Of a stretch of 64,000 nucleotides of DNA, positions 1-64,000 are shown piece after piece. The position numbers were made by a program, and so were the translations under genes. The first letter of the stretch is position 1. Every line of letters begins with the position of its first letter. The notes under the pieces are model-generated. The model was not told the DNA's origin. It did no database searches and saw only the letters and a program-made list of their open reading frames with translations. The stretch covers positions 124,001 to 188,000 of the forward strand of contig JAENZP010000003.1 in NCBI GenBank assembly GCA_016841205.1, given 5' to 3'. This DNA comes from Desulfoscipio geothermicus. GTDB taxonomy: Bacteria; Bacillota; Desulfotomaculia; Desulfotomaculales; Desulfallaceae.

Positions 1-118
1 AGACCTAGAGCAATTCTTGGGCGATAGGACAACCTCTCGTATTTTCCAGATGTGTCGCCCTTATCGTCTTCTGGTGGATGTAGATATTCGCATGCAAATG
101 ATCAGTCAGGGTAGGTAG
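1..118 (+). CDS. C-terminal end of an unidentified protein (5' end outside window)
   Basis: An open frame enters from the left edge in frame 2 and stops with TAG at 116-118, giving 38 residues that end in MQMISQGR. It holds several Arg and hydrophobic residues (RPYRLLVDVDIR) and reads like a genuine protein terminus. I do not recognise the family, and too little is visible to assign a function. It lies upstream of the SleB-type hydrolase on the same strand, with about 150 bases between them. Confidence 0.4.
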   Translation, partial: DLEQFLGDRTTSRIFQMCRPYRLLVDVDIRMQMISQGR

Positions 119-267
119 TTAAAAAGAATAAACATAATGGGCAACCATATTTCCCCCAAAGTGCACGGACAAGCTGTAATAGCTTGTCTTATTTTTATGG
201 ATATAATTACCAGTATAGAATATATATATATTGTACAAAATACTTGTTGGTCAGAAAGGAGGAAAAA

Positions 268-945
268 ATGAACACTCATTTTTCCAAGCTCACCGGAATT
301 TTATTGTTTGCACTGTGCATTATATTATTCAATGTGCATGGTGCTCAAGCCGGTGCGGAAAAAGAAGTGGCCGGAGGGTCAGCCGGTATAACGGTTAATT
401 ATACTGTACAACCGGGGGACACTCTATCCGAAATAGCTCAATCATTTGATATTGACGTAAACCAATTAATACGTGCTAACAACCTGGAAACATCGGTAAT
501 AACACCATATCAGGTGCTAACCATCCCGCCGGTGGGAAAAGTCAGCTCGGCCAACATTAGCCGGGGAGATGTTTCAAGGGAAGATCTAATGCTTTTAGCC
601 AGGGCCATATATGCCGAGGCTAGGGGAGAGAGCTTTGAAGGCCAAGTGGCAATCGGAGCGGTGATTTTAAACCGCATGCGCGACCCGCACTTCCCTGATA
701 GTATCAGTGAAGTGGTTTTCCAGCGCAGCCAGAACCTGTATCAGTTTTCACCCGTTGCCGACGGCACCATTAATTTATGTCCTGACGAAACGGCGATTAA
801 GGCCGCTACAAAAGCACTAGAGGGTTACGATCCAACCAACGGGGCGTTGTTTTTCTATAACCCCCGAATTGCTTCTGACCAGTGGATCAGGACCTTACCG
901 GTGTTAACTAGGATAGGCAGCCATGTTTTTGCCATTAAAACATAA
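268..945 (+). CDS. LysM-containing cell wall hydrolase, SleB type
   Basis: 225-residue secreted peptidoglycan hydrolase. Start ATG 268 is chosen because AAAGGAGG (255-262) precedes it; the longer open frame upstream has no ribosome site. Residues 1-28 form a signal peptide (hydrophobic core ILLFALCIIL, AQA site). Residues 45-88 are one LysM repeat (YTVQPGDTLSEIA), which binds glycan. Residues 112-223 form a Hydrolase_2 domain with the AEARGE motif (E117 and E121, likely catalytic). The family comprises spore cortex-lytic and SleB-like lytic transglycosylases. A role in germination or wall turnover is inferred from the family; the substrate (cortex or vegetative wall) cannot be told from sequence. 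Confidence 0.88.
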   Translation: MNTHFSKLTGILLFALCIILFNVHGAQAGAEKEVAGGSAGITVNYTVQPGDTLSEIAQSFDIDVNQLIRANNLETSVITPYQVLTIPPVGKVSSANISRGDVSREDLMLLARAIYAEARGESFEGQVAIGAVILNRMRDPHFPDSISEVVFQRSQNLYQFSPVADGTINLCPDETAIKAATKALEGYDPTNGALFFYNPRIASDQWIRTLPVLTRIGSHVFAIKT

Positions 946-1030
946 AATTTAAATAGTTTCTATATACCTGTTTTTAATAATAAGGAATTTATAGCAAGCT
1001 GTAAGCCTCTCCATAATCATCTAAAATAAA

Positions 1031-1076
1031 AAGCATGCTCGAAACCATAATTTATTGGTTTTGAGCATGCTTTTTT
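1031..1076. terminator. Bidirectional rho-independent terminator
   Basis: Near-perfect 17-bp stem (AAGCATGCTCGAAACCA against TGGTTTTGAGCATGCTT, one G-T pair) with an 8-nt loop. A T-run follows on the plus side and an A-run precedes it. It sits between the convergent hydrolase gene and the Asp23-fusion gene, so it can serve both strands. Confidence 0.85.
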
Positions 1077-1085
1077 GTCCTCGCC

Positions 1086-1913
1086 TTAGCTTATCTCCTC
1101 TGCTTGAATATCCATAATCGTTACGTTAATATAATTCACAGTTAGACCGGTCATATTTTCTAGCTGTAGCTTAACCACCTGCTGTATTTCCTTGCTAATG
1201 TCGTCAAGTTTATTATTTAAACTCACCACCACGTCCAGCTCAATGGTAACGTCCTGTGCATCTCTTATTATGTGGGCATGCTTTACCGCCACCACGCCCG
1301 GAACTTCTATAGCCGCGTACGTAGCAATGGATACTAATGCTCCCTGAGAAATAGTAAATTTTCCATATAAAGTAAAGGTTGGTCTAACCACTGATTGCTC
1401 TGACCAGTTGCGCCGGCCTACTTGACCTTTACGACGCATAAAAACCTGCAAAGGAGAGATAATACTTTCAGGAAAACTTTTTTTCACTTCTATTATCGGC
1501 GCCGGAATGACATGTTTACTGTGTTGCATGCGCATAATGCGTGCTTTTCTAATCTCCTTGGACGAGGCAATTTGATCTATATAGATATATTCTTTTACAT
1601 TGGGCAACCCTAACCCCCCGGCAATTTTATCCGTCATACCTTTGGAGGTGCCCAAGATTAAAATTCTTTTCGGAGCTTGCCCTGAAATGGCTTCACCGGC
1701 GGTTTTCCTATGTTCTGTATCAGTAAAAAGAGCCGTTTTAATAGCCCCAATCCTGGTGGGTTGTTTCTTGGCGGACACACCGGCAATAATTCTATTTCCC
1801 TTAATAATTAATCCATCATCTATAATGATCTCGCAACCCAGGTGACCAGCCAACATCACTGCCCGGTAACTTTTACCCGTGCCGCTGGGCCCCACCAGTG
1901 CATACACTTCCAA
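1086..1913 (-). CDS. P-loop NTPase fused to an Asp23/Gls24 domain
   Basis: 275 residues. The N-terminus has a Walker A motif GPSGTGKS (residues 8-15), followed by a short kinase-like fold (IIDDGLII, RILILGTSKGM). The C-terminal part, about 185-270, matches the Asp23/Gls24 (DUF322) domain: FTISQGALVSIATYAA, PGVVAV, and an alternating hydrophobic end NYINVTIMDI. Asp23 proteins are membrane-associated envelope-stress proteins in Firmicutes and are normally stand-alone, so the ATPase fusion is noteworthy. The substrate is unknown. The gene is alone on its strand, starts with ATG at 1913 and ends at a shared terminator. The fusion call rests on motifs only. Confidence 0.7.
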   Translation of the reverse strand: MEVYALVGPSGTGKSYRAVMLAGHLGCEIIIDDGLIIKGNRIIAGVSAKKQPTRIGAIKTALFTDTEHRKTAGEAISGQAPKRILILGTSKGMTDKIAGGLGLPNVKEYIYIDQIASSKEIRKARIMRMQHSKHVIPAPIIEVKKSFPESIISPLQVFMRRKGQVGRRNWSEQSVVRPTFTLYGKFTISQGALVSIATYAAIEVPGVVAVKHAHIIRDAQDVTIELDVVVSLNNKLDDISKEIQQVVKLQLENMTGLTVNYINVTIMDIQAEEIS

Positions 1914-2045
1914 CCAAATCCCTCATTTCCTCAGATGTAAATTGCTGTCCATCGCCAAAAAATATATCCTGTGTTATTATTATATATTATCAATATACCT
2001 TATTTACATACGTATGCTATTTTATTTTAGAGGATGGGGACAAAA

Positions 2046-2477
2046 ATGGCTTCATTTTTTTTAGAAATATTACGAAATGAATTTAGCTTCTCCGAGCAAG
2101 ATGCACAAATATTACGAAAAACCATACGTGAACAAAACCGTACCGACCGCAGGTACTATTATCAACATTTAAAATCCCGGGAAAAAAAATTCATCCACCA
2201 TTTACAGGAGCATTATCAATCCCTAGAGTCCGATGGACAAAATCAATGGCTGGACATAGTGGTACAAAGCATGCTGGACCGGGGCGGTGAACCGGATATC
2301 AGCGACGTTCTAGTAATGAAAATTATCGGCCCATTGACGGTGTACAACCAGTTACGCGTTAAATCCGAAAGCGAAGGTGTTAAATTAAAGATGCTGGTCA
2401 ATTTCGGCGGAATGGGTACTGTAATTACACTGGTCAGTACCATAACCGCACTGGTATTATATTTGATGGCGCGATAA
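2046..2477 (+). CDS. Hypothetical protein with C-terminal membrane anchor
   Basis: 143 residues. ATG 2046 is preferred over the in-frame ATG 2034, because AGAGGATGGGG lies just upstream of 2046 while 2034 has no spaced ribosome site. The N-terminal two thirds are charged and probably helical (SFSEQDAQILRKTI, RTDRRYYYQHLKSREKKF). Residues 118-140 form one transmembrane helix (TVITLVSTITALVLYLM), ending in a short basic tail. I do not recognise the family. It is divergent from the Asp23-fusion gene and has no clear partner downstream. Confidence 0.65.
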   Translation: MASFFLEILRNEFSFSEQDAQILRKTIREQNRTDRRYYYQHLKSREKKFIHHLQEHYQSLESDGQNQWLDIVVQSMLDRGGEPDISDVLVMKIIGPLTVYNQLRVKSESEGVKLKMLVNFGGMGTVITLVSTITALVLYLMAR

Positions 2478-2761
2478 AAATTATTTAATTACAGGAGGTT
2501 GTAGCTTTGTGTCATGAAAACACCATAACAATTAAAAATTTTCTGGTCACTACCCGGAGGAATTGATTTTACAAAGCTGCCAGTTTATTAAAAGATCACA
2601 AGAGCATTTATTTTCAATATTTTGCTCATACTTATCCATTTCACTAAAATATGGAGACATACTAGCAGAAAACCACCGCACTTAACCACAGAGCCCTTTG
2701 GGTATTGGGCTGTGAACTGGCCCGGAGAATGATTTATTAAGAGTAAAGATATGCTCGCAAA
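2478..2761 (+). other. Intergenic stretch with two weak overlapping mini-ORFs
   Basis: AGGAGG (2493-2498) is spaced 8 nt from a TTG at 2507 that opens a 19-codon frame ending TGA 2566. That stop overlaps a second TTG (2563), itself preceded by CGGAGG, opening a 40-codon frame to 2685. Both have good ribosome sites, but neither product resembles anything I know. No other gene is seen before the terminator at 2762. Confidence 0.25.
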
Positions 2762-2788
2762 AAAAAGCCGGTTTTAATCCGGCTTTTA
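2762..2788 (-). terminator. Terminator of the CBM25 gene
   Basis: AAAAGCCGG against CCGGCTTTT with a short AT loop, followed on the minus strand by a long T-run. It overlaps the stop codon region of the CBM25 gene. Confidence 0.8.
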
Positions 2789-3106
2789 ATTGATTCGATA
2801 AATCCAGTTGGACCCATTGTTATTATCCCAGTTTTGGGCATCATCCCTGAAACAAAAATTGAACTGATTTCCCTTTACATCGACAGTATGCTCCCAGCCA
2901 TCGCTGGTTTTTTCCATGAGATAATCTTTTGAATCTGACCATTTCTCGGCTTCACCAGTACCGGCATGCATCCAAACCTGATTAGCACCGCTTTGATCCA
3001 ACCTGCCACTGTACCTAATCCGTATTTCCCTTCCGTCCTGCGTCATCGGCTTAACCTGAACCCCCTGGATTGGCAAGGAAAAGGTAAAAGGGCTTAATGT
3101 ACTCAT
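2786..3106 (-). CDS. Single-domain carbohydrate-binding protein (CBM25-like)
   Basis: 106 residues, start ATG with AAAGGAGGT upstream. The whole protein is one starch-binding-like module: IRIRYSGRLDQSGANQVW, then GWEHTVDV, then NFCFRDDAQNWDNNNGSNW. The order of Gly-Trp, NFCF and NWDNN motifs is characteristic of carbohydrate-binding family 25. There is no signal peptide and no catalytic domain, so it is probably cytoplasmic and may bind storage glucan. That role is an inference. It has its own terminator and is not in an operon. Confidence 0.75.
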   Translation of the reverse strand: MSTLSPFTFSLPIQGVQVKPMTQDGREIRIRYSGRLDQSGANQVWMHAGTGEAEKWSDSKDYLMEKTSDGWEHTVDVKGNQFNFCFRDDAQNWDNNNGSNWIYRIN

Positions 3107-3182
3107 AGGCTACCTCCTTTTTTCTGTTCACATTTAGTTTAAACAAAAATACTCTATTTATTAATTTTTAAGGACAAAAAAT

Positions 3183-3223
3183 AAAAACTCCCTCTATTTG
3201 GCTATTTAAATAGAAGGAGTTTT
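3183..3223 (-). terminator. Terminator downstream of tRNA-Pro
   Basis: Long inverted repeat AAAACTCC-CTCTATTT against AAATAGAAGGAGTTTT with one mismatch, directly after the tRNA on the minus strand and followed by T-rich sequence. Confidence 0.75.
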
Positions 3224-3227
3224 ATCT

Positions 3228-3304
3228 TGGTCGGGGCGACAGGACTTGAACCTGCGACCTTACGGTCCCGAACCGTACGCGCTACCAAACTGCGCTACGC
3301 CCCG
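3228..3304 (-). tRNA. tRNA-Pro (anticodon CGG)
   Basis: 77 nt including an encoded CCA end. Reading the minus strand: acceptor CGGGGCG pairs with CGCCCCG, the D arm holds GTAGCGCAGTTTGGTAGCGC, the anticodon stem TACGG/CCGTA encloses loop TTCGGGA (anticodon CGG), and the T arm holds GGTTCAAGTCC. All arms pair fully, so this is an intact tRNA gene. Its terminator follows within 5 nt. Confidence 0.95.
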
Positions 3305-3446
3305 ACAGATGATCATTTTTCAGACAAATATTATAATAACAAAACTCAGTCTTATTGTCAATGACAAATAACTCGTATATTTCACTTGACTAGACACAAC
3401 ACACCGTTATTAGGTGTAATACTTTTTGGGCTTATAATATATTATT

Positions 3447-3474
3447 TTCACTGTTCAATATTTGGTGCTATAAT
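3447..3474 (+). promoter_or_regulatory. Probable sigma-A promoter for adenylate kinase
   Basis: TATAAT at 3469-3474 with TTCACT 16 nt upstream (3447-3452), about 60 nt before the adk start. A second TATAAT lies at 3433-3438 without a good -35 box. Confidence 0.5.
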
Positions 3475-3536
3475 ATGTACAAGCTGATTATTTTTTACAT
3501 AATTTTTGTCATCATATGTGGGAGGGAATTATTATT

Positions 3537-4181
3537 TTGAATCTTTTAATCATGGGGCCTCCGGGAGCAGGTAAAGGTACCCAAGCCGAAGTGCTCGTTA
3601 AGGAGTTAAACATTACCCATATTTCTACCGGTGACATGTTCAGGGCCGCCATCAAAGAAGGTACTGATATGGGTATAAAAGCGAAGGAATATATGGATAA
3701 GGGTGCCCTGGTACCTGACGAAGTGGTCGTAGGCATGGTCAAGGACCGCCTTACCAAACCGGACTGCGACGGTGGTTTCCTGCTGGACGGTTTTCCCCGC
3801 ACACTCGAGCAGGCTAAAGCTTTAGACATTACTTTAATGAAAATGGGTATCAAGCTAGATGGCGTAATTAATATAGCAGTGCCCCGGGAAAAATTAATTG
3901 CTCGCTTAACCGGTCGCCGAGTATGCCGCGATTGTGGAGCCAGCTACCATGTGCTGTTTAACAAACCCGAAGTAGAAGGCAAGTGCAACATCTGTGGTGG
4001 TGAGCTGTACCAGCGCAGTGACGACAACGATGAAGCAGCGGACACCCGCTTGGATGTTTATGAAGCCCAAACCCAACCGTTGGCTGATTACTATGCGACC
4101 CAGGGTCTGCTGCTGGATATCAACGGCGACCAGGTTATTAAAAAAGTTCTCGAGGATATTCTGGCCAGCTTAAAAAAATAA
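3537..4181 (+). CDS. adk: Adenylate kinase, zinc-binding type
   Basis: 214 residues. Catalyses ATP + AMP to 2 ADP in the cytoplasm. Start TTG 3537 follows GGGAGGG (3520-3526) and places the P-loop GPPGAGKGT at residues 7-15, as in the family; the upstream ATG 3516 would overlap the ribosome site. Also seen are the AMP-binding TGDMFR, DGFPRT and the LID domain with four zinc cysteines (C130, C133, C150, C153), then RSDDN and ADTRL. The gene stands alone with its own promoter and terminator. Most Firmicutes carry adk between secY and map in the ribosomal operon, so this may be a second or relocated copy. Confidence 0.95.
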
Positions 4182-4187
4182 CTATCA

Positions 4188-4215
4188 CAGCCCCCATATT
4201 AAGCGGGGGTTGTTT
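4188..4215 (+). terminator. Terminator of adk
   Basis: Stem CAGCCCCC against GGGGGTTG (one G-T pair), then TTT, immediately after the adk stop. Confidence 0.7.
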
Positions 4216-4424
4216 AAGTTTAAATTATCCGTCTATTTTACATAGCGCTGTCACTATCAGACCAGACTTTTTTAGTCTAAAGATTAAGCCTTTCCTACTA
4301 ATTTTTTCTTGTATGCAGGAATTATAATACTTTTTGTCGAAGGATTAATTTTATTTTATGCTAGGGCATGGAGGTGAAATTTTATTTACGGACTGGCTAC
4401 AATTGCTAAATGAGGGGGATACAT

Positions 4425-5624
4425 ATGAATAAAAAATTAATTTCTTTGATTACCATTTTAGTTTTTTCACTGCTTGTTCTGGCTGGCTGCGGTTCTTCCG
4501 GATCCCAAGACGAGCAGAAGGCTGCTAATGATACTATCAAAATCGGCTTTTTAGGTGCCAAGACAGGTGGGCATGCCAGTTACGGCCTGGAAACCCTCAA
4601 GGGTATGAAAATGGCTGTGGAAGATATTAATGCAGCAGGTGGTCTTTTGGAAAAAGAATTGGTCATTGCTGAAGGTGACCACGGCAGCAAAAACTCCGAG
4701 GCTTCTATAGTAACCGATAAGTTAATCAGCAGCGATAAAGTTGTGGCCATCGTAGGTGACCCAACCACTGGATTGACTAAAATTGCCGCACCAATCGCCC
4801 AGCAAAATCAGGTTGTACTGCTTTCAGCGGGTGCAGTTGGCACGGGTGTGGTAGAGATAGGTGATTATATTTTCCGGGATACTCTGCTTGACGCCCTGGC
4901 GGCTCCCGCTGTCACTAAGTACTGCGCTGAAACACTTGGTTGGAAAAAAGTGGCCCTGGTTACCTCAATCAATAATGATTATAGCGTAGGCCTAAGTAAT
5001 ATTTTCAGAGACGCCTTGAAGAAATACAAGGTAGAAATTGTTACTGAACAGCAAGTTAAGGATGGCGATACCGACTTCAGCGCCCAGGTAACCAACCTCT
5101 CCGGCAAGCAGTTTGACGGTATTGTATTCACCGGTTACTACACTGAAGGTGGCCTGTTTATGAAGGAAGTGCGCAAACAGGGCATGAAACAAGTGCTAGT
5201 GGGCGGTGATGGTCTGTTGTCCCCGGTGTTATGGGAAATGGGTGAAGGAGCTGTAGAAGGCAGCATGGTTTATACCGGATTCGCTCCCGACCCCAATACC
5301 GATAACGCCAAAACCAAGACCTTTATCGATAAATACAAATCCAATAATGACAACAAATTGCCCGATATGTTTTCAGCGCAGGGCTATGATGCAGTTATGC
5401 TGTTAGCAGACGCCATGAAAAATGCTCAAAGCTCTGATCCCAAGGTATTTAGGGACAGCTTGGCTCAAACTAAAGACTGGAAGGGTGTGACCGGTACTAT
5501 TACCATCAGAGAAAACCGTGAACCTATTAAGAGTCCGGTTTACTTGCTGAAAGTGGCACCCGCAAGCAATGGCAACAGTTGGGAATGGAAGATTCAAGCA
5601 GCTATCCCGGTTACAGCAGAATAA
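4425..5624 (+). CDS. livJ: Branched-chain amino acid ABC transporter, substrate-binding lipoprotein
   Basis: 399 residues. Start ATG 4425 follows AGGGGG (4413-4418); the in-frame ATG 4410 lies before that site. Residues 1-21 are a lipoprotein signal with lipobox LVLAGC, so C22 becomes the lipidated N-terminus. The rest is a periplasmic-binding-protein type 1 fold (IKIGFLGAKTGGHASYG, GMKMAVEDINAAGG, AIVGDPTTGLT, FSAQGYDAVMLLADAM). It captures leucine, isoleucine, valine or a related amide outside the membrane. First gene of a five-gene transporter operon; a hairpin at 5645 separates it from the permease genes and may favour its higher expression. Confidence 0.9.
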   Translation: MNKKLISLITILVFSLLVLAGCGSSGSQDEQKAANDTIKIGFLGAKTGGHASYGLETLKGMKMAVEDINAAGGLLEKELVIAEGDHGSKNSEASIVTDKLISSDKVVAIVGDPTTGLTKIAAPIAQQNQVVLLSAGAVGTGVVEIGDYIFRDTLLDALAAPAVTKYCAETLGWKKVALVTSINNDYSVGLSNIFRDALKKYKVEIVTEQQVKDGDTDFSAQVTNLSGKQFDGIVFTGYYTEGGLFMKEVRKQGMKQVLVGGDGLLSPVLWEMGEGAVEGSMVYTGFAPDPNTDNAKTKTFIDKYKSNNDNKLPDMFSAQGYDAVMLLADAMKNAQSSDPKVFRDSLAQTKDWKGVTGTITIRENREPIKSPVYLLKVAPASNGNSWEWKIQAAIPVTAE

Positions 5625-5644
5625 TTACGATACCAAAACTGGCG

Positions 5645-5663
5645 GCCATCGCTATGCGATGGC
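5645..5663 (+). other. Intercistronic RNA hairpin between livJ and livH
   Basis: Perfect 8-bp stem GCCATCGC/GCGATGGC with loop TAT in the 65-nt gap after livJ. No T-run follows, so it is more likely an mRNA-stabilising or processing element than a terminator. Confidence 0.6.
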
Positions 5664-5689
5664 TGTCCCATTGTTATAGGAGGAATACT

Positions 5690-6562
5690 ATGTTTTGGCA
5701 GCAGCTAATTAACGGGATTACCCTTGGAGCAACCTATGCCCTTATTGCCCTAGGCTATACTATGGTTTACGGTATTATCCAGTTGATTAATTTCGCCCAC
5801 GGCGAGATATATATGATCGGAGCCTTTGTAGGCGTAATGGCGGTGATCGTTTTTAAAGTAAACATATTTATTGCCTTGCTGATGGCAATAGCTGTATGTA
5901 TTTTAATCGGCGTATCCGTGGAACGCATTGCCTATAAGCCACTGCGCCGCTCCACCCGGCTGGCTCCGCTTATTTCCGCTATTGGTGTGTCAATCTTTCT
6001 ACAAACTTTGATGACCTTAATAGCCGGGCCTCAGGCAGTGGGATTTCCCCAAGTAATTGATGACCAGCTTTATCATATCGGTTCGGTAACAGTTTCCAAG
6101 GTACAGCTCATTATATTATTTCTAGCCAGTGTTATGATGGTCGGGCTGCAGCTTATTATTAAATACGTAAGGATTGGGAAGGCCATGCGGGCAGCTTCGG
6201 AAGACTATGACACGGCCAGCCTGATGGGTATTGACGTAAACAGAGTTATATCATTTACCTTTGCCATTGGTTCCGCACTGGCCGCAGCCGGAGGTGTGAT
6301 GGTGGGTATGTATTTTAACAGCATCCATCCACTAATGGGCGTTATGGCCGGGCTGAAAGCCTTCTGTGCGGCAGTGCTGGGCGGCATCGGCAGCATTCCG
6401 GGTGCTATGCTGGGTGGTCTTTTTCTGGGCGTAGCAGAGGTGGCGGGGGTGGCTTTAGGATACGGCGGATACCGTGATGCTATAGCCTTCACCTTATTGA
6501 TTCTGGTGTTACTGTTCAAACCCACCGGATTGCTCGGACGGCCCATTCAAAGGAAGGTGTAA
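5690..6562 (+). CDS. livH: Branched-chain amino acid ABC transporter permease LivH
   Basis: 290 residues, integral membrane. ATG 5690 is preceded by AGGAGG; an open frame extends upstream into livJ but lacks a ribosome site. Eight or so hydrophobic segments are visible. Family signatures are NGITLGATYALIALGYTMVYG at the start, INFAHGEIYMIGA, and GLKAFCAAVLGGIGSIPGA near the C-terminus, which is the coupling region to the ATPases. It forms the channel with LivM. It is followed by livM after 7 nt. Confidence 0.93.
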   Translation: MFWQQLINGITLGATYALIALGYTMVYGIIQLINFAHGEIYMIGAFVGVMAVIVFKVNIFIALLMAIAVCILIGVSVERIAYKPLRRSTRLAPLISAIGVSIFLQTLMTLIAGPQAVGFPQVIDDQLYHIGSVTVSKVQLIILFLASVMMVGLQLIIKYVRIGKAMRAASEDYDTASLMGIDVNRVISFTFAIGSALAAAGGVMVGMYFNSIHPLMGVMAGLKAFCAAVLGGIGSIPGAMLGGLFLGVAEVAGVALGYGGYRDAIAFTLLILVLLFKPTGLLGRPIQRKV

Positions 6563-6569
6563 TACTAAA

Positions 6570-7463
6570 GTGGATAGTTTACTAACCAATTTTATCAGTC
6601 CGTACTATATAAAAGTTTTTACTCTGGTTGGCATTTATATTATTATCGCCCTGGGACTCAACTTTATTTCTGGTGTTACTGGTCAGCTATCCTTTGGTCA
6701 CGCGGCCTTTGTCAGCATAGGGGCCTATACAGCAGCCATTTTAACTACCCGCTGGCAACTGCCTTTTTTACCCTCGTTATTGGCCGGCGGTTTATTAGCC
6801 GCCGTAGTAGGCATATTATTTGGCTTTCCCATTTTGCGTCTCACGGGTGACTACCTGGGGATTGCCACTTTGGGTTTTGGAGAAATTGTCATTGTTATCT
6901 TTCAAAATATGGAAATTACCGGGGGGACCATTGGCCTGTCAGGCATAGCCAAACATTCCAGCTTCACCCTGGTTGTTATAATTGTTATATTTACCATCTG
7001 GAGTATGTACAGAATGCAAAGCTCCCGCTTTGGCAGAGCATTAATGGCTATCCGGGAGGATGAAATAGCCGCCAACGTTATGGGCATCAATACCACTGCC
7101 TATAAAATTCAATCTTTTGGTATAGGTAGTTTTTTTGCAGGTATTGGCGGCGGCTTATACGCCCACACGATCCAATATTTAAATCCCACCGATTTCGGTT
7201 TTGCCCGTTCCTTTGATTATCTCACTTTTGTAGTGCTGGGCGGACTGGGCAGTATCCCAGGTACTGTTTTGGGCACTACCATACTCACACTGGCACCGGA
7301 GTTTTTACGGTTTGTGGCCGAGTACCGAATGATGATATACGGCGCATTAATGGTGATCATGATGATTTTCCGGCCCAGGGGTCTGCTGGGTGGGGTTAAT
7401 TTAACCAAAACTATCCGCACCTTAAAAAAACAAAAAAAGACACCTTTGCCAGGTGACGTATAG
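6570..7463 (+). CDS. livM: Branched-chain amino acid ABC transporter permease LivM
   Basis: 297 residues, integral membrane. GTG start with AAGGAAGG upstream. Signatures: GLNFISGVTGQLSFGHAAF, the LTGDYLGIATLGFGEI segment, and the EAA-like coupling loop FVVLGGLGSIPGTVLGT. A basic C-terminal tail is cytoplasmic. Pairs with LivH to form the translocation path. Gene spacing to livH (7 nt) and livG (19 nt) indicates one transcript. Confidence 0.93.
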   Translation: MDSLLTNFISPYYIKVFTLVGIYIIIALGLNFISGVTGQLSFGHAAFVSIGAYTAAILTTRWQLPFLPSLLAGGLLAAVVGILFGFPILRLTGDYLGIATLGFGEIVIVIFQNMEITGGTIGLSGIAKHSSFTLVVIIVIFTIWSMYRMQSSRFGRALMAIREDEIAANVMGINTTAYKIQSFGIGSFFAGIGGGLYAHTIQYLNPTDFGFARSFDYLTFVVLGGLGSIPGTVLGTTILTLAPEFLRFVAEYRMMIYGALMVIMMIFRPRGLLGGVNLTKTIRTLKKQKKTPLPGDV

Positions 7464-7482
7464 AAAACAGGGAGTGTTATTA

Positions 7483-8250
7483 TTGCCTGAGTTGTTAAAG
7501 CTTGACAACGTATCCATTAATTTTGGCGGTCTAACAGCAGTGGACGGCCTGAACATGACTTTGACGAAAGGAAACATAAGGGCTTTAATAGGCCCCAACG
7601 GGGCCGGTAAAAGTACCATATTTAATCTGGTCACGGGTATTTACGCGCCATCTATGGGAAAGATTTTTTTCCAGGACCAAATAATAAACAAACTATCGCC
7701 CCATATTATTACCAGTATGGGCATTGCTAGAACCTTTCAGAATATCCGTCTTTTCAGCAACCTATCAGTTATTGACAATGTCAAAATCGGACATCATTGC
7801 CGTTCCGGTGGCAGCTTTATTGGCGCTTTACTGCGCACCCTCGCCACTAAAAAAGAAGAGGCTCTTATTCAGAAGCGAGCTTTGGATTGCCTGGCCTTAA
7901 TGGAACTGACGGACAAGGCAGAAGAATTAGCCGGCAACCTGTCCTACGGCGAGCAGCGCAGGCTAGAAATAGCCCGGGCTCTAGCCACAAAACCCGCTTT
8001 ACTATGTCTTGATGAGCCGGCAGCGGGTATGAACCCGATAGAAAAAGAAAAGTTGGCTAACATTATTAGAAAAATAAAACACATGGGCATTACCATTTTT
8101 CTAGTGGAACATGACATGAAATTTGTCATGAACCTGGCGGAAAGGGTCACCGTACTGGACTACGGCAAAAAAATTACCAGCGGCACACCAGCAGAGGTAC
8201 AGCATAACCCGGCGGTAATTGAAGCTTACCTGGGAAAGGAAGTAATATAA
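7483..8250 (+). CDS. livG: Branched-chain amino acid ABC transporter ATPase LivG
   Basis: 255 residues. TTG 7483 is chosen as the start (AGGGAG 8 nt upstream); in-frame GTG 7453 and 7474 are less well placed. Complete ABC ATPase: Walker A GPNGAGKST, signature LSYGEQRRLEIARAL, Walker B ALLCLDEPAAGMNP, switch His in LVEHDM. The Q-loop (ARTFQNIRLF) and the long insertion typical of LivG are present. It powers uptake together with LivF. Confidence 0.93.
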   Translation: MPELLKLDNVSINFGGLTAVDGLNMTLTKGNIRALIGPNGAGKSTIFNLVTGIYAPSMGKIFFQDQIINKLSPHIITSMGIARTFQNIRLFSNLSVIDNVKIGHHCRSGGSFIGALLRTLATKKEEALIQKRALDCLALMELTDKAEELAGNLSYGEQRRLEIARALATKPALLCLDEPAAGMNPIEKEKLANIIRKIKHMGITIFLVEHDMKFVMNLAERVTVLDYGKKITSGTPAEVQHNPAVIEAYLGKEVI

Positions 8251-8254
8251 AAAC

Positions 8255-8959
8255 ATGCTTTGCGTGGAAAATCTACACTATTCGTACGGTGCCATTAATG
8301 CATTAAGCGGTATCTCCTTTCAGGTTAATGAAGGGGAAATTGTAGCTCTTATTGGTGCAAACGGAGCGGGGAAGAGCACCACCTTACTCAATATTGCTGG
8401 CTTGCTGCACCCGCAAAGCGGCCTCATTAAATACCAGGGCAAAGATATTAGTAAATTGCCGCCACATAAAGTGGTAGAAGCGGGTATATCACTGGTGCCT
8501 GAGGGAAGAAGGGTTTTTTCCCGCATGACTGTACTCGAAAACCTGGAAATGGGTGCTTATCTCAAAAAAAACAGAGCAGAAATAAAGGAATCAATTGAAA
8601 ATGTTTTTGACCGCTTTACACGGCTTAAAGAGAGAAGAACTCAGCTGGCGGGCACACTTAGCGGCGGGGAGCAGCAAATGCTGGCCATTGGCCGGGCGCT
8701 AATGTCCAAACCCAAATTGCTGCTCATGGACGAGCCTTCTATGGGACTAGCCCCCATGCTGGTACAGGATATATTTACCATAGCTAAAGAGATTAACCAA
8801 TCGGGCACTACAATTTTACTGGTTGAGCAAAATGCTTACATGGCCTTATCCGTTGCCCACCATGCTTATGTTTTGGAAACCGGAGCCATCGTACTACAAG
8901 GTACAGCTGAAGAAATGGCCAACAATCCAGAAGTTAAGAAAGCCTACCTGGGCGAGTGA
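8255..8959 (+). CDS. livF: Branched-chain amino acid ABC transporter ATPase LivF
   Basis: 234 residues, ATG start with an AAGGAAG site inside the end of livG. Walker A GANGAGKST, signature LSGGEQQMLAIGRAL, Walker B LLLMDEPSMGLAP, and switch region ILLVEQNA with Gln-Asn in place of His-Asp, which is normal for LivF. Last gene of the liv operon and followed by a terminator. Confidence 0.93.
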   Translation: MLCVENLHYSYGAINALSGISFQVNEGEIVALIGANGAGKSTTLLNIAGLLHPQSGLIKYQGKDISKLPPHKVVEAGISLVPEGRRVFSRMTVLENLEMGAYLKKNRAEIKESIENVFDRFTRLKERRTQLAGTLSGGEQQMLAIGRALMSKPKLLLMDEPSMGLAPMLVQDIFTIAKEINQSGTTILLVEQNAYMALSVAHHAYVLETGAIVLQGTAEEMANNPEVKKAYLGE

Positions 8960-8977
8960 TACATTCAATGATTTAAC

Positions 8978-9001
8978 GCGGATGTCAATCCGCTTATTTT
9001 T
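8978..9001 (+). terminator. Terminator of the liv operon
   Basis: GCGGAT/ATCCGC stem with GTCA loop followed by TTATTTTTG, 18 nt after the livF stop. Confidence 0.8.
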
Positions 9002-9091
9002 GTAACACTCATCAATGTGAAACCTTGCCAGCCATGCCAACTATGATAATCCATTTTACATTTGGATACAATATTGCTGCTAGCTATATCA

Positions 9092-9120
9092 TTGACAATA
9101 TATTAAAGTTAAGATACTAT
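9092..9120 (+). promoter_or_regulatory. Sigma-A promoter of trxB
   Basis: TTGACA (9092-9097), 17-nt spacer, TACTAT (9115-9120). Lies 33 nt before the trxB start, so the leader is short. Confidence 0.8.
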
Positions 9121-9152
9121 ACTTTAAAAATTTACCATTGGAGGTAATAAAA

Positions 9153-10079
9153 TTGAGTCTATATGATGTAACGATCATCGGCGGCGGCCCGGCCGGATTG
9201 ACCGCGGGAATATACGCTGCCAGGGCTGCATTAAAAACATTGCTACTGGAAATGGGTATGCCGGGAGGACTGGCTGCCAGCACTGAATTTATTGAAAATT
9301 ATCCGGGATTTGCCAAAGGTGTGGGTGGCCCCGAATTAATGATGCAGATGGATGCTCAGGCACGCAGGTTCGGCACGGAGATGCAATCGGCTACTGCTGA
9401 ATCGATAGAAGCAGGAGAAGACTATTTTACTATCAATACCGATGAAGGAGTCATTACTACCAAAACCGTTATCCTGGCCACCGGTGCTCAGCCGCAAAAA
9501 TTAAATGTTCCGGGTGAAGAAGAATTCCACGGCCGCGGTGTTTCCTATTGCGCCACCTGTGACGGTGCCTTTTTTAAAGATAAGGAAGTTGCCGTGGTTG
9601 GCGGCGGTGACTCGGCGATTGAGGAAGCCCTCTACTTAACCAAATTCGCCAGCAAAGTGCACATCATTCACCGCCGTGGTGAATTAAGGGCAACGAAAAT
9701 CTTGCAGCGCCGGGCGATGGATAATCAAAAAATCATTTTGCACTGGAATAGCGTAGTGGAAAAGGTTTCGGGCGAAGCAACCGTTAATGAAATTACTGTT
9801 AAGGATGTCCACAGTGAAGAAACCAGGCCACTAGCTGTGAATGGTATTTTTGTTTACGTCGGTACTCGACCGGTATCCGATCTGGTAGCGGAGTTGATTG
9901 AACTAGATGAGCAAGGCTATATCATAGCTGACGAAAATATGCATACCTCCAGACAAGGCATTTTTGCCGCCGGTGACATTAGGCAAAAAATCCTTCGCCA
10001 GGTGGTCACCGCTGTAGCCGATGGTGCTTTAGCCGCTGTCTCAGCAGAGAAATATATTGAAAACCACAAAAAAAGCTAG
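9153..10079 (+). CDS. trxB: Thioredoxin reductase (NADPH, FAD)
   Basis: 308 residues. Start TTG 9153 follows GGAGGT (9140-9145). FAD-binding GGGPAG near residue 10, redox-active pair C133/C136 in CATCDG, NADPH-binding GGGDSA at 150-155 and HRR 173-175, which contacts the NADPH 2'-phosphate. C-terminal FAD motif IFAAGDIR is followed by the helix that closes the site. It reduces thioredoxin in the cytoplasm. No trxA lies next to it. It is a single-gene unit with its own promoter and terminator. Confidence 0.92.
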   Translation: MSLYDVTIIGGGPAGLTAGIYAARAALKTLLLEMGMPGGLAASTEFIENYPGFAKGVGGPELMMQMDAQARRFGTEMQSATAESIEAGEDYFTINTDEGVITTKTVILATGAQPQKLNVPGEEEFHGRGVSYCATCDGAFFKDKEVAVVGGGDSAIEEALYLTKFASKVHIIHRRGELRATKILQRRAMDNQKIILHWNSVVEKVSGEATVNEITVKDVHSEETRPLAVNGIFVYVGTRPVSDLVAELIELDEQGYIIADENMHTSRQGIFAAGDIRQKILRQVVTAVADGALAAVSAEKYIENHKKS

Positions 10080-10106
10080 CGCTATCCATTGATTCAGTAT
10101 CCACAC

Positions 10107-10131
10107 CCTCTCAATTACTGGGAGGCTTTTT
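10107..10131 (+). terminator. Terminator of trxB
   Basis: CCTCTC/GGGAGG stem (one G-T pair), 7-nt loop, then CTTTTTAT. Confidence 0.65.
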
Positions 10132-10253
10132 ATTTGAAGATATAGCTATTTCAACAGGATTTCGACTTTTGGCGGCGAAATGTTTTAATATAAATACACA
10201 TTTTTTATATCAGACCCGTTTGCTCTGATTATACCAAGCATGGAGAGATAGTT

Positions 10254-10529
10254 ATGAATCAAAATAATATAAATATGTACGATCCAGCTATAGACGTAAA
10301 AACCATCTTGACCCATTTACAGCAATTAATCGATCAATTACAAAAAACAAAATTCGATCCCCCGGATAATAATTATGCCTCTTATTTACACGGACAGATT
10401 TACGGTATCGCTCTGGCCTTGCGTCTGCTTTACCCAGGACCCGGCAACTGGGGGGAAAGAGCGGCCTTGCTAATCAGGCCTGTGCTTACCGAACACCAAT
10501 GTGATTGTCTGGAAAATCCAAATAACTAA
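10254..10529 (+). CDS. Hypothetical protein, 91 residues
   Basis: ATG start with GGAGAGA upstream. The protein is soluble, with an amphipathic helix (DVKTILTHLQQLIDQLQKT), a central GQIYGIALALRLLYPGPGNW segment and a C-terminal pair of cysteines (CDC). No family recognised. It converges with the 281-residue gene on the other strand with only 3 nt between their stop codons. Confidence 0.6.
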   Translation: MNQNNINMYDPAIDVKTILTHLQQLIDQLQKTKFDPPDNNYASYLHGQIYGIALALRLLYPGPGNWGERAALLIRPVLTEHQCDCLENPNN

Positions 10530-10532
10530 TGT

Positions 10533-11378
10533 TTATGGCAACGTGGTAATTATTTCATCCGGAATGTAAATATCCTGGGCAAATGAATTATGGTTATCTT
10601 TAACCCACCTGCCCCGCCGCACATAAGCAGGCTGGTTGTTTATGTTTCTTATACCGGTGGTGTGAACCAGAACCGGGACATCATAATCCCGAACCAGCTG
10701 TTTAATTTCAGGATGATCTGACCACTTATGCAGCAGTGTTTCCGTTTCAGTCAATGTTTCTCCTACATATAAATATAATACACCTTGATAAAGCGTCTCG
10801 TTATCACCGGTCTTTGGTACCCGAAACATATCCCCGGAACCAACTAGCATATCTAAATCTACGCATATAATCATTGCTTTATTTCCCCGCCGCTTTGCCA
10901 TAAATATGCCTGCCACGCATAGCGGGACTTCGTAACCCTCAAAATTTTGCCAATCCGTAACTTTGGGGCTGGTAAAATCAACGTCATACCTTATTTGCGC
11001 ATAACCTGATGCTATACCTAGCTCATGAACAGTTTTCAAAGAAAGCTTGGCATCCTTTAGTTCATCAATCTTGGTCTGTAAACCGACACAATCTTTTAAC
11101 ACTTCAAGATCGGTTGCTATGGCTGCAGCAGCTAAAGAGTATGGTCCGGGCAAGCCTCCCCCGACAATTTCAAGGTCAATAGTTTCCTCCCTGGCTTTAT
11201 ACCATATTTTGGCGACATAAGCGATACCCAGCGCAGCAAAATCTATGTTTCTCCCAAAACCTCCTTTGCCGCACTGACTGTCCTTCATAACCTTCAGGTT
11301 TTCTTGCAGCCAATCTTGACCAAGTACTAACTCCAAATAATCAAGGGCATAGGCTAAATTTACTTTTTTATTCGACAC
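10533..11378 (-). CDS. Hypothetical protein, 281 residues
   Basis: GTG start with GGAGATG upstream. No signal peptide or clear transmembrane segment. Visible features are a Gly-rich turn (GGGLPGPYSLAAAAIATDLEVL), a DVPVLVHTTGIRN segment and several conserved-looking Tyr/Trp patches. I do not recognise the fold or a catalytic motif. It is divergent from the dinG gene, with about 70 nt between them that contain a 7-bp inverted repeat. Confidence 0.6.
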   Translation of the reverse strand: MSNKKVNLAYALDYLELVLGQDWLQENLKVMKDSQCGKGGFGRNIDFAALGIAYVAKIWYKAREETIDLEIVGGGLPGPYSLAAAAIATDLEVLKDCVGLQTKIDELKDAKLSLKTVHELGIASGYAQIRYDVDFTSPKVTDWQNFEGYEVPLCVAGIFMAKRRGNKAMIICVDLDMLVGSGDMFRVPKTGDNETLYQGVLYLYVGETLTETETLLHKWSDHPEIKQLVRDYDVPVLVHTTGIRNINNQPAYVRRGRWVKDNHNSFAQDIYIPDEIITTLP

Positions 11379-11446
11379 ATGATCATCTCCATCGTTTAAT
11401 ATGACCTATTGAGCAGGATAAAACAAGTACAGCAAGAATACTTGTA

Positions 11447-14290
11447 ATGCAAATACAAGTTATTGTGGGATGTGAAAGCTTTTTGAATTTTTCTTTAAAT
11501 TTTATAGCCTGTGACCTGGAAACCACAGGGCTTGACCCTCTAAATGATAAAATGATTGAAATAGCCTTAGTAAAAGTGATGGACGGCCAAATAAAGAACA
11601 CTTTTAGTACCCTGATAAATCCTGAGTGTAAAATACCACTAAAAATTCAGAGGCTGACCGGTATAAAGGATGAGCAGCTGGCTAACAGCCCGACGTTGGA
11701 ACAGGTTACCCCCGAGATACACCGTTTTATAGAACCATGCCCGTTGTTGGGACATAATATCGCTTTCGACCATTCTTTTTTGGTGGCTAAATTGGGCCAT
11801 TTACCATTTACCCAGTGTGTGGATACACTAGAACTGGCGCGTTTAATTATGCCCGGCGCACCCAGTCACAGCCTGTCCAATTTAGTACAATCGCTGCAAC
11901 TAGAGCAAAAACCCCTGCACCGGGCATTGGACGATGCCTTGACGGCCACTGAACTGTTCTTTAAATTGTTGGACCAAGTTGCAGATCTAGATCTTGATGT
12001 ACTCCTCCAGCTTTTGCCACTTTTACAACAAGGTCATTCCCCACTGGCGCACTTTTTTGAGTCTGTGATAAAAAACAAAATACAAACTATGCCAAGCGAA
12101 AAAATAAGTAAAGTTAAAGGCGTACCCGTTAAAGAACCAATTTATATTGACCACGCTACCGGTGAAGCCTTCCCAGGCATTCATGATCAAATGCAATATC
12201 AAATAGAGTACCTGCTAGGTCCTAGAAGTCCTCTGGAGCAGCTGATGACCAACTATCAGTTCCGCAAGGAACAGGTAAAAATGGCGGAGTCCGTTGCCCA
12301 AACTCTAGAGGAACAGAAGATATTATTAGTAGAAGCCGGTACCGGTACCGGCAAGTCCATTGCCTATATGCTGCCGGTATTACTCTGGGCAATACAGCAT
12401 GAAGAAAGGGCTGTCATTGCAACCAACACCATCAATCTACAAGAACAAATCTGGCATAAAGATATACCGCTGTTAAAAAGTTTGCTCGGACTGCCTTTTG
12501 AGGCGGCGCTGTTAAAAGGGCGCTCCAATTATATCTGTCTACGCAGGTTTATTAATTTAATCACCCATTCGGCAGCTTTAACGGCCAGTGAGTCAATGCT
12601 ATTGGCCCGCATTATCGTCTGGCTGCAGCATACTGACAGTGGCGATAAAACAGAACTGAACCTGTTTGGCCCGGATGATGAAACCTGGTTGCAATTATGC
12701 TCTGAAAGTGAAACCTGCCTGGGCAATGCCTGCCGATGGTGCAACCGGTATTGTTTTTTAACAAGAGCCAGGCGCAATGCAGAAAATGCCCACTTGGTAA
12801 TTATAAACCATTCACTACTATTCGCGGATATGGTCACTGAAATAAATATATTGCCACACCACGGCGCTCTAGTTATAGACGAAGCGCACAATATCGAGGA
12901 AACCGCTGCTAAACATCTGGGTAAAAAAGTTTCCCGAGCACAAATAATGCAATGGCTATCCATAGCAGGCAAAAATATAAAACAATTAAACAAACTGGCG
13001 CCACCCCAGGATGGTCACCGTTGGCTTGAGACCATTAAAAAAGCCGAAGAAGCAAGACACAAGTTGCAGGAAAGCATAAATACTTTTTTTTACCTGTTTA
13101 TTCAAACTATTCACAAATATCACCATCATCAAGGAAATTATCAAATCAGCGTACGTTTACACCGGGAAACCGGCCCGCTTGAGGAAATCGAAGCTGATTA
13201 CCAGAACATGCTTTATGAAATGCGGCATTTCATTGCTAAATTAAAAGCTATTATGGATTGGCTGGAAATATGGACAGTAACCAATAACGCCTGGGAAGAC
13301 AAACTGCAGGATATTACTATTAATATTAACTCCGGAAACGCTTACCTGGCTGACCTCGATTTCATCCTTAAATCACCGGAGGAGAATTATGTATGTTGGT
13401 TGGAGGCACCTAACCCAAGCGCACTGGAAAAAGAAAGCTACCAGTGTATTTTGCACGCCACACCGTTAGACATTAGCACAATACTGTATGAACAGCTATT
13501 TAATAAACCTAAAACCATAGTCCTTACATCTGCAACCCTCACGGTTAATAAAAAGTTTGATCACTTCATGCAGCAATGCGGGCTTAATAAATTTACAGAT
13601 AATGCTTTGCTCCAAATGATCACGGAGTCACCATTTAATTATGATCAGCAATGTTTGCTATGTGTTGTCAAAGATTTCCCTAATTTTAATGAAATTAATG
13701 CCAGTGATTATTTAGAAACTCTTATACATACCATTTATAAACTATCCGTCACCACAGAGGGAAGAACACTGGTGTTATTTACCTCACACAAACTACTGCG
13801 AGAAACGTACTATAGAATCAAACCACTTCTGGATGAAGTGGATATTTGTGTGCTGGGACAAAGTATAGATGGTGGCCGTACTAAATTGGTTAACGAGTTC
13901 CATCAAAATAAGCGTAGCGTGTTATTTGGAGCATTTAGTTTCTGGGAGGGTATAGACCTTCCGGGCAATGCCCTGGTAAATGTGATAATTGTTAAATTAC
14001 CCTTTGCACCGCCCAGTGACCCGGTACTAGAGGCACGCAGCGAAAAAATGGCCACACTTGGACAAAACAGCTTTTATAGGTTAAGCCTGCCCAACGCCGT
14101 GATTCGTTTTAAACAAGGGTTCGGTAGATTAATAAGAAGTGAGCAAGACAGGGGTGCGGTGGTCATTCTGGATAAGCGCATTATAGAAAAAAGATATGGA
14201 CGAATATTTTTAAACTCTTTGCCTATTAAATCACATATGCGGGGCAGTATTGATGAGATCAGGCAAAAATTAACTGCCTGGTTATCGTGA
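11447..14290 (+). CDS. dinG: DinG-family helicase with N-terminal DEDD exonuclease domain
   Basis: 947 residues. Residues 18-180 form a DnaQ-like 3'-5' exonuclease fold (ACDLETTGLDP, GHNIAFDHSFL, HRALDDALTA), as in Firmicutes DinG/YpvA-type proteins. The rest is an XPD-like superfamily 2 helicase: Walker A EAGTGTGKS, cysteines in CLGNACRWCNRYC for a possible Fe-S cluster, DEAH box, and C-terminal SFWEGIDLPG and RFKQGFGRLIR motifs. The start is uncertain: ATG 11447 has a poor ribosome site, and TTG 11483 (GGGATG upstream) would begin directly before the exonuclease domain. Likely acts in DNA repair. No LexA box was seen upstream. Confidence 0.88.
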   Translation: MQIQVIVGCESFLNFSLNFIACDLETTGLDPLNDKMIEIALVKVMDGQIKNTFSTLINPECKIPLKIQRLTGIKDEQLANSPTLEQVTPEIHRFIEPCPLLGHNIAFDHSFLVAKLGHLPFTQCVDTLELARLIMPGAPSHSLSNLVQSLQLEQKPLHRALDDALTATELFFKLLDQVADLDLDVLLQLLPLLQQGHSPLAHFFESVIKNKIQTMPSEKISKVKGVPVKEPIYIDHATGEAFPGIHDQMQYQIEYLLGPRSPLEQLMTNYQFRKEQVKMAESVAQTLEEQKILLVEAGTGTGKSIAYMLPVLLWAIQHEERAVIATNTINLQEQIWHKDIPLLKSLLGLPFEAALLKGRSNYICLRRFINLITHSAALTASESMLLARIIVWLQHTDSGDKTELNLFGPDDETWLQLCSESETCLGNACRWCNRYCFLTRARRNAENAHLVIINHSLLFADMVTEINILPHHGALVIDEAHNIEETAAKHLGKKVSRAQIMQWLSIAGKNIKQLNKLAPPQDGHRWLETIKKAEEARHKLQESINTFFYLFIQTIHKYHHHQGNYQISVRLHRETGPLEEIEADYQNMLYEMRHFIAKLKAIMDWLEIWTVTNNAWEDKLQDITININSGNAYLADLDFILKSPEENYVCWLEAPNPSALEKESYQCILHATPLDISTILYEQLFNKPKTIVLTSATLTVNKKFDHFMQQCGLNKFTDNALLQMITESPFNYDQQCLLCVVKDFPNFNEINASDYLETLIHTIYKLSVTTEGRTLVLFTSHKLLRETYYRIKPLLDEVDICVLGQSIDGGRTKLVNEFHQNKRSVLFGAFSFWEGIDLPGNALVNVIIVKLPFAPPSDPVLEARSEKMATLGQNSFYRLSLPNAVIRFKQGFGRLIRSEQDRGAVVILDKRIIEKRYGRIFLNSLPIKSHMRGSIDEIRQKLTAWLS

Positions 14291-14375
14291 ACTGTTTAAC
14301 TTTATATGCACATTAAAGACTCCTCATCAATAATATTAATATAGATAACAAAAACCGGTAAAGGAGATGAAAGTT

Positions 14376-14441
14376 TTGAAGGTCTATTATTTACGGCTTC
14401 CTAATTTTTTACGCAGCTGGCTAATGAAATTCATCAAATAA
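14376..14441 (+). CDS. spoVM: Stage V sporulation protein M (SpoVM)-like peptide, 21 residues
   Basis: A tiny frame with a strong ribosome site (AAGGAG, 9 nt from TTG 14376). The product reads MKVYYLRLPNFLRSWLMKFIK. It matches the SpoVM pattern MKFYTIKLPKFLG: Met-Lys, Tyr at 4, Leu-Pro at 8-9, Phe-Leu at 11-12, then a basic amphipathic helix. Pro9 is the residue needed in SpoVM for recognising the curved forespore membrane. It is five residues shorter than the Bacillus peptide. It sits alone after dinG and directly before a perfect terminator, as expected for an expressed small gene. The family call is by eye. Confidence 0.75.
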   Translation: MKVYYLRLPNFLRSWLMKFIK

Positions 14442-14449
14442 CGAAATAA

Positions 14450-14477
14450 GAGCAGGCTTTCCAGCCTGCTCCTTTTA
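14450..14477 (+). terminator. Terminator of the spoVM-like gene
   Basis: Perfect 9-bp stem GAGCAGGCT/AGCCTGCTC with loop TTCC followed by CTTTT, 8 nt after the stop codon. Confidence 0.85.
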
Positions 14478-14505
14478 CTAAAAATATCCATATCAATACA
14501 TACCA

Positions 14506-14910
14506 TCACCTGGATACACCAACGCCCAGTACACCTCCAACAGCACCGGCCAAACAGGAAATTATGGCTTTTTGCAGCACGACACCTGCTGCCGCAGTAG
14601 TGTGTAAAAGAAAATGTCCAATCAACCAGCCTAAAAACATAAATATCACGGCCACTCCAATACCATGCACCAAACCCTTATAACCTGCCCAACGGGCAGC
14701 CAAAACACTACCGGCAAAAATACTAATATAATAAAGTATACTTGATGTCAAAGGCAGTGTTTTCTCACCAAGGGATGTGGCATAGTAGGCAATGCCCAGC
14801 AAGGCGCTGCCTAACACGGTGATAATCAACGCCGCCAGCACCCCTTTTAAAATAGCATTTAAACTAAGCGGCGGATAAGTTGTTTTTTCATTTTTTAATA
14901 AGGTAACCAT
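14506..14910 (-). CDS. TIGR04086/YrzE-family membrane protein
   Basis: 134 residues, ATG start with AGGGAGGTG upstream. Four hydrophobic helices: roughly 21-43, 55-75, 80-103 and 110-131, with GY/GH loop residues and a C-terminal AGAVGGVLGVGV segment typical of the TIGR04086 family, common in spore-forming Firmicutes. Function unknown. The N-terminal 18 residues are cytoplasmic and basic. Confidence 0.75.
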   Translation of the reverse strand: MVTLLKNEKTTYPPLSLNAILKGVLAALIITVLGSALLGIAYYATSLGEKTLPLTSSILYYISIFAGSVLAARWAGYKGLVHGIGVAVIFMFLGWLIGHFLLHTTAAAGVVLQKAIISCLAGAVGGVLGVGVSR

Positions 14911-14973
14911 TTTATCTACACCTCCCTTTTACTGTAAATTTTATGTCATGATTAACTGAATATGCTTAAAAAG

Positions 14974-14999
14974 AAAAAAGCCGGTTTATTCGGCTTTTT
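14974..14999. terminator. Hairpin overlapping the end of a small minus-strand gene
   Basis: AAAAGCCG/CGGCTTTTT with a 7-nt loop. The TAA of the 45-codon gene (14986-14988) lies in the loop, so translation would run into the hairpin. T-runs exist in both directions. Confidence 0.7.
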
Positions 15000-15123
15000 C
15001 ATTGTTGTCGGTAAAATCATGCTCCCACTGTCCGTCCAAGTTTATTAGCGTTGCTGAACCAGTGGGTTCACTTACAAAATTATCACCTGTTTCTTTTGAA
15101 CTTTTATTCTTATTTTTTTCCAA
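14986..15123 (-). CDS. Small acidic hypothetical protein, 45 residues
   Basis: TTG start preceded by GGGGTGA. The N-terminus is Lys/Ser-rich (MEKNKNKSSKETGDN) and the C-terminus acidic (GQWEHDFTDNNEKAE). No signal, helix or motif known to me. Support comes from the ribosome site, the terminator directly at its 3' end and coding-like composition. Could be a conserved small protein of unknown role. Confidence 0.45.
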   Translation of the reverse strand: MEKNKNKSSKETGDNFVSEPTGSATLINLDGQWEHDFTDNNEKAE

Positions 15124-15286
15124 GTTAAGTCACCCCATTTTTTATTATGCATAAAAAAGTAAATTAAATACCATAAAGTAATGGCATCAATGTTTTTTAT
15201 AATATTACTATATTTTAACATTTTTATGGAAGGATATGGTGTTTATTCATCGAAGTTATTATTAGATTATAAGGGGGTGTTTATTA

Positions 15287-16363
15287 ATGGATGGAAGCAT
15301 TAAAAACATGAGAAATATTCATATTGGCGTTCAGGTACTTTATAGTCTGGCTGTGATCATGGAAAAAATAGGTTCCCTTACTAATGCCCTAAGCATAATA
15401 AAACGGGCTATAACCAATGCCCCTAATAACCAAAAGCTGTATTTACATGCCAGCCGCCTTTACTTGAAAAAGGGACAGGTGGACAAAGCGGTCATTTATT
15501 GGAAAAAGGCAGCAGGACAGGAGAATCTAGGTATTCTTCTATATTGTCTAAATAGTAGTTTTAAGAAAAAGCTGCGCACAGGGCATCAAGACTATCCTTA
15601 CTGGAGGTTCCAGCAACGAGAGGGAAAAGATAGCAATGGCTATAATACTACAAATTTGAATAATACTGGCTTGGAGCTGCTGGAAAGAGATTGCATGCAC
15701 GCTGCATTAACAGTTTTCTTGCAGGACTTGAAGGAGAGCGAGGGCGATGCCGGTTTATACTACAATATCGGGTATACCCTCAGTAAATTAAATAGGCACA
15801 TCGAAGCACTGGAATTTTACAAAAAAGCGCAAAGTAGGGGACTTAATAACGTGGAGCTTTTAAATAATAAAGGATACAGTTTATTCTTGCTTAAGCGGTT
15901 TGAAGAAGCACAAACTTGCTATGAATTAGCCCGCTGTTTAGCCCCCCATGACTATACTATTTTAAACAATATAGCAGCTTGCTATATAAAAACAAACCAG
16001 CCTGATAAAGCCGTTAACTACTATAAAAGTGCTGCTCAAAACTATCCCGGAGATGCCACCCTGGAAAACAATTTAGCTATGTGTCTGGAAGCCACCGGTC
16101 AAAAAGATGAGGCTGTTAGACACTATGATTTAGCGTTACAATGGGAGAAAAAAGAAGAACTTAAAAAAATGATTACCTTAAATAAAATAAAATGCTTTAT
16201 TACCCTGCAAAGATATCAAGAGGCGTTGGTTCTTTGTGACGGTTTGCCTGATAAAAACTCGGATTATGAATTGTGGAGCATAAGAGGTGAAATGCTAAGT
16301 AAGCTGGGCAAAATTACCGAAGCCACAGAAAGCTATAGAAAAGCTTTTGGTTTAACCACTTAA
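15287..16363 (+). CDS. TPR-repeat protein
   Basis: 358 residues, ATG with AGGGGGTG upstream. Contains about seven tetratricopeptide repeats between residues 15 and 355, recognisable by the W/Y-G-A-P spacing (GLYYNIGYTLSKLNRHIEALEFYKKA, ELLNNKGYSLFLLKRFEEAQTCYELA, TILNNIAACYIKTNQPDKAVNYYKSA). No signal peptide or enzyme domain, so a cytoplasmic scaffold or adaptor is likely. Partner unknown. It is a single-gene unit ending at a terminator. Confidence 0.85.
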   Translation: MDGSIKNMRNIHIGVQVLYSLAVIMEKIGSLTNALSIIKRAITNAPNNQKLYLHASRLYLKKGQVDKAVIYWKKAAGQENLGILLYCLNSSFKKKLRTGHQDYPYWRFQQREGKDSNGYNTTNLNNTGLELLERDCMHAALTVFLQDLKESEGDAGLYYNIGYTLSKLNRHIEALEFYKKAQSRGLNNVELLNNKGYSLFLLKRFEEAQTCYELARCLAPHDYTILNNIAACYIKTNQPDKAVNYYKSAAQNYPGDATLENNLAMCLEATGQKDEAVRHYDLALQWEKKEELKKMITLNKIKCFITLQRYQEALVLCDGLPDKNSDYELWSIRGEMLSKLGKITEATESYRKAFGLTT

Positions 16364-16408
16364 GTTGTTATTTTTGCGAAACCAGACAATATTTACACGA
16401 AAAAGATT

Positions 16409-16437
16409 CCGGCTATTATATAGCGGGTCTTTTTTTA
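16409..16437 (+). terminator. Terminator of the TPR gene
   Basis: Stem CCGGCTAT/ATAGCGGG (one mismatch) with TAT loop and a seven-T run. The following 230 nt up to folE hold no gene that I can see. Confidence 0.7.
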
Positions 16438-16666
16438 TACTAGTTAGAAGGACGAAATCGAAATATGGCGAACTATTTTAAGATGTTTGAGTATGAGCAA
16501 TAATAAATCTTTAAGGAAACCATATTTTTAATGATGTTTTGTTTATCTACCTTGCAACGCCAAGCAAGTCTAACTATAGTTTATTGCCTACCAGAAAATT
16601 TCCTGGTTGTTCCCAAACCATGTTGTAATGAACACACTAAATAATAGAAAGAAAGGGGAAATTATA

Positions 16667-17227
16667 TTGGTAGATATGGAAAAAATAGAATTAGCTGTAC
16701 ACATGATTCTTGAAGCTATCGGCGAAGATCCGGACAGGGAAGGTTTAAAGGGAACCCCGGGCAGGGTAGCCCGCATGTATAATGAAATTTTTTCCGGGCT
16801 CAGGGAAGACCCGGAAATGCACCTGGATAGAGTGTTTTCTGAAGAACATGATGAAATGGTGCTGGTAAAAGATATACCTATTTATTCCATGTGCGAACAC
16901 CATCTATTACCATTTTATGGCAGAGCACATGTGGCGTACATTCCCCGCAAGGGCAATATTACCGGGCTTTCCAAATTAGTACGAGTTGTAGAGGGTTTTG
17001 CCAAACGCCCGCAGCTTCAGGAAAGACTAACCTCCCAAATAGCTAATACTATTATGAGAAAATTAAATCCACACGGGGTATTAGTAGTAATTGAAGCGGA
17101 ACACATGTGCATGACCATGCGAGGCATACACAAGCCTGGCTCAAAAACTCTTACATCGGCGGTACGTGGTGTATTCCAGCGTAACGAGGCCACAAGGGCG
17201 GAAGCTTTTTCATTAATCAGGAAATAA
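16667..17227 (+). CDS. folE: GTP cyclohydrolase I
   Basis: 186 residues. Converts GTP to dihydroneopterin triphosphate, the first step of folate synthesis. Start TTG 16667 follows AAGGGG by 8 nt; an ATG three codons later is too distant. Family motifs: [14 protein letters not shown], zinc ligands C76, H79 (SMCEHH) and C148 (EHMCM), [23 protein letters not shown], and TSAVRG at the end. First gene of an apparent three-gene transcript with the DUF4264 gene and surE, with gaps of about 15 nt. Other folate genes are not in the window. Confidence 0.95.
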
Positions 17228-17242
17228 TAGGGGGGGAGTATT

Positions 17243-17428
17243 ATGGAGCATGCTGATACAGGCTCTGGTAAACTCGAATTAATTGCCTTTAAATCGTTCT
17301 CTATGTATGAAGATATGTATAAAGTAATAGACTTTTTAAATAAAAACTTAAAAGACAAAAAAATTATGTTCGGCCTGACCAAAAATAGCGAGGAAAACAA
17401 CTTGACTATAACAATATATGAGTTCTGA
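17243..17428 (+). CDS. DUF4264 (YpmA-like) small protein
   Basis: 61 residues, ATG after a GGGGGGGAG ribosome site. The segment YKVIDFLNKNLKDKKIMFGL followed by a beta strand (NLTITIYEF) matches the small DUF4264/YpmA family of Firmicutes; function unknown. Lies between folE and surE in the same transcript. Confidence 0.7.
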   Translation: MEHADTGSGKLELIAFKSFSMYEDMYKVIDFLNKNLKDKKIMFGLTKNSEENNLTITIYEF

Positions 17429-17446
17429 ACCTTACGGAGGATTATG

Positions 17447-18283
17447 ATGCGCATATTGATTAGTAATGACGACGGTATTAACGCCCCTGGGCTGCGAACA
17501 CTTAGAAAGTCACTTGCTACAATGGGTGAAGTGCTGGTTGTGGCACCGGACCGGGAAAGAAGCGGCACGGGACATGGTATAACGACATATAAGCCTCTGA
17601 GAACCCAAAAAGTAACTTTTTCAGACGGCACCTATGGATGGGCGGTAAATGGTACCCCGGCCGATTGTGTTAAACTGGCTATTGAGGCATTAATGCCAGA
17701 AAAACCTGATATTGTTGTTTCCGGTATCAATCTGGGCGCTAATTTAGGAACTGATGTACTTTATTCCGGAACTGTGTCGGCGGCCATTGAAGGATTAATT
17801 AATGACTGCCCATCTGTAGCCATATCGCTGGCAAGCTTGGAAAGCACTGATTTTAGCCAGGCTGCTTATTTTGCCTCGTATATAGTACCATACTTAATAG
17901 ACATTAGTAGAGAAATAAATCGTATTTTAATAAATATCAACGTACCACCGGGTAAGCCTCAGGGGATCAAGGTAACCAGGCTGGGTATGCGGCGTTATAT
18001 TAATGTTTTTGATAAAAGGATCGACCCCAGAGGTAATGTATATTACTGGATGGCCGGTAAACCAGAAGATACAGTCCCGGAACAAAAGGCTTTACAAGCA
18101 TCTATAGAAGCAGATACCGCTATTAATTCCAATATTGACGTCGATATTGATGTCGAAGCGGTAAAAAGTAATTATATATCTGTAACACCACTGCATTTTG
18201 ACTTAACTGATTTTGCCAGTATGGAATTTGCCAACAAAATAATTAAGGAAAAATTCCCGGCCGTATCCACTAACGTTTATTAA
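17447..18283 (+). CDS. surE: 5'/3'-nucleotidase SurE
   Basis: 278 residues. Dephosphorylates nucleoside monophosphates in a metal-dependent manner. Of two adjacent ATGs, 17447 is preferred (GGAGG 6 nt upstream). SurE signatures: ILISNDDGINAPGL with metal-binding D8/D9, PDRERSGTGHGIT, NGTPADCVKLA, and VSGINLGANLGTDVLYSGTV. The C-terminal 60 residues carry an Ile/Asp-rich insertion (NIDVDIDVEAVK). Its stop overlaps the stop of the convergent spoVB gene by 14 nt. Confidence 0.92.
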   Translation: MRILISNDDGINAPGLRTLRKSLATMGEVLVVAPDRERSGTGHGITTYKPLRTQKVTFSDGTYGWAVNGTPADCVKLAIEALMPEKPDIVVSGINLGANLGTDVLYSGTVSAAIEGLINDCPSVAISLASLESTDFSQAAYFASYIVPYLIDISREINRILININVPPGKPQGIKVTRLGMRRYINVFDKRIDPRGNVYYWMAGKPEDTVPEQKALQASIEADTAINSNIDVDIDVEAVKSNYISVTPLHFDLTDFASMEFANKIIKEKFPAVSTNVY

Positions 18284-19838
18284 ATTTAAACAGTATATTA
18301 AACTTATCCTTGTCCTGGCTATTAATACCACCCACTAGCATCATAAGTGCTAAATATATAACCCCACTAACTACCAGGGAAATAACCAGTATTAAGCTAA
18401 CGTTTAGACCATATGCGTATAGTACTTTTTTTATATAGATAGTTAATAAATACATACACAAGGACGCTGCTAATGGTTTAAATACATCCTCTTTAACGGA
18501 AAGGGAAAACAAACCCATTCTATAAAGATACAGCATATTTAAAGAAGGCATAATGATGTAGCCAATGGACACCGCCGCCATGGCCCCACCCATACCAAAC
18601 TGCGGCAATGCCGTTAGATAATAGATACCTACAATAGTAACCAGCGATGAAACCACCAGGTTTTTAAAGGGCACATCAGCTCTGCCCACGCCCTGCAAAA
18701 TACCGGTGGTAGTTTGCTGCAAATATACAAACGGGCCGGATAGAGCTAATACCTTTAAAATGGCCCCGGCCTGAACATAGCCGAAAAGAACACCGCAAAG
18801 CTCGTCCGGCAGCAAAAGAAAAATAAAGGCGGCAGGCACACCCACCTGTAATGTCAATCTAACGGCATCCAAAATACGTGCTCTGGCTAAAGCCGGGTTA
18901 TTGGCGGCTATAGCGTCAGACATGGCCGGCACTAATGCAGTAGCCAGTGCCATAGTTAGAACGCCAGGCATAAACAGTAGGGCATCGGCAATCCCTATAA
19001 ATTGCCCGTAAGCGCTTGTGGCCTGGGACACCGAAAGCCCGGCAACCTGCAGCCTCTGCGGTATTAAAACAGCCTGAATGGACATCAATGCGGTAGCCAC
19101 AATTCTGGTCGAGGTTACCGGTATAGCTAGTGTAAAAATATTTTTTATATTATTACTCAAGTTATATATTTTACGCCACGACCCCGGTACATAATGTAAA
19201 GTCACGGGTTTATTTCTAACATAAATGCGTAGCATAAATATAAAACCAGTTAATTCTCCTAATATAACCCCCACAGAAAGACCAACGGCAGCGAATTCAA
19301 TGCCCAAGGGAAGCATGACATAGGCAAAAGCCAGCCCGGAAGCCACCCGTACCAACTGTTCAATTGTCTGGGTAATTGCTGTGGGAGACATTTGCTGCAA
19401 ACCTTGAAAAAAACCACGAAAGGCAGAGCACAAAGTGACAATGATAATGCCCGGCACCAAGCTGATTAGACAATAATATACCCTAGGATTGGGGAAAAAG
19501 GATTCCGTTAATATGGGCGCAGCAATAATCAAAACAATAGTAAAAAATACACTAGTGAACAGAGATATCAACAAAGAAAGTTTAAAAATTCTATAAGCAC
19601 TGGGCATATCATTATTGGCCACCTCCCCGGCCACTAGTTTAGCTATAGCCAGAGGTATTCCTGCGCCGGCCAGCACCAGCATCATAATATATACCGGTAA
19701 AACCATATTAAACAGTCCCACACCTTCGGGCCCAATTAATCGTATCATAGCTACTTGATAGCCAAAGCCTAAAATGCGGTTTATTAGACCGGCTATCAGT
19801 AAAATAAAGGCCCCTTGCAAAAAAGAATACCCCGCCAT
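18270..19838 (-). CDS. spoVB: SpoVB/MurJ-type polysaccharide or lipid II flippase
   Basis: 522 residues, ATG preceded by AAAGGAC. About 14 transmembrane helices run through the length, with the MOP-superfamily start FLQGAFILLIAGLINRILGF and VYIMMLVLAGAGIPLAIAKLVAGE. This resembles Firmicutes stage V sporulation protein B and the related YtgP/MurJ flippases, which move lipid-linked cell-wall precursors outward. Role in spore cortex is inferred; a vegetative lipid II flippase is the alternative. Confidence 0.82.
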   Translation of the reverse strand: MAGYSFLQGAFILLIAGLINRILGFGYQVAMIRLIGPEGVGLFNMVLPVYIMMLVLAGAGIPLAIAKLVAGEVANNDMPSAYRIFKLSLLISLFTSVFFTIVLIIAAPILTESFFPNPRVYYCLISLVPGIIIVTLCSAFRGFFQGLQQMSPTAITQTIEQLVRVASGLAFAYVMLPLGIEFAAVGLSVGVILGELTGFIFMLRIYVRNKPVTLHYVPGSWRKIYNLSNNIKNIFTLAIPVTSTRIVATALMSIQAVLIPQRLQVAGLSVSQATSAYGQFIGIADALLFMPGVLTMALATALVPAMSDAIAANNPALARARILDAVRLTLQVGVPAAFIFLLLPDELCGVLFGYVQAGAILKVLALSGPFVYLQQTTTGILQGVGRADVPFKNLVVSSLVTIVGIYYLTALPQFGMGGAMAAVSIGYIIMPSLNMLYLYRMGLFSLSVKEDVFKPLAASLCMYLLTIYIKKVLYAYGLNVSLILVISLVVSGVIYLALMMLVGGINSQDKDKFNILFKFNKR

Positions 19839-20015
19839 ATATTACCGTCCTTTCCAAAGCTTAAATATATTTATGTCCATAAGAGTTCGACTATGAAAAC
19901 CCGGTGAAAAATAACAAAAAATTTTATATGGATACTATTGAAAACAAGGAATTTATGCTTGGCTTGTAGAAGTAATGAAAGCTAGTAAGAAAACCCGTTT
20001 CTTGGTGGCCAAAGG

Positions 20016-20036
20016 AGCCCTATCGGGCTATTTTTA
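20016..20036 (+). promoter_or_regulatory. Possible attenuator hairpin upstream of the EF-G paralogue
   Basis: AGCCC/GGGCT stem with TATC loop followed by ATTTTTATG, 92 nt before the gene. A second hairpin GGTTTC/GAAACC lies at 20089-20103. Together they could form a regulated leader, but no known riboswitch class was recognised. Confidence 0.35.
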
Positions 20037-20128
20037 TGTTTATAACCAATTTTGGCCAGTTTTGGATGCCAATAAGTATAGAAAATGGGTTTCAGGGAAA
20101 CCATTATTGACAAAAGGAGGCACGAGTT

Positions 20129-22150
20129 TTGAAGAATTATACTACCGAACAACTCCGTAACATCGCTATTGTTGGCCACGGTGGTGCGGGGAAAACATCT
20201 CTGGTGGAAGCAATGCTTTTTAACACTGGAGTAATAAATCGCCTTGGCCGGGTAGAAGATGGTACTACCATAGCTGACTACCACCCTGAAGAGGCACAGC
20301 GCCAATCCACGGTGCATACAAGCCTGGTGCCTGTGGAAGTAAACAATACTAAATTAAACTTTTTAGATACCCCTGGGTTTTCCGATTTTATAGGCGAAGT
20401 AAAAGGTGCTTTACGGGTAGCTGATACTGCTATGTTTGTGTTCTCTGCCGTGGACGGCGTGCAGGTTCAGCATGAAATTATCTGGAAATCTGTTCAAAAG
20501 GTTGAGCTCCCCCGAGTGGCTTTCATCAATAAAATGGACCGGGAAAATGCCAGTTTTTCAAAGTTAATGGATGAGTTAAACGTCAAGTTTAAAGCTAACT
20601 TTGTTCCTGTAAACTTTCCCATTGGTGAGGGTTTGGATTACAAAGGCATTGTAGACGTGCTCAATGAAAAGGCTTTTGAATTCGGTGATGACGGAAAACC
20701 TAAGGAAATTGCTATTCCCGCTGAATTGCAGGATCAAATGCAAGAGTATCGTGATAAATTGATTGAGGCTGCAGCCGAGGGCGACGATGACCTGACTATG
20801 AAATATTTGGAAGGTGAGGAATTAACTCCGGAGGAAATTAAATTCGGGCTGCACAATAGTATTACTAACGCTAAGGCTGTGCCTGTACTGTGCGGATCAG
20901 CAACCAAAAATATGGCCATTCCCAATTTATACGACTTTTTATCCCAGTATCTACCTGCACCCAAATGCGAGAACGGACCGATGGCTGTACTGGTATTTAA
21001 AACTCTGGCCGACCCCTATGTGGGACGCATGAACTTTATACGTGTTTTCCGCGGCGATTTAAAAGCAGACTCCCAGGTGTATAACGCCACTAAGGAAAAT
21101 AACGAGAAAATTGGTCAGGTACTATTTGTGCGTGGTAAACACACGGAGCAAACTACCCAGGTTTTCTGCGGTGATTTGGCAGTCGTAGTGAAGCTAACCG
21201 ACACCAGCTCCGGAGACACTTTGTGCGACAAAGATAACAAAGAGGTTCTGGAAAGAATTGAATTTCCGGTACCCAACTACACCCTGGCCATTTCGCCCAA
21301 GAGTAAAAATGACGAGGATAAAATGGGTGATGCAGTTCACAAACTGCTGGAAGAAGATCCCTCACTCAGGGTGGAAAAAAATAAGGAAACCAAGCAAACT
21401 CTTCTAACCGGCATGGGTGAAGCCCATGTAAATATTATGATTAGCAATCTTAAGCGCCGTTACGGTGTTGACGTGGTTACAGAGGAACCCAAGGTACCTT
21501 ATCGTGAAACCATCCGCGCCAAAGTAGAGGTGGAAGGTAAACATAAGAAACAATCCGGCGGTCGTGGACAGTACGGGCACGTATGGATAAGGTTTGAGCC
21601 TCTACCTGAGGGTGACTTTGAATTTAATGAAGAAGTCTTTGGCGGTGCAGTGCCACGCAACTACTTCCCAGCAGTGGAAAAAGGCTTACGGGAGGTTATG
21701 GTGGAAGGTGCTCTGGCCGGTTATCAAACGGTGGGCATGAAAGCTACACTATACGATGGTTCCTACCATAACGTAGACTCATCTGAAATGGCATTTAAGA
21801 TAGCGGCTTCTCTGGCTTTTAAAAAGGCGGTCCCAATGGCAAAGCCAGCCTTACTGGAACCTATTATGTCCGTTGAAGTAACCGTACCGGACGAGTTTAT
21901 GGGAGACATTATCGGCGACTTTAATACCAAGCGCGGCCGGGTATTGGGCACAGACCAGGTTGAAGAAGGCACCGTGGTAAAAGCCCATGTGCCGCTGGCT
22001 GAAATGTTCAAGTATGCCAATGATCTTAAATCAATGACCCAGGGCCGCGGGCAATTTAAGATGGAGTTTAACAGTTATGAAGAAGTTCCTGCCAAACTGG
22101 CTGAGGATATCATACAAAAGGCCAAAGCCGAAGCCGAGGCGGAAAAATAG
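20129..22150 (+). CDS. Elongation factor G-like GTPase (EF-G paralogue)
   Basis: 673 residues, TTG start after AAAGGAGG. Translational GTPase with G1 GHGGAGKT, G2 RQSTVHTS, G3 DTPGFSDF and G4 NKMD, then EF-G domains II-V. Two features suggest the secondary EF-G class rather than canonical FusA: the divergent G1 (GHGGAGKT rather than AHIDAGKT) and the S-T-V-H-T-S switch I. The gene also sits outside a ribosomal str operon. The paralogue may act in ribosome recycling or translocation under special conditions. A perfect terminator follows. Confidence 0.85.
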   Translation: MKNYTTEQLRNIAIVGHGGAGKTSLVEAMLFNTGVINRLGRVEDGTTIADYHPEEAQRQSTVHTSLVPVEVNNTKLNFLDTPGFSDFIGEVKGALRVADTAMFVFSAVDGVQVQHEIIWKSVQKVELPRVAFINKMDRENASFSKLMDELNVKFKANFVPVNFPIGEGLDYKGIVDVLNEKAFEFGDDGKPKEIAIPAELQDQMQEYRDKLIEAAAEGDDDLTMKYLEGEELTPEEIKFGLHNSITNAKAVPVLCGSATKNMAIPNLYDFLSQYLPAPKCENGPMAVLVFKTLADPYVGRMNFIRVFRGDLKADSQVYNATKENNEKIGQVLFVRGKHTEQTTQVFCGDLAVVVKLTDTSSGDTLCDKDNKEVLERIEFPVPNYTLAISPKSKNDEDKMGDAVHKLLEEDPSLRVEKNKETKQTLLTGMGEAHVNIMISNLKRRYGVDVVTEEPKVPYRETIRAKVEVEGKHKKQSGGRGQYGHVWIRFEPLPEGDFEFNEEVFGGAVPRNYFPAVEKGLREVMVEGALAGYQTVGMKATLYDGSYHNVDSSEMAFKIAASLAFKKAVPMAKPALLEPIMSVEVTVPDEFMGDIIGDFNTKRGRVLGTDQVEEGTVVKAHVPLAEMFKYANDLKSMTQGRGQFKMEFNSYEEVPAKLAEDIIQKAKAEAEAEK

Positions 22151-22170
22151 AGACAGTAGTACCGAAAAAG

Positions 22171-22196
22171 GCCGGTTTATTATAACCGGCTTTTTT
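22171..22196 (+). terminator. Terminator of the EF-G paralogue
   Basis: GCCGGTT/AACCGGC with TATTAT loop and TTTTTT tail. Confidence 0.85.
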
Positions 22197-22221
22197 ATGC
22201 GGTTTTAGTTTTTATCTTATT

Positions 22222-22413
22222 TCACAGGTTGTAGTGTAGTATATAGGAGATATTTTGTAAATTGCCAATCCCAGTAAGAAGGTCGTCGGATTCGGATGCA
22301 CCGGTGTCAGTGCCCACTACCAGGGTAACGCCAAGCATGAGGGGCCTATGTTGGCGCGGTAGACTGAAAAATCCTGGTTTGTTCAGGGCTAGGTGTACAT
22401 GGCAGTCTATCAT
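22222..22413 (-). pseudogene. Probable amidohydrolase remnant
   Basis: A 63-codon frame begins MIDCHVHLALNKPGFF, which resembles the metal-binding DxHxHL start of amidohydrolases. It then passes directly to GVTLVVGTDTGASESDDLL, which resembles the C-terminal GTD motif of the same superfamily. The central catalytic part (about 200 residues) is missing and there is no ribosome site. I read it as an internally deleted relic; chance resemblance is possible. Confidence 0.35.
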
Positions 22414-22480
22414 AAGCGGTAATATTCGTTTAATTTATTTAGTTAATCAAAAAAATTAACGGTAATAAAAAGCAATAATA

Positions 22481-22509
22481 TTGTCACAACATTATTCATA
22501 TGTTAAAAT
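22481..22509 (+). promoter_or_regulatory. Sigma-A promoter of the putative RNA gene
   Basis: TTGTCA (22481-22486), exact 17-nt spacer, TAAAAT (22504-22509). No open frame starts within the following 170 nt before a terminator. Confidence 0.7.
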
Positions 22510-22515
22510 TATTCA

Positions 22516-22683
22516 AGAATTGGGCGGTATCTGCTTAGAACCGCACCACTTGTTTGGGTTGGTTGGGTAGGTGATGCTTTTGTTAGATTAAGCTAACATA
22601 TCTCCGCTTGGAGCCGGTAGGACCGAGACGGGTTTGTACCAAGGGATTTATATACCCTTCGGACTTGTCCGGAGGGTTTTTAT
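22516..22683 (+). ncRNA. Putative structured RNA or riboswitch-like leader upstream of panB
   Basis: About 168 nt between a good promoter and a strong terminator, with no convincing ORF. Local hairpins visible: GCGGT/ACCGC (22525-22545), CACC/GGTG around 22544-22573, TGTTAG/CTAACA near 22580-22598, CTCC/GGAG with loop GCTT (22602-22613), and CGGT/ACCG with loop AGG (22615-22625). The sequence does not match any riboswitch consensus, 6S, SRP or tmRNA pattern I know. It may be a stand-alone small RNA or a termination-controlled leader of panB, whose start is 137 nt further on. Confidence 0.45.
22654..22683 (+). terminator. Strong terminator ending the putative RNA
   Basis: Ten-base-pair stem ACCCTTCGGA/TCCGGAGGGT (one T-G pair) with CTTG loop, then TTTTTATT. 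Confidence 0.85.
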
Positions 22684-22819
22684 TATCCTCCAATATTCTT
22701 TCCAACAATATGTTTTTTACAAAAATATAAAGCTATTATTTTAAATTTTAAAGGATTTTATTAATAGTTATATAATTTACAGGAACAATAATGAAAAAAG
22801 CATAAAAGGAGTGAATGTA

Positions 22820-23683
22820 GTGGAGAAACAAAAAGGCAATATATTAAAATTTAAAGATATGAAGCAGCAAGGTAAAAAGATCACTATGGTCACGACCTAT
22901 GATTTCGGTATGATGTCTCAGGTGGACAAGACTGACATAGATATGATACTGGTAGGCGATTCAGCGGCTAATACCATGATGGGCTATGAAGGAACGGTGC
23001 AAATTGACCTGGATACCATGATGGTTTTTTACAAGGCAGTTGCCAATGCCGGTAAACATACTTTCATGGTGGGAGACATGCCCTTTATGACATATGAAAT
23101 AAGTGCAGAACAAGCAATGGCCAATGCAGGCCGGATTATTAGGGAAGGACGCATGGATGCCGTTAAGCTGGAAGGCGGGGAACGTATAGCAAATACCGTG
23201 GCCGCCTTGGTCAAGGCCGGTATACCGGTGATGGGCCATATTGGTTTAACACCTCAGAGCGCCGCCCAGTTGGGCGGTTTCAAAGTGCAGGGCAAAAGCC
23301 TCCAAAGTGCCAAGCAGATAATTAAAGACGCACTGGCTCTCGAACAAGCCGGCGCATTTGCCATTGTCCTTGAAGCCATACCCAGCCCGGTGGCTAAAAT
23401 CATCACAGAAAGTGTTCAGGTGCCCACCATTGGCATTGGTGCCGGAAATTGCTGCGATGGTCAGGTGCTAGTCATTCACGACCTTTTAGGCCTGTTTGAT
23501 AGGTATACCCCCAAGTTTGTCAAACGCTATGCCAATCTGGGCGAAGATATGCAAAAAGCGTTAAACACTTATTCCAGCGAAGTGCGTAATGGCGTATTCC
23601 CAGACGAGGAACATTCCTTTAGCATGTCCCAGGATTTAGTAGAACAGCTGACGGCTGAATTGCAAAAAGATGATATATTGTAG
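22820..23683 (+). CDS. panB: 3-methyl-2-oxobutanoate hydroxymethyltransferase
   Basis: 287 residues. Transfers a hydroxymethyl group from methylene-THF to ketoisovalerate, the first committed step of pantothenate/CoA synthesis. GTG 22820 is chosen because AAAGGAG (22805-22811) overlaps the earlier GTG. Motifs: ITMVTTYDF, MILVGDSAANTMMGYEGT (metal-binding Asp), DAVKLEGG, GHIGLTPQS, and VPTIGIGAGNCCDGQVLV. panC and panD are not adjacent, so regulation may be separate; the RNA element upstream is a candidate regulator. Confidence 0.94.
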   Translation: MEKQKGNILKFKDMKQQGKKITMVTTYDFGMMSQVDKTDIDMILVGDSAANTMMGYEGTVQIDLDTMMVFYKAVANAGKHTFMVGDMPFMTYEISAEQAMANAGRIIREGRMDAVKLEGGERIANTVAALVKAGIPVMGHIGLTPQSAAQLGGFKVQGKSLQSAKQIIKDALALEQAGAFAIVLEAIPSPVAKIITESVQVPTIGIGAGNCCDGQVLVIHDLLGLFDRYTPKFVKRYANLGEDMQKALNTYSSEVRNGVFPDEEHSFSMSQDLVEQLTAELQKDDIL

Positions 23684-23855
23684 TATATCATAAGTAAAAC
23701 ATTCAAACCCCAATATAACTTTAAGCTGTTGATACACAAAGAATGACATTGGTGTATAGTAATGGCATAAATGAATTGAGCAGGTAGATATTTCTTGTCA
23801 CGCTTAGTAGGCAAGCAATTTACCCCAGTACGTTAATGGTATCGCCGAAGATAAC

Positions 23856-23895
23856 AAAGCCAGTATTCGCAATTCCTTGCGAATACTGGCTTTTC
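23856..23895 (-). terminator. Perfect 17-bp terminator hairpin beside the tRNA remnant
   Basis: AAAGCCAGTATTCGCAA against TTGCGAATACTGGCTTT with loop TTCC. It lies immediately 3' of the tRNA fragment on the minus strand, as tRNA terminators do elsewhere in this window; it could also end panB transcription on the plus strand. Confidence 0.75.
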
Positions 23896-23937
23896 TGGCG
23901 GAGGAGATAGAACTTGAACCCGCAGCTCACGGTTTTG
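23896..23937 (-). pseudogene. tRNA 3'-half remnant, candidate attachment site
   Basis: 42 nt that include the 3' anticodon-stem side, variable loop, T arm (GGTTCAAGTTC) and an acceptor-like end with CCA. Aligned to the tRNA-Trp gene at 32169-32210 it is identical at 37 of 42 positions, and similarity stops in the anticodon loop. No 5' half exists. It looks like a tRNA 3' fragment left at the far end of an integrated element, or a decayed tRNA gene. Confidence 0.7.
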
Positions 23938-24271
23938 TAATGAAGTGCCGGTCTATTTATTTACCTTACATGCTGGGAAAAGGCATATGACCCAATCCTT
24001 TTTTTTATGACAATCTCTATTTTGATTTTATCCACAAAGTTTTAAAAAAGGAAATGAAAAACATGCCATAATTATTGGCCGTGGCTAATTGGGAGCATAA
24101 AGTTTAGTAGTTTCCGGACGTTAATATTACTAGATGTGATATATATCTGCTTTTTTATTAAAATATTTGATTTTGAGAGAAGGATTACCGTATTACTTGT
24201 CGAAATATTTTCTCAATAAAATATTTATCGTTAATAATTTGCAAACAATGATTCATAAGGAGGATATCTTC

Positions 24272-24715
24272 TTGAATCAACCACCTTTTTTATTGTTTTA
24301 TTTAGCATCTTTTTTAGAAAGCATGGCTATTTTTTACTTTATTTATAATTTCAACAGAATTACATTTATAAGTAAAGAATTTTTTATAATCTCTTCAATT
24401 TATCCTTTATTAGCTTATGTTATTAGAAAGTTACCAATTAGTTTTGGCATTCATTCTATTATTTTAATTTTACTAATTTCTGTATTTTTAAATTATTATT
24501 TCAAGATAAATTTGCATTATTCACTTCTAAGTGCTACTTTGGTTGTGGCCATTCTAATTTTATCTGAATATATAACTGTAATATTTTTTATGAAATTAAT
24601 AAATTTTAATTTTACTGAACTTATCAATAACAACATAACTTGGTTTATATCCTGCATGCCTCATATTTTTATAATAATCCTACTAGCATATTTAATTGGT
24701 AAGCATAGGAGTTGA
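24272..24715 (+). CDS. AgrC-like membrane receptor domain without kinase
   Basis: 147 residues. TTG 24272 follows AAGGAGG by 8 nt. Nearly the whole protein is membrane: about five helices, with the RKLPISFGIHSIILILLI segment that I associate with the sensor region of AgrC/GHKL-type kinases. It ends IGKHRS with no cytoplasmic kinase domain. The next gene, agrB, starts 8 nt later, so the two are co-transcribed. By context it may bind the cyclic peptide and pass the signal to a partner protein. It could instead be an intact receptor subunit or a truncated kinase. Composition is markedly AT-rich. Confidence 0.6.
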   Translation: MNQPPFLLFYLASFLESMAIFYFIYNFNRITFISKEFFIISSIYPLLAYVIRKLPISFGIHSIILILLISVFLNYYFKINLHYSLLSATLVVAILILSEYITVIFFMKLINFNFTELINNNITWFISCMPHIFIIILLAYLIGKHRS

Positions 24716-24723
24716 TATAAACT

Positions 24724-25362
24724 TTGGCATTTAGTGAAAAGTTTGCAAATTATTTAATTGATATTAAAAATTTAGACAATGAAGATGAAAAGGATATATT
24801 AAAATATGGTTCTGAAGTATTTTTTACAACTATATGCGGTACCACAATAACATTGCTTATTGGATGGTTGGTAGGTGTAATCTATCCATTATGGGCCATT
24901 CTCTTGGTTTCTATTATTGTAAGGAAATTAGCAGGGGGCGCTCATAGTGAATATCCTATAAGCTGTTTTTTTATAACTGCGTTTTTTTATACTTTGATAG
25001 CTTTTTTAGCAATTAAGACCCAATTTTTCTTTGAACAATACAAAAATACTGTTATTTTTCTGGCTTCAATGATTGCTTTAATTGTTATATCAAAAAAGGC
25101 ACCAGTTGAATCATTAGCCAAACCTTTGGGTTTTTATCAAAAAAAACAATTAAAGCTTTTTTCTTTTATAGCAATTATTTTACTAATTGTTATACAGATT
25201 TCTTTTTTATATCTTCAATTGTATCCACTGATTAACTATGCAATAAGCTTGGTTTTGATTTGGCATGCTTTAATGTTACTACCATTGGGACAATATTTAG
25301 TGTCATATATTGATAAATTTTATTTAATGCTAAAGGAGGTGAATTTAAATGAAAAAAATTAA
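24724..25362 (+). CDS. agrB: AgrB-type accessory gene regulator protease/exporter
   Basis: 212 residues, TTG start with AGGAG upstream. Membrane cysteine endopeptidase that cleaves AgrD and helps form its thiolactone. Catalytic pair H74 and C81 is in the motif RKLAGGAHSEYPISC, with the same seven-residue spacing as H77/C84 of Staphylococcus AgrB. Around six hydrophobic segments follow. Its last 14 nt overlap the start of agrD, indicating translational coupling. Confidence 0.92.
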   Translation: MAFSEKFANYLIDIKNLDNEDEKDILKYGSEVFFTTICGTTITLLIGWLVGVIYPLWAILLVSIIVRKLAGGAHSEYPISCFFITAFFYTLIAFLAIKTQFFFEQYKNTVIFLASMIALIVISKKAPVESLAKPLGFYQKKQLKLFSFIAIILLIVIQISFLYLQLYPLINYAISLVLIWHALMLLPLGQYLVSYIDKFYLMLKEVNLNEKN

Positions 25363-25480
25363 AATGCTATTTGTTACATTTGCAGCATTTACATTAACAA
25401 TTGCAGCTTTTATAAATGCAGCATCGGCTTGTACCTTTATTCATTACCAACCAAATTTACCTAAGTCATTAAGAGAGTAA
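25349..25480 (+). CDS. agrD: AgrD-type cyclic lactone autoinducer precursor
   Basis: 43 residues, ATG 25349 with AAAGGAGG (25332-25339). N-terminal amphipathic/hydrophobic leader (KKIKMLFVTFAAFTLTIAAF), then the peptide core around C28 (ASACTFIHY), then a C-terminal recognition tail QPNLPKSLRE with the conserved Pro and Leu of AgrD proteins. AgrB would cleave before the tail and link Cys28 to the new C-terminus. A five-residue ring (CTFIH) is the family norm, but a ring ending at Y33 cannot be excluded. The gene lies inside the agrB end and is easily missed by annotation. Confidence 0.88.
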   Translation: MKKIKMLFVTFAAFTLTIAAFINAASACTFIHYQPNLPKSLRE

Positions 25481-25516
25481 AAAGGGCGATATATTTCACC
25501 CTTTTTACTCTCTTAA
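25469..25516 (+). terminator. 18-bp perfect inverted repeat at the end of agrD
   Basis: Left arm 25469-25486, right arm 25499-25516, loop of 12 nt. The left arm contains the last agrD codons and its stop. The inner part AAAAAGGG/CCCTTTTT resembles a terminator, but the T-run lies within the stem. It may partly terminate or stabilise the agrBD message ahead of the GGDEF gene, which starts 20 nt later. Confidence 0.65.
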
Positions 25517-25536
25517 TTATAACTAAAGGTGAAAAA

Positions 25537-27201
25537 ATGACCTCTTGGAAAAGAAAAAGAAACGAAAGTTTTAATGACTTAATAATAAGCACATATTTAT
25601 TAAGCTTATTATGCTTTGCAATTGCTTTTATAATAAAGTATATACCTTCTAATTATAATCCATTAAGAAGCATTACAATTTGTTTTTTCCTATTTTTAGC
25701 AATCTTAGGATTTATTTTTTTATTTTATATAAAATCTACAAGATTTGGAATTTCATTGTTATGCTTTATAATTATCGATTTTTTAATTATAAGTTATAAT
25801 GATTACATAAAGATGTTATTAATCATCCCTGTTATTTTGATATCTGTGTTTGTTAATAAAAAAAATGGCATTCTTATCTCCTTCATCGGGGGAATAAGTA
25901 TATGTATATACGATTATTATTTTTTTGAATCAACCAATTTAAATCAAAATCTAGAGTCAAATATTCTATTCACTGCCATTATGTTTATAACTGCCTGTCT
26001 TGTTGGGGGTATTGCCGAGATCGAACGAGAAACAAGATCTATACTTTTTGAATTAGCTAACCGCGACGGTTTGTCAGGTGTCTATAATCATGGATATTTT
26101 CAAGTTTGTTTTAGGTCTATGTGTAAAGAAGCGGAGCAAATAAAAAAATCATTAAGTTTAGTAATTTTTGATATAGATTATTTTAAACATTTTAATGATA
26201 GTTTTGGGCACCCAGCAGGTGATGAGATTTTAAAAGGCGTTGGGGAGATACTACAAAATCATGTAAAACATCCATCTGTTTGCGCTCGTTACGGAGGAGA
26301 TGAATTCTGTATTCTATTACCTAACCATGATGTGAAATCAGCATATGAGTTGACTCAATGTATTAAGAAAGAAATTGAAAATTTAAATATAAAAAATACG
26401 GAAAAACTTCCGGCTAGGAAAATAACTATTACTGCCGGTGTAGCAAATTATCCGGAACATACAGATCAGGCCAATAAAATATTAAAACTGGCGGACCAAG
26501 CCTTATATAAGGCTAAGTATACCAACAAATCCAACATTGCGCTTTATTTCAATGTGTTAGACGGTTTAAAAAATTTCTGTGAAAAATCCGAAAAGGAGCT
26601 TTTGAATTCTATAAAGACTCTTCTTCATGTTATTAATGCCAAAGATAAATATACTTATGGCCATTCAGAAAGAGTGCTAGAATATGCTACTATTTTGGCA
26701 ACATGTTATGGAGTAAATATAAACCATTTAAGGAATATACAATATGGTGCATACCTTCATGACATTGGTAAAATTGAAGTGGATATTACCATACTAAACA
26801 GTTTTGAAAAAATAACTGAACACGAATGGAATATATTAAAACAACATCCATATTGGGGAAGTGAGATAATTAAACCTATAAAATCACTTGAAGAAGTAAG
26901 ACCATTTATATTATATCATCATGAAAATTACGATGGAACCGGTTATCCATATGGCATTAGTGGTCCGGAAATACCATTAGGGGCCAGAATAATTCGTATT
27001 GTGGATAGTTTCGATGCAATGACCACAGATAGGCCATATAAAAAAGGCATTACACCTGAAGAGGCATGTCAAGAAATTTTAAAATATGCAGATAAAATGT
27101 ACGATAAAGAACTTTGTAAATTGTTTGTTGAGATAATTAAATCTAAGCCAAACATTTCATTAAATTATAAAGACCATTATGTGACCTCCTCCCACCACTA
27201 A
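25537..27201 (+). CDS. Membrane GGDEF and HD-GYP protein (c-di-GMP synthesis/degradation)
   Basis: 554 residues, ATG with AAAGGTG upstream. Residues about 20-165 hold five or six transmembrane helices. A GGDEF domain follows (about 175-335) with intact active site RYGGDEF (253-257) and DIDYFKHFND. No RxxD inhibitory site is visible five residues before it. An HD-GYP phosphodiesterase domain fills 355-545, with H408/D409 in HDIGK and the GYP motif (HHENYDGTGYP) at 469-471. It could both make and break cyclic di-GMP. It lies 56 nt after agrD on the same strand, suggesting that it is controlled with, or responds to, the peptide system. Confidence 0.88.
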   Translation: MTSWKRKRNESFNDLIISTYLLSLLCFAIAFIIKYIPSNYNPLRSITICFFLFLAILGFIFLFYIKSTRFGISLLCFIIIDFLIISYNDYIKMLLIIPVILISVFVNKKNGILISFIGGISICIYDYYFFESTNLNQNLESNILFTAIMFITACLVGGIAEIERETRSILFELANRDGLSGVYNHGYFQVCFRSMCKEAEQIKKSLSLVIFDIDYFKHFNDSFGHPAGDEILKGVGEILQNHVKHPSVCARYGGDEFCILLPNHDVKSAYELTQCIKKEIENLNIKNTEKLPARKITITAGVANYPEHTDQANKILKLADQALYKAKYTNKSNIALYFNVLDGLKNFCEKSEKELLNSIKTLLHVINAKDKYTYGHSERVLEYATILATCYGVNINHLRNIQYGAYLHDIGKIEVDITILNSFEKITEHEWNILKQHPYWGSEIIKPIKSLEEVRPFILYHHENYDGTGYPYGISGPEIPLGARIIRIVDSFDAMTTDRPYKKGITPEEACQEILKYADKMYDKELCKLFVEIIKSKPNISLNYKDHYVTSSHH

Positions 27202-27688
27202 AGTGAGGGGCATCCCAAAACAAGAAAAAAAGGCAACAAAGTTTTCTCCTAACGCATATAAAACATTTAAGTTTAAATGAGTATAAAGCTGTCACCAAAG
27301 AATTTTGGGAATTCATAAGGTTTAAAATTTTTCAACTGTTAAGAATTAATAAATCGAATTCTAAACTTAAACCCCACTAACATGTGGGGTTATTTTTTTG
27401 GATTCCTACTATTATAAAACTCACACAATATTAGTAGGCATTTTCTCGAATAATTAATATTTAAGAACCACCCAGTTACTTTTTAGTTATTAACTGGATT
27501 TTAAAACATAAATTATTCCGTACGACATAATATTACATTATTTCTGAAGGTAAAAAGGAATCTGCTGTTTAAACAATAATTACGTCTTAATTTCATTAAT
27601 CAGAAGATAAATACTATAGCTATTACTAGGTTGTAAGGTTTTATCAAAACATACTGAAATTTACAAAAGGAAGAGAGGTAAGATATTT
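27202..27688. other. Intergenic region with several hairpins, no gene seen
   Basis: Right after the GGDEF/HD-GYP gene lies a short hairpin (CCACCACTAAAGTGAGGGG, about 27192-27211) that resembles right-end sequences of IS200/IS605-type elements. Further on are the terminator at 27370 and two inverted repeats: CCTACTA/TAGTAGG at 27404-27437 and CCAGTTA/TAACTGG at 27472-27497. No ORF with a ribosome site is present. Confidence 0.4.
27370..27400 (+). terminator. Rho-independent terminator after the GGDEF/HD-GYP gene
   Basis: AACCCCAC/GTGGGGTT stem, loop TAACAT, then ATTTTTTT. Confidence 0.8.
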
Positions 27689-30394
27689 ATGAAATTCAGA
27701 AATAAGTTATACATTGATTTTGGTGTTTTTTTGATATTAATAATTATAATTACTATAACTTCACTTAATATGGTTAGCCAATTTAAAAATAACATGAACG
27801 AAGTGGTGCGGGTTAACTATGAAGAGGTCCGCTTAGCAAATATTGCCCGCTACGAAGTTAGTAATTCTAGCAGGATTCTAAGAGATCTCATTTTATTAGA
27901 TAAGGATAAAGAAATTATTGAAAAAGACATTCAACAAATGGAGGACTCTAGGGAAATCGGATTATCAGCCGTTAATGATCTGGACAAATCAGTAAAATCA
28001 AGTCAGACTAATCAATTGATATCAAAGTTAAAATTATTGTCTGATTTTTATATTGATCTTCAAAAAGAAATTGAAACCATGGTAAGAGAAGGGCGTAATG
28101 ATGATGCAACTGAGCTTTTATTCGATGCTCAAGATTCTAGGGATGAAATGTTTCAAATACTTAATCAAATTGTAGGAATTGAAGAACAAGTTATGAGGGA
28201 TACGCTTGAACAGACCGAAACCTTATACTGGCAGGCTATACTATTGTATACAACCCTTATAGCGTTAGGATTGTTTATTGGTTTAGGAGTAATATTCATA
28301 TCAATGCGTAAAATTACCGGTGATATAAAAACAGTAACGGATGTAATTAACGGCATCTCATCCTTTGATTCAACAGATAATTTACCCCGTATAAATATAA
28401 CCTCCAATGATGAAATTGGCGAGATTGCCAAGGCATTTAACGAAATGGCCTCTGCCCTCGAAGAGCAGATTAAGCAGGAAAAAGAATATAACAAAGTAAT
28501 ACAGGATCAAAGCTGGTTAAAATCAAACGTTGAAGAAGTTTCAACAATGTTTCAAGGCGTAAAAGATATAAAGGTTTTTTGTGATGAATTAATTACTAAG
28601 ATAACACCAATGGCTGGTGGAAAATATGGAGTGATTTACCTATTAGAGGAGAAGGAAGAACAAAAATACCTAAAAAAACTAGCTACCTATGCCTTTGGCA
28701 GCAGTCAGATTGATTGTCCTGATTTTCAACTGGGAGAAGGACTTGTTGGACAGTGTGCATTGGAAAAGCAAGAAATACGTCTTGAACAAGTCCCAGATAA
28801 CTATATTAAAGTTGCTTCAGGACTAGGCGCAGCGTCTCCAAAAAGCATACTTATTCTTCCAGTTAAATTTAACGGAGAGGTTTTGGCCGTAGTGGAACTG
28901 GCTTCGCTGGACGAATTCAGCCCTTTACAGGTGGAATTGCTGCACCGAGTGTTAAACACTATGGGTATCGCAATCAATCGTATAGCCAATCATATGCAGG
29001 TAGAAAAACTACTTAAGGAATCTCAGATTTTCACTGAAGAACTGCAAACCCAATCCGAAGAACTACAGCTCCAACAAGAAGAATTAAAAACTTTTAACGA
29101 AAAGCTTGAGGAACAGTATAAAGATTCTAAACAAAAAACGGTTGAGCTGGAAAAGGTTAAGCTTTCTTTGGAAGAACAAGCACGTGAATTGGCTTTAAGC
29201 TCACAGTATAAATCAAATTTTCTTACCAATATGTCGCATGAACTACGAACGCCCCTTAACAGTCTTTTGGTTCTTGCTCAAATATTGGCAGAGAATAATG
29301 CTGGTAATCTTACAGTTAAACAAGTTGAGTATGCGGAGACAATTATTTCATCCGGAATGGATCTTTTAAATCTAATTAATGACATCATGGATTTATCTAA
29401 GGTGGAGTCAGGTAAAATGGAAGTTTACCCGGCTGAGGTAAAGCTAATAGATATAGAAAACTTTGCCAAACGCAACTACCTTCCTGTTGCCCAAATGAAA
29501 GCTCTGGAGTTTTCTATACAGCTCGATAATGACCTGCCGGATGTTATTTATACCGACGAACAAAGAGTACGGCAAATTCTAAAAAATTTATTGTCTAATG
29601 CCTTTAAATTCACAGAAAAAGGTAGTGTGCTTCTCCATATCAAAAATGCGCCAATGAGTATTACCCGTACTCGTACTCCTATGCTGGCTATTTCCGTTAT
29701 CGATACGGGTATCGGAATTCCCGAGGAAAAACATGACATAATATTTGAGGAATTTCAGCAGGCAGACGGAACAACTAACCGCAGGTATGGTGGTACAGGC
29801 TTGGGTTTATCCATTTCCAAAAAAATTGCCGAGCTGATGGGTGGCTTTATCAGGTTAGAAAGCCAGGAAAGTAAAGGCAGCACTTTTACATTATTTTTAC
29901 CTCTTAATGTAGCTGGCGATGCGACCAAAGAAGTAGCAGTAAGTGAGGTGGCCATTGAGTTAGAAGAACTATCAGGAGATGATGTAAATCAGCCTGAAAT
30001 AGAACAGACCCAGAGTCTACTGGAGGGGCGGAAGATATTAATAGTGGATGATGATATGCGGAATGTTTTTGCCCTAAGCGCTATACTTGAAAATCATAAG
30101 ATGGATGTATTATTTGCTGAAAACGGAAAAGATGGAATTAAAACCTTGCAGGAAAATCCAGATATTGATCTTGTGCTAATGGATATTATGTTACCCGAAA
30201 TGGATGGCTATGAGGCTATGCAATATATCCGTCAAATACCTAAATATCAAACGTTACCTATAATAGCCCTGACTGCCAAAGCTATGAAGTATGATCGGGA
30301 AAAATGCATTAATGCGGGAGCATCCGATTACATTAGCAAACCGGTAAATTTAAAGCAACTTTTATCTTTAATAAAGGTTTGGTTGTATAAATAG
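27689..30394 (+). CDS. Hybrid histidine kinase with GAF and receiver domains
   Basis: 901 residues, ATG with GGAAGAGAGG upstream. Order: TM helix 10-30; extracytoplasmic four-helix bundle (about 35-180, MCP-type sensor); TM helix near 185-206; HAMP (about 207-262); GAF (about 275-430); long Gln/Glu coiled coil (435-500); HisKA with phospho-acceptor H517 in MSHELRTPLN; HATPase (NLLSNAFKFT, DTGIGIP, GGTGLGLSI); and C-terminal receiver with D832 (VLMDIMLPEMDGY). It has its own leader after a terminator, so it is a separate transcript. Its partner regulator is not obvious; the next gene is broken. A connection with the Agr signal is only positional. Confidence 0.9.
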   Translation: MKFRNKLYIDFGVFLILIIIITITSLNMVSQFKNNMNEVVRVNYEEVRLANIARYEVSNSSRILRDLILLDKDKEIIEKDIQQMEDSREIGLSAVNDLDKSVKSSQTNQLISKLKLLSDFYIDLQKEIETMVREGRNDDATELLFDAQDSRDEMFQILNQIVGIEEQVMRDTLEQTETLYWQAILLYTTLIALGLFIGLGVIFISMRKITGDIKTVTDVINGISSFDSTDNLPRINITSNDEIGEIAKAFNEMASALEEQIKQEKEYNKVIQDQSWLKSNVEEVSTMFQGVKDIKVFCDELITKITPMAGGKYGVIYLLEEKEEQKYLKKLATYAFGSSQIDCPDFQLGEGLVGQCALEKQEIRLEQVPDNYIKVASGLGAASPKSILILPVKFNGEVLAVVELASLDEFSPLQVELLHRVLNTMGIAINRIANHMQVEKLLKESQIFTEELQTQSEELQLQQEELKTFNEKLEEQYKDSKQKTVELEKVKLSLEEQARELALSSQYKSNFLTNMSHELRTPLNSLLVLAQILAENNAGNLTVKQVEYAETIISSGMDLLNLINDIMDLSKVESGKMEVYPAEVKLIDIENFAKRNYLPVAQMKALEFSIQLDNDLPDVIYTDEQRVRQILKNLLSNAFKFTEKGSVLLHIKNAPMSITRTRTPMLAISVIDTGIGIPEEKHDIIFEEFQQADGTTNRRYGGTGLGLSISKKIAELMGGFIRLESQESKGSTFTLFLPLNVAGDATKEVAVSEVAIELEELSGDDVNQPEIEQTQSLLEGRKILIVDDDMRNVFALSAILENHKMDVLFAENGKDGIKTLQENPDIDLVLMDIMLPEMDGYEAMQYIRQIPKYQTLPIIALTAKAMKYDREKCINAGASDYISKPVNLKQLLSLIKVWLYK

Positions 30395-30519
30395 GTGGTG
30401 CGGTGACTTATACCACACTCCGTTGTCAAGACATACTTTCTAAAATCATAGTTATATCCTTTCTTCAGATATTCGCATTATTAAATCGCGGGGAAATAAA
30501 CTTTCCATGATAGACGGCG

Positions 30520-30644
30520 GCCTTGACAGCCCTAAAGACTGTAATGTGTGTAAAATACCGACAGACGACTCCGAAAACATGTAACATCGTTGCCTTCCGT
30601 CAGATTAATATTGTACCACAACCCTTTTAAAGGGCTGTCAAGGC
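30520..30644. repeat. MITE-like element with 14-bp perfect terminal inverted repeats
   Basis: GCCTTGACAGCCCT at 30520-30533 and its exact complement at 30631-30644 bound a 125-bp segment without a transposase. It sits between the hybrid kinase and a broken kinase gene. The interior contains ACTGTAATGTGTGTAAA, which is reminiscent of insertion-sequence ends. Target duplications were not identified. Confidence 0.55.
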
Positions 30645-30884
30645 TCCCCTTCGGCGCCTAGTGCTAAGCCCTGGATTACCTCAGGGACCCGCCAAAAACA
30701 TGACTTTTTCAGCCTTAACAATGAATGGTTTCATTTGCCTATTTCCGACTTACATAGTCAAGCAACAGGCAATAAGGAGACAATTGATTTCTCTGATGTG
30801 GTTAACTGCTATGATAATGTAAATATAAAAGAAAAAATATATCGCAAGTTTAAAATTAATCTATTTTTAAATCGGGGGATTCAT

Positions 30885-31426
30885 ATGAGTGATCAAAAAA
30901 TAAATATATTACTGGTTGATGACAGACCGGAAAATTTGATTGCATTAGAAGCTTATTACAAATTTTCTTTCCTTGGCAAAAGATAAGTTTATTGAATTCA
31001 AAAAGCAAAGCCTTAAGGAAATAGTTGAAAATTATTCCCTTTAATCCAAGCGGACGCTATAATTTCTGAAATGAATATACATATGAACTAGAGAAAGTTT
31101 TGGAAATCCCCCTGGACAATGAAGCAATCCGTCAGTTAATTCTAAATTTTGTTCGAAACGGGTTGCAGGCAATGTCCCCCGGTGGAAGTATGAATATAAG
31201 AACAATTATGACAAAGGAAGAAATTGTACTAGCCGTGAAGGATGATGGCAAAGAGATAGCCCCTGTAGTGCCTAAAAAAATCGGCACTCCTTTTTTCACT
31301 ACAAAAAAAGACGGTACAGGTTTAGGGCTTGCTGTATGCTATAGTATTGCTCAAAAACATAATGTCAGAATAAATATAGAGACTGGTTCCACTGGGACAA
31401 CATTTTATGTAAGATTTAATACTTAA
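30885..31426 (+). pseudogene. Broken response regulator/histidine kinase gene
   Basis: ATG 30885 with a GGGGG site begins a receiver domain (MSDQKINILLVDDRPENLIALEA) that breaks off after about 25 residues. After frameshifts and stops around 30986-31100, a frame continues into a HATPase end: NEAIRQLILNFVRNGLQAMSPGG, then KKDGTGLGLAVCYSI. The HisKA part and most of the receiver are missing. The pieces fit a sporulation-type kinase or receiver-kinase fusion that lost its middle by deletion. It is unlikely to be functional. Confidence 0.75.
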
Positions 31427-31530
31427 ATATCAGGGGCAGGGGAGTGCAGGGTTATATTCCAAACCTTGCGAGCATTATTACTCAGTTCCAAGGAAAACAG
31501 AACGCCCCTTCCGGAGCGCTTTGCGTTAGA

Positions 31531-31671
31531 TTAGCATACTCCTCCGCGAAATCCCATCCCATATATTAGCAAAATGAGAATCAGAAAAAGAATTAAACTG
31601 CCACTTCCGTAACCACAATTGGTACCAATTTCTCCACCACATCCAGCACCATAAGCCATTAATACATTCAT
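31531..31671 (-). CDS. Small Gly-rich single-helix membrane peptide (YjcZ-like)
   Basis: 46 codons: MNVLMAYGAGCGGEIGTNCG, then a hydrophobic helix SLILFLILILLIYGMGF and a short GGVC end. The Gly/Cys/Tyr-rich head plus one helix resembles the YjcZ-type small sporulation proteins of Firmicutes. The ribosome site is weak for either Met1 or Met5, which lowers confidence. The rest of 31427-32128 holds no other gene I can support. Confidence 0.4.
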   Translation of the reverse strand: MNVLMAYGAGCGGEIGTNCGYGSGSLILFLILILLIYGMGFRGGVC

Positions 31672-32128
31672 CCAAGCTAAGGTTATGTTGTTGTTGTTTT
31701 GGTATGCGGTCCTGGCAATGGTTAATTCTTTGAGTATTTAGTCAAAAAAAATTACCACCGGGTTATCGGTGGCTTACCGGAGGTAAATTAAATAAATGAT
31801 TAAATGAGAAGGTTGATAATGTCATCGTGTTTACACTATAAGTATAACGAAACAAAATAAATCCACCCTTAATGGTGCCTGAAAGTTTACTTAAAAGACT
31901 CAATTTTTACCACGGATGCCTTCTATTGTATTATTGGCTTAGTAACAACAATAACTTGGGAGAATGAATATTTTTTTCACCGAAAATAACCCTTTGTTTG
32001 TTACATGAATATCCATACTATAACAAAATGGTTTCCAAAGTTTTTGGAGAGTACATTTAGCAACAGGGAAAAATGTGTGAAATCTATCCAAAAAAAACAT
32101 ATCTTTCTAAAATCTATTTACTGGGGGT

Positions 32129-32166
32129 AAAAATAAAAAATCCCAAAGCCCTAAAGCCTTGGGATT
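32129..32166 (-). terminator. Terminator of tRNA-Trp
   Basis: AATCCCAA/TTGGGATT with an internal GC-rich loop, followed on the minus strand by a T-rich run; begins 3 nt after the tRNA end. Confidence 0.8.
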
Positions 32167-32168
32167 AC

Positions 32169-32244
32169 TGGCAGGGGAGACAGGACTTGAACCCGCAGCC
32201 CACGGTTTTGGAGACCGTTGCTCTACCACTTGAGCTACTCCCCT
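32169..32244 (-). tRNA. tRNA-Trp (anticodon CCA)
   Basis: 76 nt with encoded CCA. Minus strand: acceptor AGGGGAG/CTCCCCT, D arm TAGCTCAAGTGGTAGAGCA, anticodon stem ACGGT/ACCGT with loop CTCCAAA (anticodon CCA), T arm GGGTTCAAGTCC. Intact. Its 3' 42 nt recur in part at 23896-23937. Confidence 0.95.
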
Positions 32245-32382
32245 AAAGTTAACTCAACTACCGTAACAAAAGTTATTATAAAATAATATTTTCGGTCAGT
32301 CAAGGGAAATATGTGGCGCATAAAGGATTTTTACAAACCCAACCGAATATATATAAACAATTACTATCTCGGAGGTGGCTAA

Positions 32383-33318
32383 ATGAGCCCCAAAATCGGT
32401 GTTTTACTGGGCGGGCGTTCGGCGGAAAGGGAAGTTTCATTGCGTACCGGGGAAGCAATCTATCATGCATTACTATCCAATGGTTATGATGCAATAAAAA
32501 TTGATGTAGATAACAACATAGTGGAAAATTTGAAAAGCCAGCAAATACAACTGGCCTTTATCGCCCTACATGGCAAATATGGTGAGGATGGCACTATTCA
32601 AGGTCTCCTGGAGATGCTGGATATACCTTATACTGGTTCGCATGTATTAGCAAGTGCCATTGCCATAAATAAAATTGCTACCAAAAGAATATTGACTTAC
32701 GAGGGGCTGCCCACTCCCGATTTTTTTACAGTATCACGCAGCGAGTACAGCAATAATCCGCCAGGTAGTTTTAACGATCAATTTATGTCTATGGGTTTGC
32801 CTGTAGTAATCAAAGCACCCACCCAGGGATCCACCATTGGTATCTCATTTGTTCATCACGAAAACGATATTGACAGCGCCATAGAGCAAGCTTTCCAATA
32901 TGATTCCACTATACTGGTGGAAAAAATGGTGGACGGTATAGAAGTAACTGCCTCGGTTCTAGGCAATGAAAAACCCGAAGTATTACCTTTGATTGAAATT
33001 TTTTCGTCCACAGGGGTCTACGATTATACTGCTAAATACACCGTGGGACTTAGTAATCATATTATTCCTCCCCGCCTACCAGATAGTGTACAGCAAACAA
33101 TAAAAGACCTGGCGTACAAAACTTACCTGGCTATTGGATGTAGGGGACTATCCCGAGTTGATTTCATGGTTGACCGGGCTGGCCATCCATACATTTTAGA
33201 AGTGAATACCATACCCGGCATGACTGAAACCAGCCTTTTCCCCGATGCAGCCAGAGCAGCTGGGATATCATTTGAAACACTTGTAGGCAAATTAGTTGAA
33301 TTGGCCATGGAAAAGTAA
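32383..33318 (+). CDS. ddl: D-alanine--D-alanine ligase
   Basis: 311 residues, ATG with GGAGGTGG. ATP-dependent formation of D-Ala-D-Ala for peptidoglycan. Motifs: VLLGGRSAEREVSLRTG at the start, FIALHGKYGEDGTIQGLLE, KAPTQGSTIGIS (nucleotide loop), EVTASVLG, and metal-binding EVNTIPGMTETSLFP with SRVDFMVD. The active-site Tyr in YTAKY is the D-Ala-type rather than the Phe seen in D-Ala-D-Lac ligases. A single-gene unit beside tRNA-Trp. Confidence 0.94.
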   Translation: MSPKIGVLLGGRSAEREVSLRTGEAIYHALLSNGYDAIKIDVDNNIVENLKSQQIQLAFIALHGKYGEDGTIQGLLEMLDIPYTGSHVLASAIAINKIATKRILTYEGLPTPDFFTVSRSEYSNNPPGSFNDQFMSMGLPVVIKAPTQGSTIGISFVHHENDIDSAIEQAFQYDSTILVEKMVDGIEVTASVLGNEKPEVLPLIEIFSSTGVYDYTAKYTVGLSNHIIPPRLPDSVQQTIKDLAYKTYLAIGCRGLSRVDFMVDRAGHPYILEVNTIPGMTETSLFPDAARAAGISFETLVGKLVELAMEK

Positions 33319-33715
33319 CCCGACTTCAATAGGTAGAAGTAACCGGCTATTTACATACCGCCGACAAAATATCATGCATATAAAGTGCTCTTGGGCATAT
33401 GAACATGAACATCCTTATATAACACTATTTTCATATATAAGAAATCGTAATAAACCTATGTATCAAGCCCAATAATGATATAATTAAGCAACTTAAACCT
33501 GCTCTTTCACCAAACTGCGCTTAAACCTTATCAAAACAGTGGACAAGTTCGGAAACCATTGCCTTGACATTTTATTTATATCTTATTAATAGTTATAAAT
33601 AGTCAAAGTGCCGTTTGTGATGTTTTCATTGGCATGCTATAAACCAGGCAGGAATCATACATACGGCGGAGAATACTATGTTATTATAAACATGACTAGA
33701 CCCGAGGTGAGCTAA
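33319..33715. other. Intergenic region, promoter only
   Basis: No ORF with a ribosome site was seen. A weak inverted repeat ACTTC/GAAGT follows ddl (33323-33340), and the promoter at 33564 serves the next operon. Confidence 0.5.
33564..33592 (+). promoter_or_regulatory. Sigma-A promoter of the zinc-ribbon/UPF0182 unit
   Basis: TTGACA (33564-33569), 17-nt spacer, TAATAG (33587-33592); about 120 nt upstream of the first gene. Confidence 0.6.
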
Positions 33716-33907
33716 ATGACTATGAAAAAATGTATTATGTGCGGTAAAATGTTTGATCCAGAGCAGATCACAGCAGATAGTAAAAACCCTTTCCTTGATG
33801 ATGATGACGAAGATATGCCCCAAAAGACACCTTCTTTTTGCCAGCAATGTGAAGCCAAAATACGCCATGAGGCGGATGATACTAGAAAAGGAGTAAAACC
33901 AATGTAG
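33716..33907 (+). CDS. Small zinc-ribbon protein
   Basis: 63 residues, ATG with GAGGTGA. Two CxxC knuckles (CIMC at residues 6-9 and CQQC near 43-46) flank an acidic loop (FLDDDDEDM), forming a probable zinc ribbon. The C-terminus is charged. I cannot name the family with certainty. It precedes the UPF0182 gene on the same strand by 76 nt and probably shares its promoter. Confidence 0.7.
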   Translation: MTMKKCIMCGKMFDPEQITADSKNPFLDDDDEDMPQKTPSFCQQCEAKIRHEADDTRKGVKPM

Positions 33908-33983
33908 CACCAATTTGGTTAATTGTATAACTGGCAATCGTTAGCTTCAATAAATTGTTTCAATAAATTAAGGAGGGGATTTG

Positions 33984-36740
33984 TTGCAAAACGGCGTTAA
34001 GTGGCTAACAATAATATTAATCACAGTTTTAGTGATATTCTTGCTAGTGGCCAAGTGGGGTGCCAACCTTTATGTTGACTGGCTGTGGTTCCAGTCTCTT
34101 GGTTATAGTAATACATTTACAACCATATTGCTATCCGAATTAGGCCTGCGTGCATTGGTTGGCTTAACAGCATTTTTATTCATTTTCATTAATTTAATGT
34201 TATCCAGAAAACCGGTACTCCAGAGCATCAATGCTCGTCAGGTTAATCATACTGATGATGATATCATTACTATTTACCAGTCACCTATGAATAAGTATTT
34301 AACTCCGCGTCTTCTTACCCTTACCTACTTGGCCATAAGTACCGCTTTTGCTATATTCATCAGCACGTCTGTAACCGGTGATTGGGTTATCTTTCAAAAA
34401 TATCTGCATAGCACCGCCTTTGGAATTACTGATCCTATTTTTAATAATGATATAGGCAAGTACGTTTTTAGCTTGCCCTTTTACCAATTTCTGTACAAGC
34501 TATTAACCTTGTTTATTATTCTATCCGCTTTCATAGTAGCAATAGTATACTCCCTGGCAGGAACCGGCAATGATGGACTGGGCAAACTTTTTAACTCCCT
34601 GCCGGCCAGGCTACATCTTTCGTTTTTAGCAGCATTATTTTTCGTAGTTCGTGCCTGGGGTTACCGGTTGGAGCAATACATGCTTTTATATTCCAGCAAC
34701 GGTGTTACCTTCGGACCAGGTTATACAGATATTCATGCCCGGCTGCTGGCTTATAAAGCGCTTTTTTTCATCGCTCTGATCATTGCCCTGGTTATCATCA
34801 TCAATTTATTTATGCGTCGGTTTAAACTAATCCTTTACAGCATAGGTGCTTTGTTTTTGGCATCAATAATTTTAGGCGGCTTATATCCATCGTTAATTCA
34901 AAATCTTATAGTTAAACCAAATGAGCTGAACAAAGAGACGCCATACATTGCCAATTCTATAAAATATACCCGTATGGCATATAACCTGGATCAAGTGGAT
35001 ACAAAAAAATTCCCTGCGGGTCAGGTCCTTAACAGCGCTGATATAGAAAACAACCGGGATACAGTTAACAACATAAGACTTTGGGATTGGCGACCTCTGC
35101 AAGAAACTTATCAACAATTGCAAGGGATCAGACCATATTACGAGCTGAAAAATATTGATATCGACCGTTATTTAATCAATGGAGAATACCGGCAGGTCAT
35201 GCTGGCAGCCAGAGAGCTTGATCAGGCACAATTGTCGGATACGGCTAAAACATGGATTAACCAGCGACTTAAATACACCCACGGTTATGGTATAACAATG
35301 AACCCCGTCAATAAAATGACTTCAGAAGGATTACCAGATCTATTTATCAAGAACATTCCACCAACCAGCACCATAGACAAAGAGGTAACGCAGCCAGAGA
35401 TATATTTTGGCGAGCTAACGGATAATTATGTGCTGGTAAACACAAAAGCCGAGGAATTTGACTACCCTGTAGGCACCGAAAACGCTTATACCACCTATGA
35501 AGGCAAAAAAGGTGTTAAGGTAAATGGATTTTTGCGCAAAGCAATTTTTGCCCTGGCCTTTTCTGACTATAAAATGCTACTGGCCAGCGATCTGAATAAT
35601 AGTAGCCAAATACTGTATTACCGAAATATCAAAGAAAGAGTACCAAAACTAGCCCCTTTTCTTAATTACGACAGTGATCCGTATATAGTGGTTGATGATG
35701 CCGGTGCTTTGCACTGGATGTGGGATGCTTATACCACATCAGACATGTACCCTTATTCCGAACCTTTCAAGGGCGGGAATAATTATATCCGCAATGCGGT
35801 AAAGGTGGTTGTCAACGCCTATACCGGACAGGTGGATTTTTATGTAGCCGATGCCAAGGACCCGATTATTAAAACATACTCTAAAATATTTCCTGGAGTT
35901 TTTAAACCAATTAGTGAAATGCCAAAGGATTTAAGGGAGCATATCCGTTATCCCGAAGACATTTTTAATATTCAAGCGGCAAAATATACCATTTACCATA
36001 TGACAAATACTGAAGTATTATATAATCAAGAGGACAAATGGAACGTACCTACTGAAAAAATTTATAATGAAGAAGTATTGATGGAACCTTATTATAATAT
36101 AATTAGGTTGCCGGAAAATGAAAAATCAGAATATGTTTTAATTATGCCGTTCACGCCTAATAACAAAACAAATATGATTGGCTGGATGGCTGCCAGATCA
36201 GATCAACCCAATTACGGCGAGCTAATCGTATATGAGTTCCCTAAACAGGAATTAGTGTACGGTCCGATGCAAATAGAAGCCCGTATTGACCAGGATACTC
36301 TAATTTCACAGCAGCTGACCCTGTGGGATCAGGGGGGCTCATCAGTAATCAGGGGAAACCTGCTGGTTATACCGGTCAAGGACTCTTTACTTTATGTGGA
36401 GCCGCTATATTTGCAATCTGAACAAAGCAGAATGCCGGAATTGCGCCGGGTAATCGTAGCCCATAATGACAAAATTATCATGGAACCAACTCTGGACATA
36501 GCTTTAAACAAAATATTTGGAACTGCGCTGAATGATACCACACTTCATGAACAGGATGAGGAGCAAGCACCCACCACAAATGAACCGTCAACGACGACAA
36601 TTAAAGATTTGATAGACACAGCGAACAATCTATACAATGAAGCCCAAAGCAAATTAAAAAATGGCGACTGGGCTGGCTATGGTGAAGCAATTGGCAAACT
36701 AAGGGAAACCTTAAATGACATGTCCGCAAAAGCGGAATAA
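33984..36740 (+). CDS. UPF0182 family large membrane protein
   Basis: 918 residues. TTG 33984 is preferred (AGGAGG 7 nt upstream) over the adjacent TTG 33981. Seven transmembrane helices occupy roughly the first 300 residues (LTIILITVLVIFLLVAKWG; WLWFQSLGYSNTF loop; GGLYPSLIQNLIVKPNEL at the end of the membrane part). A large conserved soluble part follows (NIRLWDWRPLQETY, YGITMNPVNKM, DLFIKNIPP), then an acidic Thr/Glu-rich linker and a helical tail near residue 860. COG1615/UPF0182 has no established function that I know of. Confidence 0.9.
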   Translation: MQNGVKWLTIILITVLVIFLLVAKWGANLYVDWLWFQSLGYSNTFTTILLSELGLRALVGLTAFLFIFINLMLSRKPVLQSINARQVNHTDDDIITIYQSPMNKYLTPRLLTLTYLAISTAFAIFISTSVTGDWVIFQKYLHSTAFGITDPIFNNDIGKYVFSLPFYQFLYKLLTLFIILSAFIVAIVYSLAGTGNDGLGKLFNSLPARLHLSFLAALFFVVRAWGYRLEQYMLLYSSNGVTFGPGYTDIHARLLAYKALFFIALIIALVIIINLFMRRFKLILYSIGALFLASIILGGLYPSLIQNLIVKPNELNKETPYIANSIKYTRMAYNLDQVDTKKFPAGQVLNSADIENNRDTVNNIRLWDWRPLQETYQQLQGIRPYYELKNIDIDRYLINGEYRQVMLAARELDQAQLSDTAKTWINQRLKYTHGYGITMNPVNKMTSEGLPDLFIKNIPPTSTIDKEVTQPEIYFGELTDNYVLVNTKAEEFDYPVGTENAYTTYEGKKGVKVNGFLRKAIFALAFSDYKMLLASDLNNSSQILYYRNIKERVPKLAPFLNYDSDPYIVVDDAGALHWMWDAYTTSDMYPYSEPFKGGNNYIRNAVKVVVNAYTGQVDFYVADAKDPIIKTYSKIFPGVFKPISEMPKDLREHIRYPEDIFNIQAAKYTIYHMTNTEVLYNQEDKWNVPTEKIYNEEVLMEPYYNIIRLPENEKSEYVLIMPFTPNNKTNMIGWMAARSDQPNYGELIVYEFPKQELVYGPMQIEARIDQDTLISQQLTLWDQGGSSVIRGNLLVIPVKDSLLYVEPLYLQSEQSRMPELRRVIVAHNDKIIMEPTLDIALNKIFGTALNDTTLHEQDEEQAPTTNEPSTTTIKDLIDTANNLYNEAQSKLKNGDWAGYGEAIGKLRETLNDMSAKAE

Positions 36741-36775
36741 CATTATAATAAATTTAGAAAGGAGATGAGTATAAC

Positions 36776-36925
36776 ATGTTTTTTGGACAATGGTGGCAGG
36801 GAATAATATTTGGCATAGTAACTACTATCGCTATGGCGGCCCTTTGTTACGCCTTTGCACTAAAATGGGGTAAATTCACAGGAGAAGATAAAAAGCCCGT
36901 TCAATCATACGAAGTTCATCACTGA
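36776..36925 (+). CDS. Small single-helix membrane protein, 49 residues
   Basis: ATG with AAAGGAG 11 nt upstream. The N-terminus FFGQWWQ is followed by one helix (IIFGIVTTIAMAALCYAFAL) and a basic, then acidic tail. It lies 35 nt after the UPF0182 gene on the same strand, so it may be an accessory subunit. Its layout resembles small symporter accessory peptides, but no assignment is firm. Confidence 0.6.
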   Translation: MFFGQWWQGIIFGIVTTIAMAALCYAFALKWGKFTGEDKKPVQSYEVHH

Positions 36926-37038
36926 AATACTTTAGGCTAGTGTCCAAGTGATTAATTTTATGCCTTCATGAGGTAGACTAAAAGGTAGCTTTTCCCTGAA
37001 CACTAGAGACCGGTTTCAGTTAAAATTTATCTTATATA

Positions 37039-37072
37039 CCACCGGTTGTAAGGTTGCCGGTGGCTTTTTTAT
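37039..37072 (+). terminator. Terminator after the UPF0182 unit
   Basis: CCACCGG/CCGGTGG with an 11-nt loop and CTTTTTT. The ribosome site of the next gene follows at once. Confidence 0.8.
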
Positions 37073-37087
37073 TATGGAGGAATTACA

Positions 37088-37834
37088 TTGCCTAAAGTTG
37101 TTATCGATAGTAAAATATTTTATTATGACGCCGGGATCCCTAAGCAAGCTTGTAAATGCGCTATTATCTTTATTCACGGCGCAGGCGGCAGTCATGAACA
37201 TTGGACCCAGCAAACCGCCGAACTAGGACAAAAATTTTTAACTATAGCCGTTGACCTACCGGGGCATGGTGATTCAGAAGGCGAAACATTTGACAAACTT
37301 GAGGGTTACAGTAATTTTTTATATGACTTTGCCGAGCGGGTATTGGGTACAAAGTTTGTTTTAGCCAGCCACTCAATGGGCGGAGCCATTGCTTTGGACT
37401 TTGCCCTTCGTTTTCCCGATAAACTAAGCGGATTGATTTTAATTGGCACCGGGGCCCGAATGCGAGTAACACCCGCCATTATGGACATTTTCGCCTCCGG
37501 TAAATCATTTCCCGAATTCACAACCTTTACCAATAGTGCTGCTGCTAACCCCGAAGTATTCAAACAGGCTGGGATAGATACCGTATATTACCATGATTTT
37601 TTATTCTGCGATGGGTTCGATTATATGGAACGGATTAAATACATTGATACACCCACACTGGTTATCGGGGCCACGGAAGATCCTATAAAACCGCCCAAAT
37701 GCAGCCAATATCTTGCAAATAATATCCCCAACTCCCAACTGCAAATTATCGAACAAGCCGGTCACATGATGATGTTAGAAAAACCTCAGCAAGTAAACGC
37801 CAGCATTGAACAATTTATCGCTAGTATAATATAA
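37088..37834 (+). CDS. Alpha/beta hydrolase
   Basis: 248 residues, TTG with GGAGG upstream. Standard fold: oxyanion-loop HGAGGSHEHW, nucleophile elbow SHSMGG (Ser in the GxSxG-like SHSMGGA, where the first Gly is replaced by Ser), acid residue in GATEDPIKP, and His in EQAGHMMMLEKP. Substrate unknown. Followed 14 nt later by the phosphofructokinase gene, possibly in one transcript. Confidence 0.82.
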   Translation: MPKVVIDSKIFYYDAGIPKQACKCAIIFIHGAGGSHEHWTQQTAELGQKFLTIAVDLPGHGDSEGETFDKLEGYSNFLYDFAERVLGTKFVLASHSMGGAIALDFALRFPDKLSGLILIGTGARMRVTPAIMDIFASGKSFPEFTTFTNSAAANPEVFKQAGIDTVYYHDFLFCDGFDYMERIKYIDTPTLVIGATEDPIKPPKCSQYLANNIPNSQLQIIEQAGHMMMLEKPQQVNASIEQFIASII

Positions 37835-37848
37835 GGGGGTGTTTATAT

Positions 37849-38946
37849 ATGGCTAAATCAGTTGCTAAACGAATTGGAGTTTTGACCGGGGGAGGCGATG
37901 CGCCAGGTTTAAACGCGGTAATTCGCGCGGTTGTTAAAACCGCCATACGGGAATATCAAATGACCGTCGTTGGTTTTGAAAACGGCTTTGGTGGGTTAAT
38001 CAAAAATCAGGCCAGAGAGTTGACCGAGATTGACGTAGTGGGCATACTGCCCAGGGGTGGTACCATTCTGGGCACCACCAACCGTGATAATCCATTTCAT
38101 TACCCCGTGGTTAAAGGTAATGAAAAAACCTTTGCCGATGTATCGGACCGGGTTTTTGAAAACATCAGCATCCACGGTATAGATGCGCTCATCGTAATAG
38201 GCGGTGACGGCAGTCTGGCCATTGGTAAAGAATTACAGGATAAAGGATTAAAAGTTATAGGAGTTCCGAAAACTATTGACAACGACCTTTCAGCTACTGA
38301 TCAAACCTTTGGTTTTGATACTGCTCTCACCACAGCATCAGAAGCTATTGACAAACTCCATACTACAGCTGAATCCCATCACCGGGTAATGGTCTTGGAA
38401 GTAATGGGCCGTTACGCCGGGTGGATAGCGCTAGCATCAGGTTTGGCGGGAGGAGCTGACGTTATAATAATCCCAGAAATACCTTATAATATGGATATTA
38501 TAGTAAATAAGATCAATGCCCGCACCAGAGGAAATAAAAAATTCAGTATCATCGTGGTTGCCGAAGGTGCCAAACCCGTCGGTGGAGATATGGTAGTCAA
38601 TAAACATGTTGAAGATAGCTTCGATCCCATTCGCTTGGGCGGTATCGGCAACGTTATAGCACAGGCCGTTGAAACCGCTACCGGCAAAGAATCCAGGGTA
38701 ACCGTGCTGGGGCACCTGCAAAGGGGCGGGTCACCCACAGCCTATGACCGCATCCTGGCCACTCGTTATGGTACAGCTGCAGTCAATTTAGTCGGCGAGG
38801 GTAAATTCGGCAATATGGTATGTCTCAAGGGACAGCTTATTGAGCATGTCCCATTGGAACAGGCCATCGGCGAATTGCATAAAGTACCCGTAGACGGGGA
38901 ACTGGTCCGAGTAGCTAGACAGCTAGGCATTTGCCTTGGTGATTAA
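37849..38946 (+). CDS. pfkA: 6-phosphofructokinase, mixed ATP/PPi (group III) type
   Basis: 365 residues, ATG after GGGGGTG. Phosphorylates fructose 6-phosphate. Motifs: TGGGDAPGLNAVIRA, IGGDGS (118-122), PKTIDNDL (140-147), MEVMGRYAGW-type region and GHLQRGGSP. GGDGS favours ATP use, while the Lys in PKTIDND is typical of PPi-using enzymes; this combination marks the mixed-substrate group. The phosphoryl donor must be measured. Between the hydrolase and radical SAM genes. Confidence 0.88.
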   Translation: MAKSVAKRIGVLTGGGDAPGLNAVIRAVVKTAIREYQMTVVGFENGFGGLIKNQARELTEIDVVGILPRGGTILGTTNRDNPFHYPVVKGNEKTFADVSDRVFENISIHGIDALIVIGGDGSLAIGKELQDKGLKVIGVPKTIDNDLSATDQTFGFDTALTTASEAIDKLHTTAESHHRVMVLEVMGRYAGWIALASGLAGGADVIIIPEIPYNMDIIVNKINARTRGNKKFSIIVVAEGAKPVGGDMVVNKHVEDSFDPIRLGGIGNVIAQAVETATGKESRVTVLGHLQRGGSPTAYDRILATRYGTAAVNLVGEGKFGNMVCLKGQLIEHVPLEQAIGELHKVPVDGELVRVARQLGICLGD

Positions 38947-38968
38947 TACTAATTAGAGGGGAGATATT

Positions 38969-39841
38969 ATGCATCTAGAACCACCAGTCTATAGACCACC
39001 CAGTGAAGCTTACAGCCTTATATTTCAGCTTACCATAGGATGTAGACATAATGCCTGCACTTTTTGCGGCCTGTATAAGGGCAAACCATACCGCAGTAAA
39101 ACATGGGAACAAATAAAAAATGATATTGATTCCTGTGCACATCTGAGGGGTGTCCAAAGAGTTTTTTTAGCCGATGGTGATGCTTTGGCTGCAGACACAC
39201 CCTTAATCTTAAAAACCGCATTTTACCTGGATAAAAAATTCCCAGGTCTGGAACGAATTGCTATGTATGCCGGTCCCAAGGATATCCTGAAAAAATCTCT
39301 AGACGAACTCAAGCAAATTCGCGCCAGTAATATCAAGATGTTGTATTTGGGTGTAGAAAGCGGCAGTAATAATATACTCAAAGCTGTTCATAAAGGAGTA
39401 ACCGCCGAGGAAATGGTAGAAGCCGGTAGAAAGGCTCTACAAGCAGGCTTTGAACTATCGGTGACCATCATCACTGGTCTTGGAGGTACTGAGTTATGGG
39501 AGGAGCACGCCAGTGAAACCGGTAAAATCATTACTGCTATAGACCCAACTTATCTCAGTGCACTAACGCTAATGCCACTTCCTCATACAGTCTTATATGG
39601 CCAAATACAGCAGGGCAAATTTACAGTACCTGATACTATGCAAATGTTTAGAGAAATGAAATACCTGTTAGAAAATTTGGATTTAAAGAACTGTATTTTT
39701 AGATGCAACCATGCAACAAATTACCTGCCGCTCCGCGGAGTATTAAATAGGGATAAAGAAGCCCTGATAGCTATACTGGACCGGGCCATAACCCAACCGG
39801 GAACTATACCCCTAAGGCCAGAAAGCGCCAGAGGCATGTAA
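38969..39841 (+). CDS. Radical SAM protein with CX4CX2C cluster motif
   Basis: 290 residues, ATG with GAGGGGAG. The cluster cysteines C25, C30 and C33 (IGCRHNACTFCGLYKG) are spaced CX4CX2C, one residue longer than the classical motif. This spacing is known in the GCxHNxCxFC subgroup of COG1032-like proteins. Then DGDALAADTPL, YLGVESGSNNIL and TIITGLGGTE follow as in radical SAM barrels. Substrate unknown. Follows pfkA by 22 nt. Confidence 0.83.
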   Translation: MHLEPPVYRPPSEAYSLIFQLTIGCRHNACTFCGLYKGKPYRSKTWEQIKNDIDSCAHLRGVQRVFLADGDALAADTPLILKTAFYLDKKFPGLERIAMYAGPKDILKKSLDELKQIRASNIKMLYLGVESGSNNILKAVHKGVTAEEMVEAGRKALQAGFELSVTIITGLGGTELWEEHASETGKIITAIDPTYLSALTLMPLPHTVLYGQIQQGKFTVPDTMQMFREMKYLLENLDLKNCIFRCNHATNYLPLRGVLNRDKEALIAILDRAITQPGTIPLRPESARGM

Positions 39842-39931
39842 AAAAGTTTAAAACATACAAAATGATCAAGCAATTGCTTACATAATATGGTATTATATAC
39901 TTGTATTTCCATATTAAGGGAGGCAATTGCT

Positions 39932-40426
39932 TTGCTTATGAAAACTATAATTCCGCTCATACTTAGTCTATTTCTATCTCTATACTGTTCCAACGTCCAA
40001 TGTGCTGTTAGTCAGCAAACAGTATATTCATATGCTGATAATCAAAGTATAGTTCAGTTAGTCAAGCAAGCGGTAGAATATGAATGGTGGTCAGACCAAC
40101 TGGATTACCAGGTGGAACTCAGAAAGTTTTATGAAAATCCGGCGCTGGAAAATATCACACAATCAATGAAACAATACAAAGAAATCAGTACGGATTGGTA
40201 CAGCTTGACTTTTATAGAAAAGTGTCATATTGTTTATAATAATGGAAATATCGCCATAATCATAGCATCCTTAAAAGAAACTGATATTACAACGAATGAC
40301 ATACAAACAGGTAAGGGAGTGTTTATTTTACATAACACAAGTGATGGTTGGCGCATTAAAAGAATGAATTATTATTGGCACGCTGCTGACAGCCAGCTGT
40401 TATATCCGGAGGTGACTAATCTTTGA
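39932..40426 (+). CDS. Secreted or membrane-anchored hypothetical protein
   Basis: 164 residues. TTG 39932 (GGGAGG 8 nt upstream) is chosen over longer frames. Residues 1-24 form a signal peptide (KTIIPLILSLFLSLYCSNVQC); the Cys could be a weak lipobox, but the usual LxxC context is imperfect. The remainder is soluble with Trp/Tyr-rich strands (GVFILHNTSDGWRIKRMNYYW). Its stop overlaps the start of the glycosyltransferase gene by 4 nt, so the two are coupled. Confidence 0.65.
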   Translation: MLMKTIIPLILSLFLSLYCSNVQCAVSQQTVYSYADNQSIVQLVKQAVEYEWWSDQLDYQVELRKFYENPALENITQSMKQYKEISTDWYSLTFIEKCHIVYNNGNIAIIIASLKETDITTNDIQTGKGVFILHNTSDGWRIKRMNYYWHAADSQLLYPEVTNL

Positions 40427-41610
40427 GCCTAAAAATAGGTATCTTCACAGACAGTTACCGGCCTTATACCAGTGGCGTGGTACGTTCAATTGAAACTTTT
40501 TCCGATGAACTACGAACCCAGAGTCACGAAGTATTTATTTTTGCACCCGAATATCCCAATCATCATCAAGAGCAATTGGAAGAAGACGGTGTATTTAGAT
40601 TTTCTTCCATACCTGCTCCAACAAATCATGATTATGCTCTTGCTCTACCATTTTCAATACGACTACACTCCACCTTAAAGAAAATTGGGCTAGATGTTAT
40701 TCACGTCCATTCACCTTTTTTACTGGGACGTTTGGGGGCACATTACGCTAAAAAATTGAACATACCATTGGTTTTTACTTTTCACACGCTTTACGACCAA
40801 TATGTTCATTACGTACCTATTGGACAGAATTTTACAAAAAAGATTACTAAGAAATTTTGTGCCGATTTTTGTAACCACTGTGATTTGGTGATCGTACCCA
40901 CCGGTATAATTGGCGAACACTTGCAAGCATGGGGAGTTAGCACCGAAATAAAAGCTTTACCCACCGGTATTAATATCAACAGCTTTAGAACTGAGGAAAA
41001 AAATTGGCTTTACCAAAAATTTAATATAGATACCTCCGAAAAATTATTAATCTCCGTAGGCCGACTGGGCAAAGAAAAGAATTTTGAATTTATATTAAAA
41101 ACCTTTGGAAACATCAATGCAGCATTCCCGAAAACCAAATTAGTACTGGTAGGTAACGGACCTGAAAAAGATGAGTTGGTTAAGATTGCAAAAGAACTTG
41201 ACATCTTAGAAAAGGTAATATTTACTGGCACATTATCCAGGGATGAAACAGCCAAGGCATACAATAGTGCATATATTTTCGTTTTTGCGTCGGTTACCGA
41301 AACCCAGGGATTGGTAGTGGGAGAGGCAAAAGCAGCAGGTTTACCAACGGTGGCAGTGAAAGCTTTTGGTGTTTCCGAAATGGTGGAAAACGGTGTTGAC
41401 GGATTTTTAACAAATTTAGATATTAGTGAATTTGTGGATAAAGTAAATTTATTACTAGGTGATGAAAATTTACGATATACAATGAGTCAAAATGCTATGA
41501 AAAAATCTGAAGCTATATCTTCAAAAAACTGTGCTCAAAAACTATTACAATATTACTACGACGTGATTCAAAAATGTAATAATAAATTAAAGCTTCACAA
41601 TTTGAATTAA
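40423..41610 (+). CDS. GT4-family glycosyltransferase
   Basis: 395 residues, TTG inside the previous stop, with GGAGGTGA upstream. GT-B fold: N-terminal IGIFTDSYRPYTSGVVRSIE, VIHVHSPFLLG and TFHTLYDQYVHY; C-terminal SVGRLGKEKNFEF, LVLVGNGPE and the EX7E motif in ETQGLVVGEA. This N-terminus resembles glycolipid-forming (diacylglycerol) or mannosyl transferases acting at the membrane. Donor and acceptor unknown. Confidence 0.88.
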   Translation: MSLKIGIFTDSYRPYTSGVVRSIETFSDELRTQSHEVFIFAPEYPNHHQEQLEEDGVFRFSSIPAPTNHDYALALPFSIRLHSTLKKIGLDVIHVHSPFLLGRLGAHYAKKLNIPLVFTFHTLYDQYVHYVPIGQNFTKKITKKFCADFCNHCDLVIVPTGIIGEHLQAWGVSTEIKALPTGININSFRTEEKNWLYQKFNIDTSEKLLISVGRLGKEKNFEFILKTFGNINAAFPKTKLVLVGNGPEKDELVKIAKELDILEKVIFTGTLSRDETAKAYNSAYIFVFASVTETQGLVVGEAKAAGLPTVAVKAFGVSEMVENGVDGFLTNLDISEFVDKVNLLLGDENLRYTMSQNAMKKSEAISSKNCAQKLLQYYYDVIQKCNNKLKLHNLN

Positions 41611-41635
41611 ATTATTGTTAAAAAATATAATTTTT

Positions 41636-41666
41636 AATAGGAACACAATGTGTGTTCCTATTTTAC
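41636..41666 (+). terminator. Terminator of the glycosyltransferase gene
   Basis: Perfect 12-bp stem AATAGGAACACA/TGTGTTCCTATT with loop ATG and TTTT. Confidence 0.85.
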
Positions 41667-41712
41667 TAATCATGTTCTGCAGCAAACATAATTTATGGAG
41701 GATAGTTAGCGG

Positions 41713-42258
41713 ATGGCAATGGAACAATGGTGGCCGGTAATATTCAGTTACTTATTTATTTTTGGTGCCAGAGTAATTGATATGTCACTGGACGTGATAC
41801 GCATATTAATGTTGATGCGAGATCGACGTGTCTTGGCAGCGGTAATAGGTTTTTTTGAAATATCCATATTTGTACTGGCATTAAATGAGGTACTAAAGGG
41901 TGGCTTAAATGATCCGGGTAAAGTCATTGCTTATGCCGGTGGTTTCGCAACCGGAAACTACATAGGCAGTTTAATTGAAGAACGGTTGGCTATGGGGTAT
42001 TTATCCATTCAGATATTCCCACCAATGCTTAGAGTAAATGATATTATTAATAATATGCGCAACGAAGGTTTCGGTGTAACCAGCGTCACTGGTTGCGGAA
42101 GAGACGGGGAGAGAATAATATTGTTTTTATTAATTAAACGAAAAGACCTCAACAAAGCCATGCAAGTAATTAATAAAATCGACCCGGAAGTTTTCTTTAA
42201 CATCTCAGATGCCAAACGCATTCACGGCGGCGTTTTCCCGATAAGGAAAGATAAGTAA
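41713..42258 (+). CDS. UPF0316 (DUF5698/DUF2179) membrane protein
   Basis: 181 residues, ATG with GGAGG 11 nt upstream. Three helices in the first 100 residues (VIFSYLFIFGARVIDMSLDVIRI; AAVIGFFEISIFVLALNEVL; GKVIAYAGGFATGNYIGSLIEE), then a small cytoplasmic DUF2179 domain (VTSVTGCGRDGERIILFLLIKR). The family is conserved in Firmicutes, with unknown role. Single-gene unit with a terminator. Confidence 0.83.
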   Translation: MAMEQWWPVIFSYLFIFGARVIDMSLDVIRILMLMRDRRVLAAVIGFFEISIFVLALNEVLKGGLNDPGKVIAYAGGFATGNYIGSLIEERLAMGYLSIQIFPPMLRVNDIINNMRNEGFGVTSVTGCGRDGERIILFLLIKRKDLNKAMQVINKIDPEVFFNISDAKRIHGGVFPIRKDK

Positions 42259-42292
42259 AATACAAGTTTACATAACACTGCATAACGCTTTT

Positions 42293-42336
42293 AGAGTTTC
42301 CTATAGTTATATACTTAATGGAAACTCTTTTTTTTC
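42293..42336 (+). terminator. Terminator of the UPF0316 gene
   Basis: AGAGTTTCC/GGAAACTCT with an 18-nt loop and a long T-run. Confidence 0.75.
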
Positions 42337-42774
42337 GCTAATGAATACATTACTTATGAAACACTCATGAAAGACTTAAAATGACGCTTATTAAGTCAAA
42401 GCTTACATTCATTTTCATTTTTCATTTATTGAATTTCATTTATTGTACTTTATTAGACCTACATAAGAGTCAATAGTCTGTGTCATCACATTTGGGAAGG
42501 CCAACGCGACACCAACGTACGTGCTGTGTTCATCCAAGGGCTAGTAAGATTAAAGGGAAGTGAATGTGGAATGTGGTATTCATTTTTTAGTTTACATAAT
42601 ATCTATTATCGGAAGTTACTAGTTATTTTATTTACTCAAGAAACATACCCTGCCCTTCTAAAAATATGTTATAAAGCAGAGTCATTGCGACTCATTAGGA
42701 CTAATCGCCATTAAAGTCTAGAGTACCGTTCTGAATGCTAGGTAATTTATTTAAGCAATTATATAAAAATGTTT
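42337..42774. other. Intergenic region without a supported gene
   Basis: AT-rich, with repeated TTCATTT units at 42410-42450. A 62-codon plus-strand frame at 42526 has no ribosome site and no recognisable product. I see nothing else. Confidence 0.5.
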
Positions 42775-42808
42775 AAAAAACAGGCCCAAAATAATAGGCC
42801 TGTTTTTT
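42775..42808. terminator. Terminator of the fumarase-to-biotin-carrier operon
   Basis: AAAAAACAGGCC/GGCCTGTTTTTT, perfect 12-bp stem, T-runs in both directions; 56 nt after the last minus-strand gene. Confidence 0.85.
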
Positions 42809-42863
42809 AACAAATCTAAAAAAAGTTTTGTTTTATATTTTTTATATTAATGTAATCTTGTTA

Positions 42864-43229
42864 TTAAGCCATTACTATTAACAATTCACCGCTTTGTACT
42901 ACTTGACCCTTCCGTACATGCACTTCTTTTATCTTACCGTCCATAGGAGCTTTAACTTCATTCTCCATTTTCATTGCTTCCAATATAATCAATACATCTC
43001 CAGCATTAACCTGGTCACCCACAGTTACTTTTATATCATTAATATTGCCTGGCAAGGGGGCTGTCACCGCATTAGCCCCATGCACCTGAGCTTTGGCTTT
43101 CTTAGAAACAGCAACCGGAGCCACTTTTGTAGAAAGATTTTCATGTAAGCCCGCTTGTGTTATGGTAGCCAACTCTTCAACTTCCACATCAAAGGATTCA
43201 CCGTTGACCACAACCTTAAATTTTTTCAT
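42864..43229 (-). CDS. Biotin carboxyl carrier protein of methylmalonyl-CoA carboxyltransferase/decarboxylase
   Basis: 121 residues, ATG with GGGGAGG. N-terminal 30 residues begin with a beta strand (KKFKVVVNGESFDVEVEEL), then an Ala/Val/Lys linker (about 36-56), then a biotinyl domain with the acceptor K87 in EAMKMEN. It shuttles carboxyl groups for MmdA. Last gene of the minus-strand operon. Confidence 0.9.
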   Translation of the reverse strand: MKKFKVVVNGESFDVEVEELATITQAGLHENLSTKVAPVAVSKKAKAQVHGANAVTAPLPGNINDIKVTVGDQVNAGDVLIILEAMKMENEVKAPMDGKIKEVHVRKGQVVQSGELLIVMA

Positions 43230-43313
43230 TTATTAAATACCTCCCCTAGATTGGGAAATGGAGCTGCTAAAAGCTATAACACAGGGCCAAGACTTTTTTG
43301 CAGCAATCCCTTA

Positions 43314-43517
43314 TTACTTAAGGCTATAATCTCTGCCCGTCATTATTTCAACCATCCCTGAATGTTTCCAGGGATCCATTTGCCCGTTATATTTTGTAAT
43401 TCCGACCACACGGTCACCGGGATTTAAATATCCCCCTACCGCTAGTACAGCCGTAATAGCTGCCACGATTTTGGGATCAACGGTTAGTTTAGAACCATCC
43501 TTGGTTAGTGCCCCCAT
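43314..43517 (-). CDS. Small subunit resembling MmdE/OadG C-terminus
   Basis: 67 residues, ATG with GGAGGGA. The pattern PKIVAAITAVLAVGGY, then RVVGITKY, then DPWKHSGMVEIM matches the soluble part of sodium-pump decarboxylase epsilon/gamma subunits. The membrane helix found in OadG is missing. It may help assemble MmdA with the biotin carrier. Sits between mmdA and the carrier gene. Confidence 0.6.
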   Translation of the reverse strand: MGALTKDGSKLTVDPKIVAAITAVLAVGGYLNPGDRVVGITKYNGQMDPWKHSGMVEIMTGRDYSLK

Positions 43518-43600
43518 TTATCTAGTCCCTCCACTTAACCAGTCTCATAATTGTTGACATATTGTTGACATATCTTTCAAAGTGGGTTATCGCCTGCCCT

Positions 43601-45124
43601 CTAAACGGGTAAATTGCCATGTTTTTTACGGGGCCGATATTCCCGTTTGCAACTCAACATATCCAAGGCGTCTATAATCTTGACCCTGGTATCCCGCGGG
43701 TCAATAACCTCACTCACATAACCCCGGGAACTGGCTACATATGGGTTAGCAAAGTTGTCCCGGTATTCTTGCACAAGGCGGTCTCTTTCTTCTTCTGGAT
43801 TTTTGGCGTCTGTAATTTCATTACGGTTAATAATATTAACCGCGCCCTCAGGACCCATAACCGCAATTTCTGAAGTGGGCCATGCATAAACAATATCCGC
43901 CCGCAACGAACTGCTACACATGGCTATGTAGGCACCACCATAGGCTTTGCGTAATATGACGGTAATTTTGGGCACCGTGGCTTCAGAATAAGCATATAGC
44001 ACCTTGGCACCATGCCTTATTATACCACCGAATTCCTGGGCCGTACCGGGTAAGAATCCGGGCACATCCATAAAAGTAACCAGTGGGATATTAAAAGCAT
44101 CGCAGAACCGGATAAAGCGGCTTATTTTATCTGACGCATTAATATCCAGAGATCCAGCCATAAAACTCGGTTGGTTAGCAATAATACCTACAGATTGACC
44201 ATTGACTCTTGCAAAACCAACAACCGCATTCTTAGCATACAGTGGTAATACTTCCAAAAATTGGCTGTCATCGACTATGGCATTAATAATTTTCTTTACG
44301 TCATAGGGCTTCTTAGGTTTATCTGGAACAATATTGAGCAGTTCTTCCTGGTCAACTTCCGGTTCCCTGACAGCATAACAAGGAGGCTCCTCTAGATTAT
44401 TGGATGGCAGAAAGCTTAATAGTTGTTTAACCATATCCAAACAGTGTTCTTCATCCTCACCCATAAAGTGAGCCACACCACTAGTTTGGTTATGGGTTAA
44501 AGCACCACCCAATTGTTCCATGGAAACTTCTTCCATTGTGACAGCCTTGATTACCTGCGGACCGGTGATAAACATTTGAGAAGTGCCATCAACCATAAAT
44601 ATAAAATCCGTTAAAGCGGGTGAGTAAACAGCACCCCCGGCACATGGCCCCATGATAACTGATAATTGAGGGATGACCCCTGAAGCAATAGTATTGCGGA
44701 AAAATATTTCCCCATACCCATTTAAAGCAGCCACACCCTCCTGGATTCTTGCCCCACCGGAATCGTTCAAACCAATTATCGGTGCACCCATCTTCAAGGC
44801 CAAATCCATTACATTGCAAATTTTTTGAGCATGAATTATGCCTAGTGAACCACCGTTTACTGTAAAGTCCTGTGCATAAATGTATACTTTTCGGCCATTT
44901 ACAAAACCATATCCGGTAACTACACCTTCACTCGGGTTATTGATGGAATCCCCAGTATAAACATCAATTTCCCTGAAAGTATCCGGATCAAAAAGATAGT
45001 TGATTCTTTCTCTAGCTGTTTTTTTGCCTACTGCGTATTGTTTGGCAATCTTTTTTTCACCGCCGCCGGACTGTACTTTATCTCTCAGTACCTGCAGTTG
45101 TTCAAGCTTTTCCTGCATACTCAT
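43601..45124 (-). CDS. mmdA: Methylmalonyl-CoA carboxyltransferase/decarboxylase large subunit (12S)
   Basis: 507 residues, ATG with GGGGGT. Carboxyltransferase of the acyl-CoA carboxylase beta family: N-terminal crotonase-like half with GASIGLNDSGGARIQEG-like sequence (IIGLNDSGGARIQEGVAAL), GPCAGGAVYSPAL, and C-terminal half with MDVPGFLPGTAQEFGGIIRHGAK, AYGGAYIAMCS and AVMGPEGAVNI. It moves CO2 between methylmalonyl-CoA and biotin. In syntrophic propionate oxidisers it works with a 5S oxaloacetate partner; in fermenters with a Na+ pump. Neither partner is in the window. Separated from sucD by 330 nt. Confidence 0.9.
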   Translation of the reverse strand: MSMQEKLEQLQVLRDKVQSGGGEKKIAKQYAVGKKTARERINYLFDPDTFREIDVYTGDSINNPSEGVVTGYGFVNGRKVYIYAQDFTVNGGSLGIIHAQKICNVMDLALKMGAPIIGLNDSGGARIQEGVAALNGYGEIFFRNTIASGVIPQLSVIMGPCAGGAVYSPALTDFIFMVDGTSQMFITGPQVIKAVTMEEVSMEQLGGALTHNQTSGVAHFMGEDEEHCLDMVKQLLSFLPSNNLEEPPCYAVREPEVDQEELLNIVPDKPKKPYDVKKIINAIVDDSQFLEVLPLYAKNAVVGFARVNGQSVGIIANQPSFMAGSLDINASDKISRFIRFCDAFNIPLVTFMDVPGFLPGTAQEFGGIIRHGAKVLYAYSEATVPKITVILRKAYGGAYIAMCSSSLRADIVYAWPTSEIAVMGPEGAVNIINRNEITDAKNPEEERDRLVQEYRDNFANPYVASSRGYVSEVIDPRDTRVKIIDALDMLSCKREYRPRKKHGNLPV

Positions 45125-45454
45125 TCTTTAGCAAACCCCCTATATTCGCGTTCATACAATTAAAACCTGTATATCAAACCTGCGTATCACCAGCTGATCT
45201 TGGGATAAGTCAGGCAATTTTTGTACATACCAACGGCTCAACGCCCGGTTTTTCTATCGGCTAATTAAATCACCATTCACTATGTTAACCTTTTTTTAGC
45301 ACTGACAATCTTACTCTAAATTTAACCTGTAAAAGACTGTGTACTGGTGACTAAAAGTGGTTTGCCTTAATCAAGCAATTACCACAAACATCCTCATTGT
45401 TAACAAAGTCCTCTGGCAAAGAGAACCATATTCTCCTTTACAGACAACCAGGAG
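45125..45454. other. 330-nt gap inside the minus-strand operon
   Basis: No ORF with a ribosome site. On the minus strand there are -35-like TTTACA and TTGTCA boxes around 45300-45345 but no convincing -10. It may carry a second promoter for mmdA or simply mark the join between two transcription units. Confidence 0.4.
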
Positions 45455-46321
45455 TTATTTAAGCACCTGGCAAAGTAAATCAGTCACTTCAAAGGGCAGA
45501 GTAGCTACTTTGGCACCCGCAGCTTGCAAAGCTTCCACTTTGCCTATATAGGTTCCTTTGTCTCTTTCAATGATAGCACCGGCATGTCCCATACGTTTAC
45601 CTGGAGGAGCACTCTTTCCGGCAATATAAGCTACCACTGGCTTGGTCATCTTATTAATGTATTGTGAAGCTTCTTCCTCGGCGTTGCCGCCGATTTCTCC
45701 TACTAAAACTACTGCTTTAGTGCAATAATCCTTTTCAAACTTTTCTAAAATATCCACAAAAGAAAGCCCCGCTATCCTATCGCCACCTAGGCCGACTACC
45801 GTGGATTGGCCTAAACCATTGGCTGTAAGGTTACTCACAATTTCGTAAGTCAGGGTTCCACTGCGGCCTACTAAACCAACAGGGCCCTCAACAAAGAACT
45901 GGTTGGGAGGAATACCTATTTTACATTTTCCAGATGATACAATACCAAAAGTATTGGGGCCCACCACAGCGGTTCCCTTGCAGCGTGCAAAATCAACAAT
46001 CTCCATTTCATCATGCACGGGTATATGCTCGGTAATGATAACCAGTACTTTAATACCTGCTGAAATTGCCTCAAATGCCGCATCTTTAGCTGCAGCTGCA
46101 TTTACAAATAAAACTGAGGCATCCACCTGCTGCTCTTCACAGGCAGCACAAACAGTATCATACACCGGTACACCTTCCACTTCTTGCCCGCTTTTGCCGG
46201 GGGAAACACCGCCTATAACCTTGGTGCCATAAAAAAGCATTTGACGGGTATGAAACCTACCCTGGCTACCAGTAATCCCTTGGACAATAACATTGGTCTT
46301 TTCATTGATAATTATGGCCAA
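45455..46321 (-). CDS. sucD: Succinyl-CoA synthetase alpha subunit (ADP-forming)
   Basis: 288 residues, TTG with AAAGGAG. CoA-binding Rossmann part VQGITGSQGRFHTRQM; GGVSPGKSG; then VGPNTFGIVSSGKCKIG; phosphohistidine H246 in KRMGHAGAI. Makes or uses succinyl-CoA with SucC. The pair links methylmalonyl-CoA metabolism to succinate. sucC lies 27 nt upstream. Confidence 0.94.
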   Translation of the reverse strand: MAIIINEKTNVIVQGITGSQGRFHTRQMLFYGTKVIGGVSPGKSGQEVEGVPVYDTVCAACEEQQVDASVLFVNAAAAKDAAFEAISAGIKVLVIITEHIPVHDEMEIVDFARCKGTAVVGPNTFGIVSSGKCKIGIPPNQFFVEGPVGLVGRSGTLTYEIVSNLTANGLGQSTVVGLGGDRIAGLSFVDILEKFEKDYCTKAVVLVGEIGGNAEEEASQYINKMTKPVVAYIAGKSAPPGKRMGHAGAIIERDKGTYIGKVEALQAAGAKVATLPFEVTDLLCQVLK

Positions 46322-46348
46322 TATATAGACACTCCTTTACCAGACACG

Positions 46349-47464
46349 TTAATTGGCATTGTTGGCTATTTCAACGGCCTTGGCTGCGGCTTCCTGCATT
46401 GTTTTATAAGCTGTTATACCGTTTTCCTTAAGTATCCTGATTCCTTCTTCCTCATTGGTACCAACTAACCGGATAACTACAGGTACAGGGATCCCTCTAG
46501 CCTTTTTAACCTGGATAAGAGCATTGGCCACATCGTCACAGCGTGTAATACCACCAAAAATATTAATAAAGATAACCTTGGGATCAGTTTGCAGCAACAA
46601 TTCGATGGCTTTTGCGGTACCTTCCATACCGGTGCCACCACCAGCATCCAAGAAATTAGCCGGCTTACCGCCATAGTAGGACAGGGTATCCAAAGTACCC
46701 ATAGACATCCCTGCCCCATTGGCCATAACGGCAATATTACCGTCAAGTTCAACAAATGCAAGCCCAAGGTCATGGGCTTGCTTTTCAATAGCGGTACGTT
46801 CCTCAACGCATGGTAAATCCTTTTGCCGGGTCAGCGCATCGTCATCTATAGTTACTTTAGCATCTGCGGCAATTAGTTTACCGTCACTAACTACCAGCGG
46901 GTTAATTTCCACCAGTTCAGCATCCTTTTCCCGGAATAGTTTATATAGTTGGGTCAACACATGATTAAAATCTTTGCTAACTTGTCCGGTAAGTCCCAAC
47001 CGCCTGGAAATTTCCCTGCTTAAAAATGGGTACACTCCCATACTTATATCAATGTGTTTTTTTACTATGTATTCATCTGGCACTAACTCAATTTCCATAC
47101 CCCCCTGGGCAGAAGCAATAATTAACGGTTTTTTAGCTTCACCGTCGACAGTGATGGCCAAGTACAATTCCAGATCAATTCTAATTTTCTCCTCCACCAA
47201 CACCTTAACTACTTTATGACCGTTTAAAACCATTGCTAACACCTGGGAAACTGCTTCCTTGGCCTGATCAGGACTGTCGGCAAACCTAATGCCACCGCCT
47301 TTGCCCCTTTTCCCGGCCAGGATTTGAGACTTCACAACCACAGGGCCACCAATTTCTAGGGCCACTTTAGCTGCCTCGCCGGGATCAGTCACTATTCTAC
47401 CCCGGGGTACAGTTATATCAAAGGATGAAAAAAGATCCTTGCCCATGTGCTCAAATAATTTCAC
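46349..47464 (-). CDS. sucC: Succinyl-CoA synthetase beta subunit
   Basis: 371 residues, GTG with GGGAGG. ATP-grasp domain in the first 230 residues (FDITVPRGRIV; VVKSQILAGKRGKGGGIRFA; ELVEINPLVVSDGKLIAADAKVTID) and a CoA-ligase domain (ANFLDAGGGTGMEGTAKA, INIFGGITRCDDVA, RLVGTNEEEG). Works with SucD. The fumarase beta gene is 26 nt upstream. Confidence 0.94.
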   Translation of the reverse strand: MKLFEHMGKDLFSSFDITVPRGRIVTDPGEAAKVALEIGGPVVVKSQILAGKRGKGGGIRFADSPDQAKEAVSQVLAMVLNGHKVVKVLVEEKIRIDLELYLAITVDGEAKKPLIIASAQGGMEIELVPDEYIVKKHIDISMGVYPFLSREISRRLGLTGQVSKDFNHVLTQLYKLFREKDAELVEINPLVVSDGKLIAADAKVTIDDDALTRQKDLPCVEERTAIEKQAHDLGLAFVELDGNIAVMANGAGMSMGTLDTLSYYGGKPANFLDAGGGTGMEGTAKAIELLLQTDPKVIFINIFGGITRCDDVANALIQVKKARGIPVPVVIRLVGTNEEEGIRILKENGITAYKTMQEAAAKAVEIANNAN

Positions 47465-47490
47465 ATCAATCCTCCCGTTATTTTTTACTT

Positions 47491-48045
47491 TTAACTAATC
47501 GCGTATTTTTTAGTGCCTTCTTCATATAAATCCCCACCGAGGGTATCGTTAACTACAATTACAGGAAAATCTTCAACTTCCAAGCGGTATATCGCCTCCG
47601 GTCCCAGTTCCGGGTAAGCAACTACTTCACATTTCTTTATACTTTTACTAATAAGAGCGGCTGCACCACCAACAGCAGCAAAATATACTGAATTATACTG
47701 TTTTAAGGCCTTGATTACATCGGGTGAACGCTTACCCTTTCCAACCATGCCTTTTAAACCCAGGGCAATTAGTTTGGGAGCATATAAATCCATTCTGCCG
47801 CTGGTGGTAGGCCCGGCTGATCCGATAATTTGGCCAGGCTTGGCGGGAGATGGTCCCACGTAATAAATTATCTGCCCCTGCAAATCTATTGGTAATCCTT
47901 TACCACTGTCAAGTAATTCCACCAGTTTTTTATGTGCCGCATCACGGCCGGTATATAAAACACCATTTAATAGTACTTTCTGGCCAATACGTAGTTTTTT
48001 AATTACATCATCGGTAACAGGTGTAATTAGTTTGATTTCAGACAT
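47491..48045 (-). CDS. Fumarate hydratase class I, beta (C-terminal) subunit
   Basis: 184 residues, ATG with GGGGTGA. The C-terminal half of class I fumarases as a separate protein: GRDAAHKKLVELL, IYYVGPSPAKPG, GSAGPTTSGRMD, AVGGAAALISKSIK, EDFPVIVVNDTLGGDLY. Pairs with the alpha subunit to hydrate fumarate to malate. 22 nt separate the two genes. Confidence 0.93.
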   Translation of the reverse strand: MSEIKLITPVTDDVIKKLRIGQKVLLNGVLYTGRDAAHKKLVELLDSGKGLPIDLQGQIIYYVGPSPAKPGQIIGSAGPTTSGRMDLYAPKLIALGLKGMVGKGKRSPDVIKALKQYNSVYFAAVGGAAALISKSIKKCEVVAYPELGPEAIYRLEVEDFPVIVVNDTLGGDLYEEGTKKYAIS

Positions 48046-48067
48046 TGAACATTTTCACCCCACTGCC

Positions 48068-48934
48068 TTATAAAATTATTTCTTTATGCCTGTTTGCGTG
48101 GCAATTGATATTAACCGCAACCGGCAGGCTGGCAATGTGAGCGGGATAAACATCCACATGTACGGCTAACGCTGTAATACGGCCACCTAGACCCTGCGGC
48201 CCAATACCCAGATTATTTATGCTAATTAACAATTCTTTTTCCAAATCGGCTATGTCCGGCCTGGGGTTTGGTGTTCCCACCGCCCTCAATAAAGACTCTT
48301 TGGATAACATGGCTGCTTTTTCAAACGTACCGCCAATACCTACGCCGACAACAACCGGTGGGCATGGATTTGATCCTGCTGCCAAGACAGTATCCAGTAC
48401 AAACTGCTTAACCCCTTCTAGCCCTTCAGCAGGTTTCAGCATTTTAATGGCACTCATGTTTTCACTGCCGCCCCCTTTAGGGGCCACGGTTATTTTTAAT
48501 TTATCACCTGGTACTAATTTATAGTATACCACAGCAGGTGTGTTATCACCAGTATTTTCCCGCTCCAGCGGATGTCCAACAATAGATTTTCTCAAGTATC
48601 CATCAGTATATCCCCTGCGCACACCCTCATTGATAGCATTTTCCAGGGAACCTCCCTCAATATGTACATCCTGCCCCAACTCCACAAAGATTACTGCAAA
48701 ACCGGTATCCTGGCACATAGGAACTTCTTCCGACTTAGCCACAACAGCATTATCCATAATTTGCTTTAAAATTTCTTTACCGGTCAGAGAAATTTCCTGA
48801 TCATACGCATTTTGCAAAGCATCTATCATATCCTGTCCTAGAAAATAATTAGCATCTATACAAAGTTTGGCCACCGCTTGTGATATATTGTTCACATTAA
48901 TTGACTTAATGATGTTTCCCTCCTCGTTTGACAA
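48068..48934 (-). CDS. Fumarate hydratase class I, alpha (N-terminal) subunit
   Basis: 288 residues from TTG 48934. Carries the Fe-S part: cluster cysteines in MCQDTG, in NPCPPVVVG, and a third near the end in NINCHANRH. Also KGGGSENMSA and GIGIGGTFEKA-like VGVGIGGTFEKAA. First gene of the operon. Start is doubtful: the TTG has no ribosome site, whereas GAGGAGGG (48918-48925) lies inside the frame and is correctly spaced for an ATT at 48908-48910, which would give 280 residues. Confidence 0.9.
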   Translation of the reverse strand: MSNEEGNIIKSINVNNISQAVAKLCIDANYFLGQDMIDALQNAYDQEISLTGKEILKQIMDNAVVAKSEEVPMCQDTGFAVIFVELGQDVHIEGGSLENAINEGVRRGYTDGYLRKSIVGHPLERENTGDNTPAVVYYKLVPGDKLKITVAPKGGGSENMSAIKMLKPAEGLEGVKQFVLDTVLAAGSNPCPPVVVGVGIGGTFEKAAMLSKESLLRAVGTPNPRPDIADLEKELLISINNLGIGPQGLGGRITALAVHVDVYPAHIASLPVAVNINCHANRHKEIIL

Positions 48935-49191
48935 GGTTGTCCAATGATAAAATAACCGTAATATTTAATGTCTTTATGCTAACCCTGTTAATCATACCAT
49001 ATTAGTTAAATTTTAACATATTTTCTCATTAAAAAATACCGCTTATTTAATTAAGTTTAGCTCCCTCAGGTAAATGCCTATAATAATGTTTTGTATTGAT
49101 AGTTACCTTTTAAGATCCCACGTAGAACTCTATTTTTGATAAATTGGACTATTTTAAATTAAACCCTCCTAGAAATTAAATTTATTCTTTA

Positions 49192-49205
49192 CGAACACAT
49201 GTTTA
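49192..49205 (+). promoter_or_regulatory. LexA (SOS) box upstream of lexA
   Basis: CGAACACATGTTTA matches the Firmicutes consensus CGAACRNRYGTTYC at every specified base but the last. It overlaps the -35 region of the lexA promoter, so LexA would repress its own gene. Confidence 0.8.
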
Positions 49206-49229
49206 CTTGCCATTGATTTATGATATAAT
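49202..49229 (+). promoter_or_regulatory. lexA promoter
   Basis: TTTACT (49202-49207), 16-nt spacer, TATAAT (49224-49229), 31 nt before the lexA start. Confidence 0.7.
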
Positions 49230-49260
49230 TGTTATATATTTGGAAAGGTGCTGTTATATA

Positions 49261-49869
49261 TTGAAAGATAACCTGAGTAAACGTGAGAGTGAAATTTTAA
49301 GGTTTATCCAATATAACATACGTAAAAAAGGATATCCGCCTTCGGTGAGAGAAATCGGGCAAGCCGTAGGGTTAAAGTCAAGTTCCACTGTACATACTTA
49401 CTTGCGCAGACTTGAGGAAAGAAGATTGCTCAGAAGAGACCCCGCTAAACCAAGAGCCATTGAAGTAATGCACAATAACGATAATCCCTTTAAGGAGATA
49501 GTTTCCGTTCCGGTGCTGGGTCAGGTTGCAGCCGGTACCCCTTTACTAGCCGTAGAAAATTACGATGATATGTTCCCCTTACCGTTAGATTTTGTCGGGC
49601 ATGGCGAGTTTTTCATGCTAAGTGTTAAAGGCGACAGCATGATTGAAGCAGGTATTTTGGAGAAGGACCTGGTGCTGGTAAAACGTCAATCATGTGTAGA
49701 AAACGGAGATATTACCGTCGCGTTAATAGAAGATGAAGCTACTATCAAAAGGTTTTTTAAAGAAAACGACCACATACGGCTGCAACCTGAAAACTACAGA
49801 CTATCACCCATATTAGTAAAAGAAGTACAGATACTAGGTAAAGTTGTTGGTCTTGTAAGAAAATTTTAA
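49261..49869 (+). CDS. lexA: LexA repressor
   Basis: 202 residues. TTG 49261 follows AAAGGTG; the longer open frame upstream contains the promoter and is not coding. N-terminal winged helix ([29 protein letters not shown]), self-cleavage site A91-G92 in VAAG, catalytic S126 (KGDSM) and K163 (DEATIKRF). Represses SOS genes and is cleaved with RecA after DNA damage. Ends at its own terminator. Confidence 0.95.
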
Positions 49870-49880
49870 ACGAAACTAAG

Positions 49881-49918
49881 AACTCCTTATTAACTAAGCA
49901 ATAAGGAGTTTAATTTTT
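49881..49918 (+). terminator. Terminator of lexA
   Basis: Perfect 11-bp stem AACTCCTTATT/AATAAGGAGTT, 8-nt loop, then TAATTTTT. Confidence 0.8.
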
Positions 49919-49924
49919 ATAATG

Positions 49925-50824
49925 TTAATGGCAATCGTCATTGTATTCTTTTAACATGTCCACAAAAGCATCAGTAGCATAATTGGCAATACCTGGATGA
50001 TATCTAGCCAGATAAAAACTACGGGTCAAGTTAATACCCTTTAATTTTGTCTCCCCCAATTTACCGGCTTCGATAATATCGGCGGCGGCCCAATTAGAAA
50101 CAAGGGCTATACCCATACCGGCCTGTACAGCGCTAATTACCGACCTTGTACTACCCAGCTCCATTTCTACTGTTAAATCATCTATACAAAGGCCTTGTTT
50201 TTCCAATATATTGAACATAGATTTTCGTGTACCCGAGCCTTCTTCTCGTAGTATAAGCTTTTCACCAAGTAATTCAGAGATATCAATAGTTTTTCCTGAC
50301 CATCGGTGACCTGGGGGAACAACCAGTACCAGTTCATCATCAAGCCATTTAGTAAACTCCACATTATCCTGCTCCCCAATGGCACCTATCACGCCTAAAT
50401 CAATATCTCTTTCCTGCAACCATTTGAGCACATCACCACTACCCGCAATGCGGAGGTTCACCCGAACTCCGGGGTATTTGCTCCGGAAAGAACCGATAAT
50501 ACCGGGCAAAAGGTATTCTCCGGGAATAGTACTGGCACCAATTATCATATGACCGGCCTTCAGCCCTCGCAGCGCATCTAATCCCGCTTTGATTTTATTA
50601 TAATGGCCCAACATCTGTTTCGCCTCAGGATAAAGTAGCCGTCCTGCCTCTGTAAGAGCAACTTTTCTTTCACTGCGCTGTAAAAGGGTTACACTGAGGT
50701 CTTCTTCCAAAGCTTTGATTTGAAAGCTAATAGCAGGCTGGCTCATATATAACTGCCTGGCTGCTCTGGTAAAACTCTGCAGTTCGGCTACCCGGACAAA
50801 AGCTTCCAATTGTTTAAAATTCAT
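49925..50824 (-). CDS. LysR-family transcriptional regulator
   Basis: 299 residues. N-terminal winged helix (MNFKQLEAFVRVAELQSF, ARQLYMSQPAISFQIKALEE), linker helix, and a type 2 periplasmic-binding effector domain (GASTIPGEYLLPGIIGSF, REEGSGTRK, SAVQAGMGIALVS). It most resembles the CysB/YeiE-like branch; the ligand is unknown. Located 6 nt after the methionine gamma-lyase-like gene and likely co-transcribed. Confidence 0.87.
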   Translation of the reverse strand: MNFKQLEAFVRVAELQSFTRAARQLYMSQPAISFQIKALEEDLSVTLLQRSERKVALTEAGRLLYPEAKQMLGHYNKIKAGLDALRGLKAGHMIIGASTIPGEYLLPGIIGSFRSKYPGVRVNLRIAGSGDVLKWLQERDIDLGVIGAIGEQDNVEFTKWLDDELVLVVPPGHRWSGKTIDISELLGEKLILREEGSGTRKSMFNILEKQGLCIDDLTVEMELGSTRSVISAVQAGMGIALVSNWAAADIIEAGKLGETKLKGINLTRSFYLARYHPGIANYATDAFVDMLKEYNDDCH

Positions 50825-50830
50825 TCGTCA

Positions 50831-52069
50831 TCACCGCCGTAAAATTTCCTCGGCCGCCTTCATTAAGCCTATTTTGGTGTATTGAAATGAAAGTCCACCC
50901 TGAAAATAGGCTATATACGGTTCTCGCAGAGGCGCATCAGCAGTAAACTCCAGCGAAGCCCCCTGTATAAAAGTGCCCGCGGCCATAATAACCGGATAGG
51001 CGTAACCGGGCATAGGAGCAGGAACAGGTGCCACATGACTGTCCACTGGCGAAGCACCCTGCACACCCCGACAAAATGCCTGCAAGCGTTCAGCTGATCC
51101 AAGCACTATAGCCTGGATTATATCTGTGCGGGGCATCTCCGGGATAGGATAAACTTCATAGCCAAGTGCTTGAAATAAACATGCCCCCCAAATAGCCCCA
51201 CGTAAAGCCTCCATAACAATATGCGGGGCCATATAAAACCCCTGGTAAAACTGGCGCTGCCAGCCCAATGTGGGTCCTACATCAGCTCCGATACCAGGAG
51301 CCGTCAATCTCCGGGCGGCTAGCTGCACTAACTGTTGCTTGCCTGCCACATAGCCTCCGGTAGGTGCCAGCCCCCCACCAGGGTTTTTAATCAGTGAACC
51401 TGCTAACAAATCAGCACCGTGTTCAGTTGGCTCAGACTGTTCAACAAACTCACCGTAACAATTGTCTACAAATATTACGGTATCCGGCTGCCTGTATTTA
51501 ATAAACCGGCAAAGCTTTTCCAGCTGTACCATATCTAACGATGGCCTAGTGCTATAGCCACAAGAACGTTGCAGCAACACCATTTTTACCGGATAACGTA
51601 ACGCCTCATCAATACTAGACCAGTCAAGCTCATCTCCAGGCAATAATTCAATTTGCCGGTAGCGTACCCCCATGCTTAACAGTGAGCCTTCAATAGCGTT
51701 ATGCGCACCAATTATTTCTTCTAGCGTATCATACGGCTTACCTTGAACGGTCAATAATGTATCACCGTTCTTTAATACTCCGAATAAACACAAGGCAATG
51801 GCATGGGTACCACTAACAATCTGTCCTCGCACCAGAGCATCTTCGGTATTAAAAACCCGGGCGAATACCTTTTCCAAGGTTGTACGGCCATCGTCATCAT
51901 AGCCATAACCGGTTGACCCCCTGAGATGGTATGAACTTACCCGCGCCTCTTTAAAAGCATTCAATACTCTGCAATGATTTTTATACTCAATAGGCTTTAA
52001 TGTACTTAGTAATTCCTCAGCCCTTTGATCAACTCCTGCAGCTATAGCTGTTAAATCTTTCAACTGCAC
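50831..52069 (-). CDS. Methionine gamma-lyase-like (aluminium resistance family) PLP enzyme
   Basis: 412 residues, GTG with AAGGAG. PLP fold type I of the Cys/Met metabolism group: SGTHAIALCLFGVLKNGD, FVDNCYGEFVE (Asp for pyridine N) and the probable Schiff-base lysine K228 in GSLIKNPGGG. The family is named after an aluminium-resistance phenotype, and its reaction in anaerobes is not established. It is a common neighbour of hfq/miaA in Firmicutes. Confidence 0.85.
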   Translation of the reverse strand: MQLKDLTAIAAGVDQRAEELLSTLKPIEYKNHCRVLNAFKEARVSSYHLRGSTGYGYDDDGRTTLEKVFARVFNTEDALVRGQIVSGTHAIALCLFGVLKNGDTLLTVQGKPYDTLEEIIGAHNAIEGSLLSMGVRYRQIELLPGDELDWSSIDEALRYPVKMVLLQRSCGYSTRPSLDMVQLEKLCRFIKYRQPDTVIFVDNCYGEFVEQSEPTEHGADLLAGSLIKNPGGGLAPTGGYVAGKQQLVQLAARRLTAPGIGADVGPTLGWQRQFYQGFYMAPHIVMEALRGAIWGACLFQALGYEVYPIPEMPRTDIIQAIVLGSAERLQAFCRGVQGASPVDSHVAPVPAPMPGYAYPVIMAAGTFIQGASLEFTADAPLREPYIAYFQGGLSFQYTKIGLMKAAEEILRR

Positions 52070-52093
52070 CTATCCACTCCTTGGTATTTATGA

Positions 52094-53044
52094 TTAGTTT
52101 TGCACGCTATCCCGTGCACCCACCATATCCTCCCTACTTAACAGCATCAAATCTTCCTTGGTTATTTCTTTCTTGTCCATTAGCCGTACCGCTTGTACAC
52201 GCATGGCCCTTTCAATCAGGTTGCGCACCAACCTGGCATTGCCATTATGCTCATGCAACCTGGGCATGGCTTCGATAATCATCCTTAGCTCTTCCCTGGA
52301 TCCACTGGATAAACTATACTGTCTTTGCTGCAGCATCATATCCGCTATGGCCAGCAATTCATCGGTAGAATAGTCTGGAAAATTAATATGTATAGGAAAG
52401 CGGGATCGTAAGCCCGGGTTGGTTTGCATAAATCTATTCATTTCCTCTACATAACCGGCCAGTATAATAATTAAATTATCCTTGTGGTCCTCCATGCCCT
52501 TGACTAATGTATCAATGGCCTCCTTACCAAAGTCCTTTTCGCCACCCCTAGCCAAAGAATACGCCTCGTCTATAAATAAAATACCACCAAGGGATTTTTT
52601 GATCTGATCTCTGGTTTTTTGAGCTGTATGACCAATATATTCTCCCACCAAATCAGCCCGTTCCACCTCCACTAAATGACCCTTGGGTAAAATACCCGCT
52701 TCCCGGAATAATTTGCCCAGTATTCTGGCTACAGTGGTTTTACCGGTACCCGGATTTCCTTTAAATACCATATGCAGCGCTTGAGATTCAATGTGCAATT
52801 TTTCCCTGGAACGACGTTTTTGTATTTCCATAAATGCGTATATTTCATTTATATGTTTTTTTATATTATTTAAACCTACGAGTGAATCCAGCTCTTTTTT
52901 TATCTCATGAACTTTATTTACCGTATCTACAGACTTGGCCCCGTTTTTTTCTGAAATTAATAAAACTTTATCGTTTCCCTGGGTATCAAGCTCCTCACCC
53001 GCCCCACTACCCCCAGTTGTGTGCCACATTTTAATCTTAACCAT
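52094..53044 (-). CDS. spoVK: SpoVK-like AAA ATPase
   Basis: 316 residues, ATG with GAGGTGATGG. CbxX/CfxQ-type AAA ATPase: Walker A GNPGTGKT, Walker B GGILFIDEAYSL, sensor and arginine-finger region NPGLRSRFPIHINFPDY, and C-terminal NARLVRNLIERAM. Preceded by about 75 residues of low-complexity and helical sequence. In Bacillus, stage V sporulation protein K acts in spore maturation. It starts after the terminator that follows hfq. Confidence 0.85.
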   Translation of the reverse strand: MVKIKMWHTTGGSGAGEELDTQGNDKVLLISEKNGAKSVDTVNKVHEIKKELDSLVGLNNIKKHINEIYAFMEIQKRRSREKLHIESQALHMVFKGNPGTGKTTVARILGKLFREAGILPKGHLVEVERADLVGEYIGHTAQKTRDQIKKSLGGILFIDEAYSLARGGEKDFGKEAIDTLVKGMEDHKDNLIIILAGYVEEMNRFMQTNPGLRSRFPIHINFPDYSTDELLAIADMMLQQRQYSLSSGSREELRMIIEAMPRLHEHNGNARLVRNLIERAMRVQAVRLMDKKEITKEDLMLLSREDMVGARDSVQN

Positions 53045-53099
53045 TCCATCACCTCACCGGGCGTTTTATTAATGTCTATGCACCGGCCAGGTGAACCTG

Positions 53100-53132
53100 A
53101 CTAAAAATTAAAGTCTCTCTAAAAAGAGAGAC
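53100..53132 (-). terminator. Terminator after hfq
   Basis: Perfect GTCTCTCT/AGAGAGAC stem with a 4-nt loop (53113-53132), then TTTAATTTTTAG on the minus strand. Confidence 0.75.
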
Positions 53133-53230
53133 CAGGTCAAATAGCGGGTTTAAACAAACGAACATGATAAGTAAAAAAATAGATATTTTTAACCCAGTAT
53201 ATAAGATGACATGGTCTGAACACCCTTTTT

Positions 53231-53473
53231 TCAGCTAGGCTTATATTCAGAGAATGATGTATTGACCGGCTTCATAGGACTAACTGTAGAAATGGCGTGT
53301 TTATAAACCATCATTTGTTTGCCTTCGCTTTCCATAATTACTGTAAAATTATCAAAACCTTTTATCATACCCTTTAATTGAAACCCATTTACTAAAAAAA
53401 TTGTTACAGGTATATTATCCTTTCTAACCTGGTTTAAATAAGCGTCCTGTAAATTTATCTGAGGCTTTGTCAT
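53231..53473 (-). CDS. hfq: RNA chaperone Hfq
   Basis: 80 residues, ATG with GGAGGG. Sm1 motif ([22 protein letters not shown]) and Sm2 motif ([10 protein letters not shown], the YKHAI signature). Forms a hexamer binding A-rich and U-rich RNA. Downstream of miaA, the order usual in bacteria. The C-terminal tail is only about 12 residues, typical of Firmicutes. Confidence 0.95.
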
Positions 53474-53506
53474 ATAGTTCCCTCCGTTAATTTTATACTT
53501 TTCTTT

Positions 53507-54460
53507 CTATCGACACCGGGCAGTTAGCCAAAGAGAATTGATCTCTTTTGCAACATTATTAATTGTATCATACTTCTCCATATCTATCCATTTGATACTA
53601 CTATATCGTCTAAACCAAGTCAACTGCCGCTTAGCAAATCTTCTAGTATTTCTTTTCAATAACTGTACTGCTTCATCCAAAGAATACTCGTTATATATAA
53701 AACCGGCAATCTCTTTATATCCCAAACCCTGCATGGATACCAAACCGCGATGATATCCGGCATCCAACAAACCCTGAACCTCCTTAACCAAACCGCGGTC
53801 TATCATCTTATCCACCCGGGTTTCAATACGTTTGTACAGCGTTTCCCGCTCGTAGTATAGAACAATGAATAATACATCGTAATCCTGGTAGGTCTGTTTA
53901 TTATTATTTCTAAACAGTGCGCCCGCAGCACCGGTTTGCCTTTGTATTTCCAACGCACGAATAGTTCTCTTCAAATCATTTACATGTATACGGGCCGCTG
54001 TATCTGGATCAACCGTTTGAAGCAGTTTGTGCACAGCTTCGTTTCCCTTTTGTTCAGCCTTTTGTTGCAGGGATTTTCTAAACTCGTCGTCCGCTCTCGC
54101 GCCACTAAAATCATAGTCGTAAATTACCGCATCAATATAAAATCCGGTACCACCAACCAATAGCGGTATTCTTCCGCAAAGATAAATGCTTTTTATAGCC
54201 TCCCTGGCCAGCTTTTGAAAAATAGCTACTGTAAAATCCGTATCTGGATCAATTATGTCTATTAAATGATGGGAAACACCTTTCATTTCCTGCACATTCG
54301 GCTTGGCCGTACCTATATCCATAAAATGATATATTTGCATGGAATCAGCTGATACTATTTCACCATTAAGCTCTCGTGCCACCTCCACAGCGACTTCTGT
54401 CTTACCGGTAGCCGTAGGACCGGCAATAACAACGAGTGGTATTTTACTATAACTTTTCAT
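53507..54460 (-). CDS. miaA: tRNA dimethylallyltransferase
   Basis: 317 residues from ATG 54460; longer starts at 54466 or 54472 fall on the GGGG ribosome site. Adds isopentenyl to A37 of tRNAs reading UNN. P-loop GPTATGKT, DSMQIY, GTAKP, GGTGFYIDAV, and SMQGLGYKEIAGF. MiaB, which acts next on the same base, is encoded upstream in the same cluster. Confidence 0.95.
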   Translation of the reverse strand: MKSYSKIPLVVIAGPTATGKTEVAVEVARELNGEIVSADSMQIYHFMDIGTAKPNVQEMKGVSHHLIDIIDPDTDFTVAIFQKLAREAIKSIYLCGRIPLLVGGTGFYIDAVIYDYDFSGARADDEFRKSLQQKAEQKGNEAVHKLLQTVDPDTAARIHVNDLKRTIRALEIQRQTGAAGALFRNNNKQTYQDYDVLFIVLYYERETLYKRIETRVDKMIDRGLVKEVQGLLDAGYHRGLVSMQGLGYKEIAGFIYNEYSLDEAVQLLKRNTRRFAKRQLTWFRRYSSIKWIDMEKYDTINNVAKEINSLWLTARCR

Positions 54461-54590
54461 AACCATCCCCAATCATTCTTCCTTAGCAATAACACTATAT
54501 TTTGGTTATAAGTCCTTATTGTTAATCATCGTATAATTTTTTCCAAACCTGATCACTTTTATACGATAACACAACCAAGCCCTATTCCAG

Positions 54591-56489
54591 TTAAGTGCGT
54601 TTAAACATGACATCCAACTCCCGGCGGGTGAAGGATATCATAGTGGGACGGCCATGTGGACAAGTGTATGGTTCATCAGCACTCGCAAGTAGTGTTATCA
54701 GCGTTTGCATAGCTTCATCAGAAAGTCTCTCACCAGCCTTAATGGCCGCCTTACACGCCAATAGAGCAGCAACTGTATGTTTATTCCCAGCATCGCCGGC
54801 CTTGCCATGCTCCAAAATGGTATCAACCACGTCGGCCATTAATCGTTCACTTTGCCCAGGAGAAAAATCCATTGGTATACCACGCAGCAAAAAGCTATCT
54901 CCCCCGAAATCTTCAAAAACAAATCCCACGGCCTGTAAATAAGAAGCATGCTCCTTGAGTAGTTCTTTTTCATGTACCCTTAAATTTATATTAACCGGTG
55001 TTAATAAATACTGGACTTCCGGTGAGATCGTGGTTAATGTATAGAAAAATTTTTCATACAAAACACGCTCATGGGCGGCATGTTGATCAACAACAAAAAA
55101 GCCATTCCCAGTCTGGGTCAAAATATACGCATTCATTAACTGCCCGATAATCCGTAAATCCGGAAATTCCGGGTTATTATTATAATCGATGGCCACTTCA
55201 GCCAACTGGCCGGGTGAGTAATTAGCTTTTGGCACTGAAGCTGTGAAAGTTGATTTTTTTTCTCCATTAGCATCCGACATCGGGCATACAGATTGCTGAC
55301 AGCCGTCGGCTTTACGCAAAACAGGCACAGTTTGAACGTTTGTATCTGCAACGTCTTGCTTAGCCCCCTCATCATTTGCTTCAACCATTTTTTCTTTAGT
55401 AGCAATCTTTTGGGGCAAAGAATATTGATTTATGGCAGTTGGGAAATGTAGTTTATATGGCTCACTAGTAGCAGGAAATTTTGTCTGGCTGGGAATTAAG
55501 TCGGTATCCCTTAATGCTCTGCTCGACGCATCGGTAACCAACTTCATTACTTGCTCCTCATTTTCCATTTTTATTTCCATCTTGGCAGGGTGTATGTTAA
55601 CATCTACTTTGTCTGGCGATAGCCAAATTAATATAACCGCCACCGGGTAGCGGCCAACGGTCAACTTACCCCGGTATGCCTGTTCAAGGGCCGTATTGAC
55701 AGCTGCGCTATGCACCAGCCGGCCATTCACCGCTACGGTTATTTGCTGGCGTGTGCTGCGGCTAAGCTCCGGTTTACTTATAAAACCTTCTACTTTAACA
55801 CCAGCGTCTTCACTATTTATCGAAAGCATTATATTCGCCGCGCGAGCGTCATAAATCGAGGCCAGCACATCTATTATTCTACCCGAACCAGGGGAACGGA
55901 AAATTTCTCGCCCATTGTGGTTAAAAATAAATTTGGTCTGCGGTCTAACGAGTGCCATTTTGTAAACTAAATCGGCAATAAGTCCACCCTCCGTGGACTT
56001 GGATTTTAAATGTTTACGACGTGCAGGTGTGTTAAAAAAGATGTCCTTTACACTAATAATTGTACCCACCGGACAGCCAACCGGTCCTTTTTGCAGCACA
56101 TGCCCACCCTGAAGAACCATATGATAACCTTCGTTATTTGTCGGCACTTTTGTTTTAATGGTTAGATGTGCAATCGACGCAATGCTAGGTAGCGCCTCGC
56201 CCCTGAAACCCAGGGTATTAATATCCTCCAAGTCAGCAGCACTTTTAATTTTACTGGTGGCATGACGATGAAAAGCCAGGGGGGTATCCTCCTTGCTAAT
56301 GCCGCACCCGTTATCAACCACTTCAATTGCTCCAATACCTCCGTCGGTGATAGCTATATTAATCAAATCAGCCCCAGCATCCAGTGAATTCTCCACCAAT
56401 TCCTTAACAATGGAAACAGGCCGTTCAATCACTTCGCCTGCTGCAATACGACAAGCTGTATATTCATTCAATAAAATAATTTTCGGCAT
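54591..56489 (-). CDS. mutL: DNA mismatch repair protein MutL
   Basis: 632 residues. GHKL ATPase domain (ELVENSLDAGAD, DNGCGI, TLGFRGEAL) in the first 330 residues, a variable Lys/Gln linker (about 330-430), and a C-terminal dimerisation/endonuclease domain with DQHAAHERVLYEKF (the DQHAxxERxxYE metal motif) and CPHGRP. The nuclease motif means that it can nick DNA itself, as in species without MutH. Confidence 0.94.
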   Translation of the reverse strand: MPKIILLNEYTACRIAAGEVIERPVSIVKELVENSLDAGADLINIAITDGGIGAIEVVDNGCGISKEDTPLAFHRHATSKIKSAADLEDINTLGFRGEALPSIASIAHLTIKTKVPTNNEGYHMVLQGGHVLQKGPVGCPVGTIISVKDIFFNTPARRKHLKSKSTEGGLIADLVYKMALVRPQTKFIFNHNGREIFRSPGSGRIIDVLASIYDARAANIMLSINSEDAGVKVEGFISKPELSRSTRQQITVAVNGRLVHSAAVNTALEQAYRGKLTVGRYPVAVILIWLSPDKVDVNIHPAKMEIKMENEEQVMKLVTDASSRALRDTDLIPSQTKFPATSEPYKLHFPTAINQYSLPQKIATKEKMVEANDEGAKQDVADTNVQTVPVLRKADGCQQSVCPMSDANGEKKSTFTASVPKANYSPGQLAEVAIDYNNNPEFPDLRIIGQLMNAYILTQTGNGFFVVDQHAAHERVLYEKFFYTLTTISPEVQYLLTPVNINLRVHEKELLKEHASYLQAVGFVFEDFGGDSFLLRGIPMDFSPGQSERLMADVVDTILEHGKAGDAGNKHTVAALLACKAAIKAGERLSDEAMQTLITLLASADEPYTCPHGRPTMISFTRRELDVMFKRT

Positions 56490-56497
56490 TTATTCTC

Positions 56498-57853
56498 TTA
56501 CCCTTCCGTTACCCATTCCTGTTCCTTGCTTTTTGCATAAGTCCTGCACGTATCTGTGAATTTATCTTGCATATAAACATAATCATATTCTTGTCTCTTT
56601 TTAACCTGCTCGTAAATATCATAGGCCTCACTTTGACAGGTTTGACAAGCCTGCAAGGGTATGGTAATAGCATAAATGCTAACCGGTGCCGGATTACCCC
56701 TGTTAGCCCGGGATGCTATTGCTATATATCCGGGACATTCATCACACCTACGCACTTGCTCAAGCTGTATTTCTTCAATATAATCAGTATCATAGTAGAT
56801 AAACTTTTTCCTCTGATAATATTTCCCAGAACCAAATAATTTGTGCAAATCCGCATGTTCCTTGTTTGTCCATGTTTCTAACAATTGCTCCACCGTGCGG
56901 TGCACTTGTGCTGTTTTTTCAGGGCTTTCTTTAAATTTTCCAGGCCAATAATCGGGTTCCATAACGTTAGAGTAATCAATATCGGCCAAGGCTAGGATAA
57001 TGGCCAGGTTAACATAGGGTAGAGCAGTTTCTATGGCATAACCGCCCTCCAACACAGCCAAGTTAGGCTTTAATTTTTTGGTAAAATCAGCATAGGCACC
57101 GGCAGTAAACCGCATACTGCCCAACGGATCGCTGTAATGATTATCCTGCCCCGCTGAATTTATGATCAGCTCAGGCTGAAAATCATTAACCACCGGCAAT
57201 ACCAGGTTATCCACTACATACATAAAAGTCTCGTCCACAGTACCCGGAGGCAAGGGAACATTCAGCGTTTTTGCATAGGCACCGGGGCCACCCAGTTCAT
57301 TACTAAAGCCTGAACCAGGATAAATAGTACGCCCATCTTGGTGAAAAGATATAAACAGAACATCAGGGTCATGGAAAAAAATATCCTGGGTACCATCACC
57401 ATGATGCACATCCGAATCTACAATGGCGATTTTTTTAATGCAATGACGACGGCGTAAATAATCTACGAGAATAGCTTCATTGTTAATGTTGCAAAAACCC
57501 CGATTGCCATGGACAACACGCATAGCATGGTGCCCCGGTGGTCGGACGATAGCAAAACCGTTTTTTATTTCTCCACTAACCACACTGTCTCCAAGCTGTA
57601 ATATAGACCCGGAGGCAATCAAATGTGCCTCAGTTATCTGACTTTGCACTTGCGGCACGCAGAAATGCGTCCTGGATATATCATGTATAGAGGCCAACCG
57701 TGGAGCATATTCGTGAATCTGAGGTAAATCCATGACACCCTCTTCAAAAATTTGATCGCGGGTATACAGTAATCTCTCCTCTCTTTCGGGATGCGTGGGA
57801 GATATGGCCCAGTCAAACGCTGGGAAAAATATTAATCCGGTTTTTTTATGCAT
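56498..57853 (-). CDS. Histone deacetylase-superfamily protein with C-terminal zinc ribbon
   Basis: 451 residues from ATG 57853, overlapping the stop of the hydantoinase gene by 8 nt. Arginase/deacetylase fold: RPPGHHAMR, zinc site DSDVHHGDGTQD, ISFHQDGRTIYPG, NSAGQDNHYSDPLG, LEGGY. These match acetoin-utilisation and acetylpolyamine amidohydrolase-like deacetylases. An extra 110 residues at the end hold two Cys pairs (CDEC and CQTC), a probable zinc ribbon. Substrate unknown. Confidence 0.83.
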   Translation of the reverse strand: MHKKTGLIFFPAFDWAISPTHPEREERLLYTRDQIFEEGVMDLPQIHEYAPRLASIHDISRTHFCVPQVQSQITEAHLIASGSILQLGDSVVSGEIKNGFAIVRPPGHHAMRVVHGNRGFCNINNEAILVDYLRRRHCIKKIAIVDSDVHHGDGTQDIFFHDPDVLFISFHQDGRTIYPGSGFSNELGGPGAYAKTLNVPLPPGTVDETFMYVVDNLVLPVVNDFQPELIINSAGQDNHYSDPLGSMRFTAGAYADFTKKLKPNLAVLEGGYAIETALPYVNLAIILALADIDYSNVMEPDYWPGKFKESPEKTAQVHRTVEQLLETWTNKEHADLHKLFGSGKYYQRKKFIYYDTDYIEEIQLEQVRRCDECPGYIAIASRANRGNPAPVSIYAITIPLQACQTCQSEAYDIYEQVKKRQEYDYVYMQDKFTDTCRTYAKSKEQEWVTEG

Positions 57854-59534
57854 TACTAAACCCATCCTTTGCGCCAATATGGCCTATAATTCCTCTGGGT
57901 GTTTGTACACTAATATCATATATTCTTCCGGTGGTATTCCAGTTACGCACCATATTAAAAACGTCCCGGCGATTAATTTCCGTATTACCCACTATGTTAT
58001 CCAATCCATATTTTTCCGCTCGCTTTTTCAGCCACTCATCGGCTAATAGCAAAGCATCTTCTTCAGTAAAGGAGGCTTTTTCAATTTTCCCCTGGTATCC
58101 CTCTTGCTCAATAATGTAATTCCCCTGTTCGGTATCAGCCCGCAGGCTGACCTGTAGCGTGGGTATCGCCACAGCAGCGCCTATGGCATTTGCCACCGGT
58201 GCATATGGTGGGATCACCGGGTTACCGCCTACTTTGGCTGCTATCTGAGTAATAAAACCAGCCGCTCCGCCGCCCACCCCCACGACCATATCCGGTCGTT
58301 CCTTACGCTTTTGTAGAACCTCCCAGACCCGGTAAGCTGGTTCCTGCTCCCACTGTGTAAACATATTCTCTATTTCCTGCACAATCACGTTTATAACTGA
58401 ATTTATTATTCTTTGGGCAGCTTCATAGTAGCTAATACCCAGAGGCTGGCCCAGTATATCCATCGCTTCCGCGGCTTGCTTGGCATTGCCCACCCCGGTA
58501 AGCCCCAGCACCCTTAAAGCATCGGTTGGCGTAGGCATTGGCCCGCCCATACAGAACGGCGGTCCTAGTCTTTTAGGACAAACTAGAATTTCTTGGTCTA
58601 CCCGCTCCACTAAGCTATCCCCACCTACAGCCACGGATTTAACTGCAAGTGCCCGCACCTGGGTAAGCTGTTCGTAAACCGGCGCGCCCTTTGAGGAAAG
58701 CAACGGCTGGCCGCTTAAAATTAAAGCCAGGTCAGTTGTAGTGCCACCGATATCCACCACCACTGCTGTTTCCCCTGATGGTATAAGCGCCTGCACCCCC
58801 AGGGTGCTGGCCGCCGGTCCGCTGAAAATAGTTTCAATGGGTACGCCAGTTACCTTATTAAGTAGCATAGTACCGCCATCCGCTTTAAGAATGTATACGG
58901 GTCCCTTGATACCACGCATGGTAAGAGCCGCTTGCACCGATTCCACAAAAAAGGAATATTTATCCCTAGTGGCACAAGCCAGCATGGTGGAAACCACACG
59001 ACGGGGGAAATTTAGCTGGCCAGCCACCTGATGCCCCATTTCCACATGCCAGTCCGGTTGCAAGCATTTTATCCTAGAAACAATCTCTTGTTCATGCTTA
59101 TTGTTCCGCACGGAAAACTTCCCTACTACTGCTACCTTTTTATAGCCCTTGGCGCTTAAATTATTAATAGCTTTTTCTATTTCATCGTCAGATAGGGGCA
59201 TAATTTCCCGCCCTCGGTAATCAATAGCACCTGAAATAATCAACGTATCGGTGTGAAATTGATAATGCTCGTGGCTTAAGCCTGGTCCGGGTATGAGAAT
59301 CAAGCCCACCGGAGCATATTTTTTTTCCGCAATTAAATTTGTAATCAACGTCGTGCTTAACACAACCCGCTCAATTAATTCGGCGGTCACACCTGTCATA
59401 ATTTTATCCAGCGCTTCTAACAATGAGGTAATAATATCAGCACTGCTAGGCACTGTGGCAGAATCCCGCACTAAACCATTATCTAAAAGCACCGCATTAG
59501 TACTAGTCCCCCCCACATCAATACCGATATACAT
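57846..59534 (-). CDS. Hydantoinase/oxoprolinase-family protein (HyuA-like)
   Basis: 562 residues, ATG after a poly-G ribosome site. ASKHA-type ATPase motifs IGIDVGGTSTNAVLLD (phosphate 1) and VVVDIGGTTTDLALI (phosphate 2), with SGPAASTLGVQ and VGVGGGAAGF. The family hydrolyses hydantoins, oxoproline or similar cyclic amides, sometimes with a HyuB subunit, which is absent here. Inserted between mutS and mutL together with the deacetylase gene. Confidence 0.85.
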   Translation of the reverse strand: MYIGIDVGGTSTNAVLLDNGLVRDSATVPSSADIITSLLEALDKIMTGVTAELIERVVLSTTLITNLIAEKKYAPVGLILIPGPGLSHEHYQFHTDTLIISGAIDYRGREIMPLSDDEIEKAINNLSAKGYKKVAVVGKFSVRNNKHEQEIVSRIKCLQPDWHVEMGHQVAGQLNFPRRVVSTMLACATRDKYSFFVESVQAALTMRGIKGPVYILKADGGTMLLNKVTGVPIETIFSGPAASTLGVQALIPSGETAVVVDIGGTTTDLALILSGQPLLSSKGAPVYEQLTQVRALAVKSVAVGGDSLVERVDQEILVCPKRLGPPFCMGGPMPTPTDALRVLGLTGVGNAKQAAEAMDILGQPLGISYYEAAQRIINSVINVIVQEIENMFTQWEQEPAYRVWEVLQKRKERPDMVVGVGGGAAGFITQIAAKVGGNPVIPPYAPVANAIGAAVAIPTLQVSLRADTEQGNYIIEQEGYQGKIEKASFTEEDALLLADEWLKKRAEKYGLDNIVGNTEINRRDVFNMVRNWNTTGRIYDISVQTPRGIIGHIGAKDGFSNA

Positions 59535-59623
59535 ATCGTTACCCCCCCGGCCAGTATAAACCGTAAAAATTTATTTCTTGGAACTTAACCTATACTCCTT
59601 TAACTATTGTCACTTATTTACAC

Positions 59624-62227
59624 TTAACTTTTAATTTTATCTATCCATTGATACAACAAGTTCATCGCTTCCATAGGTGTAATACGCATAACATTTATTT
59701 TAGCAAGTTCACCGAGTAAAAATTTATCTCTACAATTATCACAGAAATCAGTTTTAGAATTAACCGGTAACTTGTCATTTTTTTCTCCCTTGTATTCTAC
59801 AATACCGCTTGTACCACCACTACGCATTTCCATTTGATGCAAAGCATCTTGGGCACGATCTAAAATTTTATCCGGCAAGCCAGCCAACCGGGCTACCTGA
59901 ATGCCATAACTTTTATCCACTTTACCTGGTAATACCTTTCTTATAAAAATTATTTCATCATTCTCCTCATGAACACTGACTGTATAATTAACCACACCAG
60001 GTAAAGCATCTAAGTCTGTTAATTCATGATAATGCGTAGAGAAAAACGTTCTCGCACCGATTTGATCATGGATGTATTCCACCAAAGCCCTGGCGATACT
60101 AATACCATCGTATGTACTTGTACCCCTGCCAACTTCGTCCATAATGATTAAGCTATTAGAAGTGGCATTATTAACAATATCCCGACACTCGCTCATTTCC
60201 ACCATAAAAGTACTGCGGCCGCCAGCCAGATCATCCGCTGCACCAATACGAGTAAAAATGCAGTCCACCATACCAATTTCAGCATTGGCCGCCGGTACAA
60301 AACTCCCCATCTGAGCCATCAATATGATCAGCGCAACCTGGCGCATGTATGTACTTTTTCCTGCCATATTAGGCCCGGTAAGCAATATAAAGGTGCTATT
60401 TTCATCTATATAGGTGTCATTGGGCACGAAATTACCCGCATTTAATACCCGCTCCACCACTGGATGCCTGCCATCAGTAATAACAATTTTCTTATTAGTA
60501 TTAACAATAGGTCTGACTAAATTCGCCCGTTCGGCCGCCTCAGCGAGAGAAACCAGCACATCCAAAACGGCCAAATTGCTTGCGGTACTCTGTATTCGAA
60601 GCAATTCACCGGCTACAAGGCGCTTAATATCATCAAACAATTGAAATTCCAACTGAATCAGCCGCTCTTCAGCACCAATAATCATATCCTCATACTCTTT
60701 TAACTGATTTGTAACAAACCGCTCAGCATTAGACAAAGTTTGTTTGCGTATAAAATAATCAGGTACTTGAGATAAATTGGCTTTGGTAATCTCCAGGTAA
60801 TAGCCAAATACTTTGTTATAACCCACTCTTAGCGATTTAATACCCGTCTTCTGCCGCTCGTCAGACTCCAACTGGGCCAGCCAGTCTTTACCGTTTTTGC
60901 ATGCCGCGCGTAAGCGATCAACCTCGGAATGATAGCCATCTTTGATAATACCACCATCCCTAACTTGCAGAGGGGGATCATCCTCCAGCGCTTGATGCAA
61001 CAATTCATTTATGTCAGACATATCATCAAGAAGTTCAATTATATCAACTAAAAATTGAGTATGTACACCATCTGACAATTTTTTAATCACCGGTAATATA
61101 TCAAAGGACTTTCTTAATGACAATAAATCCCTGGCATTGGCGCTGCCGTAAGCCACTCGCCCCGCCAACCGTTCCAAATCATACACTTGTTTTAATGCAT
61201 CCTTGATCTGAGTACGCATTATTAAATTATTTAATAGTTCTTCCACTGCATCTAATCGTTTGTTTATTAAATCCGTATCCAACAGCGGTTGTTCTATCCA
61301 CTGTTTTAACAACCGACCTCCCATAGCCGTGCTTGTATAATCAAGCACCCAGATAAGTGTACCCCAGCGCATTGCGTCTTTAATAGAGCTGGTTAGCTCC
61401 AAATTACGCCTTGAAACGGCATCTATCTTCATATATTGTTTTGTATTGTATAACTTGGGACTGTCTATTTGCTGTAGGCTTCTTTTCTGGGTTTCCAGTA
61501 AATAAAACAATACTACTCCGGCAGCACGCAAACCAAATACTAAACGATCAATGCCCGTTTTCAGCCAATTCCCGCCAAACTGGCGATCCATGATAGTACT
61601 AGCCGACTCAGCAGTAAATAGCTTATCATCAATAGCAGTAATCAACACATTGGCCATTCCCACCAGCATTTTAGTCAGATTACCGTCATAACTACAAGGT
61701 AACAGTATCTCAGCCGGCCGCAGACGATATATTTCGTCAACCAATTCATTATAAGCATTATCACCGGTAAATTGCGTAACCTTAAACAAACCTGTTGAAA
61801 TGTCGGAAAAAGCCAACCCACAGCCTTTATCTTCTGCCAAAACTGCTACCAGGTAATTATTATTTTTATCATCCAAACTTTGCCCTTCCATAACCGTACC
61901 AGGGGTAACAATTCTAGTCACCTCTCTTTTGACAAGCCCCTTAGCTTGTCTGGGATCCTCCGTCTGTTCGCATATGACCACCCGGCGCCCCTTCTCTATG
62001 AGCCGGGCTATATAGGATTGGGCGGCATGATGAGGCACACCACACATGGGCACTTTTTCCCCACCGCCCCCTTCACGAGCAGTTAAAGCAATTTCTAACT
62101 CCTTGGATGCCAGCAGTGCATCGTCAAAGAACATTTCATAAAAATCTCCCATGCGAAACATCAGAATATGATTTTGATAATCTTGCTTAATTTGCAGGTA
62201 TTGTTGCATCATCGGAGAATAAGCCAC
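59624..62227 (-). CDS. mutS: DNA mismatch repair protein MutS
   Basis: 867 residues. GTG 62227 is chosen (GGGAGGG 8 nt upstream) over the adjacent TTG. Mismatch-binding domain with RMGDFYEMFFDDA (the F-x-E wedge), connector, lever/clamp, and ATPase with Walker A GPNMAGKST, ILMAQMGSFVPA, DEVGRGTSTYDG and FFSTHYHELTDL. A Cys-containing tail (DFCDNCRDKF) lies near the C-terminus. Recognises mismatches and recruits MutL. Confidence 0.95.
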   Translation of the reverse strand: MAYSPMMQQYLQIKQDYQNHILMFRMGDFYEMFFDDALLASKELEIALTAREGGGGEKVPMCGVPHHAAQSYIARLIEKGRRVVICEQTEDPRQAKGLVKREVTRIVTPGTVMEGQSLDDKNNNYLVAVLAEDKGCGLAFSDISTGLFKVTQFTGDNAYNELVDEIYRLRPAEILLPCSYDGNLTKMLVGMANVLITAIDDKLFTAESASTIMDRQFGGNWLKTGIDRLVFGLRAAGVVLFYLLETQKRSLQQIDSPKLYNTKQYMKIDAVSRRNLELTSSIKDAMRWGTLIWVLDYTSTAMGGRLLKQWIEQPLLDTDLINKRLDAVEELLNNLIMRTQIKDALKQVYDLERLAGRVAYGSANARDLLSLRKSFDILPVIKKLSDGVHTQFLVDIIELLDDMSDINELLHQALEDDPPLQVRDGGIIKDGYHSEVDRLRAACKNGKDWLAQLESDERQKTGIKSLRVGYNKVFGYYLEITKANLSQVPDYFIRKQTLSNAERFVTNQLKEYEDMIIGAEERLIQLEFQLFDDIKRLVAGELLRIQSTASNLAVLDVLVSLAEAAERANLVRPIVNTNKKIVITDGRHPVVERVLNAGNFVPNDTYIDENSTFILLTGPNMAGKSTYMRQVALIILMAQMGSFVPAANAEIGMVDCIFTRIGAADDLAGGRSTFMVEMSECRDIVNNATSNSLIIMDEVGRGTSTYDGISIARALVEYIHDQIGARTFFSTHYHELTDLDALPGVVNYTVSVHEENDEIIFIRKVLPGKVDKSYGIQVARLAGLPDKILDRAQDALHQMEMRSGGTSGIVEYKGEKNDKLPVNSKTDFCDNCRDKFLLGELAKINVMRITPMEAMNLLYQWIDKIKS

Positions 62228-62300
62228 CAAATATCCCTCCCGGGAATATTATAACATAAAGAAATTTAATCATTCGAGTACAGGAGCAAGCCTAATCAAT

Positions 62301-62334
62301 AAAAAAACCGGCGCGCAATTACGCCGGAGTTTTT
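62301..62334 (-). terminator. Terminator after ylbF
   Basis: CCGGCG/CGCCGG stem followed on the minus strand by TTTTTTT; separates miaB-ylbF from mutS. Confidence 0.8.
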
Positions 62335-62340
62335 ACCTGC

Positions 62341-62718
62341 TCAATGACCGCAACCGCTGCAGGAGGAGCAGCATTCATCACTGCAGGAATCATTACCACT
62401 TATAGCTTGTGAAATTATATTATTAATTTCTTCCAATACTTTTTCAAATTTTTGCTGTGCTTGAAAGTAACTATATATCAGAGGATTATCCAGCATCCGT
62501 TTTTCCAAATCAGCAACTTCTTGCTTTTGGACATCTGTTAATTGCTGTCCCTGCTTTTGCATTTCCAGATACAATTTTTGTTTTGAATCAAACTCCTGAA
62601 TAATACTTTGGGCATTAGAATCCTGCAGCATATATTGTTCTGCAGTTTTCATATCGTTTAGTTCCTCGGAAGTTAAAATCTCTTGACCCAGCTCATATGC
62701 TTTTTCTAATATTGACAT
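62341..62718 (-). CDS. YlbF/YmcA-family regulator with Cys-rich tail
   Basis: 125 residues, ATG after GGGGGT. The first 108 residues are the all-helical Com_YlbF fold (ILEKAYELGQEILTSEE, ...DNPLIYSYFQAQQKFEKVLEEIN). The last 17 residues contain six cysteines (DSCSDECCSSCSGCGH). In Bacillus, YlbF, YmcA and YaaT form a complex carrying Fe-S clusters that promotes RNA processing and sporulation/competence; the tail here could bind such a cluster. The gene follows miaB directly, a neighbourhood like ymcB-ymcA. Confidence 0.82.
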   Translation of the reverse strand: MSILEKAYELGQEILTSEELNDMKTAEQYMLQDSNAQSIIQEFDSKQKLYLEMQKQGQQLTDVQKQEVADLEKRMLDNPLIYSYFQAQQKFEKVLEEINNIISQAISGNDSCSDECCSSCSGCGH

Positions 62719-62740
62719 ATTTTACCCCCTATACATTAAT

Positions 62741-64000
62741 TTATTCCGCCAGGATAACCTCTCCCTCAAGATGAGTAAGACTGCAACCGGTAATATGAAG
62801 CTGAACCGGCTTACCTACCATATCTCGTTTACCCCGGAAAACAACAATTTTATTGGTTCTTGTCCGTGCACTCATTAAATCAGCATTTGTTTTACTCGGC
62901 CCTTCTACAATGCAGGACTGTGTTTTACCAACTTCCATTTTATTTTTACATAAACTTATTTTGTTCTGCATAGCTATAAGCTCCTCAATACGAGCAACTT
63001 TTTTTTCATCTGAAACCTGCTCTTCCATACCGGCCGCAGGGGTGCCCCGCCTTTTGTTATAGATAAAAGTAAAGGCGCTATCAAATTCAACATTTTTTAT
63101 AAGTTCAATAGTATCCTCAAAATCAGCGTCCGACTCTCCAGGAAAACCCACCATAATATCGGTAGTTAATGACACACCCGGAATAGCCAAACGAATTTTT
63201 TCAACCAACTCCAGGTAATACTCACGTGTGTACCCCCGGTTCATTCTCTTTAGTATATTGTTACTCCCAGCCTGCACAGGCAGGTGAATGTGTTCACATA
63301 CTTTTGATAAATGTGATATAGTTATTATTAGTTTATCACTAAAATCTTTGGGATGGGAAGTCATATAGCGAATTCTATTTAAGTCTTTTATATCGCTTAT
63401 CATGACCAGTAAATCAGCAAAATCAATACCGGACATTAAATCTTTGCCATAAGAATTGACATTTTGACCCAGTAAGGTAACTTCTTGATAGCCTTGACTT
63501 ACCAGTTCTTCAATCTCACTAATAATGTCTTCAGGCTGTCTGCTTTTCTCCCTGCCCCGCACGTAAGGTACTATGCAATAAGTGCAAAAATTATTGCACC
63601 CGAACATAATACTAACCCAGGCTCGAACACCTTGAAAGCGCTTAACCGACAAACCTTCTTTAATATCTTTTTGCTCAGACCAAATATCAATAATCTGCTT
63701 TTTTTGGCTCTCTATTCGATCTATTAATTCCGGCAGCACATGAATATTATGAGTACCAAATAGTATATCCACATACTTAAAACGCTGCTTTATTTTTAAA
63801 CCAATATGCTCTTGCTGGCTCATGCACCCACCCATTGCTATAATCAAGTGAGGTTTTTGTTTTTTAAGCTGGCCAAGTCTGCCCAATAGCCCAAATACCT
63901 TATTCTCAGCAGTTTCTCGAACGCAGCAAGTATTCAAGACAATTATATCGGCATCATTTTGGTCTTCTGCAGAGAGATACCCCTTATTCTCCAACATACC
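62741..64000 (-). CDS. miaB: tRNA-2-methylthio-N6-dimethylallyladenosine synthase MiaB (5' end outside window)
   Basis: At least 419 residues visible; perhaps 20-30 N-terminal residues lie beyond the right edge. Methylthiotransferase with N-terminal cluster cysteines (LNTCCVRETAENK, MGGCMSQQ), radical SAM motif CNNFCTYC, GQNVNSYG, and a C-terminal TRAM domain ending in GCSLTHLEGEVI. Adds the methylthio group to i6A37 made by MiaA. First visible gene of a minus-strand cluster with ylbF 22 nt downstream. Confidence 0.95.
   Translation of the reverse strand, partial: GMLENKGYLSAEDQNDADIIVLNTCCVRETAENKVFGLLGRLGQLKKQKPHLIIAMGGCMSQQEHIGLKIKQRFKYVDILFGTHNIHVLPELIDRIESQKKQIIDIWSEQKDIKEGLSVKRFQGVRAWVSIMFGCNNFCTYCIVPYVRGREKSRQPEDIISEIEELVSQGYQEVTLLGQNVNSYGKDLMSGIDFADLLVMISDIKDLNRIRYMTSHPKDFSDKLIITISHLSKVCEHIHLPVQAGSNNILKRMNRGYTREYYLELVEKIRLAIPGVSLTTDIMVGFPGESDADFEDTIELIKNVEFDSAFTFIYNKRRGTPAAGMEEQVSDEKKVARIEELIAMQNKISLCKNKMEVGKTQSCIVEGPSKTNADLMSARTRTNKIVVFRGKRDMVGKPVQLHITGCSLTHLEGEVILAE

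Follow-up and report, generated by a model that had tools for sequence, protein, structure and literature searches.

A pan motif leader that probably attenuates transcription precedes a panB gene apart from panC-panD in Desulfoscipio geothermicus

In the stretch of Desulfoscipio geothermicus DNA analysed here (64,000 nucleotides, hereafter the window), a gene for an EF-G paralogue (20129-22150; Pfam EF-G domains at 20129-22147) is followed by panB (22820-23683, plus strand; ORF listing and Pfam), which encodes ketopantoate hydroxymethyltransferase (PF02548). The GTG start at 22820 was picked by eye after AAGGAG at 22806-22811; the ORF listing begins at 22811. This arrangement leads to the question what lies between the two genes and how it may act on panB. 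An initial annotation, made from the sequence, placed there a promoter, a structured RNA and a strong terminator, and the sequence together with a promoter and terminator scan bears this out. The RNA was described as unidentified, and either a new sRNA or a pantothenate-related leader was considered. A cmscan search, however, matched 22521-22635 to the pan motif, RF01749, over the full model (positions 1-92) with 44.9 bits against a gathering score of 36.2. In the whole window RF01749 is the sole Rfam family besides tRNA (two tRNAs) that reaches its gathering score. The stretch before panB is thus the already catalogued pan motif, a real and conserved element. A clear Rfam match had been named beforehand as the outcome that speaks against novelty, and it rules out a new sRNA family; the suggestion of a pantothenate-related leader was right, with panB next downstream. 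Eleven further cmscan matches at the stretch and the matches to other Rfam families among the loci of relatives all lie below their cut-offs and were taken as chance. Two ORFs of 40 and 41 amino acids also cross the stretch, which itself matches the RNA family.

Weinberg et al. catalogued the pan motif in 2010 and suggested a mode of action without testing it; their description of the motif gives tandem stems with two conserved bulged A's each, located upstream of panB or panC in Firmicutes (PMC2864571). All three testable defining features, namely the score, the tandem bulged-A stems and a pantothenate gene downstream, are found here, and as far as that description goes the leader agrees with it in stems, gene context and Firmicutes host, with nothing disqualifying. 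Terminator coupling, copies with long spacers that score below the cut-off, and separate panB and panC-panD leaders in one genome are added to it by the present analysis.

The element begins with a promoter, TTGTCA-17-TAAAAT (22481-22509, plus strand; motif scan), which agrees with the consensus at 10 of 12 positions and has a TG ahead of the -10 hexamer. Such hexamer pairs are common in this A+T-rich stretch (8 on both strands of 751 bases, against 2.6 expected from shuffles), so the match alone has little weight. What makes the promoter credible is that the leaders of the genus share both hexamers at this position, TTG[CT][CT]A occurring in all 14 and TAAAAT in 13 of them. On the same strand follow hairpin P1 (22521-22548, bulged A's at 22529 and 22545), a variable spacer (22549-22603) containing a local, not generally conserved hairpin at about 22581-22598, and hairpin P2 (22604-22631, bulged A's at 22612 and 22628), both hairpins being placed by the RF01749 alignment and pair counts. 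A linker (22632-22653) leads to the intrinsic terminator (22654-22683), in which a stem of 10 pairs (22654-22677) is followed by the T tract, TTTTATTATC.

The initial annotation had proposed a covariation test on homologous leaders, and both stems covary. The alignment comprised 47 leaders, of which 45 came from 60 loci of the order and phylum, 15 near-duplicate loci having been dropped by eye, and two from the window genome itself. Standard pairs fill 93.2% of the cells, a value to be read with the lean toward the Rfam structure that comes from collecting the rows with the Rfam model, and 13 of the 21 pairs are changed on both sides. Structures slid along the alignment pair 29-48% of the cells, and none of 500 shuffles reached any of five covariation measures. 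Thus, the P1 and P2 helices are both under covariation. Most of it is held by P1 (9 of 10 pairs). P2 is near-invariant in sequence, which points to base recognition, and no row among the 47 departs from A in any of the four bulged-A columns. Beside the 5' bulged A of P2, 16 rows have a U-A pair, one has C-G and 30 have a non-standard combination, mostly G.A, the window leader included.

All 48 leaders examined from the order have an intrinsic terminator after the motif, its stem beginning 9-24 nt past P2; this count is without a shuffle control of its own and covers the 30 best-scoring order loci and 18 others from the genus, its family and genome G068, with 14 leaders from one genus. Among the 30 best-scoring loci of the phylum, which include one from the window's own order (L098), 28 show a terminator no further than 150 nt away; 26 of these begin no more than 36 nt from P2 and two only at about 90 nt. 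L078 and L080 have none by the criteria used. In comparison, 6 of 30 had a terminator at 400-550 nt downstream, and mononucleotide shuffles gave 2.8 on average. The leaders are related, so these counts are not independent events, and the loci are the best-scoring ones instead of a random draw. Attenuation is the natural reading of such coupling, and transcription attenuation is most probably the way in which the pan leader acts, with a terminator whose conditionality is inferred.

The reading that we prefer, with a probability of about 0.72, is that this RF01749 leader of panB is a transcription attenuator run by a trans-acting factor. It builds on the family membership, the covarying tandem hairpins, the terminator coupling, the gene context and a second copy before panC-panD, and adds by inference an antiterminator as working switch, a direction of control, a protein and its signal. 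RNA polymerase would start at about 22515 and make P1 and P2. The bulged A's of both hairpins would then be gripped by a factor, most probably a dimeric protein that binds RNA and signals pantothenate or CoA sufficiency; the dimeric protein is an idea of Weinberg et al. 2010 (PMC2864571). With the factor bound, P2 would be kept closed and the linker barred from the 5' arm of the terminator, which would form and stop the transcript at a predicted length of about 165-170 nt. With the factor absent, the linker, joined in many relatives by the 3' base of P2, would pair with the 5' arm and allow readthrough into panB. The direction of control and the sensed signal would follow from pathway logic only.

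LicT/SacY RAT elements and the PyrR and TRAP leaders are protein-responsive antiterminator or attenuator leaders of Firmicutes. The pan leader would be like them if a protein bound to the RNA selects between terminator and antiterminator, a likeness proposed for the mode of action alone.

The same terminator could instead be controlled by a small molecule (pantothenate, CoA or a precursor) bound jointly by P1 and P2, that is, by a riboswitch. The cis position ahead of pantothenate genes, the terminator coupling and the near-invariant nucleotides around the bulges would suit it, and an RNA-seq paper uses the term "pantothenate-related riboswitch" in a passage that holds no binding test (PMC5670726). 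However, the hairpins are very simple, and their separation varies widely with both intact: the P1-P2 core distance is 79-159 nt in the 14 genus leaders and ranges in the family from 50 (G007) to 169 nt (G010, with a long inserted hairpin), the value for G015 being unsure. This is hard to reconcile with one pocket and speaks for a dimeric protein docking at two sites rather than for a single compact ligand pocket, and we consider a riboswitch unlikely, if still worth keeping in mind. The insert of the G010 leader is a long near-perfect inverted repeat between P1 and P2 (L061, about 2022-2085), which attracts chance microRNA-family matches and resembles a small inserted palindromic element.

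Long spacers also bear on detection. Three panC leaders of the genus fall under the Rfam cut-off (G005 at 35.9; G001 and G006 absent at E<=1), yet their hairpins, promoter and terminator are all plain in the sequence. The long P1-P2 spacer probably explains these scores, and the Rfam model probably misses true pan copies of this kind. Pan leaders below the cut-off, with P1-P2 distances of 129-169 nt, were seen at L058 2388-2700, L059 2631-2910, L060 2544-2845 and L061 1920-2230.

RF01749 was found in 92 of 100 relatives including the window genome (88 above the cut-off) and in 65 of 149 genomes of the phylum (59 above it); the phylum genomes G101, G102, G105, G169, G220 and G226 have two pan motifs each. 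Bacillus subtilis 168, included as a control genome, carries a pan motif as well. In the 92 relatives, panB or panC follows 96 of the 99 leaders in the same orientation at 75-1325 nt, and for the remaining three the contig ends less than 1 kb downstream. The distance is 75-205 nt in 16 cases and 953-1325 nt, with space for one gene, in 80. In the one case of the latter kind that was examined (G027), the gene in between encodes a Rossmann/DUF2520 protein, perhaps a PanG-type ketopantoate reductase. A second leader, with 87% identity to the first, is found in the window genome at G000:C23:154064-154258; it also exceeds the RF01749 cut-off and precedes panC-panD-nadA, panC being assigned by PF02569 and panD placed by tblastn. 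With the three weak copies counted, panB and panC-panD are each preceded by a leader in all seven genus genomes examined.

These data bear on whether the element could be a stand-alone, trans-acting small RNA that lies before panB by chance. It is bracketed by its own promoter and terminator, its terminated product would have the size of a small RNA given above, and a second promoter-like pair follows the terminator at 22747-22776. The TATAAT of that pair, however, occurs in only 2 of the 7 genus panB leaders, and the linkage to pantothenate genes, together with separate copies at panB and at panC-panD in a genus where the two are apart, is the behaviour of a cis element. A stand-alone small RNA is therefore very improbable; a stable released RNA may exist, in which case it would be the terminated product of the attenuator. 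The pair at 22747-22776 could by-pass the leader terminator. Just 5' of the panB ribosome site lies a conserved stretch, about 36 nt long (TTATTAATAGTTATATAATTT-ACAGGAACAATAATG in the window; about 22758-22793); it is common to the panB mRNAs of the window and six other genus genomes and missing from the panC copies, and a tiny ORF within it is not conserved, its start codon being ACG in 2 of 7. That the strong terminator present at the site is constitutive and merely shields panB from EF-G readthrough can be set aside as barely credible, since the sequence shows the EF-G gene to have its own hairpin and T's (about 22171-22197; the scan lists this hairpin for the minus strand only), the promoter sits between that hairpin and the leader, and insulation has no need of constrained tandem hairpins.

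The preferred attenuator needs a structure that competes with the terminator. Past P2 the linker is in many cases rich in purines (GAGG, AAGG), which allows pairing with a terminator 5' arm of CCTT or CCTC type, and in many families the last three bases of P2 join this pairing. In the leaders of the window genus, AAGGG (or AGGG) has this role and would pair with CCCTT further along; in the window leader, AAGGG at 22641-22645 can pair with CCCTT at 22655-22659. A first test, of the P2 3' strand plus the start of the linker against the arm and loop of the terminator, gave no clear excess over 607 control terminators: 3 of 48 leaders were at or under the controls' 5% level, the median was 0.24 and the window leader scored 0.54. 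An antiterminator of this form was dropped. In a second test, of the linker plus the last 3 nt of P2 against the 5' arm, 14 of 44 genera beat their own shuffles (p<=0.05), as did 35 of the 607 other terminators from the same loci; the p-value of this second test is optimistic, since it was chosen after the failed one and after viewing the sequences, and its shuffles keep the base composition of the linker but not its dinucleotides. The count takes the first-listed leader of each genus, with the window leader representing its own, and omits the terminator-less L078 and L080 as well as L098, whose genus was already counted. The window leader passes (0.01) and only 2 of the 14 genus leaders do; 13 of 43 genera pass when it is left out. 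The linker/5'-arm pairing is accordingly described here as a candidate antiterminator. In the window genus it has only 4-5 pairs, which by themselves would not outcompete a terminator of 10 pairs.

The second leader raises the question how panB came to stand apart from panC-panD. No panC or panD remnants were found by tblastn after the window panB (best panC E 0.34). An agrB-like gene (PF04647; 24724-25480) overlapped by a short ORF the size of AgrD sits further on, between panB and the gene for a GGDEF-HD protein (25537-27201). The window panB differs from the order's usual operonic panB and groups in a 12-genome clade (100/100) with a long stem; its identity is 64-73% outside the genus and 50-54% to four operonic PanB's. 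Among named panB genes, the closest found (86-91% identity) are those of two Desulfoscipio geothermicus MAGs and of Sporotomaculum syntrophicum. In five other genomes of the clade (G008, G010, G015, G032 and G068) the panB side has no pan motif at E<=1, and neither leader, used as a blastn query, had a match there at E<1; these five may yet have a weak leader whose spacer is very long. In G010, EF-G likewise precedes panB. The simplest reading is that panB separated first and a leader copy was recruited later, on the branch to the window genus. The leader tree is too weak for dating this or for telling whether the panB-side leaders share one origin, with 2 of 15 inner branches starred and one change in 24% of the bootstrap trees.

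Just 5' of the window leader lies an amidohydrolase fossil (22240-22434, minus strand), made of three collinear blocks with 77-88% DNA identity and internal deletions. An intact amidohydrolase gene stands divergently beside the panC-side leader of the same genome (L003 6334-7539). The fossil is present in the window genome only and was not found in the EF-G/leader spacers of six other genus genomes. It would fit a duplication of a segment that carried leader and amidohydrolase, and a separate event is possible as well. Recent copying from the panC locus was considered and is unsupported, the fossil being about equally close to the G003 gene and to that of its own genome.

A wider proposal, which we hold tentatively and would not yet bet on, is that the pan leader is a portable, protein-operated attenuator. 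Across the phylum, the terminator 5' arms would have been kept complementary to the P2 base and the purine linker, which would make factor binding and antitermination mutually exclusive, and in the genus the module of promoter, P1, P2 and terminator would have been recruited from the panC-panD locus to the displaced panB. Beyond the catalogued motif, the extra value lies in the terminator coupling and in the doubled leader of a split pathway. As the coupling is found in nearly all examined copies, it offers a directly testable read-out, readthrough at one site, and two independent pan leaders in one genome are a natural duplicate for finding a factor that binds both. If the proposal is true, the recruited module restored joint control of a split pantothenate pathway.
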